From: Spirochaetaceae bacterium
GTDB lineage: Bacteria > Spirochaetota > Spirochaetia > Treponematales > Treponemataceae
Length of the DNA stretch: 64,000 nt
Reading direction: 5' to 3'
NCBI GenBank assembly: GCA_017936665.1
Contig: JAGBFB010000037.1
Location: 1-64,000, forward strand
Part shown: positions 1 through 64,000 of the stretch, in pieces
How positions within the stretch are numbered: position 1 is the first letter of the stretch
Layout: each line of letters begins with the position of its first letter
Program-made: the position numbers and the translations under genes
Notes under the pieces: model-generated
The model's input: the letters and a program-made list of their open reading frames with translations, nothing else
What the model was told of the DNA's origin: nothing
Database searches by the model: none

Positions 1-342
1 AAAACTTTCTTTTAACTCGGTGTAATTTTTGCCTTTCAGTAAAAGGTCGATGTCCATCATGGATTGGTAATAGCGAGTTCGTTTTGGTAGATTTTCATCT
101 AGGGAATTTTGGATTTCGATGTCGAAAACCCGATTTGAATCTTGCATGTAGACATCAAGTCGGATTCCTTTGGATTGATAATGTGGCGAAATTGATTTTT
201 GTAATTCTGGATATTCAATTTTTTCAATTTTGATTTCTAGCATTCGCTCCAGAAATCCTTTGCAAATTTCAGCATTTTGCATAACGCGACCGAATAAAAA
301 GTCATCTGTAAAGGTTAATTCTTCGATTGGTTTTAGTTTCAT
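1..342 (-). CDS. Rpn family nuclease/putative transposase, N-terminal part (cut by window edge)
   Basis: The reading frame starts at the ATG complementary to 340-342, with a TTGGAG ribosome site just upstream, and stays open to base 1, giving 114 codons. The protein opens MKLKPIEELTFTDDFLFG and continues with an LDVYMQDSNRVFDIEIQ stretch. This is the typical start of the recombination-promoting nuclease family (PDDEXK_2), where D and E-x-Q are nuclease-core residues. Members act in DNA recombination or behave as transposase-like selfish genes. The C-terminal half lies outside the window, so intactness cannot be judged. Confidence 0.85.
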   Translation of the reverse strand, partial: MKLKPIEELTFTDDFLFGRVMQNAEICKGFLERMLEIKIEKIEYPELQKSISPHYQSKGIRLDVYMQDSNRVFDIEIQNSLDENLPKRTRYYQSMMDIDLLLKGKNYTELKESF

Positions 343-464
343 AGGTTTTTCTCCAATAAAACAAATTTCGTGTCAGAAAAAATATTTTCTATACACATAT
401 ATTAATAGGCTTAAAATTGCAAAAAATGATGTAAAATTGGAAAAATTTTTTGAAAAAAAATGTC

Positions 465-485
465 ATTCCGAACTCGTTTCGGAAT
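465..485. repeat. Short palindrome of the dispersed ATTCCGAA type
   Basis: ATTCCGAA (465-472) and TTCGGAAT (478-485) form a perfect 8-bp stem with a 5-base loop. In one frame the surrounding bases encode CHSELVSESF, the translation typical of a palindromic repeat found scattered in many bacterial genomes. It is probably a REP-like element, not a terminator, since no T-run follows. Confidence 0.5.
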
Positions 486-547
486 CTTTTGCGAGTGGAT
501 GCTGCCCAAAATTCAGCATGATAAGAAGAACTACCTGTCCATATATA

Positions 548-863
548 CCTTTGAGATTCCGCCCATATCTCGCATCACTATCATCTACCCACCTGAACAA
601 ACCCAAGCAAGAACCAATGTCGCAAACGCATAATTCAGACAAAAATCGCACGAAACTGTGACTTAGCAAAATCGTGAAAAATCCGTAGACAAAAAAGAAA
701 AAAGCCCAGCTCACAAATGCCTTTGAGATTTCGCCTTTTACTCATTCCGCCCCATCTACCCACTTACTCAAACCCAAGCAAGAACCAATGTGCTAAAGCA
801 AAATTCAGCCAAAAATCGCAAATACTTGTGAATTAGCAAATCTCGTGAAAAATCCGTAGACAG
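548..863. repeat. Two degenerate tandem copies of a unit of about 171 bases
   Basis: Shared blocks recur at a nearly constant offset. CCTTTGAGATT lies at 548 and 720, ACCCAAGCAAGAACCAATGT at 601 and 772, and GTGAAAAATCCGTAGACA at 674 and 845, so the period is 171-172 bases. Between the blocks the copies differ by substitutions and small indels. Neither copy has a conserved reading frame. Confidence 0.75.
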
Positions 864-1075
864 AAAAGCACACCGACCTGCCTTGACGACTGAAAGGAGG
901 AGCCGCAGGTCGCGGGGGATTTTCTGTCGAAAGGATTTTTGTACGAATTATCTAAATACACAATTTCTATGGGATTTTTGTATCAATTTCTGCATTTACA
1001 AAATTTCATCTTGCTTGGTCTTTGAAAAAATTTGTTTTGTTGCATATTTCACTGTATGGTGTTACTATGTAAAGT

Positions 1076-2341
1076 ATGAAAAAGATTATCTGTATTTTAT
1101 TTTTTGTTTTATCTGTTTTTGCAATAATTGGTTGTAATAAAGCAGATGGTGATGTTGGTAGAGTAGAAATTTGGCATACTTATAACGGAGCACAAGCTGA
1201 ATTTCTTGAGATGATGGCAAAAGAATTTAATGCTTCACAAAAAGATTATGAAGTTGTTATTCTTTCTCAAGACTACTCTGGATTTAACGATACAGTTTAC
1301 AATGCTGTTGCAAACGGAATTGGACCTAGTATCATTTTTAATTTTGCTTCTACTGCTGTAGATTATATTCAAGCAGATTTAGCAGTGGATATTACTGACT
1401 ACATCAAAGAAGATGTAAAGTCTGGTGATACAACAATGCAAGATGTAATTGATTCCCTTCCAGAAGCAATGAAAGTTGATGTTATGGGATTTGCAGATGG
1501 AGGAATTTATTATCTTCCTGGATGTACTACAGGTCCAGTTTTCTTCTACAATAAAACAATCTTTGATGAACTAAAATTAAATCCTCCTACTACATGGGAA
1601 GAACTTGAAAGCGTAAGTAAAACAATCAAAGAAAAAAAAGGAATCCCAGGATTTTTGTCTGACAGTATCATCGATACATTACAAGCATTGATTATGCAAA
1701 ACGGTTTAGGTTACATTGATGTTGGTGCAAAAAAAGTTACTTTCTGTAATGATAAACTTGTAGAAATTTTTGAATGGTACAAAGATTGTTGTAAAAAAGG
1801 ATATTTTGCTTTTAACACAGTTGGAAGTTATTCATCTGACGATTTAGGAAACGGTGATGTTGCTTCCTTCGCTGGTTCTTGTGTAAATGACCAATATATT
1901 TTAATGGTTAATGGTGAACTTGGAATGGCTCCTTGGATTGCAAAGGCAAGTGAATCATTTTATACTGCATGGAATCGTGGTCCTATCTTCTTAAAGAGAA
2001 ATGCTAAAGCTGATAAGGGTGCTTACGAATTTATTAAATTTTTCATGTCACCAAAAAATAATGGAAAGTGGGCAAAAATAAATTCTGCAATAGCTCCTTA
2101 CGGAACAACTGAAGCAGATGAAGATTATCAAGAATACATTAATACACTTCCTGAAAATTCAGCTCTTGCTTGTGTAAGAAAAAATTTAGCTTTGTCTGGT
2201 TCTTTTCCTAACATTCCTGGAAGTTCACAAGTAAGAAGATTGATTGAAGAATACATGAACAATGTTGTTGACGGAAAATTAACTGCACAAGAAGCAGTTA
2301 GTCAACTTGAAGTTGCATGTAATAACGCATTGAACAAATAA
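1076..2341 (+). CDS. ABC transporter extracellular solute-binding lipoprotein (family 1, UgpB/sugar type)
   Basis: The 421-residue protein begins with a lipoprotein signal ending in IIGC (lipid-anchored Cys about residue 20), then VEIWHTYNGAQAEFLEMMAKEFN, the usual opening of family 1 binding proteins for sugars or glycerol-3-phosphate. WNRGPIFLKRNAKADKGAYEFIKFFMSP matches the ligand-cleft region. It should capture solute in the periplasm for the two permeases downstream. The ATPase gene starts 21 bases after its stop, so it heads an operon. The substrate (glycerol-3-phosphate, glycerophosphodiester or oligosaccharide) cannot be fixed from sequence. No strong ribosome site precedes the chosen ATG. 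Confidence 0.88.
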   Translation: MKKIICILFFVLSVFAIIGCNKADGDVGRVEIWHTYNGAQAEFLEMMAKEFNASQKDYEVVILSQDYSGFNDTVYNAVANGIGPSIIFNFASTAVDYIQADLAVDITDYIKEDVKSGDTTMQDVIDSLPEAMKVDVMGFADGGIYYLPGCTTGPVFFYNKTIFDELKLNPPTTWEELESVSKTIKEKKGIPGFLSDSIIDTLQALIMQNGLGYIDVGAKKVTFCNDKLVEIFEWYKDCCKKGYFAFNTVGSYSSDDLGNGDVASFAGSCVNDQYILMVNGELGMAPWIAKASESFYTAWNRGPIFLKRNAKADKGAYEFIKFFMSPKNNGKWAKINSAIAPYGTTEADEDYQEYINTLPENSALACVRKNLALSGSFPNIPGSSQVRRLIEEYMNNVVDGKLTAQEAVSQLEVACNNALNK

Positions 2342-2362
2342 AAATAAGAGAAGGTTTAGCAC

Positions 2363-3472
2363 ATGAAGGTTACATTAAAAAACGTAACAAAAAAATTTGG
2401 TTCTACTGTAGCCGTTAATGATTTTTCTGCAACCTTTCCTGATGGACATTTAATTTGTTTGTTAGGTCCATCTGGTTGTGGAAAATCAACTGTGCTAAAT
2501 ATCCTTTGTGGAATTTTAGATGTAACATCTGGGCAAGTTTTTTTTGATGACGATGATGTTACATCTCTTTCACCAGAGCAAAGAAATATCGGAATGGTAT
2601 TTCAAAACTATGCTTTGTATCCTCACTTAACTGTTTTAGAAAATATAGCATTCCCTTTAGAAGTTCAAAAAGTAAATAAAAAAATTAGAATTGAAAAAGC
2701 AAAAGAGATTGCAGAACTTGTACATGTAGAAAATTTATTACATCGTTTTCCTGGAGAACTTTCTGGTGGTCAACAACAACGAGTTGCAATCGCACGAGCA
2801 TTGATTAAAAATCCAAAGTTACTTTTAATGGATGAACCTCTTTCAAACCTTGACGCAAGATTACGACTTGAAATGCGAGAAGAAATTCGTCGAATTCAAA
2901 TTGAAACTGGAGTTACTACAATTTTTGTAACTCATGACCAAGATGAAGCAATGTCAATTTCAGATAGTATAATTTTAATGAAGGATGGAGTTCTTGCACA
3001 AGAAGGTTTATGTACTGAATTATATAATCAACCTAATTCAAAATTCGTAGCAGACTTTTTAGGAAATCCTCCTATCAATGTAATTGAAGGATATTTAGAA
3101 AAAAATAAATTTATTTTTGATGATAATTCTGGAAGTATTTTTTTAGAAAATATGACAGATTTAAATATGCCAAATATGACAAAACTTTTTGAAAACAAAA
3201 AACTTACACTTGCCATTAGACCAGAAAGTTTTATTCTTGACAAAATAATTTCTAAAGATGACACAGATAAATATGACAAAAATCTATTTCAGGTTTTGTC
3301 AGTTTTTAAACAAACAAGAGAAGAACTTGCACATATCAAAATTGGAACAAAAGAACTTTCAATTTTTTTACCAGATGATAGTGATGTAAAAAAAGATGAC
3401 AAAGTCATATTATCAATAAAGCAAAAAGGATGTTTTATTTTTAATGCACAAACTGGGGAACGGTTAAAGTGA
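2363..3472 (+). CDS. ABC transporter ATP-binding protein (UgpC/MsmK/MalK type)
   Basis: This 369-residue ATPase energises the importer. It shows Walker A GPSGCGKST, Q-loop VFQNYALYPH, signature LSGGQQQR, Walker B LLLMDEPLSNLD and switch His in FVTHDQ. A C-terminal OB-fold/TOBE-like extension of about 130 residues is typical of carbohydrate importers, though it is divergent here. Many sugar importers share one ATPase encoded elsewhere; here a dedicated ATPase lies between the binding protein and the permeases. Its GTGA end overlaps the next start codon, implying translational coupling. Confidence 0.93.
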   Translation: MKVTLKNVTKKFGSTVAVNDFSATFPDGHLICLLGPSGCGKSTVLNILCGILDVTSGQVFFDDDDVTSLSPEQRNIGMVFQNYALYPHLTVLENIAFPLEVQKVNKKIRIEKAKEIAELVHVENLLHRFPGELSGGQQQRVAIARALIKNPKLLLMDEPLSNLDARLRLEMREEIRRIQIETGVTTIFVTHDQDEAMSISDSIILMKDGVLAQEGLCTELYNQPNSKFVADFLGNPPINVIEGYLEKNKFIFDDNSGSIFLENMTDLNMPNMTKLFENKKLTLAIRPESFILDKIISKDDTDKYDKNLFQVLSVFKQTREELAHIKIGTKELSIFLPDDSDVKKDDKVILSIKQKGCFIFNAQTGERLK

Positions 3473-4401
3473 ACAAGATGTCAGATTTAAATAAGACAAA
3501 ATTAATTATGACAAAACAAAATATGACAAAGATAGAACCATTTTTGTATCTTCTTCCTTTTATAATTGGTATTTTGATTTTTACACTTTATCCAGTTATA
3601 AATGTATTTTTACTTTCTTTTAAAGATGATTATAATTATTTAAGAAACAGTTTTTCAGGTTGGAATTTAGAAAATTATAAAACAGTTTTAACTGATCCTA
3701 AATTTATTCAAAGTATAATTAACACTACTTTGTATGTTTTATTTGTTGTTCCAATTAGTACAGCCTTAGCAATTATAATTGCAAATTTTTTAAATCAAAA
3801 AATAAAAGGAAATGCAATTTTTCAAACAGCCTATTTTATGCCAATGGTAACATCAATTACTGCTGTGGGTTTGATTTGGAGATTGATGTACAATAAACAA
3901 TATGGAATTATAAATTTTATTTTGTCAAAATTTGGAATTGAAAAAATTGGTTGGGTTGTAGATTCTAAGTGGTCATTAGTTGCTTTAATCATTTTTGGAA
4001 TTTGGAATATAATGCCTTTCACAATTATTTTATTAATTTCTGGATTACAAAATATTAATGAAGTTTATTATACTGCTGCAAAAGTTGATGGAGCAAAACC
4101 AATAAAAATATTTTTTAGAATCACAGTTCCAATGTTATCTCCTACAATTTTTTTAGTTTGTATTGTAAATACAATTTCTAGTTTTAAAGTTTTTTCAGAA
4201 TTGTATCCCTTGTTTAATGGAAAGCCTGGACCATATTATAATTTGTACACAGTTGTTTATTACATTCGATATGCAATGATGGAAAAACGAGAATATGGAT
4301 ATGCTGCTGCCGCTGCTGTAATTTTATTTTTCTGTGTAATGATTTTTACTTTTATTCAACTTGCCATAAAACGAGGAATGAAAAAAAGAGGATTGCAATA
4401 A
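3469..4401 (+). CDS. ABC transporter permease, UgpA/MalF-like
   Basis: This 310-residue inner-membrane permease has about six hydrophobic segments and the EAA-loop AAKVDGAKPIKIFFRITVPM, which contacts the ATPase. The GTG start overlaps the ATPase stop by four bases and follows a GGGGAACGG ribosome site. An internal ATG at 3478 is an alternative. Order and size match the first permease of CUT1-type importers. Confidence 0.9.
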   Translation: MNKMSDLNKTKLIMTKQNMTKIEPFLYLLPFIIGILIFTLYPVINVFLLSFKDDYNYLRNSFSGWNLENYKTVLTDPKFIQSIINTTLYVLFVVPISTALAIIIANFLNQKIKGNAIFQTAYFMPMVTSITAVGLIWRLMYNKQYGIINFILSKFGIEKIGWVVDSKWSLVALIIFGIWNIMPFTIILLISGLQNINEVYYTAAKVDGAKPIKIFFRITVPMLSPTIFLVCIVNTISSFKVFSELYPLFNGKPGPYYNLYTVVYYIRYAMMEKREYGYAAAAAVILFFCVMIFTFIQLAIKRGMKKRGLQ

Positions 4402-5228
4402 TGAAAGCAAAAAAAATTATTAAACAAAGTTTTATTTATTTGTTTCTCATTTGTGGTGCTTTAATGATGGTCTTTCCTTTTTTGTGGATGATTCTTAGTG
4501 CATTTAAAAATCATGCAGAGATTATTCAGTTTCCTCCAAAAATTTTTCCGTCAGAATTTTCTTTTAAAAATTTTATTAAAGCATTTTCAATGGCGCCTTT
4601 TGGAAAATATTTTTTTAATTCAGTAATTGTAATGATTGCATCTGTTGTTTGTACAACCATAACTACAATTCTTGGAGCCTTTGCTTTTTCACGATTAAAA
4701 TTTCCAGGAAGAGAAATTATTTTTTCTGCTTTACTTTCTTTAATGATGATTCCTTTTGAAATGCTCATTATTACAAATTATACAACCATTGTAAAAATGG
4801 GATTGTACAATACACTACCTGCTTTAGTTTTACCTTTTGTAAGTAGCATTTTTTATACATACATTTTAAAAAACTTTTTTGATACAGTACCAGATAATTT
4901 ATATAACTCTGCAAGAATTGATGGTGCAACAAACTGGAAATACCTTTGGCGAATTTTAGTTCCAATGGCAAAACCTTCTTTGTACACAATTATTTTGTTA
5001 AATGCTTTGGCAAGTTGGAATTCTTTTATGTGGCCGCTTTATATCACTTCGGATTCAACTTCAAGAACTCTTCCTTATGGATTACAAGTTTTTACAACTG
5101 AAGCTGGTTCTTATCCAGAATTGTTAATGGCTGCATCTACAGTTATTGTTCTTCCGATGATAATTTTATTTATCTTTGCAAGAAAATATATTGTAAGTGG
5201 TGTTTCTCGCGGTGGACTAAAAGGATAA
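4401..5228 (+). CDS. ABC transporter permease, UgpE/MalG-like
   Basis: This 275-residue second permease of the importer has six predicted membrane segments. The EAA loop reads SARIDGATNWKYLWRILVPM, and the ending VSGVSRGGLKG is a common MalG-type C-terminus. Its ATG shares a base with the stop codon of the preceding permease. It forms the heterodimeric channel with that protein. Confidence 0.9.
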   Translation: MKAKKIIKQSFIYLFLICGALMMVFPFLWMILSAFKNHAEIIQFPPKIFPSEFSFKNFIKAFSMAPFGKYFFNSVIVMIASVVCTTITTILGAFAFSRLKFPGREIIFSALLSLMMIPFEMLIITNYTTIVKMGLYNTLPALVLPFVSSIFYTYILKNFFDTVPDNLYNSARIDGATNWKYLWRILVPMAKPSLYTIILLNALASWNSFMWPLYITSDSTSRTLPYGLQVFTTEAGSYPELLMAASTVIVLPMIILFIFARKYIVSGVSRGGLKG

Positions 5229-5230
5229 TT

Positions 5231-5797
5231 ATGCAAAAAAAATATTTTGAATTTACAGTTGGCGAAAAAATTCCACAAGAAGTAATTGATGGAAAAATGA
5301 AAATAAAAAATCGTCTTGCAATAAGAGGAGTTTTATTTTTCAAAAATAAATTATTAATGATTAAAACTTCAAAAGGCGATTATAAATTTCCAGGTGGTGG
5401 AAAAGAAAAAAATGAAGAGGATTTTCAAACTTTAAATCGTGAGTATGAAGAAGAAACTGGTTTTGCAAATTTAATAAATGATGAAAGTCAAATAGAATTG
5501 ATTGGAAAAACTTTTACTCAAAATATTGATACAGAAAACGAAAATGAATTTTTTATTATGGAAAGTAGATATTATCTAGTAAAAATTTCTGAAGAAGAAT
5601 TTTGTAAAATAAAAAATGTTGGTCAAGATTTAGATGATTATGAAAAAGAATTAAATTTTAAATATGAATTTGTTTCAGTGAAAGATGCGTTAGAAAAAAA
5701 TAAATCCTTGTTAAAATTTTCTGATAAAGAATGTGTAAATTTTTGGGTTGAACGAGAAACTTTGGTTTTAGAAAAATTATTAATGGAAGAAATATGA
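5231..5797 (+). CDS. Nudix hydrolase
   Basis: The 188-residue protein carries a perfect Nudix box (G-x5-E-x7-REYEEETGF) around residues 55-78, which binds the metal used to hydrolyse nucleoside diphosphates linked to another group. The gene starts two bases after the permease stop and overlaps the next gene by four bases, so it is transcribed with the importer. The link to transport is unclear. It may process an imported nucleotide-linked substrate or may be a housekeeping passenger; the substrate is unknown. Confidence 0.9.
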   Translation: MQKKYFEFTVGEKIPQEVIDGKMKIKNRLAIRGVLFFKNKLLMIKTSKGDYKFPGGGKEKNEEDFQTLNREYEEETGFANLINDESQIELIGKTFTQNIDTENENEFFIMESRYYLVKISEEEFCKIKNVGQDLDDYEKELNFKYEFVSVKDALEKNKSLLKFSDKECVNFWVERETLVLEKLLMEEI

Positions 5798-6498
5798 TAG
5801 AATTTATTCAGAAAAAACTTTTTGAGTTTCAGGATTTAAAATATAAAGAGTTTCATTCTAAGTTAATGCCAACCATAAATCAAAATTCAATAATTGGTGT
5901 TAGAGTTCCTGTTTTACGAAAATTTGCAAAAGAAGTTTTTAAAGAATATTCTATTGAAGAATTAAAACCGTTTTTAAAAAATCTTCCACACAAATATTAT
6001 GAAGAAAATAATATTCATGCTTTTTTGATTGAACAAATAAATGATTTTGAACTTTGTCTTTTTGAATTAGAAAAATTTTTACCATTCATTGATAACTGGG
6101 CAACTTGTGATATGTTTTGTCCTAAGGTTTTCAAAAAAATTGCAAAGAAAAATCCAGAGGAAATTCTTTTACCTTTGATAAAAAAATGGATTTCTTCAAA
6201 TGAAATTTATACTGTAAGATTTGGAATTGGAATTTTAATGAGATTTTTTCTTGATGAAAAATTTGATTCATCTTATTTGGATTTAGTTTCTTCTATAAAT
6301 TCTAACGAATATTACATCAATATGATGAGAGCTTGGTTTTTTGCAACAGCTTTAACAAAACAATATGAAGCAACTTTGCCAATTATAGAAAATAACATTT
6401 TAGATTTATGGACTCATAATAAAACAATTCAAAAAGCAATTGAAAGTTATCGAATTTCGGCTGATACAAAAAACTACTTGCGTAAACTAAAAAAATGA
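5794..6498 (+). CDS. DNA alkylation repair protein, AlkD-like
   Basis: This 234-residue all-helical HEAT-repeat-like protein opens MIEFIQKKLFEFQDLKYKEF and has IIGVRVPVLRKFAKE, the AlkD signature. NWATCDMF supplies the W-x3-D pair and MMRAWFFATALTK the second Trp that line the active site of Bacillus AlkD. AlkD excises 3-methyladenine and 7-methylguanine without flipping the base. It is the last gene of the operon, overlapping the Nudix gene by four bases. Some AlkD-like homologues lack glycosylase activity, but the key residues look present here. Confidence 0.88.
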   Translation: MIEFIQKKLFEFQDLKYKEFHSKLMPTINQNSIIGVRVPVLRKFAKEVFKEYSIEELKPFLKNLPHKYYEENNIHAFLIEQINDFELCLFELEKFLPFIDNWATCDMFCPKVFKKIAKKNPEEILLPLIKKWISSNEIYTVRFGIGILMRFFLDEKFDSSYLDLVSSINSNEYYINMMRAWFFATALTKQYEATLPIIENNILDLWTHNKTIQKAIESYRISADTKNYLRKLKK

Positions 6499-6514
6499 AG
6501 TAAAATAACATTAT

Positions 6515-6632
6515 CCACAAGGGAGTAGCTAGCACAATAAATTGTGTTTACAACGCCGTCAGTACGATTTGCAAAAAATCCGGTTTTGTAATTAAGTAGC
6601 GAGACTTGTCGCAATATTTTAGCGGGCAAGTC
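6515..6632 (+). promoter_or_regulatory. yybP-ykoY (Mn2+) riboswitch with mutually exclusive downstream hairpin
   Basis: P1 pairs ACAAG (6517-6521) with CTTGT (6605-6609). L1 reads GGGAGTAGC, P2 is CACAAT/ATTGTG, the conserved GCCGTCAGTACGA and CCGG blocks follow, and L3 reads TAGCGAGAC, all in the order of the yybP-ykoY consensus. Bases 6603-6612 (GACTTGTCGC), which include the 3' strand of P1, can instead pair with 6622-6632 (GCGGGCAAGTC), giving a competing hairpin as expected of an expression platform. No U-run follows, so it is not a standard terminator. It lies 68 bases before the first antiporter gene. Confidence 0.85.
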
Positions 6633-6699
6633 GTATCCTTATCAAAAATCAATAAGAAAATATAACTTGTCTCAAAAAAATCTAGAAAATGGAGTATTT

Positions 6700-7698
6700 A
6701 TGGATTCTATTTTAAATTTGATTGGATTTGCAAACTTTGGTACAGTTTGGCAAATTATTTTACAAGTTATCATTTTGGTAGTTGGTTTTGCTTTCCTTGT
6801 GAAAGGTGCAGACTGGTTTGTTGATGGTGCTGCTGGAATTGCTACAAAATTTGGTATTCCTCAATTAGTGATTGGTTTGACAATTGTTGCAATGGGAACT
6901 TCAGCTCCAGAAGCTGCTGTTAGTATTACGGCTGCTTTTGATGACAATGCAGGTATCACAATCGGAAATGTTGTTGGTAGTAATATTTTAAACATCTTAA
7001 TTATTTTAGGAATTACTGCTTTAGTAAATCCAATTAAAGTTCAAAAATCATCCCAAGTAATTGATATACCTGTTGCATTTTTTGCTTCTGTTTTGTTACT
7101 TATTTTAGGTTGGGACGGAAATATTAGTCGTTTAGACGGAATTATTATGTTAGTAATTTTTGTTGCATATTTAGTATATTTGTTCTGGGATGCAAAACGA
7201 CCAAAAAAATTAGATTCATCAACTGAAGTTGCAGAAGAAAATGTTGAAACAAAAAATGTTTCTTTACCAAAATCCTTATTTTTTACAGTTATAGGTTTAG
7301 TTTTAATTGTTGCAGGAAGTAATTGTGTTGTAGAAAGTGCAACCTTTATTGCAGAAAAAGCAGGTTTAAGTCAAAGATTTATTGGTTTAACAATTGTTGC
7401 TTTAGGAACTTCACTTCCTGAATTGTTTACTTCTGTAACTGCTGCAATGAAGAAAAATTCAGATATTGCTGTTGGTAACATTGTTGGAAGTAACATTTTT
7501 AACATCTTCTTTATCGTTGGACTTTCTGGATTGATTATTCCTGTTCCATTTGAACCTCTTTTTAGATTTGATACAATCATTTCTGGTGTGGCAGTTCTTA
7601 TTTTGTTATTATTCTCACTTCCTAAGAAAAGACTTTCAAGACTTACTGGAATAATCTTCTTGATTTGTTATGCTGTTTACTTTTACATGATTTGGTAA
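6700..7698 (+). CDS. CaCA-family Ca2+/Na+ antiporter (YrbG-like), first of two paralogues; possible Mn2+ exporter
   Basis: This inner-membrane antiporter of 332 residues has about ten helices and two inverted alpha-repeats: AMGTSAPEAAVSITAA near residue 60 and ALGTSLPELFTSVTAA near residue 230, each followed by VGNxxGSNIxNI. These hold the cation-binding acidic residues. I chose the ATG at 6700 because GGAG precedes it and the neighbour's start MDxILNLIGFANF aligns; a TTG 33 bases upstream is also in frame. The yybP-ykoY riboswitch in its leader points to Mn2+ control, so export of Mn2+ is a plausible role alongside Ca2+. Confidence 0.88.
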   Translation: MDSILNLIGFANFGTVWQIILQVIILVVGFAFLVKGADWFVDGAAGIATKFGIPQLVIGLTIVAMGTSAPEAAVSITAAFDDNAGITIGNVVGSNILNILIILGITALVNPIKVQKSSQVIDIPVAFFASVLLLILGWDGNISRLDGIIMLVIFVAYLVYLFWDAKRPKKLDSSTEVAEENVETKNVSLPKSLFFTVIGLVLIVAGSNCVVESATFIAEKAGLSQRFIGLTIVALGTSLPELFTSVTAAMKKNSDIAVGNIVGSNIFNIFFIVGLSGLIIPVPFEPLFRFDTIISGVAVLILLLFSLPKKRLSRLTGIIFLICYAVYFYMIW

Positions 7699-7750
7699 TA
7701 TAATTTTATTTATAAATATAAATTTGTATGTTTGTTGGAGATTTTGATTT

Positions 7751-8743
7751 ATGGATATAATTTTAAACTTAATTGGATTTGCTAATTTTAATTTAGTTTG
7801 GCAAATAATTTTGCAAATTGCAATTTTAGCCCTTGGATTTGTTTTTCTTGTAAAAGGTGCTGATTGGTTTGTAGATGGTGCTGCAAGTATTGCAACAAAA
7901 TTTGGTATTCCACAATTGATTATTGGTTTAACAATCGTAGCTATGGGAACATCTGCCCCAGAAGCTGCTGTTAGTATTACGGCTGCAGCAGGTGGTAATG
8001 CAGATATTACAATTGGAAATGTTGTTGGTAGTAATATTTTGAATATTTTTGTTATTCTTGGACTTACGGCTTTAGTAAATCCAGTTGTAGTTCAAAAATC
8101 TTCGTTAATAGTTGATATTCCTGTTGTAATTGGAATTACAGCAATGATTTTTGTTATGGGCTTAGATGGTTCAATTTCAAGATTTGATGCAGTTATCATG
8201 TTGATTGTTTTAGCTTCTTATTTACTATATTTAATTTGGGATGCAAAACGCTCAAAAGCATTAGGCCTTGAAACAAATGAAGATTCTGAAGAAATAAAAA
8301 ATCTTTCTTTACCAAAATCTTTAATTTTTACAGTGATTGGTTTAGCTTTAATTGTTGTAGGAAGTAATTGTGTAGTTGAAGGTGCAACTTTTATTGCAGA
8401 AAAAGCAGGTTTAAGTGAAAGATTTATTGGACTTACAATTGTTGCTCTTGGAACATCTTTGCCAGAATTATTTACATCAGTAACAGCTGCAATGAAGAAA
8501 AATTCTGATATTGCTGTGGGAAATATTTTGGGAAGTAATATTTTTAACATTCTTTTTGTAGTAGGATTATCAGGTTTAATTATTCCTGTTCCATTCCAAA
8601 GTGCATTTAGATTTGATACTATTGTTTCTGGAATTGCTGCAATTTTGTTGTTACTTTTCTGTCTTCCAAAAAAACGACTTTCAAGAGTTGCTGGAATTAT
8701 TTTCTTGATTTGTTACGCTGTATACTTTTACATGATTTGGTAA
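7751..8743 (+). CDS. CaCA-family Ca2+/Na+ antiporter (YrbG-like), second paralogue
   Basis: The 330-residue protein is a close paralogue of its upstream neighbour, with the same two GTSxPE alpha-repeats, the same FLICYAVYFYMIW ending and most substitutions in the acidic central loop (residues about 170-185). A good TTGGAG site precedes the ATG. Only 52 bases separate the two genes, so a tandem duplication with co-transcription behind the Mn2+ riboswitch is likely. The pair might form a heterodimer or differ in cation preference; sequence does not tell. Confidence 0.88.
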   Translation: MDIILNLIGFANFNLVWQIILQIAILALGFVFLVKGADWFVDGAASIATKFGIPQLIIGLTIVAMGTSAPEAAVSITAAAGGNADITIGNVVGSNILNIFVILGLTALVNPVVVQKSSLIVDIPVVIGITAMIFVMGLDGSISRFDAVIMLIVLASYLLYLIWDAKRSKALGLETNEDSEEIKNLSLPKSLIFTVIGLALIVVGSNCVVEGATFIAEKAGLSERFIGLTIVALGTSLPELFTSVTAAMKKNSDIAVGNILGSNIFNILFVVGLSGLIIPVPFQSAFRFDTIVSGIAAILLLLFCLPKKRLSRVAGIIFLICYAVYFYMIW

Positions 8744-8764
8744 AAAATAATTTCTAAAAAATTT

Positions 8765-8794
8765 TTGTTTACATATAAAAGATAACTGTATAAA
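8765..8794 (+). promoter_or_regulatory. Probable sigma-70 promoter for the HD-GYP gene
   Basis: TTGTTT (8765-8770) and TATAAA (8789-8794) are 18 bases apart, placing the transcription start about 20 bases before the ATG at 8822 and leaving room for the TTGGAGAG ribosome site. Confidence 0.55.
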
Positions 8795-8821
8795 ATCTAA
8801 TATTGGAGAGTAAAGTATTTT

Positions 8822-10117
8822 ATGGAATATTTTAAGTTACAAATTGGATGTTTGGCAGTTATCTTTTTTATTGTTTTCTCTTATTACAGAGAAGTTGGCG
8901 TAAATCGTAAAAAAATAAGTTATTCACTTTTTGAAGCAATTTTAATAAATGCAATAGTGTGGATTATTTTTGATGGAATAACGTCCTACACAGTAAATAA
9001 TCTTGAAACTGTAAATCATTCCTTAAATTTAATTTTGCATTTATGTTTTATGATAAGTATTGATACAATGGTTTTCTTAATGTTCTTGTACATACTTTCA
9101 ATTACAGAAGGCTTTCCTCCAAAAATTTGGCACTGGATTTTAATTTGTTCCCCTTATGCACTAAATTTATTTGCTTTGTTTTTTACAATTGATTCCTTAG
9201 AATTTATTCAAGGAAAAACTACAAATTATTCCATGGGATTTTCAGCTTATACTTGTTATTTTGTTGTAGCATTATATTTTGTTCTAACTTTTTTAACTTT
9301 CTTTAGAAGATGGAAATATATCGAAAGAAAAAAGCGAATGAGTATTTTCATTTATATGACAGTTTCTCTTGGAATAACTGTGGCACAAATGATTTATCCT
9401 GAAATTTTAATAACTGCCATTGCTCCAACAATTTTTGTTTTGGGAATTTATTTGAATCATGAAAATCCATCTGTAAAAAAATTAACAGAATATAATCATG
9501 ATACGGTTATTGACTTTGCAACTTTAGTAGAAAATAGAGATAACAATACTGGCGGTCATATTAAGCGTACCACAGAATATGTAAAATTGATTTTACAAGA
9601 GTTGTTAGATAGAGGACATTTTAGAGAATTACTTACAAAAGATTACATAAATAATCTTCAAATGGCTGCACCTATGCACGATATTGGTAAAATTGCAATT
9701 CCTGATACAATATTACAAAAACCAGGAAAACTTACAGATGAAGAATATTCTATTATGAAAGAGCATTCTCAAAAAGGTGCCGATATCATTTTACAAACCT
9801 TTGGCAAACGAAATGATAAAGATTTTCTTCAAACTGCTTACGAAGTTGCATATTATCATCATGAAAAATGGAATGGAAAAGGCTATCCTAAAGGATTAAA
9901 GGAAACAGAAATTCCACTTACTGCAAGAATTATGGCAATAGCCGATGTTTTTGATGCAATTTCGCAAAAAAGATGTTACAGAGATGCAATGCCCTTAGAT
10001 AAATGTTTTGAAATAATTAAAAATGGAAGAGAAAACGATTTTGATCCACTTTTAGTTGATATATTTGTAGAAATTAGACCAAAGGTCGAAAAGGTTTACG
10101 AATCAATTTATTCTTAA
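8822..10117 (+). CDS. Membrane HD-GYP domain protein (probable c-di-GMP phosphodiesterase)
   Basis: The 431-residue protein has an N-terminal membrane domain of about seven helices (residues 1-215), then an HD-GYP domain. VENRDNNTGGHIKRT, MHDIGKIAIPDTILQKPG, the His pair in AYYHHEKWNGKGYP and RIMAIADVFDAI carry the metal ligands and the GYP motif. Such proteins degrade cyclic di-GMP in response to a signal sensed by the membrane part. It stands alone between the antiporters and the OPT gene, with its own promoter and a TTGGAGAG ribosome site. The GGDEF proteins at 25577 and 41899 would supply its substrate. Confidence 0.9.
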   Translation: MEYFKLQIGCLAVIFFIVFSYYREVGVNRKKISYSLFEAILINAIVWIIFDGITSYTVNNLETVNHSLNLILHLCFMISIDTMVFLMFLYILSITEGFPPKIWHWILICSPYALNLFALFFTIDSLEFIQGKTTNYSMGFSAYTCYFVVALYFVLTFLTFFRRWKYIERKKRMSIFIYMTVSLGITVAQMIYPEILITAIAPTIFVLGIYLNHENPSVKKLTEYNHDTVIDFATLVENRDNNTGGHIKRTTEYVKLILQELLDRGHFRELLTKDYINNLQMAAPMHDIGKIAIPDTILQKPGKLTDEEYSIMKEHSQKGADIILQTFGKRNDKDFLQTAYEVAYYHHEKWNGKGYPKGLKETEIPLTARIMAIADVFDAISQKRCYRDAMPLDKCFEIIKNGRENDFDPLLVDIFVEIRPKVEKVYESIYS

Positions 10118-10187
10118 AAAAATATCTTTTATTATTCATTTTTCTGTTGTATAATGGTAAGGATATTATATTTTTTCAGGACAAATT

Positions 10188-12086
10188 ATGAGTAAACAAA
10201 ATGATTTTAAACCATTCATTCCTGCTGATAGAATTGTACCAGAATTAACAATTACTTCTATTGTAGTGGGTTTGATTTTAGCTGTTGTCTTTGGAGCTGC
10301 AAATGCTTATCTAGGACTTAGAGTTGGTATGACTATTTCTGCTTCTATTCCAGCTGCTGTTATTTCTATGGGAATTATTCGTGTTTTATTAAAACGAAAT
10401 TCTATCCTAGAAAATAATATGGTTCAGACAATCGGTTCTGCAGGTGAATCCTTGGCTGCAGGTGCTATTTTTACATTGCCTGCTTTATTTATGTGGGCTG
10501 CTGAAAATCCAGCAATAAAAAATCCTTCTTTTATTACTATTGCTACATTGGCTTTATTAGGTGGAATTTTAGGTGTTCTTTTTATGATTCCATTACGAAA
10601 AGCTTTAATTGTAGAAGAACATGGAGTTTTGCCTTTCCCAGAAGGAACTGCTTGTGCAGAAGTTCTTTTAGCTGGGGAAGAAGGTGGAGATAAATCTAAA
10701 ATTGTTTTTTCAGGATTGGGACTTGCTGCGGCTTACAAATTTATTACAGACGGATTAAAACTTTTCCCTTCTGAAATAACTTGGGAATTAAAATCTTTAC
10801 GAACTGGATTTGGGCTAGATGTTCTTCCTGCTTTAACTGGTGTTGGATATATTTGTGGAACAAAAATCTCTTCATATATGTTTGCTGGTGGAATTGTTGG
10901 TTGGTTTGTTTTAATTCCACTTATTACATTCTTTGGACTTGATAGAGTGATTGCTCCTGCTGTTGCACCTATTTCAGAATTAGGTTCTGCTGGCGTTTGG
11001 AGTTATTTTATTCGATACATTGGAGCAGGGGCAGTTGCAACTGGTGGTATCATTAGTTTGATTAAGTCATTACCTTTGATTGTAAATACTTTTGCTAAAT
11101 CTATAAAAGGTTTAGGAAAATCATCAAATTCACAAGAAAGAACAGATAAAGATTTGCCAATGACAGTTGTTCTTGTTGGAAGTTTAGTTATCGCACTTTT
11201 GATTTGGTTGATTCCTACAGTTCCTGTAACTTTCTTAGGTGCTTTAATGATTGTTGTTTTTGGATTTTTCTTTGCAACAGTTTCTAGCCGAATGGTTGGT
11301 CTTGTTGGTTCATCAAACAATCCTGTTTCTGGAATGATTATTGCAACTTTGCTTGTTGTAACTTTGATTCTAAAAGCAACTGGTTTTACTGGTTACGAAG
11401 GAATGGCATCTGCAATTTGTATTGGAACAATTATTTGTATTGTAACTGCTATGGCAGGTGATACATCACAAGATTTGAAAACTGGTTACATTGTAGGAGC
11501 AACTCCTGAAAAACAACAAATTGGTGAAATTCTTGGAGCCATCATTTCTGCCTTTGCAATTGGATTGATTATGTACTTGTTAAATGCTGCTTGGGGATTT
11601 GGTTCAAAAGAAATTCCAGCACCACAAGCAACACTTATGAAACTTGTTGTAGAAGGTGTAATGGGAGGAACTTTACCTTGGGCTTTATTACTTTGTGGAG
11701 TTGGTATTGCCCTTGCAGTAGAAGTTATTGGAATTCCTGTTTTGCCATTTGCAGTAGGTTTATATCTTCCAATTTACTTGTCTGCTCCAATCTTCCTTGG
11801 TGGATTAATCAGATGGTTTGTAGAAAAGAAAACTGCTAAGAAAGAAGCAGAACAAAAAGAAACAGTTGAAAAAGGTATTCTTTATTGTTCAGGATTGATT
11901 GCTGGTGAAGGTGTTATCGGTATGATTCTTGCAATTTTAGCTGTAATTCCTTTTGCTAACGGAACCTTATCTGATGCAATAAATTTAAATTATCCTCTTG
12001 GACAAATAGGAAGTATCATCTTTTTCATATTGATAATTGCATCAATGTTCTATTTTTCTTTTGCAAAATCAAAAAAGAGTAAATAA
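10188..12086 (+). CDS. OPT-family oligopeptide transporter
   Basis: The 632-residue polytopic protein has about 15 hydrophobic segments. It carries the NAYLGLRVGMTISASIPAAV motif near the N-terminus and GTACAEVLLAGEEGG, both hallmarks of the bacterial OPT family. These import small peptides or metal-chelate ligands with cation coupling. An AGGA site precedes the ATG and a TATAAT lies at 10150-10155. The PqqD-like gene begins two bases after the stop. Confidence 0.92.
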   Translation: MSKQNDFKPFIPADRIVPELTITSIVVGLILAVVFGAANAYLGLRVGMTISASIPAAVISMGIIRVLLKRNSILENNMVQTIGSAGESLAAGAIFTLPALFMWAAENPAIKNPSFITIATLALLGGILGVLFMIPLRKALIVEEHGVLPFPEGTACAEVLLAGEEGGDKSKIVFSGLGLAAAYKFITDGLKLFPSEITWELKSLRTGFGLDVLPALTGVGYICGTKISSYMFAGGIVGWFVLIPLITFFGLDRVIAPAVAPISELGSAGVWSYFIRYIGAGAVATGGIISLIKSLPLIVNTFAKSIKGLGKSSNSQERTDKDLPMTVVLVGSLVIALLIWLIPTVPVTFLGALMIVVFGFFFATVSSRMVGLVGSSNNPVSGMIIATLLVVTLILKATGFTGYEGMASAICIGTIICIVTAMAGDTSQDLKTGYIVGATPEKQQIGEILGAIISAFAIGLIMYLLNAAWGFGSKEIPAPQATLMKLVVEGVMGGTLPWALLLCGVGIALAVEVIGIPVLPFAVGLYLPIYLSAPIFLGGLIRWFVEKKTAKKEAEQKETVEKGILYCSGLIAGEGVIGMILAILAVIPFANGTLSDAINLNYPLGQIGSIIFFILIIASMFYFSFAKSKKSK

Positions 12087-12088
12087 TT

Positions 12089-12457
12089 TTGGCTAAGAAA
12101 GTTAAGCAACAAAAAATTTCTAAAAACTACATGGATTCAATCTTTGTGCATAAGCCAACTTTACAATGGCATATCACAGAGAATGAATCCAAAAAACAAA
12201 TTGTAGTTTTGGATGTAGAAAATACAGGATTTTTTAATAAAATTGCTCAAAAGTTTTTTCATAAACCAAAGGTGAGTCATATTTCTTTAGATGAATATGG
12301 TTCATCTTTGTGGTTGTTTTTAGATGGAAGTTCCACAGTTTTTGACATCGTAAACAAAATGAAAGAAAAATTTCCATCAGAAGAAGATAAAATGCTAAAT
12401 CGTGTAATAACCTTTTTTCACATTTTACAAGTGAACGAATTTATAATCCAGATATAA
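12089..12457 (+). CDS. PqqD-like small protein
   Basis: This 122-residue protein from a TTG start fits the PqqD/peptide-chaperone fold: NYMDSIFVHKPTLQWHI, then VSHISLDEYGSSLWLFLDGSSTVFDIVNKMKEKFP. PqqD domains bind precursor peptides for radical-SAM or protease tailoring, yet no RiPP enzyme or precursor is nearby. The tight linkage (two-base gap) to the OPT transporter suggests peptide handling. An ATG 42 bases downstream (12131) is an alternative start, but residues before it are typical of the family. Confidence 0.78.
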   Translation: MAKKVKQQKISKNYMDSIFVHKPTLQWHITENESKKQIVVLDVENTGFFNKIAQKFFHKPKVSHISLDEYGSSLWLFLDGSSTVFDIVNKMKEKFPSEEDKMLNRVITFFHILQVNEFIIQI

Positions 12458-12502
12458 ATCTAATTGAATTGTAAAAATATAACAAAAAATTATATTTTTC
12501 CC

Positions 12503-12532
12503 TTGACAATTTTGAATTTGCATTGATAAACT
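12503..12532 (+). promoter_or_regulatory. Probable promoter of the 12576 lipoprotein gene
   Basis: TTGACA at 12503-12508 is followed after 18 bases by TAAACT (12527-12532). A strong AGGAGG ribosome site precedes the ATG at 12576. The leader would be about 36 bases. Confidence 0.5.
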
Positions 12533-12575
12533 ATTCTTAGTTATTGATTAACAAAGATTTTTTAGGAGGAAAATT

Positions 12576-13787
12576 ATGAAGAAATTGTTATTTATCTTAT
12601 CTTTGTTTGCATTTCTATTTTTGGGATGTGATAATTTAGCAAATAGCGGTGAAGATGGAAAAGGTGATGGAAACGACAAGCCATCAATCGAAAATAATTT
12701 GCCTGAATCAAAAGGAACAAATGAATTAGCAAATAAAACTTTTGAAGATCCAAATACAAAAATTAGATTTAGTTTTTCAAATAGTACTGTTAATACTAGT
12801 TCTGCACCAAAAGCAAGTTTATCTATCCTTTCTCGCTCTTCTGAAGAGATTTCTAGTGTAGGTTCAAAATTTAATTATTCATTTGATTCAACATCAGATC
12901 CTAAAACTTTACAATTTCAGTTAGCAGGAATTTTTGATGATGATACAAATTCTGAAGCTCAATCTTACGAAGAGCAAGTTTCTATGGCTGGATTACAATA
13001 TGATTTATTAAGTACAACTCTTTTGGCTTTATTAAATGGAGATGCTTTATATCAAAGTTTTGCGTCCTTGGGAACAGAATATGTTTCAAAAATTAAAAAT
13101 TCTGTTACAAGTAAAGCAAATAAATATGTATCAACACAAAAATCAATTTTGAATGATTACTTAAAATCAAAATATGAAAGTGTTATACATTTTAACTACG
13201 AATTGAATGAAGAAGCTTTAATTCTTACAGAACAATTCAAAGGTGATTTAACTTCTGCCTCAGCAAAATTTGTTGGAGAATACGGAGAAGCAATAATTAC
13301 TTTGAATGATTATGATAATGTAATTCCATTTAAAGTAGAAGTTCCAAATGATGAAGATGGATACGATGTATATATCGGAGTTCCAAAAGTAGAAGTATCT
13401 ACTGAAACTACAGGAACAATAACTGTTGATATGTTTTCTTATCCTGGAAATATGTTAGAATCCTCAAAGGAAGTTATTCAAAATATTTCAAGAGAAATTA
13501 CAGAATCTATTCAAAATACTTTAATTGAAATTATTTCATCAGATAGTCTTGCAGAAATAAAATCAGAATTAGATTCTTCTAATTCTAGTCCAATAGTAGA
13601 TGATGCAATTGATGAAGCAATTGGTAGTTTTAAATTTAATGTAAGTTATACAATTTCTGGAAATACATTAACTTTCACTTTTGAAGCAGACGGTTGTCCA
13701 AGTTTCTTAACAGGAGCATCTTCTTCAACTTCTTTTGATTTAACATACACACCACTTCTTGGTGCTACATACAATATTGTTCAATAA
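12576..13787 (+). CDS. Lipoprotein of unknown function
   Basis: The 403-residue protein has a lipoprotein signal MKKLLFILSLFAFLFLGC with the acceptor Cys at 18, then a Gly/Asp/Ser-rich linker. The rest is Ser/Thr/Asn-rich and alternates amphipathic strands with a helical stretch around residues 110-200. I recognise no family. The end (SYTISGNTLTFTFEADGC... SFDLTYTPLLGATYNIVQ) looks like a beta-sheet domain. It has its own promoter and terminator, so it is monocistronic. A surface or periplasmic-leaflet role is inferred only from the signal. Confidence 0.8.
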   Translation: MKKLLFILSLFAFLFLGCDNLANSGEDGKGDGNDKPSIENNLPESKGTNELANKTFEDPNTKIRFSFSNSTVNTSSAPKASLSILSRSSEEISSVGSKFNYSFDSTSDPKTLQFQLAGIFDDDTNSEAQSYEEQVSMAGLQYDLLSTTLLALLNGDALYQSFASLGTEYVSKIKNSVTSKANKYVSTQKSILNDYLKSKYESVIHFNYELNEEALILTEQFKGDLTSASAKFVGEYGEAIITLNDYDNVIPFKVEVPNDEDGYDVYIGVPKVEVSTETTGTITVDMFSYPGNMLESSKEVIQNISREITESIQNTLIEIISSDSLAEIKSELDSSNSSPIVDDAIDEAIGSFKFNVSYTISGNTLTFTFEADGCPSFLTGASSSTSFDLTYTPLLGATYNIVQ

Positions 13788-13822
13788 TTTAAGTTATCTC
13801 TAAACAGATAATTAAAAAAAAT

Positions 13823-13858
13823 CGGCTACGGGTAAATTTGCTCGTAGCCGTTTTCTTT
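13823..13858 (+). terminator. Rho-independent terminator after the lipoprotein gene
   Basis: CGGCTACG (13823-13830) pairs perfectly with CGTAGCCG (13843-13850), followed by TTTTCTTT. The upstream A-run makes it possibly bidirectional for the convergent ferritin gene. Confidence 0.9.
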
Positions 13859-13889
13859 CTAAGGGAAAAGAAAAATAATTTATGTTTGA

Positions 13890-14405
13890 TTAACCAAAAT
13901 CATAATCTGGTGGAGAATATTTTCTGTTTGCAAGTTCATTATTCAAAATGTATAAACCTGTATTATTTGAGCCAAAAAGTTCCATTCTATCAATTAAGGT
14001 GTAAGCGTTTAATTCTTCTTCACCCTGTTCTTTTATAAACCAGTTTAAAAAATCCATAGATTTATAATCTTTATATTCCATAGCAACAGAATAAATTTTG
14101 TTTATTAATGAAGTTACATATTCTTCATGACGTAAACCTTCTTCAAGAGGATCCATAAATTCAACTAATTTAATGTCAGGAGCTCCAATGGCTTCAAGTT
14201 TTATTTTTGCATTATTGTTTTGTAAATATTGATAAAACAACATTGCATGATCCATTTCTTCTTTTGCTTGAATTTTATACCAAGATGCAAATCCTGATAA
14301 ACCTTTTGACTCAAAGAAATTTGCAAAATCTAAATACAGATAAGCAGAAAACATTTCTTTGTTAATTTGAGTGTTCATTAAAGAAGCAATCTTTTCGTGT
14401 AACAT
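13890..14405 (-). CDS. ftnA: Ferritin
   Basis: This 171-residue non-haem ferritin has the ferroxidase residues in place: Glu in NKEMFSAYLYLDFANFFESKG, the E-x2-x-H pair in AKEEMDHAMLF, Glu in LRHEEYVT and Gln in FIKEQGEEE. Bacterial ferritins oxidise Fe2+ and store Fe3+ inside a 24-subunit shell. It is transcribed opposite to the FAD enzyme gene and converges on the terminator at 13823. A palindrome at 14439-14455 lies in its upstream region. Confidence 0.93.
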   Translation of the reverse strand: MLHEKIASLMNTQINKEMFSAYLYLDFANFFESKGLSGFASWYKIQAKEEMDHAMLFYQYLQNNNAKIKLEAIGAPDIKLVEFMDPLEEGLRHEEYVTSLINKIYSVAMEYKDYKSMDFLNWFIKEQGEEELNAYTLIDRMELFGSNNTGLYILNNELANRKYSPPDYDFG

Positions 14406-14438
14406 ACAATTTCCTAATTTGATGGTAGAGTGCTAAAC

Positions 14439-14455
14439 AGTTTGCAACGCAAACT
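14439..14455. promoter_or_regulatory. Palindrome upstream of ferritin, candidate operator
   Basis: AGTTTGC and GCAAACT are perfect 7-bp arms around AAC, in the divergent region between ferritin and the FAD oxidoreductase gene, 34 bases before the ferritin start. It does not match the classical Fur or PerR boxes. The palindrome is seen; any regulator is a guess. Confidence 0.4.
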
Positions 14456-14491
14456 TTCTTATTGTTTCTAAAAAAAGTATAGTTGTGGGAT

Positions 14492-14520
14492 TTTTCAAAA
14501 TCAAATTTTTATGATATAAT
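14492..14520 (+). promoter_or_regulatory. Probable promoter of the FAD oxidoreductase gene
   Basis: TTTTCA (14492-14497) and a perfect TATAAT (14515-14520) are 17 bases apart. Transcription would begin near 14527, which supports the ATG at 14561 (AAGGA ribosome site) over the upstream in-frame start at 14483. Confidence 0.55.
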
Positions 14521-14560
14521 TATTATTAGAAAAAATATTAATTTAATTATAAGGATTATT

Positions 14561-16069
14561 ATGAAGAAAAAAATTATTATTGTTGGTGCAGGAATCTCTG
14601 GTCTTAGTGCAGGAGTTTACGCAGTTCGTTCAGGTTTTGACGCAGAAATTATAGAACAACATTTTACCTTTGGTGGATTTTCAACAAGTTGGAAACGCAA
14701 AGGATATTATTTTGAAGGTGGAATGCATTGGCTTACAGGCTCTTCACCTAAAGTTCCTTTAAATAGAGTTTGGAAAGAAACAGGTGCATTGCAAGAAAAT
14801 AATCCTGTAGAAAATCGTGATCCATTTTATACTTTAATTGATGGCGAAAAAAAATTGCGATTCTGGCGTGATTTAAATCGTTTTAAAACTGAACTTTTAG
14901 AATTTGCTCCTGAAGATAAAAAAAATATAAAAAAACTTTGTAGCGATATAAAAGCTTTTAGACATGTAAATATGCCAATGCGAGATGTTAAAGGACTTAA
15001 AACTAAACATCCTTGTAAATTAACAATTTCTCAAACACTTGCAATGTTACCAGCAGGATTAAGATATTTTAGATTAAAAAACACAAGTTATCTTGATTAC
15101 ATAGGAAAGTTTAAAAACGAAACTGTACGACATTTATTGTTAAGTATAGTAGGTCATAGATACAATGCACTTTCATTTATTTATACAATGTCTTCGATTG
15201 CAACAGGTGATAGTGGATTTCCTCTTGGTGGTTCAATTCGTATGGCACAAAATATGTTAGATACATTTTTATCTCTTGGTGGAAAAATTACTTATAGCAC
15301 AAAAGTTGAAAAAATTATTACAGAAAAATTCATTGATAAAAATAAAAATGAAAAACAAAAAGTAGTTGCAATTAAAACAGATAAAGGTGAAATAAAATGT
15401 GATTCTGTTATCGTAACTCAAGATACAAGAGTTGCAATAGATAATCTTTTTGAAGAAAAAATTGAAACAGACTGGGCTCCTAGAATGCGAAAAAATGTTA
15501 CTGGCTCAGAAAATGTTTTTGTTGCCTTAGGTGTAAAAGCAGATTTGTCCCATTATCCATACTCAATGGTTTTTCCTTTAAAAGAAAAAATTGAATTTGC
15601 AGAAAATGAATTTTCAGAATTGCGAATTTACAATTACGCAAAGTATTCGGGATTTGCTCCAGAAGGAGGAACTCCTTTAACTTGTATCTTACTTGCTCCA
15701 TATTATGATTATTGGAAAAAAGCAAAACTTGATGGAACATACAAAGAAAAGAAAGATGCTCTTGCTCAAAAATTTATAGAAGCTGTTTCAAAATTTATTC
15801 CAGAAGTAACAAAAGAATCTGTTGAAGTATATGATGTTGCAACTCCACTAACTTATGAAAGATATTGTTCAGCATATCAAGGTTCTTGGATGTCAATTTG
15901 GAAACCTAGAACTTCTAGATTTCATTATCCTCAAACAATTAAAAATCTTGAAGGCGTTTATTTTGCAGGACAGCGAATTATGATTCCGGGTGGATTACCA
16001 ATAGCAGTTTACACAGGTAGACGAGCTGTGCAACTTGTATGTCGCGATAACGATGTAGAATTTGTATAG
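14561..16069 (+). CDS. Phytoene desaturase/retinol saturase-like FAD-dependent oxidoreductase
   Basis: The 502-residue enzyme has an N-terminal dinucleotide fold, [21 protein letters not shown], then [20 protein letters not shown], characteristic of the carotenoid desaturase/isomerase and retinol saturase group. The C-terminal FAD motif reads [27 protein letters not shown]. Substrates of this group are hydrophobic polyenes or lipids. No carotenoid genes are nearby, so a lipid or quinone-related role is equally possible. Confidence 0.85.
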
Positions 16070-16134
16070 AAAAAATTGCAATCTCAAAATCTGCGTATTA
16101 TCATTATAATATAAACTGTAATGAGGTAGGAAAT

Positions 16135-17427
16135 ATGAAAAATTGCGAGATTGCTAAAATTATCGGAAGAGAAATTATTGATTCAAGAGGAAATCCAACT
16201 GTAGAAGCAGAGGTTCATTTTGTAAATGGAATTTTTGCAAGAGCCTCTGTTCCAAGTGGTGCATCAACTGGAGAATACGAAGCATACGAACTACGGGACA
16301 AAGAAAAAAATCGCTTTCATGGACAAGGTGTTTCAAAAGCAGTAGAGAATATTAACACGATTATAAATGAAGCATTGCAAGGAATGGATGCAAGCAACAT
16401 TTATTCAATTGATAAAAAAATGAAAGAAATCGATGGCACTAAGGATAAATCTAATCTTGGTGCAAATGCAATTTTGGCGGTTTCAATTGCGTCTGTAAAA
16501 GCAAGTGCAGCTTCTTATCATATGAGTGTTTACAAATTTCTTGGTGGATTAATTGCAAAAAATATGCCAATCCCAATGATGAATATTTTAAACGGTGGAG
16601 TGCATGCTTCAAACTCTGTGGATATTCAAGAGTTTATGATAATGCCAATTGGTGCAAATAGTTTTAGAGAAGCACTTAGATGGTGCGTTGAAGTTTATCA
16701 AACATTAAAAATAATTTTGAAAGAAAAAGGCTTATCAACTTCTGTAGGTGATGAAGGTGGCTTTGCTCCTGATTTAAAAAATGAAGAAGAAGTTTTAGAT
16801 TTGATTTTACAAGCAATTACAAAATCAGGATATAAACCAGGAAAAGATTTTATGATTGCATTAGACGCTGCAAGTAGCGAATGGAAAACTAATCATAACG
16901 GAAAATACAAAATGCCAAAATCAGGCAGAGAATTTTCTACAGAAGAATTAATTTATTTTTGGAAAAAATTAGTTGATAAGTATCCGATTATTTCTATTGA
17001 AGATCCTCTTGATGAAAACGATTGGGAAGGTTGGAAAGAAATTACAAAAGTTCTTGGTGATAGAATTCAACTTGTAGGTGATGATTTATTTGTTACAAAT
17101 ACAAAACGTTTGCAAAAAGGAATTGAAGAAAATTGTGCTAACTCAATTTTAATTAAGCCTAATCAAATTGGTTCTGTTTCAGAAACTATCGACGCAGTAT
17201 TGATGGCAAAGAAAGCAGGAATGAATACAATAATTTCTCATCGCTCTGGAGAAACGGAAGAAACTTTTATTTCAGATTTAGCAGTTGCTCTTAATGCTGG
17301 ACAAATAAAAACAGGAGCTCCATGTAGAAGTGAGCGAGTTGCAAAATATAATCAGTTGCTAAGAATAGAAGAAGAGTTAGGTAAGATATCAGAATTCATT
17401 GGAAATATATTTAAAGGCAAAAAATAA
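16135..17427 (+). CDS. eno: Enolase
   Basis: The 430-residue protein matches enolase end to end: [78 protein letters not shown] and [18 protein letters not shown]. It converts 2-phosphoglycerate to phosphoenolpyruvate in glycolysis. The ATG follows GAGGTAGGAAAT, and a TATAAT lies at 16105-16110. An enolase with these motifs is expected to be active. I cannot tell whether this is the only enolase gene in the genome. Confidence 0.97.
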
Positions 17428-17471
17428 AAACTGTGATTTACTTATTTTGATATTTGATTTATCATTTAATT

Positions 17472-18344
17472 ATGAATTTATCAAATACAAAAGAAAGTAA
17501 ATTGCATTTTGGAATGCCAACTCTAATAGAATTAAATTCTCTAAAAGAAAATATAGAACTTTGCAAAAAATTAAAATTAAATTTCATCGAATTAAATATG
17601 AACATTCCTTTATTTTCTGTTTTAGGAATTGAAGATGAAAATAATTTTGAATTAAAAAAAATTATTGAAGAATTAAATTTTTATCAAAAGGAATTTGGAA
17701 TTTATTTTACAATTCATCTTGATGAAAATTTTAATTTTGCAGATTCAAATATTTATATTAAAAATGCATATTTAAAAACTTTAAAAGCTGTAATAAAAAA
17801 TTCTAAAAAAATAAATTGTCCAATAATAAATATGCATTTAAACAAAGGAATTTATTTTACTCTTCCAACCGAAAAAGTTTTTTTATTTGAAAAATATAAA
17901 GAAGAATTTAATAATTCCCTTGAAGAATTTATAAAATTTTGTAACTGTGAAATTTCTGATTCAAATATTTTTATTTCGATTGAAAATACAGATGGCTGGA
18001 CAGACTTTGAAAAAAAATCTATAGAAAAAATTTTAATGAACAAAAATTTTTCACTTACTTTTGATATTGGACATTCACAAGCTATTGGAAATATTGACCA
18101 AGATTTTATTTTAAAAAATAAATCAAAGTTAAAACATTTTCATATTCATGATGGAACTTTACCTAATGCAGCAACAAAGCAGTTTGGAAAAAATCACTTA
18201 CAACTTGGAACTGGAAATATAAATTTAAAAGAAAAAATTTATCTTGCAAAAGAAACAAATTCTAGATGTGTTATAGAAACTAAAACAGTTGAATCATTAG
18301 TAGAAAGTGTAAAATGGATAACAAAATCTCTTGACACTTTTTAA
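17472..18344 (+). CDS. Sugar-phosphate isomerase/epimerase-like TIM-barrel protein
   Basis: The 290-residue protein of the xylose-isomerase-like/AP-endonuclease 2 superfamily shows metal-site motifs in order: TIHLDENFN, NMHLNKG, IENTDGW, TFDIGHSQAIGN, HFHIHDG, HLQLGTGNI and VIETK. The substrate cannot be assigned. I prefer the ATG at 17472 to an upstream TTG at 17454; neither has a clear ribosome site. Its end lies next to the TrmB promoter, which starts before its stop codon. Confidence 0.8.
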   Translation: MNLSNTKESKLHFGMPTLIELNSLKENIELCKKLKLNFIELNMNIPLFSVLGIEDENNFELKKIIEELNFYQKEFGIYFTIHLDENFNFADSNIYIKNAYLKTLKAVIKNSKKINCPIINMHLNKGIYFTLPTEKVFLFEKYKEEFNNSLEEFIKFCNCEISDSNIFISIENTDGWTDFEKKSIEKILMNKNFSLTFDIGHSQAIGNIDQDFILKNKSKLKHFHIHDGTLPNAATKQFGKNHLQLGTGNINLKEKIYLAKETNSRCVIETKTVESLVESVKWITKSLDTF

Positions 18345-18388
18345 AACCCTTTGTACTGTTTAAATAGTAGTTCTTTTTAGAACTACAT
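18331..18388 (+). promoter_or_regulatory. Promoter of the TrmB-like gene with 24-bp operator (site 1)
   Basis: TTGACA (18331-18336), 17 bases, TACTGT (18354-18359), 5 bases, then TAGTAGTTCT-TTTT-AGAACTACAT (18365-18388). The inner 8 bp of each arm are perfectly complementary. The site sits over the expected transcription start, so a bound dimer should block initiation. The same operator with the same spacing recurs at ddh and at the Bro-N/lysA unit. Self-regulation by the gene downstream is inferred. Confidence 0.8.
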
Positions 18389-18409
18389 GTTTATCAAAAA
18401 GGAATTGTG

Positions 18410-19105
18410 ATGACTTCATCTTTAATAGAAAACTTAATCGCATTTAATCTTACTCGTCAAGAAGCTTTAATTTATATAGAATTTTTATCACATGGCGAAA
18501 TGTCTGGCTATGAAGTAGCAAAGGAAACAGGAATTTCTAGATCTAATGTTTATTCTGCTTTGCAAAGTCTTGCAGAAAAAGGAGCTCTTTATTTAATTGA
18601 AGGTGAAAGCACAAAATATACTCCAGTTCCTGTAAAAAATTTCTTGAAAAATACTATTTCTGAATTGCAAAAAAAAGCTAAGTTGATAGAAAAAGAAGCT
18701 CCAAAACAAAGGGAAAATAAAGAAGGCTATATTACAATTTTAGGTGCAAAAAATATTGAAAATAAAATTCGCCAAATGCTTGAAAACGCAAAAGAAAGAA
18801 TTTATTTTATGGCAGATAAAGAAATTTTATCTTGCTTTCAAAAAGAAATAGAGGATTTACTCCTTTCAGAAAAAAAAGTTGTTATCCTTTCTGATTTTGA
18901 TGATTTTTCAATGTTAAAGGGAATTATCTTTCATAAAACTCAAACAGAAGAAAATCAAATTCGCTTAATTGTAGATTCAAGTTTTGTTTTAACAGGAACG
19001 ATTTCTGGTAGCGAACACGACACTTGTCTTTACTCAGGACAACAAAATCTTGTTAATTTGATGAAAGAAGCTTTGAAAAATAAAATTGAGCTGTTGGGAA
19101 GATAA
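18410..19105 (+). CDS. TrmB-family transcriptional regulator; proposed repressor of lysine/DAP genes
   Basis: The 231-residue protein has an N-terminal winged helix (residues 1-80): LTRQEALIYIEFLSHGEMSGYEVAKETGISRSNVYSALQSL, then EGESTKYTPVP, the signature of TrmB regulators. A coiled-coil dimer region (about 85-105) and a PLD-like C-terminal effector domain follow. The ATG at 18410 fits the AAAAGGA ribosome site better than a GTG three bases upstream. Known TrmB proteins mostly sense sugars. Here the shared operator at this gene, ddh and the lysA unit suggests control of lysine/DAP synthesis. Confidence 0.85.
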   Translation: MTSSLIENLIAFNLTRQEALIYIEFLSHGEMSGYEVAKETGISRSNVYSALQSLAEKGALYLIEGESTKYTPVPVKNFLKNTISELQKKAKLIEKEAPKQRENKEGYITILGAKNIENKIRQMLENAKERIYFMADKEILSCFQKEIEDLLLSEKKVVILSDFDDFSMLKGIIFHKTQTEENQIRLIVDSSFVLTGTISGSEHDTCLYSGQQNLVNLMKEALKNKIELLGR

Positions 19106-19191
19106 ATTCTTCCAAAGTATCAATTGGAAACAAATGTTATTGCAAGAGACTCTATGCAATCTTAAAATTGTAATTCTCATGAAGACCAGAA

Positions 19192-19503
19192 TTACTTAGT
19201 AGTATCAATCTGCTCTATAAACATATCTATCTCATTGGAAATGCGTTGCATAAGTGATGCTTTCTCTCTAACTATATGCTCTTTTTTCTGATTTGAAACT
19301 GAAAATAATTCTATCGTGTCCATTTGAAGTGCCTCAGCAAGTTTTTCTATCATTTCAACGGATGGAAATTGTCTCTCTGCTTCAATCTTGGAAATATAGT
19401 TGGCAGCACTCCCTGTTTTTTCGGCGAGGTCTATTTGTGAAAGTCCAAGTTCTTTGCGGCGAAACTTCATATTGTAGGATAAAACAGTTCTTATATTTGT
19501 CAT
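19192..19503 (-). CDS. XRE-family helix-turn-helix regulator
   Basis: In this 103-residue protein, residues 10-65 form a lambda-repressor-type HTH (RRKELGLSQIDLAEKTGSAANYISKIEAERQFPSVEMIEKLAEALQM), followed by a short helical tail. It is divergent from the lipoprotein gene at 19659, sharing a 155-base regulatory gap. Two other XRE-lipoprotein pairs occur within 11 kb. It probably controls itself and its neighbour; no convincing palindrome was found in this gap. Confidence 0.85.
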   Translation of the reverse strand: MTNIRTVLSYNMKFRRKELGLSQIDLAEKTGSAANYISKIEAERQFPSVEMIEKLAEALQMDTIELFSVSNQKKEHIVREKASLMQRISNEIDMFIEQIDTTK

Positions 19504-19562
19504 ATTTCACACTATTAAGTATAATTAATAATAAAACCATATGTTATTCAATCAAATAGGTA

Positions 19563-19591
19563 TTTACAACAATCTTATAATGCTATATAAT
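19563..19591 (+). promoter_or_regulatory. Strong promoter of the 19659 lipoprotein gene
   Basis: TTTACA (19563-19568) and TATAAT (19586-19591) are 17 bases apart. Transcription would start near 19598, downstream of an in-frame ATG at 19590. This supports translation from 19659, behind TTGGAGG. Confidence 0.7.
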
Positions 19592-19658
19592 GAAAAAAAA
19601 TATAAAAAATAGACTTATTAGGTTTGTTTTTTATAAAATATGCCTATTTGGAGGAATT

Positions 19659-20972
19659 ATGATGGAAATGAAAAAAAAGGGATGCAGAAATTTGATTTTT
19701 GCAATGATTACTTTGGGGCTTGTCGTTCTGATAGCAGGATGTCAAACAATGATACCTGTATCTTATACAGAACCAGCACGGGTAAACATGAGCGGAATTA
19801 GCAAAATCGGACTTATTACTAATGATTCTAGTGCGGGGGCAATGGTTTCTGATGCACTCACAAATACAGGAAAATACACAGTTGTTCCTGGTGAGTCTGA
19901 AATTAACAGGTATAAAGCATGGCAAGATTTGCGAGATTATTATGATAATGCAATAGAAGTAAAGGCCGCTGACTTAGTAAGTGCGTACAGTTCGAATGCA
20001 ATTCGGGCAAATTCTACTTACGAAGAAGAAACTCTTATAGTACACGGTACTATTAGTGACTTTCAAGAAAATGCTATCAGACTTGGAGTTGGTAATGACT
20101 CAGTTGATGTATATATTCTACCTTCAGAAAGAGAAAAAGCTGCTTCTCTTGAAAAAGGTGCAAATGTTACTATTATAGGTGAATGTTATGGGCTTAAGGC
20201 TCCTGATTTAAAAGATACTGGTGAAATTTTACGAATTTTAGGTGGTGGTCAACATGTCAATATTGCAGGTGCATCGTTTTATGCTCCACCAGGAGAATAT
20301 ACATCTAGCATTGATGCATTTCTATACTTAAATACATCTTCATCTGACAAAGTTGAGTCAAAGAAAGAAAAACGTGCCAAGAAAAATTCAGAAGGCAAAA
20401 CTGTAGTAGATGCTGATGGAAATATTGTTTACAAAGAAATAACTTTATACCGCCGAGTTGCTGATGTAACAGCAGGTTTCAAAGTTGAAAATTTAAGTGG
20501 AAAAGTTATTGGAAAAGGAAACTACTCTCAAGGTCAATCAACTAGTTATTATGAAAACAAGGATGAAATGCCAAATGTTTCAACTCTTGTAGAAACTGCA
20601 AAGAGAAAAATACTTCCAAACATTATTAGCGATATGGTGCCAACAGAACGTACAGTTAATGTGGTACTTGAAAAATCAGACAGTAAGGATCAAAGTGTAA
20701 AAGCTGCAATGAAAGAGGCAAAAAAACTTGTCGATGCAAAGAATTATGCTGCAGCCGCAAACGCGTATGGTAAAATATATGCTGAGACAAAAGATTTTGC
20801 TGCTGGATATAACCAAGCAATTTTAACAGAAGTGGCTAAAAATACAGATGAAGCTATTGTTTTGATGCAGGCTCTTGCAGTAAGTAGTAAAAATACAAAA
20901 GCACAAAATATGCTTAAAGAAATGAATAGTCGTAGTGCTAAAAACAAACAATCAGCCGAACAGGTTAAATAA
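19659..20972 (+). CDS. Lipoprotein with C-terminal TPR-like segment, function unknown
   Basis: The 437-residue protein has a lipoprotein signal ending LIAGC (Cys 28). The N-terminal domain (SGISKIGLITNDSSAGAMVSDALTNTGKYTVV) resembles the opening of CsgG/LPP20-like secretion or anchoring lipoproteins that build a strand around a predicted DNA-like loop, but similarity is weak. Residues about 345-425 form repeated helices (KKLVDAKNYAAAANAYGKIYAETKDFAAGYNQA), TPR-like and probably for protein binding. It is monocistronic, with a terminator at 21048, and divergent from an XRE regulator. Confidence 0.8.
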   Translation: MMEMKKKGCRNLIFAMITLGLVVLIAGCQTMIPVSYTEPARVNMSGISKIGLITNDSSAGAMVSDALTNTGKYTVVPGESEINRYKAWQDLRDYYDNAIEVKAADLVSAYSSNAIRANSTYEEETLIVHGTISDFQENAIRLGVGNDSVDVYILPSEREKAASLEKGANVTIIGECYGLKAPDLKDTGEILRILGGGQHVNIAGASFYAPPGEYTSSIDAFLYLNTSSSDKVESKKEKRAKKNSEGKTVVDADGNIVYKEITLYRRVADVTAGFKVENLSGKVIGKGNYSQGQSTSYYENKDEMPNVSTLVETAKRKILPNIISDMVPTERTVNVVLEKSDSKDQSVKAAMKEAKKLVDAKNYAAAANAYGKIYAETKDFAAGYNQAILTEVAKNTDEAIVLMQALAVSSKNTKAQNMLKEMNSRSAKNKQSAEQVK

Positions 20973-21047
20973 TAAAAAAGTTCATCAGAATTATGTGAAA
21001 GATTGAAGTGGTTTTGTAAAATCTTTTGTAATTTTGAGTGAATTATA

Positions 21048-21079
21048 GGAACTTAGCAATCTGGCTAAGTTCCTTTTTT
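21048..21079 (+). terminator. Rho-independent terminator after the 19659 lipoprotein gene
   Basis: GGAACTTAGC (21048-21057) pairs perfectly with GCTAAGTTCC (21064-21073), followed by six T. Confidence 0.93.
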
Positions 21080-21154
21080 AATATAGAATAGAATTAAGAA
21101 GATAATTGTCTATTTTGAAAAGTAAAACTGAGACAGTGCTAAAAATTTTTCTAC

Positions 21155-21191
21155 TTGACAATACGTATATTGTGTAATATTTTATACGTAT
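21155..21191 (+). promoter_or_regulatory. VapBC-like promoter with two ATACGTAT boxes; transcript probably leaderless
   Basis: TTGACA (21155-21160), 17 bases, TATTTT (21178-21183). The 8-bp palindrome ATACGTAT occurs at 21161-21168 inside the spacer and at 21184-21191, overlapping the start codon at 21190. The two are 23 bp apart, about two helical turns, fitting autorepression by the antitoxin-toxin complex. The predicted start of transcription falls at or next to the A of the ATG, and no ribosome site precedes it. Confidence 0.7.
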
Positions 21192-21447
21192 GAGTATTGA
21201 TTCAAAACTTACATTAAAATTAAATACTAATTCTATTCTCAAAGCAAAAAAATATGTATCTGAACGTGGAATTTCACTTTCAAAACTTGTTGAGGATTTT
21301 TTCGAAAATATTACTTCTGATTCTTATATTGCTGAAAATACTTCTTATTCACCTTTGGTAAAAGAACTTGCAGGAATTATTTCAATTCCTGATGATTATG
21401 ATTATAAAGTTGATTATGAAAATTATTTAAAGGAAAAATATGAATAA
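21190..21447 (+). CDS. Antitoxin, DUF6364/ribbon-helix-helix type
   Basis: This 85-residue protein has an N-terminal LTLKLNTNSILKAKKYVSERGISLSKLVEDFFENI, the ribbon-helix-helix pattern of DUF6364 antitoxins. The C-terminal part (SPLVKELAGIISIPDDYDYKVDYENYLKEKYE) is the usual toxin-neutralising tail. It overlaps the PIN gene by eight bases, as in type II toxin-antitoxin operons. Confidence 0.88.
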   Translation: MSIDSKLTLKLNTNSILKAKKYVSERGISLSKLVEDFFENITSDSYIAENTSYSPLVKELAGIISIPDDYDYKVDYENYLKEKYE

Positions 21448-21862
21448 GGTTTTTGTGGATTCTGATGTAATATTAGATTTGTTAGCACAACGTATTCCTC
21501 ATTTTCATTTTTCTGCTTTGTTATTTACATTTGCTGATATGAAAAAATTGGAATTATATACTTCTCCAACAGTTTTTTGTAATGTATTTTATATTTTAAG
21601 AAAACAAATTGGAATTGAAAAAGCAAAGGCTGCCTTAAGAAAATTACGACTTATAGTAAATATTATTGATACTTCAGAAAAAACAATTGACTGTGCATTA
21701 AATTCCGATTTTTCTGATTTTGAAGATGCAATTCAATGTTATACTGCACAAAGCCATCAAATTTCAATAATAATAACAAGAAATATAAAAGACTATAAAA
21801 ATTCAGTAGTTGTTGTTCAAAATCCTGAAAGTTTTTTGTTTTCTTCTGGGTTACTTACATAA
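21440..21862 (+). CDS. PIN-domain toxin (VapC-like ribonuclease)
   Basis: The 140-residue PIN protein opens MNKVFVDSDVILDLLAQR with the first catalytic Asp residues. It has a central FCNVFYILRK and ends with SDFSDFEDAIQCYTAQ and ITRNIKDYKNS, which carry the remaining acidic metal ligands. PIN toxins cleave RNA, often tRNA or rRNA. It is paired with the DUF6364 antitoxin upstream. All four acidic positions appear intact. Confidence 0.9.
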   Translation: MNKVFVDSDVILDLLAQRIPHFHFSALLFTFADMKKLELYTSPTVFCNVFYILRKQIGIEKAKAALRKLRLIVNIIDTSEKTIDCALNSDFSDFEDAIQCYTAQSHQISIIITRNIKDYKNSVVVVQNPESFLFSSGLLT

Positions 21863-21896
21863 CTTTTATATATTTAGACAAGCAAAATTTTCCCAC

Positions 21897-21954
21897 TTGA
21901 CAAAAATCAACTATCATTGTAATTTTATTATAGTAGTACTAAATAGAACTACTA
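21897..21954 (+). promoter_or_regulatory. ddh promoter with TrmB-type 24-bp operator (site 2)
   Basis: TTGACA (21897-21902), 17 bases, TAATTT (21920-21925), 5 bases, then TAGTAGTACT-AAAT-AGAACTACTA (21931-21954), a palindrome with one mismatch in 10-bp arms. Spacing from -10 to operator is identical to sites 1 and 3. The ddh ATG follows 36 bases later, behind GGAGGAAAT. Confidence 0.82.
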
Positions 21955-21990
21955 AGTATTACAAATAACCGATTTGTTTACGGAGGAAAT

Positions 21991-22980
21991 ATGAAAATTG
22001 GAATTTTAGGATATGGAAATCTTGGCAAGGGAGTTGAATGTGCTATCAAACAAAATCCAGATTGTAGTCTTGTGGCAGTTTTTACACGTCGCGACCCTTC
22101 AAGCGTAAAACTTTTAACAGACGGTGTTCCTGTTGTAAAAGTTGATGATATTTTGTCTTACAAAGATAAAATTGATGTATTAATTATCTGTGGAGGAAGT
22201 GCAACAGACCTTCCAAAACAGACTCCTGAATATGCAAAATATTTTAACGTAATTGATAGTTTTGACACTCACGCAAAAATCCCAGAGCATTTTGCAAATG
22301 TAGATTCTTCTGCAAAAGCAAGTGGAAAAACAGCTTTAATTAGTGCTGGTTGGGATCCTGGAATGTTTAGCCTAGCACGTCTTTACTCAAACGCAATTTT
22401 GCCAAATGGAAAGGATTATACTTTCTGGGGAAAAGGGGTTAGTCAAGGACATTCAGATGCAATTCGTCGGATTAGCGGAGTAAAAAATGCAAAGCAATAT
22501 ACAATCCCAGTTGAGTCTGCTTTGGATTCAGTTCGCAATGGAGAAAATCCTGAACTTACTACTCGGCAAAAACATACTCGAGAATGTTTTGTTGTTTTAG
22601 AAGATGGTGCAACAGAATCAGATAAAGTTCGCGTTGAAAAAGAAATTAAAGAAATGCCAAACTACTTTGCCGACTACGACACAACTGTAAACTTTATTAG
22701 CGAAGAAGAATTGCTCAAAAACCATTCAGGTATTCCACACGGAGGATTCGTTTTTAGAACAGGCAAAACTGGCTGGAACAAGGAATTTGACAATGTAATT
22801 GAGTACAGTTTAAAACTTGATTCAAATCCAGCTTTTACTTCAAGTGTAATCGTAGCTTACGCTCGTGCAGTTTTTAGAATGAACAAAGAAGGCATGACAG
22901 GCTGTAAAACAGTTTTTGACGTGCCACCAGCTTACCTAACAACCATGAGCGACGAAGAAATTAGAGCCCATTTGTTGTAG
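21991..22980 (+). CDS. ddh: meso-diaminopimelate dehydrogenase
   Basis: The 329-residue enzyme has an N-terminal NADPH fold MKIGILGYGNLGKGVECAI, then VFTRRDPSSVK, IDVLIICGGSATDLP, SFDTHAKIPEH, SAGWDPGMFSLARLY and FWGKGVSQGHSDAIRRI, all signature segments of DAP dehydrogenase. It makes meso-DAP from tetrahydrodipicolinate, NADPH and ammonia in one step, bypassing the succinylase/acetylase routes. LysA at 27443 can then decarboxylate meso-DAP to lysine. Its promoter carries the shared operator. Confidence 0.95.
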   Translation: MKIGILGYGNLGKGVECAIKQNPDCSLVAVFTRRDPSSVKLLTDGVPVVKVDDILSYKDKIDVLIICGGSATDLPKQTPEYAKYFNVIDSFDTHAKIPEHFANVDSSAKASGKTALISAGWDPGMFSLARLYSNAILPNGKDYTFWGKGVSQGHSDAIRRISGVKNAKQYTIPVESALDSVRNGENPELTTRQKHTRECFVVLEDGATESDKVRVEKEIKEMPNYFADYDTTVNFISEEELLKNHSGIPHGGFVFRTGKTGWNKEFDNVIEYSLKLDSNPAFTSSVIVAYARAVFRMNKEGMTGCKTVFDVPPAYLTTMSDEEIRAHLL

Positions 22981-22983
22981 TTT

Positions 22984-23030
22984 TGACTACGCTTCCTGAC
23001 CGCAGCCGAAGGACAACTACCAAGCTCTCT
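22984..23030. repeat. REP-like scrap downstream of ddh
   Basis: The GACTACGCTT block here recurs at 45731-45740, each time in a short GC-richer stretch with a CAGCCGAAGG- or CTTCGG-type partner. It looks like remains of a dispersed palindromic repeat. No gene is present. Confidence 0.3.
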
Positions 23031-23086
23031 CTAGTTCCTGTCTACAATTAACTTTTTGATGAATAACTAGATTTGTGATATAAAGA

Positions 23087-23118
23087 AAGCCCCCAAAGTT
23101 TACAAACCTTGGAGGCTT
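23087..23118. terminator. Bidirectional terminator between ddh and a convergent lipoprotein gene
   Basis: A long imperfect stem pairs AAGCCCCCAAAGTTT (23087-23101) with AAACCTTGGAGGCTT (23104-23118). On the minus strand a TTTCTTTAT tract follows, so it mainly ends the 23153 gene, and it may also serve ddh. Confidence 0.75.
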
Positions 23119-23152
23119 ATTATAAAAACTAATTCGAATAACTATAATATAT

Positions 23153-24577
23153 TTACCAATATTTCACTATATATTCGCCAGAATCTGTTTTGTAGCAATA
23201 GCGATCAATACCATTCTCACTAACAACAGCTGTAAAACGAACATCATTATTTGAATCTTTCATAGTTACAGTATTACCGTCTACAGAATAAGTTCCTCTG
23301 TATAGTTCGGTTCCAGTGCCACTGCCATCGCAAACAACACATTCGTTGTTTTCGTTAAAAAAAATTTCACAAATTCTAGTCCATTCAAAACCATCATACA
23401 CTTGAAAGCTACTGAAGTAATAATCTGTTTCTTGTTTTTTTATAAGGTTTGTTATATGTGAGTGTGATGAGTCATACATTCCAAGAACATCATATTGAAT
23501 TTCATCCTCTGTATAGAAAAGATCCTCTTCCCACTTAAAGTTATATCCGTTAATGGATAAGTCGTAGATATTGTAGTTATTGTCGTATACCACACCAGCT
23601 TGTCCTGAAGAATTAAGTGGTGTTCTATCTGTAAAAGGTGAAGGTTGTGTTGAATAACTTCCATCAGCATTAAAGGTAATAGTTTCTAAATCTGGTGCAA
23701 CCCAAGTTCCTTCAAATTGAGCAATATATTCTTGTTCGCTAGGGAACGAAATAGATTGAGGGTAGCTACCTATAGAAGAACCAATAGGAACTTCTTTTGC
23801 ATAACGATAAATACAATATGGTTCATTATTAGCGGCTCTTCCTAAATTATGATATTCACAATGAATAATAATTGAAGAAACAGAAAAAGTCTTACCAATG
23901 GTATTTTCATTTAGAGGCATTTTTGCAGGAGAAAGCCAACCAGTATAAGACCCTATAGAAACAGGATAACTACCATTGTCTTCTACCCCATATTTAATTA
24001 CTAAATAACAATCTGAGTTGTCATTGTCCCCGATTTCAAAGTTTTTTTCTGGCATGTTTATCCAATTTGGCTCATCTTTGTCTTCATCAAAAGTCCATTT
24101 AAACGAATGATGTTCCTTATCCCATGCTAAGTTAATGTCTGTTACATAAGTATTTGCGAAGTCGTCCTTTTTTTCAATTCCTTCTGGAACATCAACAGTT
24201 AATACCTGTGATTCACAAAGTGCGTTAGAAGTAACAAAGGAAACTGTGTAGTTATAGGATTTTCCTGCATTTACGTAATAATCTTTAATTACATGTTGTC
24301 CTGCTGCAAGTTCTTGACCTTCAAACATTGAATAGTCAATATAGTCGCTAGCTCCTAACAGCATATCACCCCTATCTACCACTATACTGTAAACACCTTC
24401 TGGAATATCAACGTAAATAGCTACGTAACCTGATTGCTCATTTACATATTCCCCTGAAATTGTAATCGTTTTCTCGTCCGACTCATACTTGTTAGAGGTG
24501 TTTATATCCTCACACCCTGTAAAAAATCCTACGCACAAAATTATTGCCAATGCAAACAACTTAAAAATTTTCTTCAT
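23153..24577 (-). CDS. Lipoprotein of unknown function
   Basis: The 474-residue protein has signal MKKIFKLFALAIILCVGFFTGC (Cys 22). Residues 35-130 look like an immunoglobulin-like beta domain (TITISGEYVNEQSGYVAIYVDIPEGVYSIVV). The last part has repeated FxGTWxxP...ITFNADGSYS and GTYSVDGNTVTMKD units, as seen in lipocalin-like lipoproteins. No family is firmly recognised. It is divergent from the XRE gene at 24686, with a palindrome between them, and has its own terminator. Confidence 0.8.
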   Translation of the reverse strand: MKKIFKLFALAIILCVGFFTGCEDINTSNKYESDEKTITISGEYVNEQSGYVAIYVDIPEGVYSIVVDRGDMLLGASDYIDYSMFEGQELAAGQHVIKDYYVNAGKSYNYTVSFVTSNALCESQVLTVDVPEGIEKKDDFANTYVTDINLAWDKEHHSFKWTFDEDKDEPNWINMPEKNFEIGDNDNSDCYLVIKYGVEDNGSYPVSIGSYTGWLSPAKMPLNENTIGKTFSVSSIIIHCEYHNLGRAANNEPYCIYRYAKEVPIGSSIGSYPQSISFPSEQEYIAQFEGTWVAPDLETITFNADGSYSTQPSPFTDRTPLNSSGQAGVVYDNNYNIYDLSINGYNFKWEEDLFYTEDEIQYDVLGMYDSSHSHITNLIKKQETDYYFSSFQVYDGFEWTRICEIFFNENNECVVCDGSGTGTELYRGTYSVDGNTVTMKDSNNDVRFTAVVSENGIDRYCYKTDSGEYIVKYW

Positions 24578-24618
24578 AATATACCTCGTATAAAATAAAA
24601 TTTTTACTTAAATTATAC

Positions 24619-24646
24619 ACCTATTACTAAATATTTAGCAATAGGT
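24619..24646. promoter_or_regulatory. 28-bp palindrome between lipoprotein and XRE regulator genes
   Basis: ACCTATTACTAAAT (24619-24632) is followed directly by ATTTAGCAATAGGT (24633-24646), with one mismatched pair. It is centred in the 108-base divergent gap, the expected place for an operator of the regulator at 24686. The binding partner is inferred. Confidence 0.6.
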
Positions 24647-24685
24647 ATCTGTAAAATTTTAGTTATTACTAAGAAAATTATAATT

Positions 24686-25012
24686 ATGAGTATCGATTTT
24701 TATGCTATAGGTCAGCGAATTCAAAAGAAACGCAAATCCCAAAACAAAACCCAAGAAAGTCTTGCAGAAGCAATTTCTGTTACTGTTGGATATGTTAGTC
24801 AAATTGAACGAGGAATCACAAAAATAAATCTGGAGACACTTTCACATATTGCAGATTATTTGAATTGTGATATCACTGAATTTTTATCTGATACAGTAAA
24901 AATGTCAAAAAATTATCTTTCGGAAGAATTTTCATCAATCATAAAAAAATTAAATCCAAAGAATCGTCAAATCTTAATTGAAATTGCAGAAGTTTTGCAG
25001 AAAAATCAATGA
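24686..25012 (+). CDS. XRE-family helix-turn-helix regulator
   Basis: In this 108-residue protein, residues 6-65 form the HTH (IGQRIQKKRKSQNKTQESLAEAISVTVGYVSQIERGITKINLETLSHIADYLN), followed by a helical tail that may dimerise. It is one of three XRE genes here that sit divergently beside a lipoprotein gene. The ribosome site is weak. Its end lies three bases from the end of a convergent membrane gene. Confidence 0.87.
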   Translation: MSIDFYAIGQRIQKKRKSQNKTQESLAEAISVTVGYVSQIERGITKINLETLSHIADYLNCDITEFLSDTVKMSKNYLSEEFSSIIKKLNPKNRQILIEIAEVLQKNQ

Positions 25013-25015
25013 GAT

Positions 25016-25489
25016 TTATCTTTTCGTGTTCAATATTGAAATTGCGATATGACAAGGTGCAAAGATTATAGCAAAAATAATTAATAAAATAGATTGGCTT
25101 ATAATTCCACTGAATAAAAATATGATAGATGGAATTACTGAAAGAGAAATTCCTCTAAATAGATTGTTTTTTCTAAAATGAGTTATCCAAATTAAGCAGT
25201 AGAAAAAAATTAAAATTCCGTTTATTATAAGATAAATTCTAAAAGAAAAATTAGAAGAAAATCCAAAGTAAGTTCCTGAAATGTTAAACATCATACAAGC
25301 AAAACATCCGTAACGACCGATTTGCTCAAAAGTTTCTATTATTTTCCAAAACTTAGTTTGTGGTAGTTTAACAAAATTTTCTTTACACTTTATAGCGTAG
25401 ATAATATTCGGAATCATTATTAAGATCATAAAAATTAAACCGAATGGATTAAAAAAAGTATTGTTGTCAAAAAAAATTTGTTGTGTCAT
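25016..25489 (-). CDS. Small integral membrane protein, unknown
   Basis: The 157-residue protein has about four or five hydrophobic helices (GLIFMILIMIPNIIYAI, YLIINGILIFFYCLIWI, SVIPSIIFLFSGII, ILLIIFAIIFAPCHIAI). No motif is recognised. An AGGAAAG ribosome site precedes the ATG. It is convergent with the XRE gene and 88 bases downstream of the GGDEF gene. Confidence 0.65.
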   Translation of the reverse strand: MTQQIFFDNNTFFNPFGLIFMILIMIPNIIYAIKCKENFVKLPQTKFWKIIETFEQIGRYGCFACMMFNISGTYFGFSSNFSFRIYLIINGILIFFYCLIWITHFRKNNLFRGISLSVIPSIIFLFSGIISQSILLIIFAIIFAPCHIAISILNTKR

Positions 25490-25576
25490 AAAACATCTTT
25501 CCTATGATAAATTTAATTTCAAAAAAATTTGATTCTATAATCTGTAAAGTTAAAAATATTTATACTAAATTGCCTT

Positions 25577-26662
25577 TTACTTACTACAAGAATCTAAATC
25601 ACTTTTTTCATAAATAACTTGATTTCTTCCTAATTCTTTTCCTTTATATAAAAGTAAATCTGCTTTTTTTAATATTAAATTAAGTGAGGTTTCTTTTTGA
25701 TAAAATGAAATTCCTGCAGTAATAGTAATTTTAATTTTTTTATTATCATATTCAATGTTACAATTTTCAACTGTTTTTCTAAGATTTTCAAAAACTTGAA
25801 TAATATCATCTTTGGAACAATCGTATTCATTTAAAATTAAAAATTCTTCTCCGCCCCAACGACAAACAGAAACTTTTGAATTTTCAAAATTATGATTTTT
25901 AAGGACTTCTGCAATTTTTGTTAAAACTTTATCTCCTGCATCATGACCATAGGAATCATTTACTTTTTTAAAATAATCAATATCAATCATAGCAACAACA
26001 AGATTTTTATTATTCTCTGAATTAATAATTTCTTCAAGAATTTCCATCATTTTTCTACGATTAAAAAGTCCTGTTAGCGAATCATTTTCTGCTACATAAC
26101 GCAATTCTTTTTCAAGTTTACATACTGTTGTTGCATAAATTACCATGTATAAAGAGACAAAAAAGAATGTTAATATGGTATTAATTAAAAATATACCTCG
26201 TACAATTACAGTGTTTTCAATTACATAAATTGGTGCATGATGATAAGTCCAAAGTCTAAATCCGATGTAGAGCAACATATTAAATATTCCCACCGCAATA
26301 GAATTTTTACTTACTCGTTCCATTTTGTTTAAATAGAAATCACAGAAAAATATTGTAACGGTGAATGAGATACAATAATATTGAAACCCCATTTCCCAGC
26401 CAAGAAAAAAAAGAGATGCGAGCATAAAAATATATAATTCAATAAATGCGATAAGTGCATATTGTTTTATTTTATGTTGTTTAAGACAAATAAAAGCTAA
26501 TAAACATAATGTAATATTTACTAAGTTTACATAAAAAAGTATATCAATATTGAAATAACTAAAAATACATGAAAATACAATATGACATGAAATTAGAATA
26601 GAATTAACAATATATATTTTTTGGGAAACATATTTTTTTGCAGAAATTTCTTTATTTTTCAT
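25577..26662 (-). CDS. Membrane diguanylate cyclase (GGDEF domain)
   Basis: The 361-residue protein has about six membrane helices (residues 12-190), then a GGDEF domain: NDSLTGLFNRRKMMEIL, DIDYFKKVNDSYGHDAGDKVL and the catalytic WGGEEFLIL. GGEEF is a functional variant. No RxxD inhibitory site lies before it, so product inhibition may be absent. It makes cyclic di-GMP, the substrate of the HD-GYP protein at 8822. Confidence 0.9.
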   Translation of the reverse strand: MKNKEISAKKYVSQKIYIVNSILISCHIVFSCIFSYFNIDILFYVNLVNITLCLLAFICLKQHKIKQYALIAFIELYIFMLASLFFLGWEMGFQYYCISFTVTIFFCDFYLNKMERVSKNSIAVGIFNMLLYIGFRLWTYHHAPIYVIENTVIVRGIFLINTILTFFFVSLYMVIYATTVCKLEKELRYVAENDSLTGLFNRRKMMEILEEIINSENNKNLVVAMIDIDYFKKVNDSYGHDAGDKVLTKIAEVLKNHNFENSKVSVCRWGGEEFLILNEYDCSKDDIIQVFENLRKTVENCNIEYDNKKIKITITAGISFYQKETSLNLILKKADLLLYKGKELGRNQVIYEKSDLDSCSK

Positions 26663-26708
26663 AACATAAAAATTATATCATAACAAAATTTTAATTACAA
26701 TTAATAAA

Positions 26709-27419
26709 TCACCACTGATAAATTTCTCCTTTCATAATTGCATTGAACATTTTTTCTTTTGCCTGATGATTTTCTTTTTGAATTTGATGAAGAAGTTTTT
26801 TTACGGATTCACGTTTCGTATTCTTATCAAAGGGACAAGGATTTTTTACACTTTGCAAATTCATTTTATTTTGAAATCCGATTATGTCTTTTTCAGGAAT
26901 ATAAATCAGTGGACGAATTACTGTGATATCTGCTTCTTCAAAATATTTTACAGGTGGAAAAGAAAAAAATTGTCCTTCGTACAAAAGTGAAAGTAACATT
27001 GTTTCTATAAAATCATCTTTGTGATGTGCGTAGGCAATTTTATTGCAACCTAATTCTTTTGCAAAATTATTTAAAGCACCTTTTCGCATTTTTGCACAAA
27101 GAGAACAAAAACTTCCTTCTTTGATTTTTGCTTTTAATACATCTGCAATTTGTGTTTTTACAACGTGATATTCAATCTCAAGTTTTTTGCAAAGTCCTTT
27201 TACACTTTCAGTTTGAAATTCCCCAAAACCTAAATCTACAGTAACTGCTACAAGTTGAATTTTTTCTGGAATAAATTTTTGTAATCCCGTTAAAGCGTAA
27301 AGCAAAGCAAGGGAATCTTTACCTCCAGAAACACCGATAGCAATTTTATCTCCATCTTGAATCATTCGAAAATCATTTATTGCTTGTCGGGTGTAACTGA
27401 AAAGTTTTTGCAAAGTCAT
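26709..27419 (-). CDS. TtcA-like tRNA 2-thiolation ATPase (PP-loop)
   Basis: The 236-residue protein has PP-loop SGGKDSLALLYAL near residue 31, then the CSLC pair near residue 105 and a third Cys in NPCPF near 194, the cysteine pattern of TtcA-group enzymes that hold an Fe-S cluster. AHHKDDFIETMLL is the conserved downstream motif. TtcA thiolates cytidine 32 of tRNA; relatives act on other tRNA positions, so the exact target is not certain. It lies 23 bases downstream of lysA and is likely co-transcribed. Confidence 0.85.
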   Translation of the reverse strand: MTLQKLFSYTRQAINDFRMIQDGDKIAIGVSGGKDSLALLYALTGLQKFIPEKIQLVAVTVDLGFGEFQTESVKGLCKKLEIEYHVVKTQIADVLKAKIKEGSFCSLCAKMRKGALNNFAKELGCNKIAYAHHKDDFIETMLLSLLYEGQFFSFPPVKYFEEADITVIRPLIYIPEKDIIGFQNKMNLQSVKNPCPFDKNTKRESVKKLLHQIQKENHQAKEKMFNAIMKGEIYQW

Positions 27420-27442
27420 ATTTTTTACAAACTAGGATAATA

Positions 27443-28711
27443 TTAAAACAAATTCATCAAATCTTCGATGGTTTCTTTGCGGCGGATTTGTTTTACTTTT
27501 CCGTTGGCACAAATCATAACTTCGGCTGGGCGTGGGCGGCTGTTATAGGTTGAACACATGCTCCATCCGTAGGCGCCAGTGTCGAGGACGCAAAGTAGGT
27601 CACCTTCTTCAATTTTTGGGAGTAGGCGATTTTTTGCTAGGATGTCTCCTGATTCGCAAATATTTCCTGTTACGGTTTGTTCGGTTAAATCAGCTTCATT
27701 TCGGGAAACAAGCTCTCCATCTCGGAAAACTTCAATATCGTGGTGGGAATCGTACATGCTTGGGCGAACGAGAACGTTCATACCAATGTCTGAACCTGCA
27801 AATTGGATTCCAGAATTTTCTTTTGTGGCGTGGACTCTGCCTAAAATCACGCTGCCTTCTGCAACACAGAATCGGCCTGGTTCGCTTTTGAAAAGTGGGG
27901 CTTTCCCGTAACTTGCAACGAATTCGTCTAGGATTGGCTCTAGGCGGGATTTGAAATCTTCCATTGGGAAGTCTTTTTCGTCATCAAGTTTGTGATAGGG
28001 GATTCCATAGCCGCCTCCAAAGTCGATAAATTCTAGGTTTTTGAATTGGTGAGCGATTCTTAAAAGATTTGTAACGGCGTCTAAATATGGTTGTGGATCC
28101 ATAAAAAGTGAGCCAATGTGTTGGTTGATTCCAGCAATGGTGATTTGGTATTTTTCTGCAATTTCAAAAATTTGTGGGATTGAATATTCAGCAATACCGA
28201 ATTTTGTTTTTTTGCCACCGGTAACAACTTTTTCGTGGTGTCCAGCTCCAACTCCAGGATTTATGCGAACGGCACATTTTCTTTTTGCTGGTGGAATTTC
28301 CATTTGATTACAAACTTCACCAAAAAGTTCTAGTTGGCTCAAAGAGTCTAGGCTTGTCATAACTCCGTTTTTTAGGGCGAATGCTAATTCGTAGGGTGCA
28401 ACATTGTTTGGCACGAAGAAAATTCTTTCCACTGGGAAACCTGCTTTCATCAAAAGAGTGATTTCCCCAACGCTCATGGCATCGCAGTTTAGGCCTTCTT
28501 CTAGGGCAAGTTTTAGAATGTGGATATTTGTGTTTGCTTTTACAGAGTAGTTTGCGGTGTAAGGATATTTTGTAATAACTTTGGCAACTTTTGCCATTCT
28601 GTCCCGTAAGATTTTTTCGTTATAAACATAAACTGGAGTTCCGTACTCAGAGGCGATGGTTTCAGGATTGTTTCCTGAAAAAAAGTCTGTGTTTTGGATA
28701 AAAGATGTCAT
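27443..28711 (-). CDS. lysA: Diaminopimelate decarboxylase
   Basis: This 422-residue PLP enzyme of the alanine-racemase-like fold has the PLP-binding Lys in YSVKANTN near residue 57. HIGSLFMDP, IDFGGGYGIPYH and the C-terminal CESGDILAKNRLLP and GAYGWSMCSTYNSRPRP follow. It converts meso-DAP to L-lysine, completing the route begun by ddh. An ATAGGAG site precedes the ATG. It lies 41 bases after the Bro-N gene, whose promoter carries operator site 3, so the two are probably one unit. GC content looks higher than that of its neighbours. Confidence 0.95.
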   Translation of the reverse strand: MTSFIQNTDFFSGNNPETIASEYGTPVYVYNEKILRDRMAKVAKVITKYPYTANYSVKANTNIHILKLALEEGLNCDAMSVGEITLLMKAGFPVERIFFVPNNVAPYELAFALKNGVMTSLDSLSQLELFGEVCNQMEIPPAKRKCAVRINPGVGAGHHEKVVTGGKKTKFGIAEYSIPQIFEIAEKYQITIAGINQHIGSLFMDPQPYLDAVTNLLRIAHQFKNLEFIDFGGGYGIPYHKLDDEKDFPMEDFKSRLEPILDEFVASYGKAPLFKSEPGRFCVAEGSVILGRVHATKENSGIQFAGSDIGMNVLVRPSMYDSHHDIEVFRDGELVSRNEADLTEQTVTGNICESGDILAKNRLLPKIEEGDLLCVLDTGAYGWSMCSTYNSRPRPAEVMICANGKVKQIRRKETIEDLMNLF

Positions 28712-28752
28712 TTTGTGGCTCCTATTTTATTTTTCTGAAATTGATTCAGAAT

Positions 28753-29592
28753 TTATTTATCTTCTATAGATTTGTTGTTGATTTCTAATGCAAGTTTATC
28801 TTTTGCATTTAGTTCAGAAACAACTTTTAATCCTGTTTCCTTTTCGTATTCTTCTTTTGCTGAATTTGCAACTTTACCACCTCTTATGGCAACTTTGCGA
28901 TTTTCTTCAAAAGTTTCTGGTTCTTCTTGCTTGGAAATTGCTGTAGAAGTAACTTCTGCAAGCATATTTAAAACCAATTCTATGTTTGTCATATTATCTC
29001 TTAGATTTTCTTTCTTCAAGCCTTTTTTTTCTTTATATTCTTTTACAGTTAAGCCACTCCAAGCTTTTGTCATTTCGTTTGTTAAAATTGCATAATCTTT
29101 TTCACTTTCGATTCCACGTTTTTTCCATTCATCTGTAAGTTCTTTCCGCATCTCGATTGTTTGCAATCTTTGATTAATCCAGCCTTCTGTATATCCTTTT
29201 GCTCTATAATAATCAGCACCTCGAAGAATTGCTTTTTCTGGATCTGCAATTTCATCTAAACGTTCACTACCAACTTTTGCAAGCCACATTTTAAATGGCT
29301 CGGCTTTAGGAGATGGCACAGATTGAACAAGGCGTAAAATTCCTTTTGTATCAAGCACATCTGTTAGACGCATTTTTCCATCAGCGGCCAGTAGTTTCAA
29401 CTGGTTACAATTTGTAACCACTTCACTTCCTTCTTTTGCTAATCGATGTTTTAGAACTTTCCAATAATCCCGTGGATTTTCACTTTCGGTTAAGATTTCT
29501 ATGACATCAATAACTGAAAAGAACCAATCTTCTGTTTCTTCATTCCAAGCTGTGCGAACTTTTTTGTTTTCAAAAACTTTTATTTTGTTCAT
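28753..29592 (-). CDS. Bro-N domain protein (phage antirepressor-like), first gene of the lysA unit
   Basis: The 279-residue protein has an N-terminal Bro-N domain (FENKKVRTAWNEETEDWFFSVIDVIEILTESENPRDYWKVLKHRL...MRLTDVLDTKGILRLVQSVPSPKAEPFKMWLAKV), a DNA-binding fold common in prophage antirepressors. A charged helical C-terminal part follows (ILRGADYYRAKGYTEGWINQRLQTI). The chosen ATG follows AGAGGGA; an in-frame ATG lies 15 bases upstream. No prophage genes surround it. Its placement between operator site 3 and lysA is odd and suggests it was captured or has a regulatory role. Confidence 0.85.
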   Translation of the reverse strand: MNKIKVFENKKVRTAWNEETEDWFFSVIDVIEILTESENPRDYWKVLKHRLAKEGSEVVTNCNQLKLLAADGKMRLTDVLDTKGILRLVQSVPSPKAEPFKMWLAKVGSERLDEIADPEKAILRGADYYRAKGYTEGWINQRLQTIEMRKELTDEWKKRGIESEKDYAILTNEMTKAWSGLTVKEYKEKKGLKKENLRDNMTNIELVLNMLAEVTSTAISKQEEPETFEENRKVAIRGGKVANSAKEEYEKETGLKVVSELNAKDKLALEINNKSIEDK

Positions 29593-29669
29593 AAATCCCT
29601 CTAGCATTTATTATAGCACAGTATCTAGAATGATACAATACAAAAGTATAGGTATTACGTGATATTTTT

Positions 29670-29727
29670 TAGTAGTTCTATTTAGTACTACTAGGTTTAG
29701 TTTATAGGAGATGTGAAGTAGTGTCAA
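29670..29727 (-). promoter_or_regulatory. Promoter of the Bro-N/lysA unit with TrmB-type operator (site 3)
   Basis: On the minus strand: TTGACA (29727-29722), 17 bases, TAAACT (29704-29699), 5 bases, then TAGTAGTACT-AAAT-AGAACTACTA (29693-29670). On that strand the 24-bp site is identical to site 2 at ddh. The geometry equals that of sites 1 and 2. The Bro-N start lies about 77 bases further on. Confidence 0.82.
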
Positions 29728-29733
29728 GAGGGG

Positions 29734-30078
29734 CTATTTTGTATATTCACGAAGAGTTGATTCAACTAGATTTCTGATACTTTGAACTACGGAATGACTT
29801 AAATCTGTGTCTAATTCTTTTGAGGGAAATCCTGAATCTTTTTCTGGAAAAAAAAGTTTGAAAATATCTATTTCTAGTGCGGTTGTAATTTTTGATAAAG
29901 TTTTGTCGCTAGGCCAAAGTCGTTTACTTTCAATGCTGTTAATGGTTTGTTCAGAAATATTTGCCTTTTCTGCTAATTCAAATTGGGATAAACCTTTTTC
30001 TTTGCGAATATTTTTCAAATTATTTGATAGACGACTTTTTATGTCCAACTCTTCCATATAAAAAAAAGTATTACGCAT
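29734..30078 (-). CDS. XRE-family helix-turn-helix regulator
   Basis: In the 114-residue protein, residues 14-70 form the HTH (RLSNNLKNIRKEKGLSQFELAEKANISEQTINSIESKRLWPSDKTLSKITTALEI), with a tail predicted to be helical. It is divergent from a small lipoprotein gene; four copies of GTATT-N3-AATAC lie between. The ATG at 30078 itself sits in a related GCGTAATAC string and lacks a ribosome site. A TATAAT (30092-30087, minus strand) would give an almost leaderless message. An internal ATG at 30057 is the alternative. Confidence 0.85.
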   Translation of the reverse strand: MRNTFFYMEELDIKSRLSNNLKNIRKEKGLSQFELAEKANISEQTINSIESKRLWPSDKTLSKITTALEIDIFKLFFPEKDSGFPSKELDTDLSHSVVQSIRNLVESTLREYTK

Positions 30079-30096
30079 TTTGTCTTATTATAACAC

Positions 30097-30191
30097 ATAT
30101 TTATAATACAAAAATATATAAGATTTGTATTGACAATACTTAAAACTAATATTTATAATACAAGAAGATATATTATGCGTATTTATAATAC
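30097..30191. promoter_or_regulatory. Four operator copies and promoter in the XRE/lipoprotein gap
   Basis: Boxes fit GTATT-N3-AATAC: 30097-30109 (ATATTTATAATAC), 30127-30139 (GTATTGACAATAC), 30149-30161 (ATATTTATAATAC) and 30179-30191 (GTATTTATAATAC). Centres are 30, 22 and 30 bp apart. Box 2 overlaps a TTGACA at 30130-30135 and box 3 contains TATAAT (30154-30159), together making the rightward promoter. Bound regulator would cover -35, -10 and the start region of the lipoprotein gene. Confidence 0.75.
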
Positions 30192-30206
30192 GTAATGGAG
30201 GACAAA

Positions 30207-30589
30207 ATGAAAAGAAAATTTTTGGAATGATGATACTAGCTCTTTTGGTATTGTCATTTGGATTTTTGAGTTGTAAACAAGAAGTTAGTAATGATACTAA
30301 TGGTGGCGGAAATTCAAATCCCTTTATTGGAACTTGGATTTGCAATGCAGAAGGATTAAAATTTGAGTTTACAGAAAATCAATTCTTTGTAAAAGAACTG
30401 GATACTAATTCTATTGATGGATTTGGTGTTTGTTCATATAACGGGAATCTTGCAGAATTAGTTACCAGTGACGGAGAAATGTCAGGCACAGCTATGGTAA
30501 ATGGAAATTCCCTACAAATTACTATGAATGGATATGATGAAGAAGAAGGAAGAGAATATAGTCTGACCTATTATTGTACCAAACAATAA
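30207..30589 (+). pseudogene. Small lipoprotein gene with a one-base frameshift in its signal sequence
   Basis: A good GGAGG site precedes the ATG at 30207, but that frame stops after MKRKFLE. One extra T in the five-T run at 30219-30223 would give MKRKFFGMMILALLVLSFGFLSC, a normal lipoprotein signal, joined to the open frame that runs to 30589 (FIGTWICNAEGLKFEFTENQFFV...). The mature part resembles small lipocalin-like lipoproteins. As it stands, translation could start only at ATG 30227 without charged residues. It may be a phase-variable run, a decayed gene or a sequencing error. It is divergent from an XRE gene. Confidence 0.7.
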
Positions 30590-30603
30590 TTCAATCCATC
30601 AAT

Positions 30604-30726
30604 AAAAAATCCCTGTAGAATTTTCAACTTATTTCGGTTCTACAATATTTGAAGAACCGAAACAAAGGAGAGTCAAGAGCTTGAACGAAGAGTCCCTTGA
30701 CCACCTGTATTCTACAGGGATTTTTT
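30604..30726. ncRNA. Highly structured element: 18-bp outer stem with two inner hairpins; candidate RNA or bidirectional terminator
   Basis: AAAAAATCCCTGTAGAAT (30604-30621) is perfectly complementary to ATTCTACAGGGATTTTTT (30709-30726). Inside, TTTCGGTTCT (30632-30641) pairs with AGAACCGAAA (30653-30662), and GTCAAG (30672-30677) with CTTGAC (30696-30701), giving a three-way-junction shape. Six T end the outer stem on both strands, so it could end transcription from either side. It lies just after the broken lipoprotein gene. Alternatives are a miniature mobile element or a discrete small RNA. Confidence 0.55.
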
Positions 30727-30837
30727 AATTTTAAACCTTTCTTTTTCTTTACTGGAAACCAGATACCACTTTCGTAGTCATTTTTTTTGGTTTTATTTGT
30801 TTGGTGGTGGACTTTATTATATTTTAAACAAATAAAA

Positions 30838-30880
30838 AAAGAGCAACCAAACTGATTATACATCAACTTAGTTGCTCTTT
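30838..30880 (-). terminator. Rho-independent terminator for the 30909 gene
   Basis: On the minus strand AAAGAGCAAC (30880-30871) pairs with GTTGCTCTTT (30847-30838), followed by a T-run. Confidence 0.85.
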
Positions 30881-30908
30881 ATAAATTATACTTTGCTTTT
30901 CTAAAAAC

Positions 30909-31376
30909 TTATTTTTTCTTTGCTTTTTCGTAGCGTTCTTCGGCAGCGGCTTTTCTTTCTTCAGCAGCTTTGATTTGTGCCTCTCGTTCTTCTTGCATTT
31001 TTTCTGCACGTTCACTTGGACTCATTTTTGCATCTTCCCAAGATTGTTTTCCCATTTCTTTTGCGCGTTCAAATGAATTATGAAATCTGTTTTCTTCGAA
31101 GTTAGCTTTTGATTCAGCTTTTACTGCTTCAAAATTTGCTTTATCAACATCGTGTTGAGCTTTTGCACTTTCTTTCATATCAGAAAATGCATTTTTGAAA
31201 AACTTTCCAATTTTTTGGAAAATATTTTGTTTTTCTGTTGTTTCCATTTCTTCCTCCTGAAGTTCAACTTCAACAGTTTGTGTTTCTTGTTCATCATTTG
31301 TAACAGTTACTTCTGTTGCAAATAATCCTAATACCAAAGTTGTTGCTAAAATAGTTGTTCCGATTGTTTTTTTCAT
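30909..31376 (-). CDS. Secreted charged coiled-coil protein, unknown
   Basis: The 155-residue protein has a signal peptide MKKTIGTTILATTLVLGLFA, then an acidic Gln/Glu-rich linker (residues 25-50). The remainder is a long highly charged helix (AKAQHDVDKANFEAVKAESKANFEENR... EKMQEEREAQIKAAEERKAAAEERYEKAKKK), probably a coiled coil in the periplasm. No family recognised. A strong GGAGG ribosome site and a terminator suggest abundant expression. It lies 40 bases downstream of the SDR gene. Confidence 0.8.
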   Translation of the reverse strand: MKKTIGTTILATTLVLGLFATEVTVTNDEQETQTVEVELQEEEMETTEKQNIFQKIGKFFKNAFSDMKESAKAQHDVDKANFEAVKAESKANFEENRFHNSFERAKEMGKQSWEDAKMSPSERAEKMQEEREAQIKAAEERKAAAEERYEKAKKK

Positions 31377-31416
31377 TTTATCCTCCTACTAAAAAACTAC
31401 GGGTTGTATTTGTTGA

Positions 31417-32439
31417 TTAAGCGATTTTTCCTTCTTTTTTTAGCCAAGCAATTTCATCACGCAAAGTTTCTTCGTAACTTCTTGTGGTGTAGCCAAGTTC
31501 GTTTTTTGCTTTTGATGAATCAAAGCAGTTGTTGCGAGCAAGATTGTAAACGCTAAAAGTTGTCATAAGTGGTTTTGTACCTTTTTTCTTAGCTTGTTTT
31601 TCTAACATTCCAGCCAAAAAATTTGCCATTTTTAATGGAAGGAACACTTTGATTTTTTTACAACCAGCTTCTTTAGAAACCATTTTGGAAAATTCTTTGA
31701 AACTAACTTCTTCGTTTCCAAGGATGTAGCAACTTCCAGATTTTCCTTTTTCGGCTGCAAGAATTGTTCCCTTTGCCAAATCCCGAACATCACAAAGATT
31801 GAAACTTCCGTCAATTCCAGCAGGCATTTCCCCGTTGATAATTTGAATAACTGTTCCAGTTGTTTCACCGATGGCAAAATCTTCTGGACCTAAAATCCCA
31901 CTTGGATGAACAACACAAGCATTTAATCCTTGAGTTTTAACTGCGTCTAAAACAGCTTTTGTTGCCAAGGCTTTTGATTGACTATAACATCCCACAACTT
32001 TTTCTGTATCAAAATCATAAGTTTCGGCGATTGCAGTTCCCTTTGGCAATTCTGGAATTGCACCAGTACTTGAACAGTAAACCAATTTTTTACATTCTTT
32101 GTGAAGCAAACACAAATCAATAATATTTTGAGTTCCACCAACATTAACATCCATAACTTTTTGATTGTAGTCTGGATTCACAGTTACGATACTTGCAATG
32201 TGCATTACGATTGTTTCGTAGCCCTCTGGAACTGTGAACAATTTTTCCAAAGATTGAATATCACACAAATCACCTTCCACGATTTCAACTTCAGATGGAA
32301 TAAATTTGATTGCTTTATCATTTGGAAGTACAAAAGCGCGAACTTTTTCGCCTCTTTCCACTAATTGACGACAAATTGTGCCACCTAAAAATCCTGCAGC
32401 ACCTGTTACTAAATAAATTGTTTTGTTTGTAGCGTTCAT
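31417..32439 (-). CDS. NAD-dependent epimerase/dehydratase (extended SDR, dihydroflavonol-reductase-like)
   Basis: The 340-residue enzyme has glycine-rich TGAAGFLGGTICRQL at the N-terminus and catalytic YSQSKALA near residue 157. VVHPSGILGPEDF and FNLCDVRDLAKGTILAAEKG are typical of extended short-chain dehydrogenases acting on alcohols, sugar nucleotides or sterol-like substrates. The substrate is not assignable. Its AGGAG ribosome site lies in one arm of a perfect 11-bp inverted repeat (32442-32508), which may control translation. Confidence 0.88.
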   Translation of the reverse strand: MNATNKTIYLVTGAAGFLGGTICRQLVERGEKVRAFVLPNDKAIKFIPSEVEIVEGDLCDIQSLEKLFTVPEGYETIVMHIASIVTVNPDYNQKVMDVNVGGTQNIIDLCLLHKECKKLVYCSSTGAIPELPKGTAIAETYDFDTEKVVGCYSQSKALATKAVLDAVKTQGLNACVVHPSGILGPEDFAIGETTGTVIQIINGEMPAGIDGSFNLCDVRDLAKGTILAAEKGKSGSCYILGNEEVSFKEFSKMVSKEAGCKKIKVFLPLKMANFLAGMLEKQAKKKGTKPLMTTFSVYNLARNNCFDSSKAKNELGYTTRSYEETLRDEIAWLKKEGKIA

Positions 32440-32441
32440 AA

Positions 32442-32508
32442 AAATCTCCTATTGTTAAGCTCTTTGGCTTTGTTTTCGTTTAAGTTGTCTTCAGAATATA
32501 GGAGATTT
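32442..32508 (-). promoter_or_regulatory. Leader hairpin that can hide the Shine-Dalgarno of the SDR gene
   Basis: In the minus-strand message AAATCTCCTAT (32508-32498) is fully complementary to ATAGGAGATTT (32452-32442), which holds the AGGAG site two to three bases before the ATG. The 45-base loop is A-rich. If transcription starts upstream of 32508 the ribosome site is sequestered. The same AGGAG-type string appears in both orientations, so a local inverted duplication may have made it. Confidence 0.5.
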
Positions 32509-32562
32509 ATTTATGAAATGTTTTTAAAATGTTACTGAATTGTTAATTTTGGAAATATTTTA

Positions 32563-35532
32563 TTATTTTGTATATTTGCAATGTGGGTAATTTGTACAAC
32601 CGATGAACCAATGATTATTTTTCCCTTTTCTTTTTACAAGAAATCCTCCACAAGAAGGGCATTTTTTGGGATTCAGTAAAATTGTTGCATCACGCAAAGT
32701 GTATCTACATTTTGGATAATTTGAACAACCAATAAAACATCTCCCCTCATGTTGAACTTTATAAAGATTTCCTGTTTTACATAAAGGACATTTTGTTTGT
32801 ACAGACTCTTCTGCTTTTTTAATCCCGACAAAACATACAGAATCAGATTCATTAAATTCCTTTAAGAAAATAGAAGGACTTTTATTGTCAGTCAAAATAA
32901 ATGTTCTGTTTTTTGTTCTTGTAATTGCAACATAAAATAGACGACGTTCTTCTGCAAATTTATAATTTTCTGCATTTGTAAGAACAAGGTCTAAAACTTT
33001 ATCATCTGCAATCTGATTCGGAAAACCTAGTTTGTCATTTTTAAAGTTAAGTAGAATTACGTTATCTGCTTCTAATCCCTTTGATTTGTGAACTGATAAA
33101 AAATCAATCTGTACTTCTGGCTTTGGAATATATTCAATACATTCCTTTCGATTTTTGTTGTAAAATTTAAACAAACCAGATTTTATTAATATTTCTTTTT
33201 CATAGTTTGTCCTACCCAGAAGTAATATTGATGAATCAATTCCAAATTCTGAAATTATCTTATCTACAGCAAATTGAATCGCTTTATAAGGTTCGTCATT
33301 GTAGCCCAAAAACACAAGTGGATAATTTAATTTTTTGTCTGAACGTAAATCTTTCTTTAATTGCAATGAATTTTGTAAAATAAATTTTGAAGCCTCATTA
33401 ATAAGTTGTTGCGAATTTCTATATGTCTTTTCAATTTTTAGGATTTTCGTATAACCGAAATATTTTTCAAAATCCGTGAAAAGAGAAATATCACTTCCTG
33501 CAAATCTGAAAATAGATTGCCAATCATCTCCAACACAAAAGAGTTTTGCATTTGATTTATCAACGATTGCTTTTAAAAAATTAAAACGTGATTTAGAAAT
33601 ATCTTGATATTCATCTACTATTACATATTTGTATGGTGAGATTTCACAGCCAGCCTCAATCTTTTCTGTTGCAAGATTTATCATATCCGAAAAATCAATA
33701 GAATTATTCAAAGCAAGGAAATTTTGATATTCTCGAAGAATGATTTTAATTATGTCCAAAAACAGTGAAGTACGCTCACGTAAAAATTCATTAGGTTCTG
33801 AGTTGCAATAATGATTTTTCAGAATTTCTATTTGGTCTATTTTGTAATTGTTTGACTTAAATAAATTGATGAATGTACAGCACAAATTCATAAACTCGGA
33901 AAAATACTTGTTACTTTTACTTGCATAAACTGTATTGAATACATCAGAAAAATCACGGGATTTTAATTCAACTCCATTTGCAAGTAATAATTCTTTCAGT
34001 TTTTTTAACAAGATACCTTCTGAACTGTAATATGAATATGTTTCAATAAGTTTCGTGTTATTCATTTCATGAAATTTACGTTTCCATTTGATGCCTTCTA
34101 AATACTTTTTCTCTTCAACAGGAGAAAGCCACGGAACTGTAAAAGCTTTTGAAATTCCAAAATGCTCAAGATAAATGTCATAGTCAGATAGATAAAAATC
34201 TGGTTTATAAGATTTTCGAGATTTATCTTCACTTTCAAACGGATAAAGCTTTTCGTATTCATAAACCACACCGTTCATAAAAAGAAAGTTTGCAATTTTT
34301 GTTTCTTCCAAACTTTTGACCTGTTCATTGTTTAATGTTTTATACGCCTTTGATTTTTCTATTTTTGTATCACGTATATATCGTTCTCTATCATACTTCG
34401 ATTTTAGAGTTTCAAGGTCGGCATTTTTTTCCTCTTCATATAATTCACCAAGAGAAGAGTGCTTTTCCATATCTTCAGGAATTTCAAGAAAGTATGCAAA
34501 ATATTCCGTAAGAGCTTTTATCAAGTCAGGATGATTCACAATTTTATTTTCAAAAAAGTTATGAACAAATTGTACAAGACTATTTTCATCTGCAACTTCT
34601 GGTCTTTTACCCTCTGCATTTCTTATAATTTCAAGTCCTAGTTTGTGAAATGTTGTAGCAGAAATAGGAATTGCTAATTTATTCTGAATTCGTTCTGTCA
34701 TTTCTTCGGCAGATTTTTTAGTAAAAGATATCAAAAGAATTTCACTAGGATTTACATTTTTTACTTCACAAAGATATTTTACTTTTGCTGAAATTGTAAG
34801 TGTTTTTCCACTTCCTGCACCAGCAAGAACTAATATTCTATCCTCATCATTTATAACAGCAGCCCTTTGTTGTTCGTCCAATGATTTTTCATCGATATTT
34901 GAAAACAAATAATCGTATTTTATAGATTCATTTAGTATGAACTGATTGTTTGATATCTGAAAATAATTGTTCAATGAACTATAAACCTTATTAAAATGTT
35001 CGATTTCAGAAAACTCTTCGTCTGTATTTTTAATATCAATATTTGTTAATTCTTGATATAATAGTTTCCATTTTTCTGTAAATGTATTCTCTAATGAGTG
35101 TGTAATGTACTTGTTTTTATATTCAAAAAGTTCAGTAAAGAAGCAAGAAATTTTTTTTGTAAATGCAAGTATAGTTTCTTTTCGCTTGAATTCTTTATTA
35201 AAATCCATAATCTCATTATGAATATTTAGAAATTTTTTTTTAAAATTATTAATTGTTTCCGATTTTTTCTTTATCAAATGCAGTTTAGATATTTCTAAAT
35301 ATAGAGAATTCCATCTTGAAATAAATAAACTTTCTGTATCTTCTGTAATGTATTGTTTTTTTAGTTCATAATATTCACTTAAAAATATTTTAATTTGTTT
35401 TTCAAAATAAATTATTTTATTGTTAAAATCATTTATAAATTTTTTTTTATATTTAGTGTAAAAAGATGATATCAATATAATAGTGATAATTACTACTATT
35501 GAAATAATAATTAGTAAAAATTGTGAAATCAT
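32563..35532 (-). CDS. UvrD/HelD-type superfamily 1 helicase with membrane anchor, PD-(D/E)XK insert and TopA-type zinc fingers
   Basis: The 989-residue protein opens with one hydrophobic helix (FLLIIISIVVIITIILISSFY) and a coiled-coil region to about residue 215. Helicase motifs follow: LAGAGSGKTLTI, VDEYQDIS, VGDDWQSIFRFAGSD, VHKSKGLEADNVILL and RRLFYVAITRTKN. Between motifs Ia and II lies a nuclease-like insert (YKPDFYLSDYDIYLEHFG... TKLIETYSY). The last 80 residues hold two four-Cys zinc fingers ending GCSNYPKC and GCTNYPHC. It probably unwinds and may trim DNA in repair or defence. The membrane helix is unusual for this class. Confidence 0.9.
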   Translation of the reverse strand: MISQFLLIIISIVVIITIILISSFYTKYKKKFINDFNNKIIYFEKQIKIFLSEYYELKKQYITEDTESLFISRWNSLYLEISKLHLIKKKSETINNFKKKFLNIHNEIMDFNKEFKRKETILAFTKKISCFFTELFEYKNKYITHSLENTFTEKWKLLYQELTNIDIKNTDEEFSEIEHFNKVYSSLNNYFQISNNQFILNESIKYDYLFSNIDEKSLDEQQRAAVINDEDRILVLAGAGSGKTLTISAKVKYLCEVKNVNPSEILLISFTKKSAEEMTERIQNKLAIPISATTFHKLGLEIIRNAEGKRPEVADENSLVQFVHNFFENKIVNHPDLIKALTEYFAYFLEIPEDMEKHSSLGELYEEEKNADLETLKSKYDRERYIRDTKIEKSKAYKTLNNEQVKSLEETKIANFLFMNGVVYEYEKLYPFESEDKSRKSYKPDFYLSDYDIYLEHFGISKAFTVPWLSPVEEKKYLEGIKWKRKFHEMNNTKLIETYSYYSSEGILLKKLKELLLANGVELKSRDFSDVFNTVYASKSNKYFSEFMNLCCTFINLFKSNNYKIDQIEILKNHYCNSEPNEFLRERTSLFLDIIKIILREYQNFLALNNSIDFSDMINLATEKIEAGCEISPYKYVIVDEYQDISKSRFNFLKAIVDKSNAKLFCVGDDWQSIFRFAGSDISLFTDFEKYFGYTKILKIEKTYRNSQQLINEASKFILQNSLQLKKDLRSDKKLNYPLVFLGYNDEPYKAIQFAVDKIISEFGIDSSILLLGRTNYEKEILIKSGLFKFYNKNRKECIEYIPKPEVQIDFLSVHKSKGLEADNVILLNFKNDKLGFPNQIADDKVLDLVLTNAENYKFAEERRLFYVAITRTKNRTFILTDNKSPSIFLKEFNESDSVCFVGIKKAEESVQTKCPLCKTGNLYKVQHEGRCFIGCSNYPKCRYTLRDATILLNPKKCPSCGGFLVKRKGKNNHWFIGCTNYPHCKYTK

Positions 35533-35542
35533 TATTTAACTT

Positions 35543-36133
35543 CTAAAACACAGAATCTTGTTCATCTTCAACAAGTTCAGTGTTTTTAAAATAGTAATAC
35601 AATACTAAAACCGCATCTTCCCAATGAAGAGGTTCATCATTTGTGACGCAGTCCAATACAACTGTAACTAAATCATCAGTAAGAATTGTTTTTTCTCCCC
35701 AAATGGCAGAAAGTTGTTGAGCTCCATTTTTTAAATTATTAAACCACCATTTATCTTGTTTCATATATTCTGATAAATTTGAATCAATTTTATTTATAAT
35801 TTTTGGCGTTCCATAAGTTTTAGAAATTCTATCTTTTACAATATTAAAAGCATTTTGAATTTCTGTGCCATAGTTGTTGCAAGTGATGTAATCTGAAAAA
35901 GCTCGAATTTGATATAATCCCGTTTTATTATTTACATATACTACATAATTTGTAAAAACTGGATGTTTTTTTACAGGGACTATTAAATAAGTATCATTTT
36001 CTATAAAAACAGGAGATTCTTCACATAACTCGGCAATTTTATCAATACTCATTCCCATTTTCAAACCAAATGGTGCTGCATAAATAAATAATGAGTTAAG
36101 TATAAGTGTAAATATTAAAAAAAAATTTTTCAT
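35543..36133 (-). CDS. Secreted protein of unknown function
   Basis: The 196-residue protein has signal peptide MKNFFLIFTLILNSLFIYAA. The mature part starts PFGLKMGMSIDKIAELCE, a pattern common to small periplasmic proteins that compare a modelled start position, then mixed alpha/beta sequence with DKWWFNNLKNGAQQLSAIWGEK. No catalytic motif. It lies 10 bases upstream of the helicase gene, so the two are likely co-transcribed. Confidence 0.7.
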   Translation of the reverse strand: MKNFFLIFTLILNSLFIYAAPFGLKMGMSIDKIAELCEESPVFIENDTYLIVPVKKHPVFTNYVVYVNNKTGLYQIRAFSDYITCNNYGTEIQNAFNIVKDRISKTYGTPKIINKIDSNLSEYMKQDKWWFNNLKNGAQQLSAIWGEKTILTDDLVTVVLDCVTNDEPLHWEDAVLVLYYYFKNTELVEDEQDSVF

Positions 36134-36300
36134 TTATTAACTCCTACAACTATTGACTACATTATATGTTGAAATTTCTTTATCGTCAACTTTTATTATT
36201 TAATGAAAATATAAACTTATATTACAAATTGAAAAAATTATAGAAAAATGTTGTATGTTCGTATAAAAAAATAGAAATTTATTTAAGAATGTAACTTTTT

Positions 36301-36684
36301 TTATTCTTTCAATAATTTTTCTGAAAGTTCTAAAATTCTTGGGGCGTATTTTTGTTTCATTTTATTTAAAACTAATTTGTTGGCTAAATAACCTGTTCCC
36401 ATAATTATTAATCCAAAAAAACTAACGATTATTCCTAAAATAAATTTATTAAAACTTAATACTAAACTTAATCCGGTGCCAAAAACTAAAACGCCAATAA
36501 TTCCAATAAAAATTGAAATGTAAGTAGATGTGTTTGAAACTTTTGCATCTATTTTTCTAAGTTCATCTAAATCTGATTCTTGCGTTTTAATATATTTATT
36601 TCTGATTTTTTCAACTTCTTCTTTATTGATAGAAGAATAATTGTAATTAAATGATTCTTTGTTTTCTTGCATTTTTTTCTCCAA
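36301..36684 (-). CDS. Two-helix membrane protein
   Basis: The 127-residue protein has an acidic N-terminal helix (NKEEVEKIRNKYIKTQESDLDELRKIDAKV), two membrane helices (STYISIFIGIIGVLVFGTGLSLVL and FILGIIVSFFGLIIMGTGYLA), then KMKQKYAPRILELSEKLLKE. A family with this layout exists in Firmicutes, of unknown role, sometimes mislabelled dihydropteridine reductase. It lies two bases after the histidine kinase gene, so it belongs to that operon and may be its target or partner. Confidence 0.72.
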   Translation of the reverse strand: MEKKMQENKESFNYNYSSINKEEVEKIRNKYIKTQESDLDELRKIDAKVSNTSTYISIFIGIIGVLVFGTGLSLVLSFNKFILGIIVSFFGLIIMGTGYLANKLVLNKMKQKYAPRILELSEKLLKE

Positions 36685-36686
36685 AA

Positions 36687-37748
36687 TTATTTTGTATTTA
36701 TTTTTATAATAAAAGTACTACCGACTCCAACTTCACTTTTAATTGCAATTTCGGCTCCAAGTACATCTATTATTCTTTTTACTAAAGCTAATCCTAAACC
36801 ATTACCTTGTTCTTTGTGGGAAGTATCACCTTGATAAAATTTTTCAAAAATATGTTTTCCCGTTTCATTAGAAATTCCACAGCCTGTGTCTTGAATATAA
36901 ATTGAAGCATAGGATTCATCTTTGTAACAAGAAATAAAAACTTTGCCATTAGGTTCTGTAAATTTTAATGCGTTAGAAATAATATTGTTACATACAATTT
37001 CTAGTAAGGTTTTATCTGTATTAATAAAAATATTTTCGTCTAAATTTACATCAAGTAAAATATTTTTTTCTTCCCAGATTTGTTCAAAAGTTAAAAGTGT
37101 TTGTCCTAGAAAATCTGCTAAATTAAATTTTGAATATTTAGGAAGAATTTTTTTATTTTCTAATTTATTTAATTTTAAAATATTTTCTACAAGACTATTT
37201 AATTTTGATATTGTATCTGAAATTATTTTACAGTAAGTGTTTCTTTCTTCAGAATTTAAATTTTCATTTTCTAAAAGATTTGCATAATTTTTTATAACTG
37301 TAAGTGGAGTTTTTAATTCATGAGAAACATTTGATAAAAAAGAATTTTGTAAATTTTCTAAATCACTAAATTGTTCAGAAATTTTATTTATATTTTCTAT
37401 TATGTATTCTAAATCACTATTTTTTTGAATTTTTGAATCAGTATAAATTTTATAAGTGTAATTTCCTTTGTTAATTTCATCAGTTGCATTTTTTATTAAA
37501 TCAATTTGTTTGTCAAAAAAATAATATTTAATAATCATTACTATGCAAGTAAAAATAAAACTTAAAATAAAAACATTCGAAAAAGTTCTTGGAGCTCTAG
37601 ATCTAATAAATTCTTCTGTCAAAGGGGAATCATATAAAAATAAAATAATACTACAAGTTAATATAAATGAAATTCCTATAAATATAAAAATATAGCTCAT
37701 TAGAGAAAATAAAAATTTTTGTTTTTTAAAATTATTATTTTTACTCAT
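36687..37748 (-). CDS. Sensor histidine kinase
   Basis: The 353-residue kinase has two membrane helices with a short periplasmic loop (residues 12-75) and a HAMP-like linker. The phospho-acceptor SHELKTPLTVIKNYANLLEN, N-box CNNIISNALKFT, G1 DTGCGIS and G2 GNGLGLALVKR are all intact. It overlaps the response regulator gene by eight bases. The small external loop suggests sensing in or near the membrane. Confidence 0.93.
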   Translation of the reverse strand: MSKNNNFKKQKFLFSLMSYIFIFIGISFILTCSIILFLYDSPLTEEFIRSRAPRTFSNVFILSFIFTCIVMIIKYYFFDKQIDLIKNATDEINKGNYTYKIYTDSKIQKNSDLEYIIENINKISEQFSDLENLQNSFLSNVSHELKTPLTVIKNYANLLENENLNSEERNTYCKIISDTISKLNSLVENILKLNKLENKKILPKYSKFNLADFLGQTLLTFEQIWEEKNILLDVNLDENIFINTDKTLLEIVCNNIISNALKFTEPNGKVFISCYKDESYASIYIQDTGCGISNETGKHIFEKFYQGDTSHKEQGNGLGLALVKRIIDVLGAEIAIKSEVGVGSTFIIKINTK

Positions 37749-38415
37749 TGATAATTGCCTTGTAACCTAATCCATGAACTGTTACAATTTCAAAACTATT
37801 ACATTCAGAAAGTTTTTCTCTTATTTTAGTGATATAAACATCAACAGTTCGTGTGCCAGAAAAACTGTCTGGATTCCAAAATTCATTCATAAGTTGAGTT
37901 CTTGAAAAAGTTTTTTTTGGAAATGATAACAACTTAAATACGATGTCAAATTCTCGTGTTGTAAAATTTACTGCTTCATCGTTTATGTATGCCATGTGTT
38001 CTTCTGCATCCATTGTAAAGTTTCCAACTACTAATTTTTTTTCTACGTTGATATTTGCACGACGCAAAATTGCATTTATTCGTAAAAGAAGTTCTTGTAA
38101 GTCGATTGGTTTTACAAGATAATCATCGATTCCACTTTCAAAACCTTTTTGTTTAGATAAAAAATCATCCTTTGCTGTCATAAAAATAATTGGAATGGTT
38201 TTATTTTGTGTTCTAACATTTTGTGCCAACTTATATCCATCAACTTTTGGCATCATAATGTCAGAGATAATTAAATCAAAATTATTTTTATACAAAACAT
38301 CAAAAGCCTCATCTCCGTTAAAACAAGAATGAGTTTCAAATCCTTTTTGATTTAAAAAAATACAAATTGATTTGTTTAAGTTTTCATCATCTTCAACAAC
38401 TAAAATTTTTATCAT
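37741..38415 (-). CDS. OmpR-family response regulator
   Basis: The 224-residue regulator has a receiver domain (ILVVEDDENLNK, DLIISDIMMPKVDG with the phosphorylated Asp, IFMTAKDD, YLVKPI) and a winged-helix C-terminal domain (TTREFDIVFKLLSFPKKTFSRTQLMNEFW... RTVDVYITKIREKL). It pairs with the overlapping histidine kinase. Targets are unknown; the two-helix membrane gene at the end of the operon is a candidate. Confidence 0.95.
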   Translation of the reverse strand: MIKILVVEDDENLNKSICIFLNQKGFETHSCFNGDEAFDVLYKNNFDLIISDIMMPKVDGYKLAQNVRTQNKTIPIIFMTAKDDFLSKQKGFESGIDDYLVKPIDLQELLLRINAILRRANINVEKKLVVGNFTMDAEEHMAYINDEAVNFTTREFDIVFKLLSFPKKTFSRTQLMNEFWNPDSFSGTRTVDVYITKIREKLSECNSFEIVTVHGLGYKAIINE

Positions 38416-38505
38416 AATATCACCATGAAGATTATATCATTTAATTTAATTCTTGTTGTTAAATATTTGTTAATTTTTTTGTCTTTATATGATATAATAA
38501 TGTTT

Positions 38506-39270
38506 ATGAAACAAATTATGCTAAAAAACTTTTTACTCATTGTAATTGTTATGCAAATTTTACCAATTTTTGCACAAAAAAAATATACTTCAGCGGATGG
38601 TTTTTATGGATATAATTTTTCTGAAGATTTTACACAAATGTCGAGTACAATTATAGATAGTGAAATTAGTATTGATAATTCTATTGAAAATCAAACAGAA
38701 ATTACGCATTTAAGAAAATCAATAATTCCTTTTTGGAAAATTGGAAGTATTGAATATATTTATTTTGAATCTGATTTTTACTTTATTTTACAAAACTTAG
38801 ATAAACAATTTATTTTTGTTAAAGAAGGAAAATGGACTGAATATTGGAAAAAAAATATAAAGCCTGGAATTTATGAAGCAACTTCTGAACAAAAAAACTT
38901 TTTATACAATTACGACGTTTTTAATTTATCTCAATTTAATTTTGACTGTTGGATTTCAAATTCACAAAATTCAACTACCAATGAATGCATTACAATTGAA
39001 ACAGATTCAAAATTTTCTTCATTTAGACTTGTAAATGGGTATATTGATTTTTTGAATCCTGAAAACTTTGAAAGTTACAGTAGAGTAAAAACTCTTAAAG
39101 CCTATGATGAAAATAATAACCATATTGGTACTTTTAATTTTAAAGATAATTGTTCAATTCAAAATTTTTATTTACAAAATGAAGTTTCATTTATTCGCTT
39201 CGAAATTACAGATACTTATTCTGGTTCATTATATGATGACGTTGCACTTACTGTCTTGCAATGTTACTAA
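38506..39270 (+). CDS. Secreted protein with C-terminal NADase-type glycan-binding domain
   Basis: From the ATG at 38506 the 254-residue protein has signal MKQIMLKNFLLIVIVMQILPIFAQ. Its last 90 residues (FSSFRLVNGYIDFLNPENFESYSRVKTLKAYDE... FIRFEITDTYSGSLYDDVALTVLQ) match the discoidin-like NADase-type glycan-binding domain common in spirochaetes. The middle is unassigned. A longer frame opens at 38425, but a TATAAT at 38493-38498 would start transcription at about 38505, suggesting the later start. It is divergent from the response regulator. Confidence 0.72.
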   Translation: MKQIMLKNFLLIVIVMQILPIFAQKKYTSADGFYGYNFSEDFTQMSSTIIDSEISIDNSIENQTEITHLRKSIIPFWKIGSIEYIYFESDFYFILQNLDKQFIFVKEGKWTEYWKKNIKPGIYEATSEQKNFLYNYDVFNLSQFNFDCWISNSQNSTTNECITIETDSKFSSFRLVNGYIDFLNPENFESYSRVKTLKAYDENNNHIGTFNFKDNCSIQNFYLQNEVSFIRFEITDTYSGSLYDDVALTVLQCY

Positions 39271-39283
39271 TTTTTTTTATCTG

Positions 39284-40471
39284 TTAGTAATCTTTAGGAC
39301 TTTTTGTTGAGATTTTTTCTTTTGGAACAATTTGGTCTCCTTTTACGATGTCAAATACGTGCCAAGTAAATCCTTCTTTGTTTGGTTTAATTTTGAAAGA
39401 AGTTTTATATTCGTTATCAAAGTAAACTCTAACCTGTGCTTGAGAATTTGAAAGTCTTTTGCTGGAATTTATCCCTGTGTTAGAACAATCGTGAACATAA
39501 TAACTGTATTTTTTATTTTCAGCAGGTTCTACGATAGTTATTGTTTCTGGTCCATAACTATTTACATCATCTCGGTCAAGTTCTAAGTTTCCTTCTTTTT
39601 TTACACTGAAAAAAACATGATTTTCGCCATCTACAACATGAGCATCTAAATCCCAAGGGAATTCGCCCCAATCAAGAATGATTTTTATTCGTTTAAAATC
39701 AACTGCTTTTGGAATAGAAATTTGTGGAGTAGAAGTAATTTCTCCTTTTGTTACAACAAAAACATCTTCTGTTTGTACATATTCATTACCTTTTTTTACT
39801 GAAATTGTAAATTCACCTTCTTGAATTTCATCTGGCAATAAAACTTGTCCAACCATGTTAGATTTCAAATTCCATGTGTCATCGATGTTTACGTCAGCAC
39901 TTGGAATTGGAACTCCTGAATCACTATCACGGATTGTAATAATTCTTTCTTTTGGTAGAGTTTCTTCAATTTTTTGTACTGGTTTTGCAGGAGAAGTAAC
40001 TTTCTTTTTTTGAGAATTTTGTACTTGAGTACGAAGTTTACTTAATTCAGTTTTTGTGCTTTGTAATTCATTTTGTGTTTTTTGTAATTTGTTTTTTACT
40101 GATTGCAACTCTTTTTGTAAAACTTCTAATTCTTCTGATGAAGAATTATTTAATTTTGTAGAACTTGTTTTTTCTTCTGATATGACAAAAGAAATTTCGT
40201 TTATATTTAATTGCTTAATAATTGGATGATTTAATAACAATTCTTTTTGAAAAATAGCTGCTTCTTTTGAGTGTAAAGTTTCTAAAGATAAAACTTTAAA
40301 TTCATTATTATATTCTTGTATAGTAACAGGAATTCCTTTTTGTGCTAATAGTTTTACATGATTTTCTGCTTTAGTGATATTATTAAAAGTTCCAAGACAT
40401 ATTTTATATTCTTGTGAAAACAAACTAATTGAAAGTAAAAATAAAAGTGATAAAATAAAATATTTTTTCAT
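39284..40471 (-). CDS. Periplasmic SPOR-like, coiled-coil, YfaP/DUF2135 protein
   Basis: The 395-residue protein has a signal peptide (MKKYFILSLLFLLSISLFSQ). Residues 22-90 look like a SPOR repeat (YKICLGTFNNITKAENHVKLLAQKGIPV), which binds denuded peptidoglycan. About 115-165 is a coiled coil (LEVLQKELQSVKNKLQKTQNELQSTKTELSKL), then comes a carboxypeptidase-regulatory-like beta domain. Last is a YfaP-type domain (LDWGEFPWDLDAHVVDGENHVFF... DRDDVNSYGPETITI). A cell-wall-associated role is likely. An in-frame ATG 18 bases upstream is less likely as start. Confidence 0.78.
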   Translation of the reverse strand: MKKYFILSLLFLLSISLFSQEYKICLGTFNNITKAENHVKLLAQKGIPVTIQEYNNEFKVLSLETLHSKEAAIFQKELLLNHPIIKQLNINEISFVISEEKTSSTKLNNSSSEELEVLQKELQSVKNKLQKTQNELQSTKTELSKLRTQVQNSQKKKVTSPAKPVQKIEETLPKERIITIRDSDSGVPIPSADVNIDDTWNLKSNMVGQVLLPDEIQEGEFTISVKKGNEYVQTEDVFVVTKGEITSTPQISIPKAVDFKRIKIILDWGEFPWDLDAHVVDGENHVFFSVKKEGNLELDRDDVNSYGPETITIVEPAENKKYSYYVHDCSNTGINSSKRLSNSQAQVRVYFDNEYKTSFKIKPNKEGFTWHVFDIVKGDQIVPKEKISTKSPKDY

Positions 40472-40568
40472 AGTAAAGGTCCAAATCATCCTAAAAATTT
40501 TACTTACTACAGTATAGAGTTTTTTTGTAATATCGTAAAGTATATCGATGTAATTTGTATAGAAGAAT

Positions 40569-41177
40569 TTAAACTATTTGTTTTTTGAAGATATAGGTTT
40601 TAAATAATTTATTTTCGTCATTGAATTTTGGGTAAATAGCTTCTTCAATTAACGTAAAATTATTTTTTATATACCATTGCCAATTACATTCACAATCTGT
40701 CCAAAGATATACGTTTTTATAGTTTTGATTTTTTAACCGATTGATAAGTTCTTTAAAAATTAAAGAGCCATATCCTTTTTGACAGCTAACAAAAAGAGAA
40801 AGTTTTATATCATCATCATTCATTAGGGAATGTACTTTTGAATCCATATATGAAAGATATTCTGCACATAGATTTATGCTTTGCTTTTTTTCTTTGCTTA
40901 AATTTTTTGTGTTTTCATCAATCCATTTATAAATATTGTTTTTATCAGATTTATTTTGAAAAAACATTGCTGAACATAATTTATCTTTTGGTAAAGCAAT
41001 TTGAAAAGTAAGATTATTTTCAAAGAAACTATTTTGTAAAATTAATTCAGTGTAAATTTTTCTAAAAGAATCTTCCCAAGTTGAAAAACTCCACATTGGT
41101 TTTACAAAATCTACAAGTTGAGAAAAATATTTTTTTTCAAAAGGAACAATATCAATTTTGATTATTTTACGAATCAT
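40569..41177 (-). CDS. GNAT-family acetyltransferase
   Basis: The 202-residue protein shows GNAT core elements late in the sequence: SLFVSCQKGYGSLIFKELINRLKNQNYKNVYLWTDCECNWQWYIKNNFTLIEE, with the acetyl-CoA loop QKGYGS and the final Tyr-containing helix-strand. The N-terminal half is divergent. The acceptor is unknown. It is monocistronic and divergent from the DUF1349 gene. Confidence 0.75.
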   Translation of the reverse strand: MIRKIIKIDIVPFEKKYFSQLVDFVKPMWSFSTWEDSFRKIYTELILQNSFFENNLTFQIALPKDKLCSAMFFQNKSDKNNIYKWIDENTKNLSKEKKQSINLCAEYLSYMDSKVHSLMNDDDIKLSLFVSCQKGYGSLIFKELINRLKNQNYKNVYLWTDCECNWQWYIKNNFTLIEEAIYPKFNDENKLFKTYIFKKQIV

Positions 41178-41268
41178 AATTTATCCATCTAAAAAAAATC
41201 TTTACTAATAGTTTAATATCATTATAATGAATAAATCAAGAAATTTTAAGTTTAAATAAGGCGATTTT

Positions 41269-41883
41269 ATGAATGACAAAATGAATTTTAGTAATTTTAA
41301 TTGGACTCGTGAACCAAAAAGTTTTTTGATAACTGCGGACAAAATCGAAATTATCACAAAACCACATACAGATTTGTGGCAAAGAACTTACTATCATTTT
41401 AGAAATGATAATGCTCCAGTTTTTCAGATTGAAACTGAAGAAAAATATTTTTCATTTACCGTAAAAACTGAGTTTGAATCCAAAACCCGATTTGACCAAT
41501 GTGGAATTGTAATGTACCTTGATTCTGAAAATTGGCTAAAAGGTTCTATCGAATACGAGAACGAAACTTTTCAGCATTTAGGAAGCGTTGTTACAAACAA
41601 TGGTTATTCAGATTGGGCAACAACAGAAATCCCAGCAAATGTAAAATCAATGTGGTATCGCTTTAGTCGCAGGCAAGATGATTATTGTATTGAATGTTCT
41701 AATGACGGAATTATTTTTAAACAAATGCGAATATGTCACATGTGGAAAGGTGGTGAAAAAATCCAATTTGGAATTTATGCTTGTAGTCCAGAAAATTCAT
41801 CATTCAAGGCAACTTTCACTAACATGGAAATTACTGAATGTAAATGGCTTGCTCACGACGGTCAAAAGCCAGATGAAAATTAA
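41269..41883 (+). CDS. DUF1349 (concanavalin-like) protein
   Basis: The 204-residue cytosolic protein has a jelly-roll-like pattern typical of DUF1349: WTREPKSFLITADKIEIITKPHTDLWQRTYYHFRNDNAP, then DQCGIVMYLDSENWLKGSIEY, SDWATTEIP, YRFSRRQDDYCIECSNDG and QFGIYACSPENSSFKATFTNMEI. Relatives are linked with carbohydrate metabolism, but no function is proven. No signal peptide. Confidence 0.88.
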   Translation: MNDKMNFSNFNWTREPKSFLITADKIEIITKPHTDLWQRTYYHFRNDNAPVFQIETEEKYFSFTVKTEFESKTRFDQCGIVMYLDSENWLKGSIEYENETFQHLGSVVTNNGYSDWATTEIPANVKSMWYRFSRRQDDYCIECSNDGIIFKQMRICHMWKGGEKIQFGIYACSPENSSFKATFTNMEITECKWLAHDGQKPDEN

Positions 41884-41898
41884 AATACACAAAAAAAT

Positions 41899-43014
41899 TT
41901 AATTATTTGCACTTTCGTGATATTTCTTTTTATCGATGTACATATTTTCATCAGATTGTTTTATAATTTGTTGTAAATCTTTTCCTTGTCCAGAAGCGTA
42001 ACCGATAGAAGCAGAAATTTCAAATGGATATTCATGTTTTATTGAATTGATGTTATTTTTCCATTGCTCGATTGTTTTTAGAGTTTCTGTTTCATCAGCA
42101 TTTTTTAGAATCATAATAAATTCATCCCCACCAATACGGAAGGCTTGTTTATTTTCATCTGTTAAATTTAGGATATTATTTGCAACAGTTCTAATTAACA
42201 AATCTCCTTCTTCGTGCCCATTTGTATCGTTGATTACTTTTAAATTATTGATATCCCAAAAAATAACTGACACTTGTTGAACTTCATTATAATCATTTGA
42301 AATAACACTTAAATATTTGCTTTTATTGAACAATCCAGTCATACCATCAATTTCAGCTAAAACTTCCATGTGTTTTGCATATTCTACATTATTACGATTC
42401 AACTTACCAATATTGAAACAAACAATTATACACATTGTATAAATGATACAGCGAGGAAATATGAAAAACACAATCAGACTAAACCAAAGATTATTATTTA
42501 TCTGGGTACGAGTAAATTCACCTGCTTTGTTAATGTAAACAGAAAGAGGTTCTCCTGGAAGTAATGTCATGTTTGCATCACAAATTCCATAGTGGTATCC
42601 CACAATAACAGAAATAAAAGTGCTTGTAATCGTTAAAACAGAAGTATATATCATCAACTTTTTTGAGGAATAAAGACTACAGAAGAGAATTGGAAGTACA
42701 CTTGCCAAAATTGCATGAAAAGTAAGGCCTGTTTCCATAATAGTGGTAATTATTACTGTCCATAAAATAATCAGATATTTTACAAAATCCTTATTTAAAT
42801 CTATGAATGTCCAGCAAATCATTCCTATTATGTAAACAATCAAACTTGCCACCATACATAAAAACACAACTTTTTTATTGATAGGAAAAACATTTAATAT
42901 GTTTAAAATCCAAATGCCAAGCATAATGATGACCATGATTTTCATACAGTGAATAACATATTTGTTAGAAGTGTTTTCTGCAATTTGTTGTTGCAACTTT
43001 TTTTTAAATAGCAT
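41899..43014 (-). CDS. Membrane diguanylate cyclase (GGDEF domain)
   Basis: The 371-residue protein has about six membrane helices to residue 205, then a GGDEF domain: IDGMTGLFNKSKYLSVI, WDINNLKVINDTNGHEEGDLLI, FRIGGDEFIMIL and ISASIGYASGQGKDLQQIIKQSDENMYIDKK. The active site is intact; no RxxD inhibitory site is visible. It is a second c-di-GMP synthase in the window, with a different membrane domain from the one at 25577. Confidence 0.9.
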   Translation of the reverse strand: MLFKKKLQQQIAENTSNKYVIHCMKIMVIIMLGIWILNILNVFPINKKVVFLCMVASLIVYIIGMICWTFIDLNKDFVKYLIILWTVIITTIMETGLTFHAILASVLPILFCSLYSSKKLMIYTSVLTITSTFISVIVGYHYGICDANMTLLPGEPLSVYINKAGEFTRTQINNNLWFSLIVFFIFPRCIIYTMCIIVCFNIGKLNRNNVEYAKHMEVLAEIDGMTGLFNKSKYLSVISNDYNEVQQVSVIFWDINNLKVINDTNGHEEGDLLIRTVANNILNLTDENKQAFRIGGDEFIMILKNADETETLKTIEQWKNNINSIKHEYPFEISASIGYASGQGKDLQQIIKQSDENMYIDKKKYHESANN

Positions 43015-43159
43015 ATTTTATCCTCTTATTTCATTGTTTTAGGAAACTGATATTCTATTGTATACGGATTTTACTAATTTTGCAAGAAATGAAAAAAATG
43101 ACACTACAAAAGAAATGCTTATTTTGTTATAATGAAAAAAAGGGAAAATGATATGAAAT

Positions 43160-43237
43160 AAAGATTGTGGTGGTTTTGTTATCGATATTCCAAACTACGA
43201 ACAACCAATGGAAATGTTTTTAATAAAAAGTATTTAA
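43160..43237 (+). pseudogene. Possible gene remnant ahead of the accessory island
   Basis: A 25-codon open stretch reads KDCGGFVIDIPNYEQPMEMF and ends at TAA (43235-43237), with a stop immediately upstream and no start codon. The protein-like composition suggests the 3' end of a deleted gene. The parent gene is not recognised. The rest of the 236-base gap holds a TATAAT near 43123, possibly for the GNAT gene. Confidence 0.3.
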
Positions 43238-43250
43238 CAGAGGGAATGAG

Positions 43251-43784
43251 ATGTTAGAAACAAAAATAATTACTGAGACAGATAGATTGATTTTAAGAAG
43301 ATACTGTAAACAAGATTTACAAGATTTATATGAGTATTTATCTGATGAAGAAGTGGTGAAACATGAACCATATAAGCCTATGGATATAAATGAGGTAAAG
43401 GAAAATCTTGATTGGCGAATTTCCACAGACGAAATGAGTGCAGTTGTGTTAAAGTCAAATAACAAAATGATTGGAAATATTTATTTAGGAAAAAGAGACT
43501 TTGAATCTCTAGAAATTGGATATGTATTCAATAAGCATTACTGGGGTAAGGGGTATGCAAAAGAGAGTTGCGATGCCTTGATTAAAAAATCTTTTTCGGA
43601 AAATACACATAGAATTTTTGCCGAGTGTGACCCTTGTAATATTGCTTCATGGAAACTACTTGAAAGTTTGAATTTTATACGTGAGGCACATTTTAAGGAA
43701 AACGTATATTTCTGGAAAGACGAGAATGACAACCCGATTTGGAAGGATACATATGTTTATTCCCTTTTGAACTCGGAGCGATAA
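43251..43784 (+). CDS. GNAT acetyltransferase, RimJ/RimL type
   Basis: The 177-residue protein has TDRLILRRYCKQDLQDLYEYLSDEEVVKHEPYKP, the RimJ/RimL-type opening. LEIGYVFNKHYWGKGYAKESCDALIKKSF is the acetyl-CoA-binding motif A, and AECDPCNIASWKLLESLNFIRE follows. Such enzymes acetylate protein N-termini or small molecules. GAGGG precedes the ATG. It is the first gene of a run of small plus-strand accessory genes. Confidence 0.9.
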   Translation: MLETKIITETDRLILRRYCKQDLQDLYEYLSDEEVVKHEPYKPMDINEVKENLDWRISTDEMSAVVLKSNNKMIGNIYLGKRDFESLEIGYVFNKHYWGKGYAKESCDALIKKSFSENTHRIFAECDPCNIASWKLLESLNFIREAHFKENVYFWKDENDNPIWKDTYVYSLLNSER

Positions 43785-43786
43785 CT

Positions 43787-43818
43787 TTCAAGTTATATAA
43801 CAGTTAGATAAACTTGAA
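43787..43818. repeat. Inverted repeat between accessory genes
   Basis: TTCAAGTT (43787-43794) and AACTTGAA (43811-43818) form a perfect 8-bp stem around a 16-base loop that contains GTTAGAT. No T-run follows. It could be a recombination site or a mild terminator; the next gap (44596-44643) has a different small hairpin TTTGAC/GTCAAA. Confidence 0.45.
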
Positions 43819-43836
43819 TTTTACGGAGTGAATGAT

Positions 43837-44595
43837 ATGAGCATAATACAAACTTTTTATGATAATTTGGCAACTCAATATGATAAATTATTTCTTGATT
43901 GGCAAGCTACAACAAAGGAACAGGCAGAAATCCTAAATCGTATATTTCAGAATAATGGATTTGATAATACAGCCAAAATCCTTGATTGTGCTTGTGGAAT
44001 TGGAACGCAGGCTATTGGTGTTGCTTCACTTGGATATAGTGTGACAGCTTCTGATTTAAGCACAGGAGAACTTGTAGAAGCAGAAAAAAGAGCAAAAGCT
44101 AATAATGTAGAAATTTGTTTTAAGCAGGCTAATTTCTGTGCATTATCAGATACATTTACAGAGAAGTTTGACATTGTTATTGCTATGGATAATGCACTAC
44201 CACATATGCTGACAAGTAATGATTTGGATTCAGCAATAAAAAGCATTGTTAATCAGATTCAGGAAAATGGAATATTTGTTGCAAGTATTAGAGATTATGA
44301 TAGTTTGTTGATGGAAAAACCACCATATTCTCCACCATATATCCATAAAACAGATAAAGGACAAAGAGTTTCATTACAAACATGGGTGTGGAATGATGAT
44401 AATTATAAACTTACACAGTATATCGTTGATGATGAAGAAACATTACAAGTAAGTAAATTTGAGTGTGAGTATAGGGCTACACGAAGAGAAGAAATGACAA
44501 AATTATTACGTGCTCATGGTTGTAGTAAGGTTGAGTGGAAGTTTCCTGATGAAACAGGATTCTATCAGCCTATTGTAGTGGCAAGAAAAGCGTAA
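43837..44595 (+). CDS. Class I SAM-dependent methyltransferase (glycine N-methyltransferase-like)
   Basis: The 252-residue protein opens with YDNLATQYDKLFLDWQATTKEQAEIL. SAM motif I is AKILDCACGIGTQAIGVASLGY, then TASDLSTGELVEAEKRA and FDIVIAMDNALPHML. The layout resembles glycine/sarcosine N-methyltransferases, but the acceptor is uncertain. I prefer ATG 43837 (GGAG eight bases upstream) to an in-frame GTG at 43828. Confidence 0.85.
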   Translation: MSIIQTFYDNLATQYDKLFLDWQATTKEQAEILNRIFQNNGFDNTAKILDCACGIGTQAIGVASLGYSVTASDLSTGELVEAEKRAKANNVEICFKQANFCALSDTFTEKFDIVIAMDNALPHMLTSNDLDSAIKSIVNQIQENGIFVASIRDYDSLLMEKPPYSPPYIHKTDKGQRVSLQTWVWNDDNYKLTQYIVDDEETLQVSKFECEYRATRREEMTKLLRAHGCSKVEWKFPDETGFYQPIVVARKA

Positions 44596-44643
44596 AATTT
44601 CAGTTTGACGGAGTGTCAAATTCCAATTTAACGAGGTGATTTT

Positions 44644-45012
44644 ATGAAAGCAGAAAATATTATGGCTTATTGTTTGAGCAAACATAAAGCATGTGAAACT
44701 TATCCTTTCGGAGATGTTCCTATCTGCTATAAGCTCAATAACAAAATATTTGCCCAGCTCTATCCTTATGAGCAGGATTATAAAATTACATTAAAGTGTA
44801 CAGCTGAAATGGGATTTTTTTATAGACAGATGTATCCAGATATAGTTGTTCGTGGATATCATTGTCCACCTATTCAACAGCCATATTGGAACACAATTTA
44901 CCTTAAAGATTTTCCTGTTGATGAACTTTTAAATATGATAGACCTTGCTTATGAAACGGTTCTACACAGCTTCAGCAAAAAAATACAGAATGAAATTCTG
45001 TCAGATAAATAG
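44644..45012 (+). CDS. MmcQ/YjbR family protein
   Basis: The 122-residue protein has YCLSKHKACETYPFGDVPICYKLNNKIFAQLYP and a late GYHCPPIQQPYWNTIYL segment, typical of MmcQ/YjbR (CyaY-like fold, proposed DNA binding). Its role is unknown. An AACGAGGTG ribosome site precedes the ATG. Confidence 0.87.
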   Translation: MKAENIMAYCLSKHKACETYPFGDVPICYKLNNKIFAQLYPYEQDYKITLKCTAEMGFFYRQMYPDIVVRGYHCPPIQQPYWNTIYLKDFPVDELLNMIDLAYETVLHSFSKKIQNEILSDK

Positions 45013-45109
45013 ATTGAAATAATCAGGTGATTTTATTATTATTTTTTTAGTATTAATGAATTGTTTATTTTCAAACAGTCATACAAACTTAAATCAAAAA
45101 GGGATTATC

Positions 45110-45688
45110 ATGAAACTTATTCGTGCAAACATAAACGACTGTGAAAAAATGAAGACAATTACTTATTTAGTTTTAAAAGAAAAAAATTTTAATGAAAATT
45201 CATTAGATGATTTTTTACGATATCAAGAAGTAAAAGAGTGTTGGAGAAAAAATAACAATAATGAATATATCTTAGTTCCAAATGAATATGTGGAAGATTG
45301 GGACTTAAACAAGCGAAAGGAAGTAGCACGAGAGATTCTGAACAAAATTAAGGGTAAGAGTTTTGCATATGGTGCTTTTTACGAAGGAAAAATAGTTGGA
45401 CTTATATTAATATCTAATGAGTTTTTCGGAAGTAGTAATCAATATATGGAGCTACTTATGTATCATGTGTCAGAACCATATCGTAGGCGTGGTATTGGAA
45501 AAAAACTTTTTGAATTAGCTTGTAAAGCTGCAAAAGAGGCAGGTGCAAAAAAGTTATATATTTCTGCACATTCTTCTAAAGAAACTCAAGCTGCTTATCG
45601 CAAATTAGGTTGTATAGAAGCAACAGAAATCAATCAAGTGATAGCTGAAAATGAACCTTATGATATACAAATGGAGTTCATTTTATAA
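45110..45688 (+). CDS. GNAT acetyltransferase
   Basis: In the 192-residue protein, from the ATG behind AAAGGG, the N-terminus reads MKLIRANINDCEKMKTITYLV. The acetyl-CoA motif is MYHVSEPYRRRGIGKKLFELACKAAKEAGAKKLYISAHSS, followed by ETQAAYRKLGC. The acceptor is unknown. An upstream in-frame ATG at 45056 lacks a ribosome site. Confidence 0.9.
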   Translation: MKLIRANINDCEKMKTITYLVLKEKNFNENSLDDFLRYQEVKECWRKNNNNEYILVPNEYVEDWDLNKRKEVAREILNKIKGKSFAYGAFYEGKIVGLILISNEFFGSSNQYMELLMYHVSEPYRRRGIGKKLFELACKAAKEAGAKKLYISAHSSKETQAAYRKLGCIEATEINQVIAENEPYDIQMEFIL

Positions 45689-45693
45689 GTTGT

Positions 45694-45832
45694 AATAAAA
45701 AGGAAAAATTTATGAAAAAAATTAGTGCTTCGACTACGCTTAACAACAAACTTCGGTTTCGCTTGAAGTAATTGTATATCAACTTTGCTTCAAGTAATCA
45801 CAAATAAAAGGAAAAATTCATGAAAAAAATTA
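45694..45832 (+). repeat. Duplicated ribosome-site/start segment around a REP-like insert
   Basis: A segment of about 29 bases (AATAAAAAGGAAAAATT, then TATGAAAAAAATTA) at 45695-45724 recurs 108 bases later at 45803-45832, where it starts the FlaR-like gene. The first copy begins a 19-codon frame (MKKISASTTLNNKLRFRLK). Between them lie CTTCGACTACGC-type and CTTGAAG/CTTCAAG repeats. It looks like an insertion that duplicated the start region. Confidence 0.6.
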
Positions 45833-46311
45833 TAGTGATTGGTTGCCCCGGAAGTGGCAAAAGTACTTTTTCAAAAACCTTACACACAAAAACAAATATT
45901 CCCTTGTATCATTTAGATATGTTGTATTGGAATGCAGATAGAACAATCGTGGATAAAACAATTTTTTATGAAAAGCAATTTTCTATAATTCAAACTGACG
46001 AATGGATAATCGATGGAAACTACGGTTCAACAATGGAACTAAGGATTCAATCTTGTGACACAATTTTCTTTTTAGATTATCCTTTAGAAATTTGTCTTGA
46101 TGGAATAAAAGCTAGAAGAGGAAAACCACGAAGTGATATGCCCTGGCAAGAAAAATCTGATGAAGAGGATTTTGAATTTTTAGATTTTGTAAAAAATTAT
46201 CATTTAAAAAACAGACCACAAGTGATAGAATTATTAGATAGATATTCAGATAAAAAAAATTATGTTTTCAAAAACAGAAGTGAAGCAGAAGATTTTTTGA
46301 AAATAATATAA
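45820..46311 (+). CDS. FlaR-like P-loop protein (putative nucleotide kinase)
   Basis: The 163-residue protein has Walker A IGCPGSGKSTFSKTL at the N-terminus, then YHLDMLYWNADRTIVD, DEWIIDGNYGSTMELRIQSCDTIFFLDYP and RRGKPRSDMPW, the layout of DNA topology modulation protein FlaR and related adenylate-kinase-like proteins. Substrate unknown. An AAAGGAAAAA ribosome site precedes the ATG. Confidence 0.87.
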   Translation: MKKIIVIGCPGSGKSTFSKTLHTKTNIPLYHLDMLYWNADRTIVDKTIFYEKQFSIIQTDEWIIDGNYGSTMELRIQSCDTIFFLDYPLEICLDGIKARRGKPRSDMPWQEKSDEEDFEFLDFVKNYHLKNRPQVIELLDRYSDKKNYVFKNRSEAEDFLKII

Positions 46312-46333
46312 TTTTTTTCTTGGAGAAAAATTT

Positions 46334-47083
46334 ATGATAACAGATTGCTATGATGATAAAACTGAATCGATTATCACTCCTAGAGATTTTTATGGAGAAC
46401 CCAAACATATTGTTGATATATGTTTGATTCTTTTTTCAAAAGAAATACATTCTCATTTATTTGATAATTACACTTGCGAAAAAATTGGTGAGTTGAATGC
46501 TTGTAATGGAATAACGCCAATTTATAAAATGAATTACAAAGGAAAAGATATTGCATTTTATTTAACTGCAGTTGGTTCTGCTGTTGCGTCCACTTTGTGT
46601 TATGAAGTAAGTTGGCAAACAGGTGCAAGAAATTTTATCATGTTTGGTTCTTGCGGAAGTCTTAACAGAGAAAAAACTGATGGCAAATTTATTGTTCCAA
46701 CAGAAACTTATAGAGGAGAAGGTGCTTCATATTATTACGCAAAACCTTCAGATTATATAACTATAAAAAACAGCAAAAAGATTTCTTCTATTTTTGAAAA
46801 ATTAAATGTTCCTCATGTACTAGGTAAAGTTTGGACAACTGATTCAATGTTAAGAGAAACAGTAGGACTTGTTGAAAAACGAAAAGAAGAAGGTTGTATC
46901 GCTGTTGAAATGGAACTTGCCGGTGTTCAAGCACTATGCGATTTTTACGATTTAGAATTGTATAATTTTCTAGAAGCAGGTGATGTGCTTGAATCAAGTG
47001 GATACGAAGTTGAAGGTTTACATGGAGCCAATCACAATCTTGGAAAATTATATATTGCATTAGATATTGCACTGAGTTTGTAG
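46334..47083 (+). CDS. Nucleoside phosphorylase
   Basis: The 249-residue protein of the PNP/UDP family has LTAVGSAVASTLCYEVSWQTGARNFIMFGSCGSLN (phosphate-binding region), VPTETYRGEGASYYYAKPSDY, WTTDSMLRETVGLVEKRKEEGCIAVEMELAGVQALCDF with the base/ribose-site VEME. It cleaves purine or uridine nucleosides with phosphate; which one cannot be told. It lies 22 bases after the FlaR-like gene. Confidence 0.88.
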   Translation: MITDCYDDKTESIITPRDFYGEPKHIVDICLILFSKEIHSHLFDNYTCEKIGELNACNGITPIYKMNYKGKDIAFYLTAVGSAVASTLCYEVSWQTGARNFIMFGSCGSLNREKTDGKFIVPTETYRGEGASYYYAKPSDYITIKNSKKISSIFEKLNVPHVLGKVWTTDSMLRETVGLVEKRKEEGCIAVEMELAGVQALCDFYDLELYNFLEAGDVLESSGYEVEGLHGANHNLGKLYIALDIALSL

Positions 47084-47137
47084 GAAACTAGAAATTGAAA
47101 AAGGACTTTATGATAAAAAAATTTTGAAGGAGTAATT

Positions 47138-47572
47138 ATGGAATATACAATAAACGAAGAAAGATTAACAGCAGATGAATACATCGAATTTCTAAAACAC
47201 ACAGACTTAGGTTCACAATATCCTAAAGAAAGATTTTATGAAAGAATCAGTACATTAGTAAAGAAAGTTTCAATCAGTTTAGTTGCTAGAAACAAAGAAA
47301 AAGAAATTGTCGGTGTTTGTTTTGGAATCACAGATTTTTCTTATTGGCTTTTTATTACTGATTTAGGTGTTGTTCGTGAATGTACAGGAAAGGGAATCGG
47401 AAAATCCTTAGTAAATAAATTACTAGAATTAGCTGGCGGAAAAGAAAATATAATCATGTACACTTGTGTTAATGAAAATGCAATTCCATTTTATGAAAAA
47501 CTAGGAATGGAAAAACCAGATGATGTTATGGTTTATAATCATGCAGAATGGACAGATTTTGTAGTAGAGTAA
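47138..47572 (+). CDS. GNAT acetyltransferase
   Basis: The 144-residue protein has ISLVARNKEKEIVGVCFGITDFSYWLFITDLGVVRECTGKGIGKSLVNKLLELAG with the R-x2-x-GxGxG-type acetyl-CoA loop, then NENAIPFYEKLGMEKPDDVMVYNHAEW. This ending is like small Eis/aminoglycoside-N-acetyltransferase-like GNATs, but the substrate is unknown. Confidence 0.88.
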   Translation: MEYTINEERLTADEYIEFLKHTDLGSQYPKERFYERISTLVKKVSISLVARNKEKEIVGVCFGITDFSYWLFITDLGVVRECTGKGIGKSLVNKLLELAGGKENIIMYTCVNENAIPFYEKLGMEKPDDVMVYNHAEWTDFVVE

Positions 47573-47602
47573 ATTTTATATTATTTTTAGATGAGGTTTT
47601 TG

Positions 47603-48397
47603 ATGGAAATTATTGATAAAAACATTGACGGTGGAAAATCTTTTGATTGGGGAAAAACTTCATCAGATTATGCAAAATATCGTGACATTTATCCCAAAGA
47701 ATTTTATGACAAAATAATAAATCGTTCATTGTGCATAAAAAATCAAACTGTGCTTGATTTAGGAACAGGAACTGGAGTTTTGCCAAGAAATTTATATTCC
47801 TACGGTGCAAAATGGATTGGAACTGATATTTCTGAAAATCAAATTGAACAAGCAAAACTTTTATCAAAAAATATGGATATAGAATATTATCCTTCCTCGG
47901 CAGAAAATTTGGATTTTCCAAAAAACTCTTTTGATGTAATCACTGCTTGTCAATGTTTCTTTTATTTTAATCATGAAAAAATAATGCCAACTCTACATCA
48001 ACTTTTGAAAAAAGATGGCAGACTTTTAGTTTTGTATATGACTTGGCTTCCTTTTGAAGATAAAATTGCACAAGCAAGCGAAAATCTAGTTTTAAAATAT
48101 AATCCTACTTGGAGTGGCGCAAAAGAAACAATGCATCCAATCGATATTCCAGAATGTTATAATGAAAAATTTGAACTTGTTTATCATGAAGAATACAAAT
48201 TGAATGTTCCTTTTACTCGTGAAACTTGGCACGGAAGAATAAAAGCCTGTCGTGGAATTGGAGCTTCGTTATCCGCTGAAGAAATTGCAAATTGGGAAAC
48301 TGAACATAAATCCTTGTTAGAGAAAATCGCTCCAGAAACATTTGAAATTTTGCATTACGGGGCAATGGCAGAGTTAAAAAAAAATAACTTGAGGTAA
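47603..48397 (+). CDS. Class I SAM-dependent methyltransferase
   Basis: The 264-residue protein has SAM motif I VLDLGTGTGVLPRNL, then WIGTDISENQIEQAKLL, ENLDFPKNSFDVITACQCFFYF and a final acceptor region with ETWHGRIKACRGIGASLS. The acceptor is unknown. I chose the ATG at 47603, seven bases after GAGG, over an in-frame ATG at 47591. It ends three bases before the next GNAT gene. Confidence 0.9.
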   Translation: MEIIDKNIDGGKSFDWGKTSSDYAKYRDIYPKEFYDKIINRSLCIKNQTVLDLGTGTGVLPRNLYSYGAKWIGTDISENQIEQAKLLSKNMDIEYYPSSAENLDFPKNSFDVITACQCFFYFNHEKIMPTLHQLLKKDGRLLVLYMTWLPFEDKIAQASENLVLKYNPTWSGAKETMHPIDIPECYNEKFELVYHEEYKLNVPFTRETWHGRIKACRGIGASLSAEEIANWETEHKSLLEKIAPETFEILHYGAMAELKKNNLR

Positions 48398-48400
48398 AAT

Positions 48401-48841
48401 ATGCAAATACGCACAATGACAATCGCCGATTATGAAAAAGTTTACGCACTTTGGATGAGTTGTAAAAATATGGGATTCAATGATATTGATGATTCAAAAG
48501 AAGGAATCGCTCGATTTTTGGAACGCAACCCAAACACTTCCTTTGTTGCAATAGAAAATGATGAATTACTGGGAATTATTCTTGGGGGGCATGACGGAAG
48601 ACGAGGATATATTTATCATATGTCGGTTGCAGAAAATCATCGCAAAAAAGGAATTGGATCTAACCTTGTAGAAAAATGCCTTGAATCATTCAAAAATGAA
48701 AAAATTTCAAAAGTTGCTCTTCTAGTTTTTAAATATAACGAAAATGGAAACGCCTTTTGGGAAAAACAAGGATTTATCCTTCGTGAAGATGTAAATTACA
48801 GAAATATTGGACTTTGTGAATTAGTTAGAATTGATACGTAG
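48401..48841 (+). CDS. GNAT acetyltransferase
   Basis: The 146-residue protein has MQIRTMTIADYEKVYALWMS, then GYIYHMSVAENHRKKGIGSNLVEKCLESFKNEKISKVALLVFKYNENGNAFWEKQGF, a complete GNAT core. Substrate unknown. It follows the methyltransferase by three bases and is probably co-transcribed with it. Confidence 0.9.
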   Translation: MQIRTMTIADYEKVYALWMSCKNMGFNDIDDSKEGIARFLERNPNTSFVAIENDELLGIILGGHDGRRGYIYHMSVAENHRKKGIGSNLVEKCLESFKNEKISKVALLVFKYNENGNAFWEKQGFILREDVNYRNIGLCELVRIDT

Positions 48842-48895
48842 AATAGATAAAAAATTACAAACAGAAACTAAATTTTGAAAAAAAAGTATTTTTCC

Positions 48896-48949
48896 TTGAC
48901 AATATACTAATATTATCTTATATTATTAGTATAATACAATATAATATAA
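48896..48949 (+). promoter_or_regulatory. RelB/YafQ promoter with overlapping palindromes
   Basis: TTGACA (48896-48901), 17 bases, TATATT (48919-48924). ATACTAATA (48904-48912) pairs with TATTAGTAT (48924-48932), and TTATATTA (48918-48925) with TAATATAA (48942-48949). They bracket the -10 and the start, fitting antitoxin autorepression. Confidence 0.65.
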
Positions 48950-48960
48950 GGTGGTATAAT

Positions 48961-49266
48961 ATGGCAGCGATTACAGTAAATGTTGAACAAGAAGATAAGG
49001 AACTTTTTAACACAATTTGCAATAAAATGGGCATGAATATTTCTACCGCAATCAATATTTTTATTAAAAAAGTTAATGCAACTCGCAGCATTCCTTTTTC
49101 CATCGAACTTGAACCAGAATGGAACGAAGAAACTCTTGCAGCCTGTAAAGAAGCTCTTGATATTTCAGAAGGCCGAATTCCTGCAAAAAGATACGATTCT
49201 GTTTCTGAAATGATGGATGATATTTTAAATGTAGCCGAAGATACTCCAGACTATGGGGTAAAATGA
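48961..49266 (+). CDS. RelB/DinJ-family antitoxin
   Basis: The 101-residue protein has the ribbon-helix-helix opening MAAITVNVEQEDKELFNTICNKMGMNISTAINIFIKKVNATRSIPF of RelB/DinJ antitoxins, and an acidic C-terminal tail that wraps the toxin. AAGGTGG precedes the ATG. The stop overlaps the toxin start (ATGA). Confidence 0.93.
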   Translation: MAAITVNVEQEDKELFNTICNKMGMNISTAINIFIKKVNATRSIPFSIELEPEWNEETLAACKEALDISEGRIPAKRYDSVSEMMDDILNVAEDTPDYGVK

Positions 49267-49547
49267 TGGCATATCAATTGATTTATACTAACTCTTTCAA
49301 AAAAGATTTAAGGTTAGCAAAAAAACGAAATTACGATATGAAAAAAATGGAAGAAGTTTTGACGTTGTTAAAATCAGGCAAAAAACTTCCTCGAAAATAC
49401 AAGGATCATCAACTTAAAGGAAATCTATCAAAATTTAGAGAAATACACATTCAACCAGATTGGCTTTTAATTTACACAAAAAATGATACAGAGCTGATTT
49501 TAACTTTGTCTAGAACAGGAAGTCACGCAGAATTATTAAAAAAATAG
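49263..49547 (+). CDS. YafQ-family mRNA interferase toxin
   Basis: The 94-residue toxin has YQLIYTNSFKKDLRLAKKRNYDMKKMEEVLTLLKSGKKLPRKYKDHQLKGNLSKFREIHIQPDWLLIYTKNDTELILTLSRTGSHAELL. It contains the KDHxLKG, REIHIQPDWLLIY and late TGSHAEL motifs of YafQ, including the catalytic His residues. It cleaves ribosome-bound mRNA. It is paired with RelB/DinJ upstream. Confidence 0.94.
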   Translation: MMAYQLIYTNSFKKDLRLAKKRNYDMKKMEEVLTLLKSGKKLPRKYKDHQLKGNLSKFREIHIQPDWLLIYTKNDTELILTLSRTGSHAELLKK

Positions 49548-49591
49548 GATTTTATTGGAATTCTTATGAATAAATTTAGGAGGAGAGAATT

Positions 49592-49999
49592 ATGGAAAAA
49601 CATGTTGAAATTTTAACTGAAAGATTTTCTAAAGATTCGTTGATGGCATTGGCTACAGTTGATGAAAAAGGAAAACCTTGGGTAAGAACTATTGATGCAA
49701 TTTTTTATCAAGATAGCTTTTATACAATCACTTATGGATTGTCTAATAAGATGCAACAGATTGAAAAAAATCCTACAGTTGCAATCAGCGGTGAATGGTT
49801 TTCCGGTCATGGAATTGGTGAAAATCTGGGACACATAAAGTTAGAACAAAATTCTGAAATTGCAGATAAATTGCGAAAAGCTTTTTCTGCTTGGTACGAT
49901 AATGGTCACACAAACGAAGACGATCCAAACACGATTATTTTGCGAATAAAATTAACCGACGGTATTTTATTCAGTGATGGAAAAAGGTATGAATTCTAA
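49592..49999 (+). CDS. Pyridoxamine 5'-phosphate oxidase-family (FMN-binding split barrel) protein
   Basis: The 135-residue protein has SLMALATVDEKGKPWVRTIDAIFYQDSFYTITYGLSNKMQQIEKNPTVAISGEWFSGHG, the split-barrel flavin fold seen in general stress and F420/FMN-binding proteins. Substrate unknown. A strong AGGAGGAGAG ribosome site precedes the ATG. Confidence 0.87.
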   Translation: MEKHVEILTERFSKDSLMALATVDEKGKPWVRTIDAIFYQDSFYTITYGLSNKMQQIEKNPTVAISGEWFSGHGIGENLGHIKLEQNSEIADKLRKAFSAWYDNGHTNEDDPNTIILRIKLTDGILFSDGKRYEF

Positions 50000-50021
50000 A
50001 TGTATTATTGATAAATTATAG

Positions 50022-50081
50022 GGAAGATTTTTAATCGAAAAAAACGGATACGCCTATGACGGTTACTGGGTGATTAAATAA
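50022..50081 (+). pseudogene. C-terminal gene remnant
   Basis: Nineteen codons reading GRFLIEKNGYAYDGYWVIK end at TAA (50079-50081), with a stop codon immediately upstream and no start. It looks like the tail of a deleted gene. Parent not recognised. Confidence 0.35.
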
Positions 50082-50112
50082 AAAAAATGATTTTCTACTT
50101 GGAGGAAATTTT

Positions 50113-50778
50113 ATGGAAAATATACAAAAATCAATTATCAATAGAAAGTTTTTTCTAATTGCAGCCTTTGGACATTTGTTATGTTGGATAGGAGGCGACT
50201 TATTACTTTTTTTCCAACCAAATGGTTTTTTAGATGTACAAGGTCTTTTTGATTATGAAAAAACAGTTTTGATGTTAGAAAATGCAAATCCACTTCAGTT
50301 TACTATTTCTGGTATTGCAGGAACGGTGGCAATGATGTTAGTGTTCTTTGGATATTACGAAATTTACAAAATGCTTAAACCAGTTTCAAAAAAAAGTGCA
50401 AATATTGTGTTAGTTGGAACTTTATTAACTTGTATTCCCGGAGCAATAATGCATTTTACTTGTACTTCTATGTTATGGTATTTTGTAAAACTTGGAGGAA
50501 CACAACTTGCCCATGAAGTAATGTTATCTTTTTTTACAGAGACAGCAATTACAACTTTAATGTGCAATTTAGGTGTTTTTCTTGTAACAATTCCTTTATT
50601 AATTAATGTTGTAAAAGGAAAAACCTTTTTACCAAAATGGGCATGGTTTGTGAATACAATTCCTCTTACAATAGTTGCTGGAATAGTTTTTGCAGGAATG
50701 GGTGCAATGAATGTAGCAAGTTCTGGAATGTTTTTTGGATTGTATTTTTTATCAAAAAAATATTTAGCTGAAAAATAA
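50113..50778 (+). CDS. DUF6796-like integral membrane protein
   Basis: The 221-residue protein has about six membrane helices: FLIAAFGHLLCWIGGDLLLFF, then repeated segments to GIVFAGMGAMNVASSGMFFGLYFL. FGHLLCWIGGDLLL and the late GMGAMN segment suggest the DUF6796 family found in many gut bacteria. Function unknown. TTGGAGGAAA precedes the ATG. Confidence 0.75.
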   Translation: MENIQKSIINRKFFLIAAFGHLLCWIGGDLLLFFQPNGFLDVQGLFDYEKTVLMLENANPLQFTISGIAGTVAMMLVFFGYYEIYKMLKPVSKKSANIVLVGTLLTCIPGAIMHFTCTSMLWYFVKLGGTQLAHEVMLSFFTETAITTLMCNLGVFLVTIPLLINVVKGKTFLPKWAWFVNTIPLTIVAGIVFAGMGAMNVASSGMFFGLYFLSKKYLAEK

Positions 50779-50812
50779 TTTTTAAATAACCGAAGTCCTA
50801 TGGAAGTAAGTG

Positions 50813-51412
50813 ATGAATAAACTAGATTTTTCTTTTGTGTATAAAAAATTCAAAAAGCGATTACAAGAAACTTATGGAAAAGAAGTTGCTTCTCTCGTGT
50901 GGGAAAAAGCAAACACAAAACTGAAAAATCTTTTTGATGAATATAAAAATATCGGTTCAGATGAAAAAATTATGATTCTTCCTTTGGCAGCAATTTATTT
51001 TTCTATGAAAGAAGAAAATCTTGAAAATCCCCTTGAGTTATTGAATCAATATGGAAAAGAAACTGGCAAAAGATTTTCAAAATTGATTAGAAAAATCACT
51101 TCGTTTCCAGGGTTGCCAGAAGTTTTATGGAAAAACATGAATAGCCTTATGCGAAAAAATAGCAGCCCAGAAAAAGGCTACCAGCGAAAAATTATTTCTG
51201 AAACAAAAGAATTAGTTGCTGTGGATATTTTAGTTTGTCCACTTCATGAAATGGCAAAAAAACTTGGAATCCCTGAAATCACTTCTGTAGTTTGCTTGAT
51301 TGATAAAGGTCAAATGACAGGATTTAAACATATCGAATATACCAGAACTAAAGCGTTAGGAGACGGTGATATTTTTTGTGATTATCGGTTAAGATATGAT
51401 AAAGAAAAATAA
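50813..51412 (+). CDS. L-2-amino-thiazoline-4-carboxylic acid hydrolase-family protein
   Basis: The 199-residue protein matches the ATC hydrolase family pattern. An N-terminal helical part is followed by VDILVCPLHEMAKKLGIPEITSVVCLIDKGQMTGFKHIEYTRTKALGDGDIFCDYRL, where Cys/Asp/His positions and the final GDxxCDY are conserved. Named members open a thiazoline ring in cysteine synthesis, but most relatives have unknown substrates. The ATG at 50813 fits GGAAG better than the GTG at 50810. Confidence 0.75.
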   Translation: MNKLDFSFVYKKFKKRLQETYGKEVASLVWEKANTKLKNLFDEYKNIGSDEKIMILPLAAIYFSMKEENLENPLELLNQYGKETGKRFSKLIRKITSFPGLPEVLWKNMNSLMRKNSSPEKGYQRKIISETKELVAVDILVCPLHEMAKKLGIPEITSVVCLIDKGQMTGFKHIEYTRTKALGDGDIFCDYRLRYDKEK

Positions 51413-51417
51413 AATCT

Positions 51418-52329
51418 TTAATCCATCCATTTTTTCATAAAGGAAATGCGTTTTTCTACGCTGTCTTTTGAAATTGGGTGGCTGCTTAGCATATCGTAGC
51501 CGTGGAACGTTCCTTGTGTTTCGTGAATTTGAAGTTCCGTTGTGTGATTTTTGATTTTTTCTGCGTAAATAATTCCTTCGTCGTGGAGGCAATCAAATTC
51601 GGCAGTTTCTATATAAGTTGGTGGCAAAACTTTTGGAAGGGGATTTTTCATTGGAACTGCGATTTGTTCTTGCTGAGGAGTGCAATCTTTTAGGTACATT
51701 TTCCACATGCGTTGATTATTTTTTGAGTTCCAAAGGGGAGTGTCTGTAAAAGTCTTCATGGAATTTGTAGTCATAGAATTGTCGGTAACAGGGTAAATCA
51801 AAACTTGGCAGCAAGGCGGCGGTAGATTTTTTGATTCCACCGTATTACAAAGATTTGCTGCAAGACAACCGCCGGCACTGTCTCCAAGAACAATGATTTT
51901 TTTAGGATTGATTTTTAGTTTATCTGCATTGGAAATCAAATATTCGTAAGTTTTTAGCGAATCTTCGTAGGCAGCAGGAAAAGGAAATTTTGGCAGTAAA
52001 TGATAATCTACAAGGTAAGTTTTGCAATTTAATTTTGATGTATATTCAAAAGCATTTGTTAATTGATGAGGTGCAGTTTTATAGCCAAAACCTCCACCGT
52101 GCAAAACCAAAAGTGCAAAATCATTGGGTGATTCTGGAGAAATTTCTTTAATAAGGATTTTGTCATTATTAAATCCTTGAATAAAAAAATTATCTATGGA
52201 AATGTTTTTAGGCGGTTTAATAATGTTTAACATGAGTTCCAGCGGCTTTTGAGAAAGGCGGCAAATCAGTTTTGAAAAAGGCAACTTAAAAGCGATTTTT
52301 CTAAAATCTTTGTGGTATTGATATTTCAT
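51418..52329 (-). CDS. Alpha/beta hydrolase, hormone-sensitive lipase (HSL) type
   Basis: The 303-residue esterase-like protein has oxyanion motif LHGGGFGY near residue 75, nucleophile GDSAGGCLAAN near 150, acidic residue in ETAEFDCLHDEG and catalytic His in GTFHGYD. It probably hydrolyses a small carboxyl ester. It is the only minus-strand gene within the plus-strand island and converges on the preceding gene six bases away. Confidence 0.9.
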   Translation of the reverse strand: MKYQYHKDFRKIAFKLPFSKLICRLSQKPLELMLNIIKPPKNISIDNFFIQGFNNDKILIKEISPESPNDFALLVLHGGGFGYKTAPHQLTNAFEYTSKLNCKTYLVDYHLLPKFPFPAAYEDSLKTYEYLISNADKLKINPKKIIVLGDSAGGCLAANLCNTVESKNLPPPCCQVLIYPVTDNSMTTNSMKTFTDTPLWNSKNNQRMWKMYLKDCTPQQEQIAVPMKNPLPKVLPPTYIETAEFDCLHDEGIIYAEKIKNHTTELQIHETQGTFHGYDMLSSHPISKDSVEKRISFMKKWMD

Positions 52330-52375
52330 AGAATTTCATTCTATAGTAAATTTTATCAGAGAACAAGGAACTTAA

Positions 52376-52756
52376 ATGTCTATGACTGAAAAAATAACTT
52401 TATGTGGTGACAACTGCAATTTTTGTCCAAGATATAACGCAAAGACCGAAGCAGATTTACAAAAAGTTGCTGAGCTTTGGTATCGTGTTGGTTGGCGTGA
52501 CTGTGTAGTATCAAATGAAGAAATAAAATGCACAGGCTGTTTGTCACACAAAAAATGCACTTATGAATTAGTGGAATGTACAAAAAATCACAATGTTGAA
52601 AAATGCAACCAATGTGATAATTTTCCTTGTGACAAAATTAACGTAATGTTATCCCGCTCAAAAGAATACAAAAATATCTGCAAAGAAATTTGTTCTTCGG
52701 AAGAATATCAAATGCTAGAAAAAGCATTTTTTGAAAAGGAAGAAAATTTATGTTGA
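52376..52756 (+). CDS. DUF3795 cysteine-rich protein
   Basis: The 126-residue protein has ITLCGDNCNFCPRYNA, IKCTGCLSHKKCTYELVECTKNHNVEKCNQCDNFPCDKI, with Cys spacing typical of DUF3795, probably metal-binding. Function unknown. Its stop overlaps the next gene by seven bases. A related DUF3795 region is fused to a GNAT domain at 54058. Confidence 0.85.
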   Translation: MSMTEKITLCGDNCNFCPRYNAKTEADLQKVAELWYRVGWRDCVVSNEEIKCTGCLSHKKCTYELVECTKNHNVEKCNQCDNFPCDKINVMLSRSKEYKNICKEICSSEEYQMLEKAFFEKEENLC

Positions 52757-54039
52757 TAAAAATAGGTAATTTTGAATTTACATCAGTTTGGGATGGAGTG
52801 TTTTACAAAAAACTTTCTCAGTATCCGAAAATATTAGATTGGGAAATCAGAACCATAATTGAATTTATTGAATACGAAAAAAAATATTCTAGGGAATGCA
52901 AAATTGAATGCGAAGATTCTAATCTTTTAAAATTGATAGAAGATGCAATTTCCCATAAAGAAAAATACTTAAACATCCAACGCCCTAAGTTAATAACAGA
53001 ATGTACTGCTTGTCCTTACAGAAAAGGCTGTGTAACAGATTTTGTTTGCCATACAACTTCTGTTGATAATGCAAAAAAAATATTTCAATGTGGAAAATTG
53101 TTATCGGCATTAAATGCTAGAAAAGTTCCAGTTGAAGAATTGATGAAGGAAGGCAGAAATGCAGCAAATGACCCAGCAGATTATTTTGAATACATAATGT
53201 TTTCTTGGGGAAATTGTCAAGCTGGCGACAGATTAGTTATGGAACGAAATTTAAAACGCTTTCCCACCGAAGAAGATTTGAGTATAAATTTTAATCCGGG
53301 CGTAAGATTTTATTTTGAATACGAAAATCTTATAAAACATCCAGACATGATTTTTGACGGTGTTTTACCGATGAAAATTAAAGACGAAATAATTCTAAAA
53401 GATTGGGTTTACAAAATCCTTATTCCTACAAAAATAAAAAAAGATTTAGAATCCTTTATCCCAAACAATCTAAAAGACAAAGTGATTTATGTTGAAAATG
53501 ATTGCAAAGACATTTGGGATTGGTCAGAAAAAGTCTACAAAATTATCGAGAACTGTATGATAAAAAAGATTGATGAAGAAAATATTTCAGAATGCGTTAA
53601 TGTGATAAAGGAAAGTTTTGCAACAGTAGCAAATGAATTTGGTTTTACTCCAACAAATGCTCCGGGGTTTACTGCTTTTTCCATGACCGAAGAAAAATTA
53701 AAGAATCAATTACTCGAAGAGCATAGACTTATGTTTGCTTTTTATGAACAGGAAAATATCCTAGGATTTTATTCATTAGCTTTACAAGACAATAATGAAT
53801 GTGAGTTAAATAATCTGTGTGTATTGCCTTCTGTCCGGCATAAAAATATTGGGAAAAAACTTTTAGAACATGCTTTTCAAAGTGCAAAAGAATTAAATTG
53901 TACTAAAATGAACATCGGAATTGTTGAAGAAAACAAAATTTTACGAAACTGGTACGAATCTTTTGGATTTATCCATAAAGGAACAGAAAAATTTGATTTT
54001 TTCCCTTTCACTTGTGGATATATGGAAAAACTTTTCTAA
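52750..54039 (+). CDS. Two-domain protein: uncharacterised Cys-containing domain fused to GNAT acetyltransferase
   Basis: The protein has 429 residues. Residues 1-270 have a four-Cys cluster (ECTACPYRKGCVTDFVCHTT) and a strongly patterned stretch FQCGKLLSALNARKVPVEEL, DPADYFEYIMFSWGNCQAGDRLVMERN, NPGVRFYFEYENLIKHPDMIFDGV. HTT-x4-NAKKIFQCGKLL is faintly like the opening of DarT/ADP-ribosyltransferase folds, but I cannot confirm it. Residues 275-429 are a full GNAT domain (LNNLCVLPSVRHKNIGKKLLEHAFQSAKE). The start overlaps the DUF3795 gene, so the two act together. Confidence 0.75.
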   Translation: MLIKIGNFEFTSVWDGVFYKKLSQYPKILDWEIRTIIEFIEYEKKYSRECKIECEDSNLLKLIEDAISHKEKYLNIQRPKLITECTACPYRKGCVTDFVCHTTSVDNAKKIFQCGKLLSALNARKVPVEELMKEGRNAANDPADYFEYIMFSWGNCQAGDRLVMERNLKRFPTEEDLSINFNPGVRFYFEYENLIKHPDMIFDGVLPMKIKDEIILKDWVYKILIPTKIKKDLESFIPNNLKDKVIYVENDCKDIWDWSEKVYKIIENCMIKKIDEENISECVNVIKESFATVANEFGFTPTNAPGFTAFSMTEEKLKNQLLEEHRLMFAFYEQENILGFYSLALQDNNECELNNLCVLPSVRHKNIGKKLLEHAFQSAKELNCTKMNIGIVEENKILRNWYESFGFIHKGTEKFDFFPFTCGYMEKLF

Positions 54040-54057
54040 AACGGAGAGAAATCGCTC

Positions 54058-55218
54058 ATGAACAATAATAGCAATATTTTTTCAAAATGTGGAATGCGTT
54101 GTGATTTGTGTTTGATATATCGTCCAAATGTTACAAAAAAAGACAGAAGAATTGAGATTTGTAATGCATGGAAAAAAATCTGGAACGGATTTGAACCTAA
54201 TCCCAACGAAATAATTTGTGATGGTTGTTCTTGCGGTGACAGGGGAATATTATTTTCTCCAGAATGTGAAACCAGAAAGTGTGTTTTAGAAAAAGAAATT
54301 GTTCATTGCGGATATTGTGAAAAATATCCTTGCAGTATTTTCCCTGCTGAACCCACAGAAGAAGAAACTTTTCAAAAGATAGAAATTGAAAAACAATGGA
54401 CTTGGGAAGATGAAAAATTGATGAAAGCATACGCGTGCAAAAAAAATATGGATATTTTTAGAAAAAAAATGTTTGAAAAAATCTACATCGAAGAAGATTT
54501 GTTTCCGCGAGAAATTACTCACTATGAAAAACGAGATTACGGTGTTTTATTTTATAACGAAGAAAATAAAGATTCCTACGATTCAAATCACGCAGTTGTA
54601 CATAGAAAGAAAATTGCTGATTTAGATTTTGTCTTAAAAGATATTATTGATTTTTACACAGACAAAAATCTTACGCCGATTATTTACCAATCAATTTCTG
54701 ATGATGGATTTTTTGAAGAAATTAAAACAAAACTTAATTCTTTTGGATTTGAAATTTGGAAAGAAGAACAAAAGTTTATGGTTTTGTCCGACAAAAATAT
54801 TATCAATCCTAATTCACAAATCACTATTAAAAAACTTGAACAATGGAAAGATGAATACGGAACAGAAATTTTTGAAAAATCCGGTGAACCTTGGGGAATT
54901 GATGTTGTAAAAAAATCCTTGCAAAATAAAAATACATTATTTTTTGTAGCTTTTTACAAGGAAAATCCAGTTGGTATGACATACGCCCATGTTACTGATG
55001 AAGTTTGTCGCGTTGATTATTTACTTGTTTCTTCTAGTTACAGAAAAATGGGAATCGGAAGAACTTTAATAAACGCCTTTGTTGAATATTGCAAGGAAAA
55101 CAAAATTTCACCTTGTTACTTATGGCCCGATGGAGAAAGTGCAGAAAAAATCTACATTGAAGCAGGATTTCGCCACGCAGAAACAAAACTTGCAGGTAGA
55201 GCAAAATATATGCAATAG
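54058..55218 (+). CDS. DUF3795-GNAT fusion protein
   Basis: The protein has 386 residues. Residues 1-125 are DUF3795-like (FSKCGMRCDLCLIYRPNVTK, IICDGCSCGDRG, CETRKCVLEKEIVHCGYCEKYPCSIF). A linker follows, then a C-terminal GNAT domain (VDYLLVSSSYRKMGIGRTLINAFVEYCKENKISPCYLW). The same two domain types occur as adjacent overlapping genes just upstream, so a functional link between DUF3795 and acetyl transfer is suggested. Substrate unknown. Confidence 0.82.
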   Translation: MNNNSNIFSKCGMRCDLCLIYRPNVTKKDRRIEICNAWKKIWNGFEPNPNEIICDGCSCGDRGILFSPECETRKCVLEKEIVHCGYCEKYPCSIFPAEPTEEETFQKIEIEKQWTWEDEKLMKAYACKKNMDIFRKKMFEKIYIEEDLFPREITHYEKRDYGVLFYNEENKDSYDSNHAVVHRKKIADLDFVLKDIIDFYTDKNLTPIIYQSISDDGFFEEIKTKLNSFGFEIWKEEQKFMVLSDKNIINPNSQITIKKLEQWKDEYGTEIFEKSGEPWGIDVVKKSLQNKNTLFFVAFYKENPVGMTYAHVTDEVCRVDYLLVSSSYRKMGIGRTLINAFVEYCKENKISPCYLWPDGESAEKIYIEAGFRHAETKLAGRAKYMQ

Positions 55219-55311
55219 AGGAATTGTTCTTGCAAAATTCAGTAAGTAGGTGTATATTAAAAGAAAGGAAATGCCAAAATTCATTTGGTCGTCTCCACAG
55301 TTTTTGGTTAT

Positions 55312-55355
55312 AAGCCGCCAACAGTGTATCGGACTATGGGCGGCTTTATTTTTTA
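55312..55355 (+). terminator. Terminator after the DUF3795-GNAT gene, also near the toxin 3' end
   Basis: AAGCCGCC (55312-55319) pairs with GGCGGCTT (55339-55346), followed by TATTTTTTA. It ends plus-strand transcription. On the minus strand the same stem follows the toxin stop codon. Confidence 0.85.
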
Positions 55356-55451
55356 CTCTTTATCTTTATTAAGGTAAGAGAGCAATGCTATAACTGTACC
55401 AGTAACGGTAGCAATACAAGATATTACTAACAAAACCAGTTCTAAAGTCAT
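55353..55451 (-). CDS. Small hydrophobic protein, type I toxin/holin-like
   Basis: This 32-residue product opens MTLELVLLVISCIATVTGTV, continues as one membrane helix to ALLSY and ends in charged LNKDKE. The size, single helix and charged tail fit the holin-like/TxpA-like toxins. A strong GGGAGG site precedes the ATG, and it lies in a leader hairpin (55459-55502), as in type I toxins whose translation is restrained. No antitoxin RNA can be pinned down. A small non-toxic membrane peptide is the alternative. Confidence 0.6.
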   Translation of the reverse strand: MTLELVLLVISCIATVTGTVIALLSYLNKDKE

Positions 55452-55458
55452 AGACAGC

Positions 55459-55502
55459 CTCCCATATCAATTATTTCAGCATAAGCTGATTGAGTTTGGG
55501 AG
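55459..55502 (-). promoter_or_regulatory. Leader hairpin sequestering the toxin ribosome site
   Basis: In the minus-strand message CTCCCA (55502-55497) pairs with TGGGAG (55464-55459), CAAT with ATTG, and TCAGC with GCTGA, giving one long interrupted stem with loop TTAT. The GGGAG ribosome site is in the base stem, seven to eight bases from the ATG. Confidence 0.65.
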
Positions 55503-55657
55503 ACGCGAGTTTTTTTACAAAACTCGATAGCAAGCACTTGCTTGCATACCGCCTGAATTTTGGGCATTTCCAATAAGTAAATTGTAAATAATGACTTGTA
55601 TTTTGTAAAGTATAAATATTGCTATAAAATCAAATTTATTTTAGCAAGGAGCTCTTT

Positions 55658-56272
55658 ATGTTTTACAACGCAAAAAATCACACAGCAACAATAGACTACG
55701 ATACAACAGATTTTATCAGTTTTGGAAAAGGCAAAAAAAATCTTGTGATAATTCCCGGTGTGGGGGACGATCTAAAGACTGCAAAAGGTTTAGCAATCCC
55801 CTTTGCCTTTATGTACAGGCTTTTTGCAAAAGATTTTACTGTTTATGTTATGAGCCGAAAGCGAAATATCCCGGAAAATTACAACACTCAGCAAATGGCA
55901 GCAGAGATGCACAAAGTTTTGCAATCTGTTGGAGTTGAAAAAACTTCTGTTGTGGGAGTTTCTATGGGCGGAATGATTGCTCAATATTTGGCAATTGATT
56001 TTCCAGAATTTGTGGAAAGGCTTGTTCTTGCAGTAACTTTAGCCCGTCCAAATGATGTTGTAAAAGAACGCTGCCATGCTTGGATAAAATCCGCAGAAAA
56101 AAAAGATTATGCCGCCATTATGAAAGATTCTGCCCTTTATTCTTACAGCGACCAATATTTACGCAAAAACAAATTGATGCTAAACATAATTTCAAAAATC
56201 GGGGCTCCAAAAAACTTTGATAGGTTTATCACTTTGACAGCTTTTACTTCGGAACACATTGTTTGCATTTGA
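55658..56272 (+). pseudogene. Truncated copy of the alpha/beta hydrolase gene
   Basis: The first 192 or so residues are almost identical to the intact hydrolase at 59572, including the nucleophile motif GVSMGGMIAQ. At about 56234 similarity stops and the frame ends TAFTSEHIVCI. The catalytic Asp and His, which lie in the missing C-terminal 75 residues, are gone, so it should be inactive. The copies diverge by scattered, mostly silent changes. It starts a segment of about 3.9 kb flanked by the two copies. Confidence 0.85.
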
Positions 56273-56349
56273 TTATAAAAAATAATGTAGAGCTAATCCT
56301 CAGTAAAAATTTATTGAAACTTATATACAAATTAATTAAACTAATTTCT

Positions 56350-57702
56350 ATGGCAAATAATATTGAACTTGGTTCAGCACCACTTGGAAAATTGATGGCA
56401 AAATTAGCTATTCCATCTATTACTGCTTTTGTAATTAATATTTTATATAACATTGTAGACCGTATTTATATTGGACATATTCCTGGAAGTTCGTCTTTAC
56501 CTCTTACTGGTGTTGGAATTTGTCTTCCAATTATTACTTTGATTTCTGCATTTTCTTCTTTTGCTGGTAGTGGAGGGGCTCCTCTTGCTGCAATTGAACT
56601 GGGAAAATCTGAAAAAGAAAGTGACGCATTAGATAGGGCAAAACAGTATCTTTCTAATGCTTTTGTTATGCTGTTATTTTTTTCTGTAATATTGACTTCT
56701 TTCTTTTTTATTTTTAAAGATTCTTTGTTGATGGCTTTTGGGGCAAGTAAAGATACGCTACCTTTTGCTAGTGATTATTTATCTATTTATCTGATTGGAA
56801 CTATTTTTGTTCAACTTTCTATTGGATTGAATCCTTTTATTACAGCCCAAGGAAAAGCAAAAACTGCAATGGTAAGTATGCTTATTGGTGCTTGTTTAAA
56901 TCTTATTCTAGATCCAATTTTTATTTTTACTTTTAATCTTGGGGTAAAAGGAGCTGCAATCGCTACTATTATTAGTCAGGCTGCTAGTGCTATATGGATT
57001 TTGTTATTTTTAACAAAAAAATCTACAGTGTTAAGATTGGATATTAGACATATAAAATTTAAATTAAAGACTTGCTTAAAAATTGCTTCTTTGGGAATTT
57101 CTCCGTTTATTATGCAATCAACAGAAAGTGCAATCTTTATTATTTTTAATACAGGTCTTCAAAGTTATGGCGGAGATTTGTATGTTGCCACTATGACAAT
57201 TATGCAAAGTTTGATGCAGTTGTGTTTTTGTCCTTTACAAGGATTTACATCTGGAATTCAACCAATTATTAGTTACAATTACGGTGCAAAAAATTATGAT
57301 CGTGTAAAAATGGTAATAAAACGTATGACTTCAATTGGATTTGCATTTACTATTGTTGCTTTTTTAGTGATTACAAATTTTCCTGAATTTTTTGCAAAAA
57401 TGTTTGCCACAGACACAGCTTTAATTTCTCTTGCGGGAAAAACTGTTCCTGTTTATTTTGGTGCTATGTGGATTTTTGGCATTCAGATGTGTGCACAGAC
57501 AACATTTGTAGGATTGGGAAAAGCAAAAATTTCATTATTCATTGCACTTTTACGAAAAGTTATTTTATTAATTCCTTTGGCTTTGATTTTGCCATTATTC
57601 TTTGGAGTTGATGGAATCTTTTGGGCAGAGCCAATTGCTTCAATGTCTTCTGCAATAACTTCTGGAATTTTATTATTCTTTTGTTACAAAAAATTAAAGT
57701 AG
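56350..57702 (+). CDS. MATE-family efflux transporter
   Basis: The 450-residue protein has twelve membrane segments. MANNIELGSAPLGKLMAKLAIPSITAFVINILYNIVDRIYIGHI is the usual MATE opening, and FSSFAGSGGAPLAAIELGK and the second-half repeat PLQGFTSGIQPIISYNYGAKNYDRV follow. It expels cationic drugs or metabolites with Na+ or H+. I chose ATG 56350 by homology; it has no clear ribosome site, perhaps because the upstream recombination replaced its leader. Confidence 0.92.
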   Translation: MANNIELGSAPLGKLMAKLAIPSITAFVINILYNIVDRIYIGHIPGSSSLPLTGVGICLPIITLISAFSSFAGSGGAPLAAIELGKSEKESDALDRAKQYLSNAFVMLLFFSVILTSFFFIFKDSLLMAFGASKDTLPFASDYLSIYLIGTIFVQLSIGLNPFITAQGKAKTAMVSMLIGACLNLILDPIFIFTFNLGVKGAAIATIISQAASAIWILLFLTKKSTVLRLDIRHIKFKLKTCLKIASLGISPFIMQSTESAIFIIFNTGLQSYGGDLYVATMTIMQSLMQLCFCPLQGFTSGIQPIISYNYGAKNYDRVKMVIKRMTSIGFAFTIVAFLVITNFPEFFAKMFATDTALISLAGKTVPVYFGAMWIFGIQMCAQTTFVGLGKAKISLFIALLRKVILLIPLALILPLFFGVDGIFWAEPIASMSSAITSGILLFFCYKKLK

Positions 57703-57711
57703 GAATAAACG

Positions 57712-58809
57712 ATGATAAAAGGGAGGGGTAAAATTATGTTGATTTCTTTAATTGTTTTGGGTGTTCTTGTTTTTGTTTTTTGTGAATTTTTGTTGATTAC
57801 AAATTATCGGCTTGGAAAAATTCCTGCAATGACTTTTCAAGATACCTTAGAATACGTAACAAAAAAAGATTCTAAAACTATTATTACTGTTGGCATCATA
57901 AAAAATGGGGGAGTTTCGTACAAAGTATACGGTGAAAATGCAAAAGAGTTGTCTGCAGAACTTTATGTTTATGAAATTGGCTCTCTTACAAAAACTTTTA
58001 CTGCGGCATTAATTAACAAAGCTGAAAAAGATGGCAAAATCAATATAGATGATTCTATAGCAAAATATTTGTCCCTTCCTTCCAATAAAAAATATCCAAC
58101 AATAAAAGAACTTCTGACCCATACTTCTGGATATAAAAGTCATTATTTTGAGCGTTCCATGATTAAGAACTTTTTTAAAGGTAGAAATGATTTTTATGGA
58201 GTTTCAAAAGATTCGGTTTTGAAAAAAGTTTGCAAAATATCTTTAAAAAAAGATGATTATAAATTTAATTATTCCAATTTTGGTTTTGCAGTTTTGGGTC
58301 TAGTGATTGAAAATGTTTATAATTGTGATTATGTAACTTTATTAAATGATTTTGCTCAAAAGGAATTAGGATTATCTTCAACAAAAATTTCTGATAAATC
58401 TGGAAATCTTGGGAATTATTGGGATTGGGATAAAAACGATGCTCACTTGCCAGCGGGAGCAATTACATCAAATATTGAAGATATGCTTTTGTACGCAAAA
58501 ATGCAACTTGAAGAAAATCCTCTTTTTGATGATTGTCACAAAAGCCTTAAAAAAGTTGATGGCTCAAATAAAATGTCAAAATCTATAGGCATAAATATTG
58601 ATGAAATTGGTATGTCTTGGATAATTGATACTGAAAATAATTTAGTGTGGCACAATGGGGGAACTGGTCACTATAATAGTTATCTTGGAATTAATAAAAA
58701 AACAGGAAACGGTGTTGTTGTGCTTTCAAACCTTTCTCCAATGAAAAAAATCCCTGCGACAGTAATTGGTATAAAATTGCTGAAAGAACTAGATGAAGCA
58801 GGAAAATAG
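57712..58809 (+). CDS. Serine hydrolase of the class C beta-lactamase/penicillin-binding family
   Basis: The 365-residue protein has an N-terminal membrane helix or uncleaved signal (MLISLIVLGVLVFVFCEFLLI). Catalytic S-x-x-K is in YEIGSLTKTFTAALI, Y-x-N in NYSNFGFAVLG and the third motif in WHNGGTGHYNSYLGI. Family members include AmpC beta-lactamases, DD-peptidases and esterases. Lactamase activity is not shown by sequence alone. It starts nine bases after the MATE gene, hinting at a linked export/resistance function. Confidence 0.9.
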   Translation: MIKGRGKIMLISLIVLGVLVFVFCEFLLITNYRLGKIPAMTFQDTLEYVTKKDSKTIITVGIIKNGGVSYKVYGENAKELSAELYVYEIGSLTKTFTAALINKAEKDGKINIDDSIAKYLSLPSNKKYPTIKELLTHTSGYKSHYFERSMIKNFFKGRNDFYGVSKDSVLKKVCKISLKKDDYKFNYSNFGFAVLGLVIENVYNCDYVTLLNDFAQKELGLSSTKISDKSGNLGNYWDWDKNDAHLPAGAITSNIEDMLLYAKMQLEENPLFDDCHKSLKKVDGSNKMSKSIGINIDEIGMSWIIDTENNLVWHNGGTGHYNSYLGINKKTGNGVVVLSNLSPMKKIPATVIGIKLLKELDEAGK

Positions 58810-58818
58810 GAGAAAAAA

Positions 58819-59514
58819 ATGAAAACAGTTCTAATTCATGGACAAAACCACAAAGGAAGCACATATAACATTGGTAGAATGATTGCAAACAAAATTACCA
58901 GTGATGACGAAATTGTAGAATTTTTTCTTCCAAAAGATTTGAATCATTTTTGTGTTGGCTGTTATAAATGTATAGATAATCCTGAAACTTGTCCTTTTTA
59001 CCAAGAAAAAAATAAAATTATGAAAGAAGTAGAATCTGCTGAAATTTTAATTTTTACAACGCCAACGTACTGTATGCGTTCTTCTGCACCAATGAAAAGT
59101 TTTATTGATTTAACTTTTAATTACTGGATGTCTCATAGACCAAGAAAATGCATGTTCAGTAAAAAAGCGATTGTCGTTTCAACTGCGGCAGGTACAGGTG
59201 CAAAATCAGCGGTAAAAGATGTAACAACTGCATTATTTTATTGGGGAATTCCCTATATTTTATCTTATGGAATTAGTGTGCAAGCAATGAATTGGAATGG
59301 AGTTAAAGAAAAGATAAAACAAAAAATTGAAAAAGACACTTCAAAAATTGCAAAAAAAGTTTTGAGCAAAAAAAATGTAAAAGTTGGAATAAAAACAAAA
59401 GTGATGTTTATGATGATGCGAATGATGCAAAAAGCGAATTTTGGTTCAGGGGAAGCAGATAAAAAATATTGGGAAGATAAAGATTGGCTAGGCAAAAACA
59501 GACCGTGGAAATAA
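58819..59514 (+). CDS. Flavodoxin-like NAD(P)H-dependent oxidoreductase
   Basis: The 231-residue protein of the NADPH-dependent FMN reductase family has MKTVLIHGQNHKGSTYNIGRMIA (FMN phosphate loop), FCVGCYKCIDNPETCPFYQEKNKIMKEVESAEILIFTTPTYCMRSSAPMKSFIDLTF. Two Cys pairs in the CxxC segment may bind metal or form a disulfide. It starts nine bases after the beta-lactamase-like gene. Confidence 0.9.
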   Translation: MKTVLIHGQNHKGSTYNIGRMIANKITSDDEIVEFFLPKDLNHFCVGCYKCIDNPETCPFYQEKNKIMKEVESAEILIFTTPTYCMRSSAPMKSFIDLTFNYWMSHRPRKCMFSKKAIVVSTAAGTGAKSAVKDVTTALFYWGIPYILSYGISVQAMNWNGVKEKIKQKIEKDTSKIAKKVLSKKNVKVGIKTKVMFMMMRMMQKANFGSGEADKKYWEDKDWLGKNRPWK

Positions 59515-59571
59515 AAGGAATTTTATTCCTAACTATTAGAATTTTAACAAAGAAATAAAAAGGAGCACTTT

Positions 59572-60381
59572 ATGTTTTATAACGCAAAAAATCACAGAGT
59601 GACAATTGACGGAGACACAACAGACTTTATTAGTTTTGGAAAAGGCAAAAAAAATCTTGTGATAATTCCCGGTGTGGGGGACGGTCTGAAAACTGCAAAA
59701 GGTTTGGCAATTCCCTTTGCGTTTATGTACAGACTATTTGCAAAAGATTTTACCGTTTATGTTATGAGCCGAAAGCGAAATATCCCGGAAAATTACAACA
59801 CTCAGCAAATGGCTTTTGATATGCACAAAGTTTTGCGTTCTGTTGGAGTTGAAAAAACTTCTGTGGTGGGAGTTTCTATGGGCGGAATGATTGCTCAATA
59901 TTTGGCAATTGATTTTCCAGAATTTGTGGAAAGGCTTGTTCTTGCAGTAACTTTAGCCCGTCCGAATGATGTTGTAAAAGAACGCTGCGAAACTTGGATA
60001 AAATCTGCCGAACAAAAAGATTACGAATCCATTATGAAAGATTCTGCCCTTTATTCTTACAGCGACCAATATTTACGCAAAAACAAATTGATGCTAAGCA
60101 TAATTTCAAAAATCGGGGCTCCAAAAAACTTTGATAGGTTTATCACCTTTTCAAAAGCTTGTACAACACACAAGGCTTACGAAGAACTAGAAAAAACCAC
60201 ATGTCCAACTTTGGTAATTGGAGGAAAGCAAGACAAAATTGTAACTTACGGGGCAAGTGAAGAAATTGTTTCAAAAATCCCAAATGCAAAACTAAAAACT
60301 TACGAAGAATACGGCCACGCACTTTACGAAGAAGCCAAAGATTTTAACAATGTGGTGTATGAGTTTTGTTGTGGGGAATAA
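59572..60381 (+). CDS. Alpha/beta hydrolase (intact copy)
   Basis: The 269-residue protein has GKKNLVIIPGVGDGLKTAKG at the oxyanion region, nucleophile elbow GVSMGGMIAQYLA near residue 105, acidic residue in VIGGKQDKIVTYGA and catalytic His in EEYGHALYEEAKDF. It is probably an esterase or peptidase-type hydrolase, substrate unknown. An AAAGGAG site precedes the ATG. A truncated copy lies at 55658 and a tail scrap at 61685. Confidence 0.9.
   Translation: MFYNAKNHRVTIDGDTTDFISFGKGKKNLVIIPGVGDGLKTAKGLAIPFAFMYRLFAKDFTVYVMSRKRNIPENYNTQQMAFDMHKVLRSVGVEKTSVVGVSMGGMIAQYLAIDFPEFVERLVLAVTLARPNDVVKERCETWIKSAEQKDYESIMKDSALYSYSDQYLRKNKLMLSIISKIGAPKNFDRFITFSKACTTHKAYEELEKTTCPTLVIGGKQDKIVTYGASEEIVSKIPNAKLKTYEEYGHALYEEAKDFNNVVYEFCCGE
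60357..60377 (+). repeat. 21-base direct repeat, left copy (hydrolase tail)
   Basis: The last codons of the hydrolase gene (VYEFCCG) contain a 21-base string repeated exactly at 61685-61705. The two copies bracket the AAA ATPase gene. See the right copy. Confidence 0.85.
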
Positions 60382-60388
60382 GTTTCTG

Positions 60389-60427
60389 TTGACTTTGCCA
60401 AAGTTTACGTCTAATATAAAATTAGAC
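60389..60427 (+). promoter_or_regulatory. ATPase gene promoter with overlapping palindrome
   Basis: TTGACT (60389-60394), 17 bases, TAATAT (60412-60417). GTCTAAT (60409-60415) and ATTAGAC (60421-60427) form a perfect palindrome around ATAAA, covering the -10 and the start. A 21-base string at 60426-60446 just downstream recurs at 63560-63580. Confidence 0.6.
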
Positions 60428-60457
60428 TTTAGATTAGTCGTTGAAAAGTGAGGTTCT

Positions 60458-61690
60458 ATGGCTTATATTCACAGAGCAATTACTGAAATCTTAGAAAAAA
60501 GAATAAAATCAACAAAATGTGTACTTGTTACTGGGGCACGACAAGTTGGAAAATCAACTTTAATAAAACATCAATATCCTAACTTTAACAAGGCAAATTT
60601 TGATGATAGACTAACTCGATTACAAGCAAAAGAAGAACCAAAATTATTTTTTCTTAATAATCCTTGTCCACTTTTCATTGATGAAGTACAAAAAGAAAGT
60701 GAAATTCTTGAAGAAATAAAATTGAGAATTGATGAATCTGAAGAAATGGGACTTTTCATATTGTCTGAATCCCAAAAACTCGAATTGATGAAGGGGATTA
60801 GCGATTCTTTAGCTGGTAGAGTTGCTATTACCGAACTTACAGGGCTTTCATTAAGGGAAATTTTTAATATCAATTTTAATAAACATTTTGTTCCTACTGA
60901 AGAATATTTAAAATCACGAGAAAGTGAAATAAAAAAATATTCTGATTTATGGAAAATAATTCATAGAGGATCTTATCCTGAATTGTATAATTCTCAGAGA
61001 GAATGGCAAGAATATTATTCATCCTATGTTGCGACATATCTTGAACGAGATATTAATGAATTGATTGCGACGGATAGTATTACTTTTACAAAATTTCTTA
61101 CATCAATTGCTGCAAGATCAGGTGAAATTCTCAATTATGCAAACATAGCTAGTGAAGTGGGTGTAAGTGAACCAACAATAAAAAACTGGATTTCTATTTT
61201 AGAAAGAACTGGAATTGTTTTTTTGCTTCAACCTTATAGTGCAAGTGTTCTAACTAGAGCAATAAAAAGTCCAAAAATTTATTTTAGGGATACTGGATTA
61301 GCATGTTATTTGACAAGATGGCTAACATCAGATGCTTTAAGCAATTCTGCAGTGGCAGGGAATATGTTTGAAACATTTGTTGTATCTGAGATTCTAAAAT
61401 CTTATATAAATGAAGGACGAGATTATAAATTTAACATTTTTTATTATAGAGGAAAAGATAAAACTGCAACTTCAGAAAATGAAATAGACTTAATTATTGA
61501 AGAAAATGGAATTTTATATCCTATTGAAATAAAAATGACAGGAAATCCAAAATCTTCTATGGGGGCTACAAATCAAATCCTTGATAAAATTCCCGAAAAA
61601 AAACGTGGGCTTGGTGTTATTTTATGTTTAGTTGATAAAAAAGTGTATTTAAGAGAAAACCTGGTTGCATTACCGATTGAATATGTATGA
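60458..61690 (+). CDS. AAA ATPase with DUF4143 domain
   Basis: The 410-residue protein has Walker A VTGARQVGKSTLIKHQYP, Walker B CPLFIDEVQKE and sensor LFILSESQKLELMKG, then ATPase lid and HTH-like part. The C-terminal DUF4143 domain (KIYFRDTGLACYLTRWLTSDALSNSAVAGNMFETFVVSEILKSY... NEIDLIIEENGILYPIEIKMT) looks like a PD-(D/E)XK nuclease fold. This large family is common in accessory DNA; its role is unproven. The last codon and stop lie in the right 21-base repeat. Confidence 0.93.
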   Translation: MAYIHRAITEILEKRIKSTKCVLVTGARQVGKSTLIKHQYPNFNKANFDDRLTRLQAKEEPKLFFLNNPCPLFIDEVQKESEILEEIKLRIDESEEMGLFILSESQKLELMKGISDSLAGRVAITELTGLSLREIFNINFNKHFVPTEEYLKSRESEIKKYSDLWKIIHRGSYPELYNSQREWQEYYSSYVATYLERDINELIATDSITFTKFLTSIAARSGEILNYANIASEVGVSEPTIKNWISILERTGIVFLLQPYSASVLTRAIKSPKIYFRDTGLACYLTRWLTSDALSNSAVAGNMFETFVVSEILKSYINEGRDYKFNIFYYRGKDKTATSENEIDLIIEENGILYPIEIKMTGNPKSSMGATNQILDKIPEKKRGLGVILCLVDKKVYLRENLVALPIEYV

Positions 61691-61705
61691 GTTTTGTTGT
61701 GGGGA
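61685..61705 (+). repeat. 21-base direct repeat, right copy
   Basis: It is identical to 60357-60377 and lies across the ATPase stop codon. Read in the hydrolase frame it continues EFCCGEG then a stop, so it looks like the 3' scrap of another hydrolase copy instead of a transposon target duplication. Confidence 0.8.
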
Positions 61706-61975
61706 GGGATAAATAAAAACCTCTTTTCAAAAATTTTAATAAAAAGGCTGTCAATATTTTTCGGAAAAATATCTGCAAAAAAAAAATTTTAATTTGTGGT
61801 AAAAATGTCTTTTGATTATGTTGTTTTACAAAAAATGCAACTTTTTTACAACTTTCTACCACTTGTTTTCCTCTAAAAATCATTAGATAATCAAAATATC
61901 ATAAACGAAAAAAAGGTACAAAAACTAAAATGTTGCAACTTTTAAGCTTTTGACTCAATTTATAGGAGGATTTTT
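61706..61975. other. Non-coding gap with small palindrome
   Basis: About 270 bases of very AT-rich DNA. ATATTTTT-CGG-AAAAATAT (61754-61772) is a perfect hairpin, but without a plus-strand T-run. GCAACTTTT occurs twice. No gene or clear promoter seen. Confidence 0.5.
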
Positions 61976-62950
61976 ATGATAATTCAATTTGTTTTTTCTT
62001 TATTGGTAAGTTTATTATGCACAATTTTTTGTTGTATAGTTTCCGGCGGTGGTTTTGGAGCAATTCTGGTACAATGGGTCTTAATTTTAGGATTTTTGAG
62101 TATTTTAGTTTTATATTCAATTTTATCTGGTAACGGAAGAAATTTAGTAAATATTTTTCTGACAAAACAAAAATACCAAAATTCAAGTTTTCAAAAATTA
62201 AAGTCAACTGAATTGGCACTGGATTTTTTATGTAAATCCACTCTATATATTGGTCTTTTTTTGGTGATTTTTTCCTGCTCATATTTCTTTATAAATATTA
62301 GAAATACTGAAACTTTAGGTAAAAATCTTTCAAACATAATTCTTTCATTATTTTACATAATTTTTATTGAATTGATTTTAATCACTATAAAGTCAAGAAT
62401 CACAAAAGATAAAATCTTGTTTATGGTAGAAGAAACAAATATCAAAGAAAAAAAACAAAACAACAAAAACTATCTCTTATCAATTTTAAAGATGATTTTG
62501 TCAATTTTTGTGATTTCAAGTTTGTTCATTTATGTTTTAAGCAAAGAAAATTTCAATGAAAGCAGCTATAATCTAAAATCCATTGTTATGTGGTTTGACA
62601 TTCCCTCTTTGTTAGAATTAATTATTCCAAGTTTTCTTCTTTTGTTGATAAGTGGAAATTTGCCATATTTTTGGCAAGGAATAAAAATTGTATTTCAAAA
62701 TCAAAAAATCTCAGTTACAGAAAAAAATCTTATGACAAATGCAATTAAAACTTTTCGAGTTGTAATAATTCTAACAGGATTAGCCTGTTCATTGATTGGA
62801 TTTGTAGTTATGAATAGATTTTTAGAAGATAAATCACTTCTTGGAATAAATATTCATGTTTCTTTGATAGTTTCACTTTACGCTGTAATTTCCAATTTGA
62901 TTTTACTTCCTTTTGAAATTAAAATAAGCAATCTTGCTGAGGAAATCTAA
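61976..62950 (+). CDS. Membrane protein with C-terminal MotA/TolQ-like region
   Basis: The 324-residue protein has about eight hydrophobic helices. The C-terminal 150 residues recall MotA: FDIPSLLELIIPSFLLLLISG matches the FxDxPSLLxVxGG-type helix, then RVVIILTGLACSLIGFVVMNRFLED and MotA TM4-like HVSLIVSLYAVISNLILLPFEIKI. The N-terminal two pairs of helices are unassigned. A proton-channel-like role in a non-flagellar complex is possible. AGGAGG precedes the ATG, and the LuxR-type gene follows after three bases. Confidence 0.7.
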   Translation: MIIQFVFSLLVSLLCTIFCCIVSGGGFGAILVQWVLILGFLSILVLYSILSGNGRNLVNIFLTKQKYQNSSFQKLKSTELALDFLCKSTLYIGLFLVIFSCSYFFINIRNTETLGKNLSNIILSLFYIIFIELILITIKSRITKDKILFMVEETNIKEKKQNNKNYLLSILKMILSIFVISSLFIYVLSKENFNESSYNLKSIVMWFDIPSLLELIIPSFLLLLISGNLPYFWQGIKIVFQNQKISVTEKNLMTNAIKTFRVVIILTGLACSLIGFVVMNRFLEDKSLLGINIHVSLIVSLYAVISNLILLPFEIKISNLAEEI

Positions 62951-62953
62951 AAA

Positions 62954-63523
62954 ATGATAATAGAACTAATTATGTTTATTGTGGGAACTGTAATATTTAC
63001 TTTCTTTACAATAAATTGGAAGGATAAAAAGAAAATTTCCCTAGAACAAGTGCAAAAAAACGCTGTAATCTGTGGAACTGTCATTTCTGTTTTACAATTA
63101 ATTTTGTTATTTGGAGATTTTGAAAGAATTTTACAAAATGTTAATTTTTCAGAAGATTCAATACCAAAAGAATACAAAACAATTTCATCATTTTTTATGA
63201 TGATTTTTGTAAAATTGCGGCCAATTCTCTTTGGTGTTTTTACAAAATTGATTTTGCAAGTTTTTGTGCAGAAAAAAAATTCTTCAAGGAAAGAAAAACA
63301 AGAAATTATTGAAGAAAAATTATCCAAAAATAATTCCAAAATGGATTTTTCACTTCTCTCGCCACGAGAAATTGAAATAGCTAAACTGGTACAAAAACAT
63401 TACAAAAATCAACAAATTGCAGATGAATTGTTTATCAGCACTGAAACAGTAAAGCGTCATCTTTCAACAATTTTTGAAAAACTTGGAATCGAATCACGAA
63501 AAGAATTATGGGAAGAAAAATAA
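62954..63523 (+). CDS. Membrane-anchored LuxR-type helix-turn-helix protein
   Basis: The 189-residue protein has three hydrophobic helices in residues 1-105 (LIMFIVGTVIFTFFTI, AVICGTVISVLQLILLF, FFMMIFVKLRPILFGVFTKLILQVF). A C-terminal LuxR HTH follows: LSPREIEIAKLVQKHYKNQQIADELFISTETVKRHLSTIFEKLGIESRKEL. It starts three bases after the MotA-like gene. A membrane-tethered regulator paired with a channel-like protein suggests direct signal transfer to DNA. Confidence 0.85.
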   Translation: MIIELIMFIVGTVIFTFFTINWKDKKKISLEQVQKNAVICGTVISVLQLILLFGDFERILQNVNFSEDSIPKEYKTISSFFMMIFVKLRPILFGVFTKLILQVFVQKKNSSRKEKQEIIEEKLSKNNSKMDFSLLSPREIEIAKLVQKHYKNQQIADELFISTETVKRHLSTIFEKLGIESRKELWEEK

Positions 63524-63533
63524 TATCATAAAA

Positions 63534-63582
63534 ACTTTCAACGATAAATCAAAAACCCCACTTTAGATTAGTCGTTGAAAGT
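63534..63582. repeat. Inverted repeat containing a dispersed 21-base string
   Basis: ACTTTCAACGA (63534-63544) and TCGTTGAAAGT (63572-63582) are perfect 11-bp arms between two convergent genes. Bases 63560-63580 are identical to 60426-60446 in the ATPase leader. There is no T-run, so it may be a recombination site or mobile scrap. Confidence 0.65.
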
Positions 63583-63596
63583 TGACCTTACAAATC

Positions 63597-64000
63597 TTAC
63601 AAAATTCTTCCTTTCCCAAACTCATTTTTTTCTTTTTCAATAAAATCAATTAAAAAATTGTAAAACTTTCTAGTTTTTTGGTCGTCGGTTTTGTTGTTTT
63701 TGTATGTTACCAAAATGTCTCTTGTGCAGTTTGTATTTGCAATTTTTAGAAGTTTTACATTTTTGGTATCAATTTGTTCCCAAGAAAATGATGGCCAAAA
63801 GCCAATTCCAATATTTGCAGAAATCATATTTTTTACAGCAATTGGACTATCACTTTCAAAAACGATATTTGGATGAATATGTTCTTTTTTGCAAAATTTG
63901 TCGCAAATAGCTCTAAAATGTTTTGCTCCAGAAAGTGATATAAAATCTTCGTTTTTTACTTCTTCCAGCGATATTTCATTTATGTTTTGAAATCTTTCAT
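63597..64000 (-). CDS. LysR-type regulator, C-terminal part (cut by window edge)
   Basis: The frame is open from base 64000 to a stop at 63599-63597, giving about 134 residues: EISLEEVKNEDFISLSGAKHFRAICDKFC, HPNIVFESDSPIAVKNMISANIGIGFWPSFSW. This is the effector-binding domain of LysR regulators (ligand-cleft serine in FISLSG, then ESDSPIAVKNMISANIGIGFWP). The DNA-binding half lies outside the window. Confidence 0.82.
   Translation of the reverse strand, partial: ERFQNINEISLEEVKNEDFISLSGAKHFRAICDKFCKKEHIHPNIVFESDSPIAVKNMISANIGIGFWPSFSWEQIDTKNVKLLKIANTNCTRDILVTYKNNKTDDQKTRKFYNFLIDFIEKEKNEFGKGRIL

Follow-up and report, generated by a model that had tools for sequence, protein, structure and literature searches.

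The leader and the two antiporter genes

The window analysed here is a 64-kb stretch of DNA (64,000 nt) from a 2.58-Mb genome, probably that of a Treponema-like gut spirochaete. Near its start, a leader of ~200 nt lies between an alkD-like gene (5794-6498) and two consecutive antiporter genes. Inspected by eye, this leader carries ACAAGGGAGUAGC, CGUCAGUACG and AGCGAGACUUGU, the hallmarks of a yybP-ykoY aptamer. The features of the locus are:

6513-6612, + strand: predicted Mn2+-riboswitch (yybP-ykoY class) aptamer in a three-way-junction form (model R2, 37.6 bits; model R3, 105.2 bits; covariation)
6517-6521, + strand: P1 5' strand ACAAG (strand 1), whose partner is 6605-6609, with compensatory changes seen in a set of 24 sequences
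6522-6528, + strand: L1 5' strand GGAGUAG, invariant in 24/24 aligned aptamers; 3' strand of L1 at 6601-6604
6533-6546, + strand: P2 hairpin; all five pairs change on both sides in the mixed set
6549-6590, + strand: P3 arm (P3.1, 6549-6558/6581-6590; P3.2, 6566-6570/6576-6580), backed by covariation
6559-6565, + strand: predicted L3 metal-binding loop UCAGUAC (alignment; L3 sequences in PMC6754395)
6591-6597, + strand: unpaired linker where helix P4 would otherwise stand (sequence, alignment)
6603-6632, + strand: predicted anti-P1 hairpin, formed by strand 2 (the P1 3' strand) and strand 3 (GCGGGCAAGUC); shaped like a terminator but lacking the U-run
6624-6672, + strand: predicted strand 3:4 pairing, in which the anti-P1 3' arm can pair instead with strand 4 (ACUUGUCU, 6665-6672; z = -3.58, p = 0.007; folding z = -2.46)
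6691-6694, + strand: Shine-Dalgarno (SD) sequence GGAG of CaCA1
6700-7698, + strand: calcium:cation antiporter 1 (CaCA1), 332 aa, TIGR00367, PF01699 twice; homologue of NCX_Mj (E = 4e-44)
7751-8743, + strand: calcium:cation antiporter 2 (CaCA2), 330 aa, tandem paralogue and sister of CaCA1 in the tree

The original prediction of two tandem CaCA paralogues was confirmed. The two proteins are 77% identical, score 273.8 and 267.6 with TIGR00367 (cut-off 179.65), each contain two Na_Ca_ex repeats, which places them in the CaCA superfamily, and align with NCX_Mj over almost their entire length. With the YrbG equivalog model (PRK10734) they reached 231 and 234.8 bits against a cut-off of 432. In the alpha repeats they carry GTSAPE and GTSLPE, the motifs found in ordinary Na+/Ca2+ exchangers, so Mn2+ specificity cannot be read from the sequence. 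The ribosome site had been described as far downstream; this is correct with respect to P1, which ends ~80 nt before it, but not with respect to the gene, as the site lies directly before the ATG at 6700.

A second riboswitch ahead of CaCA2 was ruled out, since the 52-nt gap is too short for an aptamer of this size and there was no second match. A weak promoter noted by eye (TTGCGT, 6478-6483; 17 nt; TAAAAT, 6501-6506) was absent from the promoter scan and is not claimed. Elsewhere in the window, a ferritin-like ORF was noted by eye (13890-14405, - strand), with an oligopeptide-transporter-like ORF nearby (10188-12086).

Identification of a divergent member of the Mn2+ riboswitch class

A covariance model, R2, was built from 14 leaders of MntP, GDT1 (UPF0016) and distant CaCA genes in relatives, drawn from loci with sub-threshold matches to RF00080. 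No close CaCA leader was included in this training set and only one row, L047, came from a CaCA gene (35% identical). R2 matched positions 6513-6614 with 37.6 bits (E = 3.2e-9), the sole match in the 64-kb window at E ≤ 10, and it also recovered all four orthologous leaders found by DNA search (see below) and nothing else in 93 kb. The E. coli mntP riboswitch was scored by R2 at 38.2 bits (E = 2.3e-10). The element thus shares homology in both sequence and structure with the leaders of established Mn genes. Another model, R1, was set aside because its automatic consensus lacked P3.

The original prediction had named a scan for RF00080 as its check. RF00080 gave no match in the window at its gathering cut-off, none at E ≤ 10 on positions 6400-6800 (401 bases) and none in a search of the whole genome. 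However, the same model (Rfam 15) left the validated mntP riboswitch of E. coli (L263, 2462-2558) short of its cut-off, at 41.6 bits where 45 are required, did not report E. coli alx (L264) at E ≤ 0.01 and reported none of the Clostridial elements tested. Since E. coli mntP and the Clostridial elements were also missed, the negative result is uninformative here, and the Rfam scan, which fails on its positive control E. coli mntP, was dropped as the deciding test. The RF00080 cut-off is an unsound criterion for excluding an element from the yybP-ykoY class.

Covariation backed P1, P2 and P3. Across five close leaders, 95.5% of cells paired and seven pairs had changed on both sides, a result matched by 0/500 shuffles. 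In a set of 24 leaders from spirochaetes and Bacillota, 93 two-sided cells were observed versus 27 expected, and sliding the pairing partners abolished this signal. Unconstrained RNAalifold recovered P1, with A-U, C-G, U-A and G-C as alternatives, and this compensated helix competes with the hairpin downstream of it.

The loops were conserved as well. L1 has the conserved 5' strand, in which A6524 corresponds to the A-minor adenosine (A10), a role described previously (PMC6754395), and a 3' GAGA strand. In published aptamers, Mn2+ is contacted by five phosphates and by the N7 of an invariant adenosine, in the loops UCA41AUUC of Lactococcus lactis and ACA48UACU of Xanthomonas oryzae (PMC6754395). 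By alignment, A6561 corresponds to A41 and A48, and the 7-nt L3 that holds it sits between P3.1 and P3.2. L3 of the window, which differs from the L. lactis loop at two of seven positions, is by this alignment of the L. lactis type, with its invariant adenosine at 6561. MntP-type leaders in the same family have exactly the X. oryzae loop, ACAUACU. The alignment placed the 6591-6597 linker where a four-way junction would have P4; as P4 is missing from the aligned E. coli mntP too, we did not treat this helix as a defining feature. Taken together, the R2 match, the covariation and the conserved L1 and L3 bear out the predicted class, and on these sequence comparisons the element, though divergent, truly belongs to the Mn2+ riboswitch class.

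An anti-P1 hairpin that has lost its U-run

Immediately at the end of the aptamer, GACUUGUCGC (6603-6612) pairs with strand 3 (6622-6632) at a predicted -13.2 kcal/mol (z = -3.5). This anti-P1 hairpin was found in 6/6 spirochaete orthologues and in 33/36 related CaCA leaders, nearly all of them Clostridial. A U-run (≥6 U in 8 nt) followed the hairpin in all related CaCA leaders examined (33/33). Among the spirochaetes, G330 had seven U in 8 nt after the hairpin and G059 six, compared to at most four in any 8 nt after the hairpin in the window. The missing U-run had therefore been correctly noted, and we read the window hairpin as an eroded terminator whose U-run was lost. The accompanying claim that the mechanism is not the textbook one was not upheld: the layout is that of a textbook switch between P1 and a terminator, with the 3' strand of P1 serving as the 5' arm of the competing hairpin. 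Because the U-run is lost while the textbook geometry is retained, the output step must be called uncertain, not demonstrably different. The orthologous leaders, whose U-runs range from strong through weak to absent, could provide a natural series for a shift from intrinsic termination to another output.

Strand 4 adds a further predicted pairing. In the mostly Clostridial CaCA leaders, 3:4 pairing exceeded that of shuffled sequences in 16/33 cases (p < 0.05; combined p = 1e-15, ignoring relatedness), and among spirochaete CaCA leaders it was significant in 4/5 (combined p = 4e-6, again ignoring relatedness). No significant excess was seen where the pattern matched leaders of genes other than CaCA (p = 0.07), nor in a set of 20 unrelated terminators (p = 0.40). 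The 1:2, 2:3 and 3:4 pairings are, by sequence, mutually exclusive. A downstream strand complementary to the 3' arm of the hairpin may be a new detail.

Occurrence of the leader among relatives

We examined the genes that accompany this leader in other genomes. It also stands ahead of CaCA orthologues in five other spirochaete genomes (G039, G059, G078, G081 and G330). A DNA search of the family located the leader in four of these, G039 (82% over 103 nt), G059, G081 and G078, where the CaCA orthologues directly behind it share 64-78% identity. Aptamers related to it also lie ahead of CaCAs from a clade further removed (42-44%; L088, L089, L091) and from another group at ~35% (L047, L087). Sub-threshold RF00080 matches occurred in 17 other genomes of the family, and the loci examined lay ahead of MntP, GDT1 or distant CaCA genes; 30 sampled R2 matches stood before MntP. 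One genome, G039, which is among the nearest relatives in the family, carries an aptamer before a PMR1-type P-ATPase, the next, 2.9 kb further on, before CaCA, and a third, on another contig, before MntP.

Beyond the spirochaetes, a core-pattern scan of named genomes returned at least 119 stretches, mostly from Lachnospiraceae and other Clostridia, and 80 loci were read. CaCA-like genes followed in 38/80 (one being G039 itself and one a Kiritimatiellae MAG) and P-type ATPases in 11/80. The leader was thus kept before CaCA genes at no fewer than 37 other loci, nearly all in Clostridia. A Lachnospiraceae contig (L182) carried two such aptamers separated by ~3 kb, the gene behind one being MntP and behind the other CaCA. 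In a quick tree, for which SH-aLRT values and no bootstrap were calculated, the leader-bearing spirochaete CaCAs were nested among Clostridial ones (SH-aLRT 96) and the two CaCAs of the window were sisters (SH-aLRT 94). This suggests, as a lead only, that the leader-CaCA unit moved from Clostridia into spirochaetes, and that the gene was duplicated later in the window lineage.

No leader was detectable at close CaCA orthologues in G045, G024 and G052, or at a second G039 copy; CaCA therefore does not require Mn2+ control. The host genome also encodes MntP, without the switch, so CaCA is not its sole candidate Mn exporter. As targets of the riboswitch in the host genome, MntP was ruled out because its gene has no such leader and GDT1 because it is absent.

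Several further loci were recorded during these searches. At L104 (1730-1829; G017:C25), an R3-type aptamer of 52.5 bits precedes genes for an ABC ATPase and MacB/FtsX-like permeases (1948-5214), an unusual target for a Mn2+ riboswitch. At L106 (5167-5279, - strand; G011:C42), a second, partly degraded aptamer copy precedes a UvrD-like helicase gene, the other copy in this genome preceding MntP. In L182, the Mn-type aptamer ahead of MntP (1513-1617), which has a textbook terminator, overlaps a sub-threshold match to RF02617 (SSRC10), hinting that SSRC10 (Streptococcus sRNA 10) is possibly related to the Mn2+ riboswitch. In the G078 CaCA leader (L102, 3285-3379), the aptamer 3' strand AGCGAGACU shows perfect complementarity to AGUCUCGCU, the stretch with the ribosome site, so that orthologue may be switched directly at translation.

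Proposed mechanism and alternative readings

We consider it probable, at roughly 0.8, that the two-gene CaCA operon is controlled by an ON switch, namely a divergent yybP-ykoY Mn2+ riboswitch built on a three-way junction and carrying an L. lactis-type L3, the antiporters being most likely Mn2+ exporters. At this locus, Mn2+ binding, Mn2+ export, the direction of the switch (ON) and its output are inferred. Mn2+ would dock L1 against L3 and so stabilise P1 (strands 1:2). Strand 2 would then be unable to form the anti-P1 hairpin with strand 3, and the operon would be expressed. When Mn2+ is absent, the 2:3 hairpin would form and expression would fall. As the output at the eroded terminator, we consider weak or Rho-assisted termination, or an effect on translation, more likely than strong intrinsic termination. 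Strand 4 would pair with strand 3 only after passage of the polymerase and may lock the ON fold following read-through.

A broader, more tentative proposal, which we rate as doubtful, is that in Clostridia and spirochaetes the CaCA-type Mn2+ riboswitches work as ladders of four strands, with 1:2 forming P1, 2:3 the terminator or anti-P1 hairpin, and 3:4 a last rung, in which a segment beyond the U-run captures the terminator 3' arm after passage of the polymerase and locks the ON state. With the U-run lost in the window lineage, control may have moved from intrinsic termination to the ladder itself, in a Rho- or translation-linked manner.

The output could also be purely translational, with the ribosome site masked in the absence of Mn2+ either by strand 4 or by the 3' strand released from P1, and this we regard as a realistic possibility, albeit one on which we would not settle. 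The lack of a U-run in the window would suit such a switch, as would the precedent of E. coli mntP, whose riboswitch is translational and Rho-linked (PMC11647493). Complementarity between the aptamer 3' strand and the ribosome site extends over ~10-11 pairs in G078 and G039 (p = 0.002 each) and is weaker in G081 (p = 0.058), but the same test was negative for the window (p = 0.92), G059 and G330, and the hairpin has the geometry of related bacterial terminators. Pairing of the P1 strand with the ribosome site, strong in G078 and G039 but absent here, was therefore not adopted for the window locus. Folding with ViennaRNA, in which P1 was enforced by explicit pairs, gave SD accessibility or masking that differed in direction between orthologues, and because of this inconsistency no folding-based claim on translation is made.

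An improbable alternative concerns the cargo: the aptamer would sense Mn2+, but the antiporters would contribute to a Mn-stress response by transporting Ca2+ (or Na+/Ca2+) instead of exporting Mn2+. The scores of the proteins as calcium/sodium antiporters, their near full-length alignment with NCX_Mj and the leaderless orthologues are all compatible with Ca2+ transport. Yet BP3410 of Bordetella pertussis, which belongs to this superfamily, is a Mn exporter that Ca does not induce (PMC8546581), and in related genomes and in Clostridia aptamers of this class stand ahead of MntP, GDT1 and PMR1-type ATPases. These two lines also bear out, as a reasoned expectation, the prediction that the antiporters handle Mn2+; by analogy with BP3410, CaCA1 and CaCA2 most likely export it. 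By extension, gut spirochaetes and Clostridia contain a set of proteins, now labelled 'calcium/sodium antiporters', that would be re-annotated as probable Mn2+ exporters. Finally, a chance or convergent likeness, with a structured leader that is no Mn2+ riboswitch or has changed its ligand, would account for the negative RF00080 result and the two L3 differences from L. lactis but is very improbable given the R2 match, the covariation, the recovery of E. coli mntP by R2 and the same L3 pattern before P-type ATPases in Clostridia.

Comparison with known systems

The pairing of a Mn2+ riboswitch with a CaCA gene is already known, because B. pertussis BP3410 has been published: a yybP-ykoY element mediates induction of this CaCA protein by Mn but not by Ca, and the functional protein exports Mn (PMC8546581). 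The locus in the window shares with it a Mn2+ riboswitch upstream of a calcium:cation antiporter, there a Mn exporter. In comparison, BP3410 belongs to another phylum, is a single gene, has an aptamer that Rfam detects (E = 8.5e-15) and its transcript is reported to stop inside the leader without Mn (PMC8546581).

The L. lactis yybP-ykoY element resembles that of the window in L1 (GGAGUAG), in an L3 of the UCANUNC type with the invariant adenosine and in the competition of P1 with a downstream hairpin (PMC6754395, PMC11087558); in L. lactis the P1.1 3' strand doubles as the 5' arm of the terminator (PMC11087558). It differs in possessing P4, and hence a four-way junction, an intrinsic terminator and yoaB (a P-type ATPase) as its gene, whereas the window lacks P4 and the U-run and its genes encode CaCAs. 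The E. coli mntP riboswitch, close in R2 score (38.2 versus 37.6 bits) and likewise without P4 in the alignment, has an L3 of the X. oryzae type, a translational/Rho output and control over mntP. The current Rfam model misses a large subclass of Mn2+ riboswitches, and at its cut-off even this E. coli element.

Clostridial CaCA leaders (such as L172, L197 and L182) share the aptamer subtype, mostly without P4, the anti-P1 hairpin and frequent 3:4 pairing, and the CaCAs downstream of them are 40-62% identical. Unlike the window leader, they have kept the U-run (≥6 of 8), and most have a GAGAC..GUCUC extension of the hairpin. The locus thus adds to a known pairing, and its lost U-run and 3:4 strand are the parts of most interest.

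Follow-up and report, generated by a model that had tools for sequence, protein, structure and literature searches.

A putative TrmB-family regulator of diaminopimelate and lysine genes with a shared operator-like dyad in Treponemataceae

Three copies of a 24-bp dyad lie in front of a TrmB-family gene, a diaminopimelate (DAP) dehydrogenase gene and a unit containing the DAP decarboxylase gene in the genome of a member of the Spirochaetaceae, and the question is whether they are the operators of one regulator of lysine synthesis. The window, that is, the whole stretch of 64,000 nucleotides analysed here, belongs to an assembly of 2,584,639 bases (2.58 Mb) in 43 contigs that is 99.2% complete. 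Operator 1 (TAGTAGTTCTTTTTAGAACTACAT; 18365..18388, forward strand) lies 21 nt upstream of an ATG at 18410, operator 2 is found at 21931..21954 on the forward strand (TAGTAGTACTAAATAGAACTACTA) and operator 3 at 29670..29693 on the reverse strand. The corresponding promoters are those of the regulator gene (18331..18359, forward; -35 TTGACA, 17-nt spacer, -10 TACTGT), of ddh (21897..21925, forward; TTGACA, 17 nt, TAATTT) and of the lysA unit (29699..29727, reverse; TTGACA, 17 nt, TAAACT). A pattern search of the window recovered all the sites and TTGACA-N17 promoters named in the preliminary description, with the exact spacing of 5 nt after a weak -10 at all three and the same letters at sites 2 and 3 along the direction of transcription. 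The term palindrome has to be softened: the dyad is present three times, but no copy is perfect, the mismatches to TAGTAGTTCT-N4-AGAACTACTA being 2, 1 and 1 at 18365, 21931 and 29670. No dyad matches were found in 100 dinucleotide shuffles of the window. A relaxed pattern, TAGTAGTNCT-N4-AGNACTACTA, fits the three sites with 0, 0 and 2 mismatches, and over the whole genome it has no further place with at most 2 and a single one with 3. The training set of a dyad matrix comprised 25 sites upstream of regulators, which score 20-36, values that are circular at those sites; the window, ddh, lysA, dapF and gltB sites were kept out of it. The matrix gives operators 1 to 3 scores of 23.8, 35.4 and 35.4, and the next-best score within the window is 6.7.

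The gene assignments made earlier hold at curated thresholds. The ddh gene (21991..22980, forward strand) codes for a meso-diaminopimelate dehydrogenase (TIGR01921, 437 bits, cut-off 180.6) and lysA (27443..28711, reverse strand) for a diaminopimelate decarboxylase (TIGR01048, 359 bits, cut-off 297.9). The regulator gene (18407..19105, forward strand) encodes an N-terminal winged helix-turn-helix, which exceeds the curated cut-off of PF01978, the TrmB winged helix (60 bits, cut-off 25.6), and a C-terminal PLD-like domain, and has no sugar-binding extension. Its AlphaFold model (pLDDT 85.5, pTM 0.59) has the two-domain TrmB/TrmBL2 fold of a winged helix and a PLD-like domain, with 5bqt, 5bpi and 3qph among the top structural matches; 2f5t_X aligns to model residues 106-222 with a Z of 13.6. 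The match to the sugar-sensing Regulator_TrmB family PF11495 falls under its cut-off (19.6 bits, 22.2 required), as do those to the NCBIfam TrmB models NF047390 (51 bits, cut-off 650) and NF040851 (34 bits, cut-off 600). In an alignment of 27 sequences, D189, S190, T195, G196, D204, C206, L207, Y208 and S209 of the C-terminal part are invariant, and the HxK motif of the PLD family is not seen in it; a role of this part in binding rather than catalysis is therefore likely. The subdomain that contacts the sugar is absent, since the chain has 231 residues and its alignments to 2f5t_X and 3qph stop at residues 232 and 229 of those chains, while the sugar contacts of TrmB given in the accessible text of PMC4158304 (Asn305, Gly320 and Glu326) belong to a second C-terminal subdomain. 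The protein is thus a member of the TrmB superfamily and not a sugar-sensing TrmB. Its relatives in the named genome collection are mostly found in Treponema metagenome assemblies from gut and rumen (35 loci).

The distribution of the regulator, the dyad and the target genes was compared in 195 genomes of the family. Regulator matches at E<=0.001 occur in 49 genomes; the orthologue cut, E<1e-40, was chosen after seeing the match list and retains 34. The 15 genomes dropped in this way all lack the dyad motif; G023 and G050, both among them, are considered below as distant orthologues. The ddh cut (E<1e-30) retains 36 genomes and leaves out matches in G119 (8e-5) and G017 (3e-4). Motif genomes, defined by at most 2 mismatches, number 29 of the 195 and hold 45 copies. 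The regulator is present in 26 of these 29 (Fisher 4e-22, a value overstated by the relatedness of the genomes), and the three without it are G131, where the contig breaks off 142 nt upstream of ddh, G081, which is 59% complete and has a dyad preceding ddh, and G064. Regulator and ddh occur together in 30 genomes (Fisher 4e-25) and motif and ddh in 28 (Fisher 1e-25), both again among related genomes in which the trials are not independent. Neither frequent nor unrelated to lysine genes, as a scan of the genome and its relatives might have revealed it to be, the motif precedes an expected gene in 42 of its 45 copies (regulator 22, dapF 8, ddh 4, lysA 4, gltB 4), and the other three (G064, one in G010 and one in G185) lie inside open frames. 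Judged by eye, 35 of 36 orthologue loci have a dyad no more than 330 bp upstream of the regulator, six of them (L034 and L238-L242) in diverged form.

The order of the genes is informative as well. Thirty genomes contain both regulator and ddh, and in 26 of these the two genes and lysA follow one another in tandem (in G067 lysA is cut by the contig end), with the dyad over the start of the operon. The four exceptions are the window genome, G039, G180 and G166. In the first three the genes are scattered and a separate dyad precedes each of regulator, ddh and lysA, with weak scores at the regulators of G039 and G180 (12.5 and 16.6). This is what would be expected if the dyad were the operator of the regulator: as the genes move, the operator follows. 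The dyad is shared between the regulator's own promoter and its putative targets across species, except in G166, where the regulator is present and a dyad is found only before lysA, with none before the regulator or ddh. Six genomes have ddh and no detected regulator. In four of them (G040, G187, G076 and G009) the 3.6-6.5 kb read contain no dyad, the best score being 2.1, with the reservation that the ddh of G076 and G009 is only 46-47% identical; motif copies are present in the remaining two, G081 and G131. Among the three genomes of the window's genus, regulator and motif are both missing from G001 (74% complete) and G002 (87%). When the dyad was judged region by region without a matrix, the result was mostly not significant, 9 of 36 upstream regions reaching 9 or more of the 10 pairs. 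Taken as comparative evidence, these patterns indicate that the predicted regulon is real and that its targets are DAP/lysine genes.

More distant regulators extend this picture. Five loci of about 37% identity have a related dyad, TAGTGTTCC-N6-GGAACACTA or close to it, 23-24 nt past the start of a TTGACA or TTGACT; the right half of the dyad at L240 is of the window type. A frame for an LL-DAP aminotransferase (dapL) lies directly downstream of the regulator in G057, G079, G082 and, by eye, G050, and in G023 the regulator is followed by lysA and then dapL. The LL-diaminopimelate aminotransferase model is the best NCBIfam match of the dapL frames of G057, G079, G082 and G023, two of which are incomplete, and only that of G079 is above the cut-off; the lysA of G023 reaches 265 bits, under its cut-off of 298. 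A sixth locus, in G034, is intermediate (44% identity) and has a diverged dyad and, by eye, a frame resembling FAD-type oxidoreductases downstream. The DAP/lysine pathway thus looks like the stable target of the regulator, while the enzyme route and the letters of the operator vary. The link between regulator, operator and lysine genes, which the preliminary description had put forward as a supposition, gains support from the order of the operons, the co-occurrence, the absence controls and these related dyads, all of them comparisons of sequences.

The position of the dyad in the promoters suggests how the regulator might act. With the orientation of the regulator loci taken from tblastn, all 33 assessable regulator promoters have a TTGACA or TTGACT that lies 23-42 nt upstream of the dyad, and the dyad itself begins between 6 nt inside and 13 nt past the -10; in the genomes with scattered genes, the dyads of ddh and lysA start 4-6 nt past the -10. 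A dyad over or after the -10 is in the position of a repressor site, where a bound protein would block the polymerase. The most plausible reading, in which we place considerable though not complete confidence, is that the TrmB-family protein represses itself, ddh and lysA through the 24-bp dyad. The product of 18407-19105 would act as a one-component regulator and bind the dyad, probably as a dimer. Placed over the transcription start immediately past the -10, it would shut down ddh, the lysA unit and the promoter of its own gene in the window genome. It would thereby set the flux from tetrahydrodipicolinate through meso-DAP to lysine, and the signal, most likely lysine or DAP, would be sensed by the C-terminal PLD-like domain.

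The sites at dapF and gltB open another possibility. They were first found by pattern search, and the matrix scan confirms rather than discovers them; with them, the relatives extend the predicted site set to dapF-dapL and gltB. At all eight dapF sites the -35 follows the dyad with 0 nt between them, and at three of the four gltB sites the two overlap by 2 nt, positions that are more typical of activators than of repressors. One protein may thus repress some genes and activate others, and for archaeal TrmBL1/Tgr, excerpts of PMC10817205 report that binding downstream represses and binding upstream activates. In such a scenario the regulator would sense nitrogen status, repress the Ddh branch and activate DapF-DapL and glutamate synthase according to the position of its site. 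The dehydrogenase route is reported, in part of PMC6382763, to need more ammonium than the succinylase route, and gltB upstream regions with a site are found in 4 of 20 regulator-positive genomes and in 0 of 20 regulator-negative ones. The positive set leaves out a second copy in G067, a cut copy in G074 and distant matches (<=41%) in G034, G057 and G079; the negative set is made up of the 20 regulator-negative genomes that come first in the match list. Against this scenario, many promoters lack a site, namely 7 of 15 standalone dapF upstream regions (one of the seven, G047, in a regulator-negative genome, and a cut copy in G068 excluded from the set) and 16 of the 20 regulator-positive gltB regions, and at the remaining gltB site (L193) 31 nt separate dyad and -35. 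Moreover, a site abutting a -35 could equally repress, and the target at dapF could be the divergent carA, since these sites also face a carA-side promoter whose -35 is 6-54 nt away. The scenario is impossible in the window genome, which has no close dapL (best match 29%) and no gltB match. Control by nitrogen status consequently appears doubtful, and we regard as equally tentative the broader proposal of a two-way switch that represses the ammonia-using ddh-lysA, activates the glutamate-using dapF-dapL and gltB and reads nitrogen or lysine through the non-sugar PLD-like domain, the window genome having a reduced form with the ddh-lysA arm only.

The dyads could instead be bound by another DNA-binding protein, such as the XRE proteins encoded at 19192-19503 or 29734-30078. 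An XRE gene is found directly upstream of site 3, and likewise at the corresponding locus of G039 (L115), and a GntR-like frame adjoins the lysA site of G166. Nevertheless, the dyad follows the TrmB-type gene in its distribution (26 of 29 motif genomes) and precedes it at 35 of 36 loci, and beyond L115 no XRE gene was seen beside a site in the lists of open frames of at least 90 aa, which were read by eye and not systematically. This co-occurrence disfavours the XRE neighbours and makes a different binder very improbable. Slightly less credible still is that the dyads are 5' RNA hairpins acting in stability or attenuation. All three in the window lie past the -10, and the transcript would include at least a part of each, but at all eight dapF promoters and at three of the four with a gltB site the dyad is upstream of or overlaps the -35, and so falls outside that transcript; on this ground the reading was rejected. 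No Rfam match was found within the window. A lysine (L-box) riboswitch was likewise discarded, since neither the window nor 11 dapF/gltB loci gave any Rfam match at gathering scores. Finally, chance palindromes in AT-rich DNA would account for a reversed control pattern being as common in the 195 genomes (43 copies against 45 real ones), but are refuted, to near certainty, by the absence of matches in the shuffles, the placement of 42 of 45 copies and the association with the regulator, which is present in only 11 of the 36 genomes with the reversed pattern (p = 0.024). Since the raw count of the motif shows no excess over this control, the case for repression by the TrmB-family protein rests on placement.

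The unit downstream of site 3 differs in one respect from its earlier description as a Bro-N/lysA unit. A Bro-N/DinD-like gene (28753..29607, reverse strand; PF02498) does lie between the site and lysA, but it is missing in L115 of G039, a genome of another genus. Positions 28501-30300 of the window match this locus with 97% identity along 633 positions, and with 96% along the initial 211 of lysA. An extra stretch of the window (28712-29668) replaces 19 nt of L115, where lysA starts 20 nt past the operator, and in G166 the gap from site to lysA is only 28 nt. Judged from this alignment, the Bro-N gene is a passenger, apparently inserted between operator and lysA. Between the window genome and G039, LysA is 97% and Ddh 92% identical and enolase only 66%, which suggests that lysA was recently transferred along with its putative operator. 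The inserted stretch contains a possible second promoter, noted by eye at 29610..29638 on the reverse strand (TTGTAT, 17 nt, TGC-TATAAT with an extended -10); the promoter scan did not call it, and its -35 matches at 3 of 6 positions. If the insertion brought a promoter with it, lysA may partly escape the putative control in this organism.

If shown at the bench, this would be an undescribed kind of control of lysine production, in which the last two lysine-making enzymes and the regulator itself are apparently placed under one shared DNA sign. A bacterial TrmB-type protein gains a target set, a putative operator and candidate ligands, ready for work in vitro, and the scattered loci offer an example of the break-up of an operon in which each fragment carries the putative operator of the regulator. 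The control of DAP and lysine touches both the cell wall and the amino-acid economy of rumen and gut spirochetes.

Among known systems, the lysine (L-box) riboswitch has targets of the same kind, lysine genes, but it is an RNA-based control and has no match in the window at Rfam gathering thresholds. The archaeal TrmBL1/Tgr/TrmB proteins resemble the present regulator in their PF01978 winged helix and palindromic operator, and excerpts of PMC10817205 report that the position of the operator decides between activation and repression. They differ from it in length (231 aa here against about 340) and in the sugar-binding C-terminal subdomain absent here, and the present system also stands apart by its sigma-70-like promoters, its DAP/lysine targets and scores far under the cut-offs of the NCBIfam TrmB models. 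The view that TrmB regulators are known mainly as sugar sensors proved too narrow, for the TrmB of haloarchaea has amino-acid genes, trp operons among them, under its control as well, according to the accessible portions of PMC10817205 and PMC9426492; the novelty claimed for lysine stands in so far as the open-access literature, with most subscription papers outside its scope, yielded no TrmB-family regulator of lysine/DAP genes and none in spirochetes. TK0271/Tar of Thermococcus, for which part of PMC6737238 describes a palindrome-based control of aromatic amino-acid genes, was not used as a precedent, as its TrmB membership is not established. The best whole-chain structural match is TrmBL2 (PDB 5BQT, 5BOX and 5BPI; VIA-align Z 15.6 over 216 residues), with an rmsd of 19.4 that is read as two domains set differently, 5bpi_D giving 6.9. 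In the available text of PMC4158304, TrmBL2 also lacks the sugar-binding part and is described as a chromosomal protein, whereas the regulator considered here has three specific putative sites in the window genome.

Between the window genome and L115, a locus from a genome of another genus (G039), the DNA of the XRE gene, the operator dyad and the start of lysA, compared over window positions 28501-30300, is 97% identical. The enolases of the same two genomes are only 66% identical and, because of this disparity in sequence conservation, a recent transfer is probable. A Bro-N/DinD-like cassette (28712-29668) is inserted exactly between the lysA start codon and operator 3.

The ddh promoter is directly preceded by a PIN-domain gene (21440; PF13470), itself located after a short reading frame (both within 21190-21862). 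Together they look like a toxin-antitoxin pair, the antitoxin role being assigned from position only. Elsewhere in the family, an operator copy with one mismatch lies within a 2608-aa open frame (L114 4001-4024, genome G010).

On contig C36 of the window genome, the C-terminus of CarB (named by eye) carries DapF in a single 1390-aa frame (L243 2384-6556, minus strand). Frames of about 1400 aa contain DapF matches in many family genomes, and carA adjoins dapF in other loci.

The gltB and dapF leaders share a conserved hairpin (GGCAAAGAGGTCGTAGAT ... TCTACGRCCTCTTTTTT) followed by a T run, placed between the promoter and the start codon (L178 427-480; homologous places in L100, L102-L104, L106, L179-L187, L191, L192, L199, L200, L204, L205, L207-L209, L213, L216, L218-L221, L225, L227 and L231). 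An asnB leader carries the same hairpin at one locus, L100. With up to three mismatches, the hairpin seed was found in 17/20 and 14/20 gltB regions (two sets of 20) and in 12 of the 15 dapF regions, and the hairpin occurs both with and without the regulator. An Rfam search of 11 dapF/gltB loci returned no match. One such hairpin has a folding energy of -40.4 kcal/mol (z -8.0), and the element looks like an attenuator of a nitrogen regulon.
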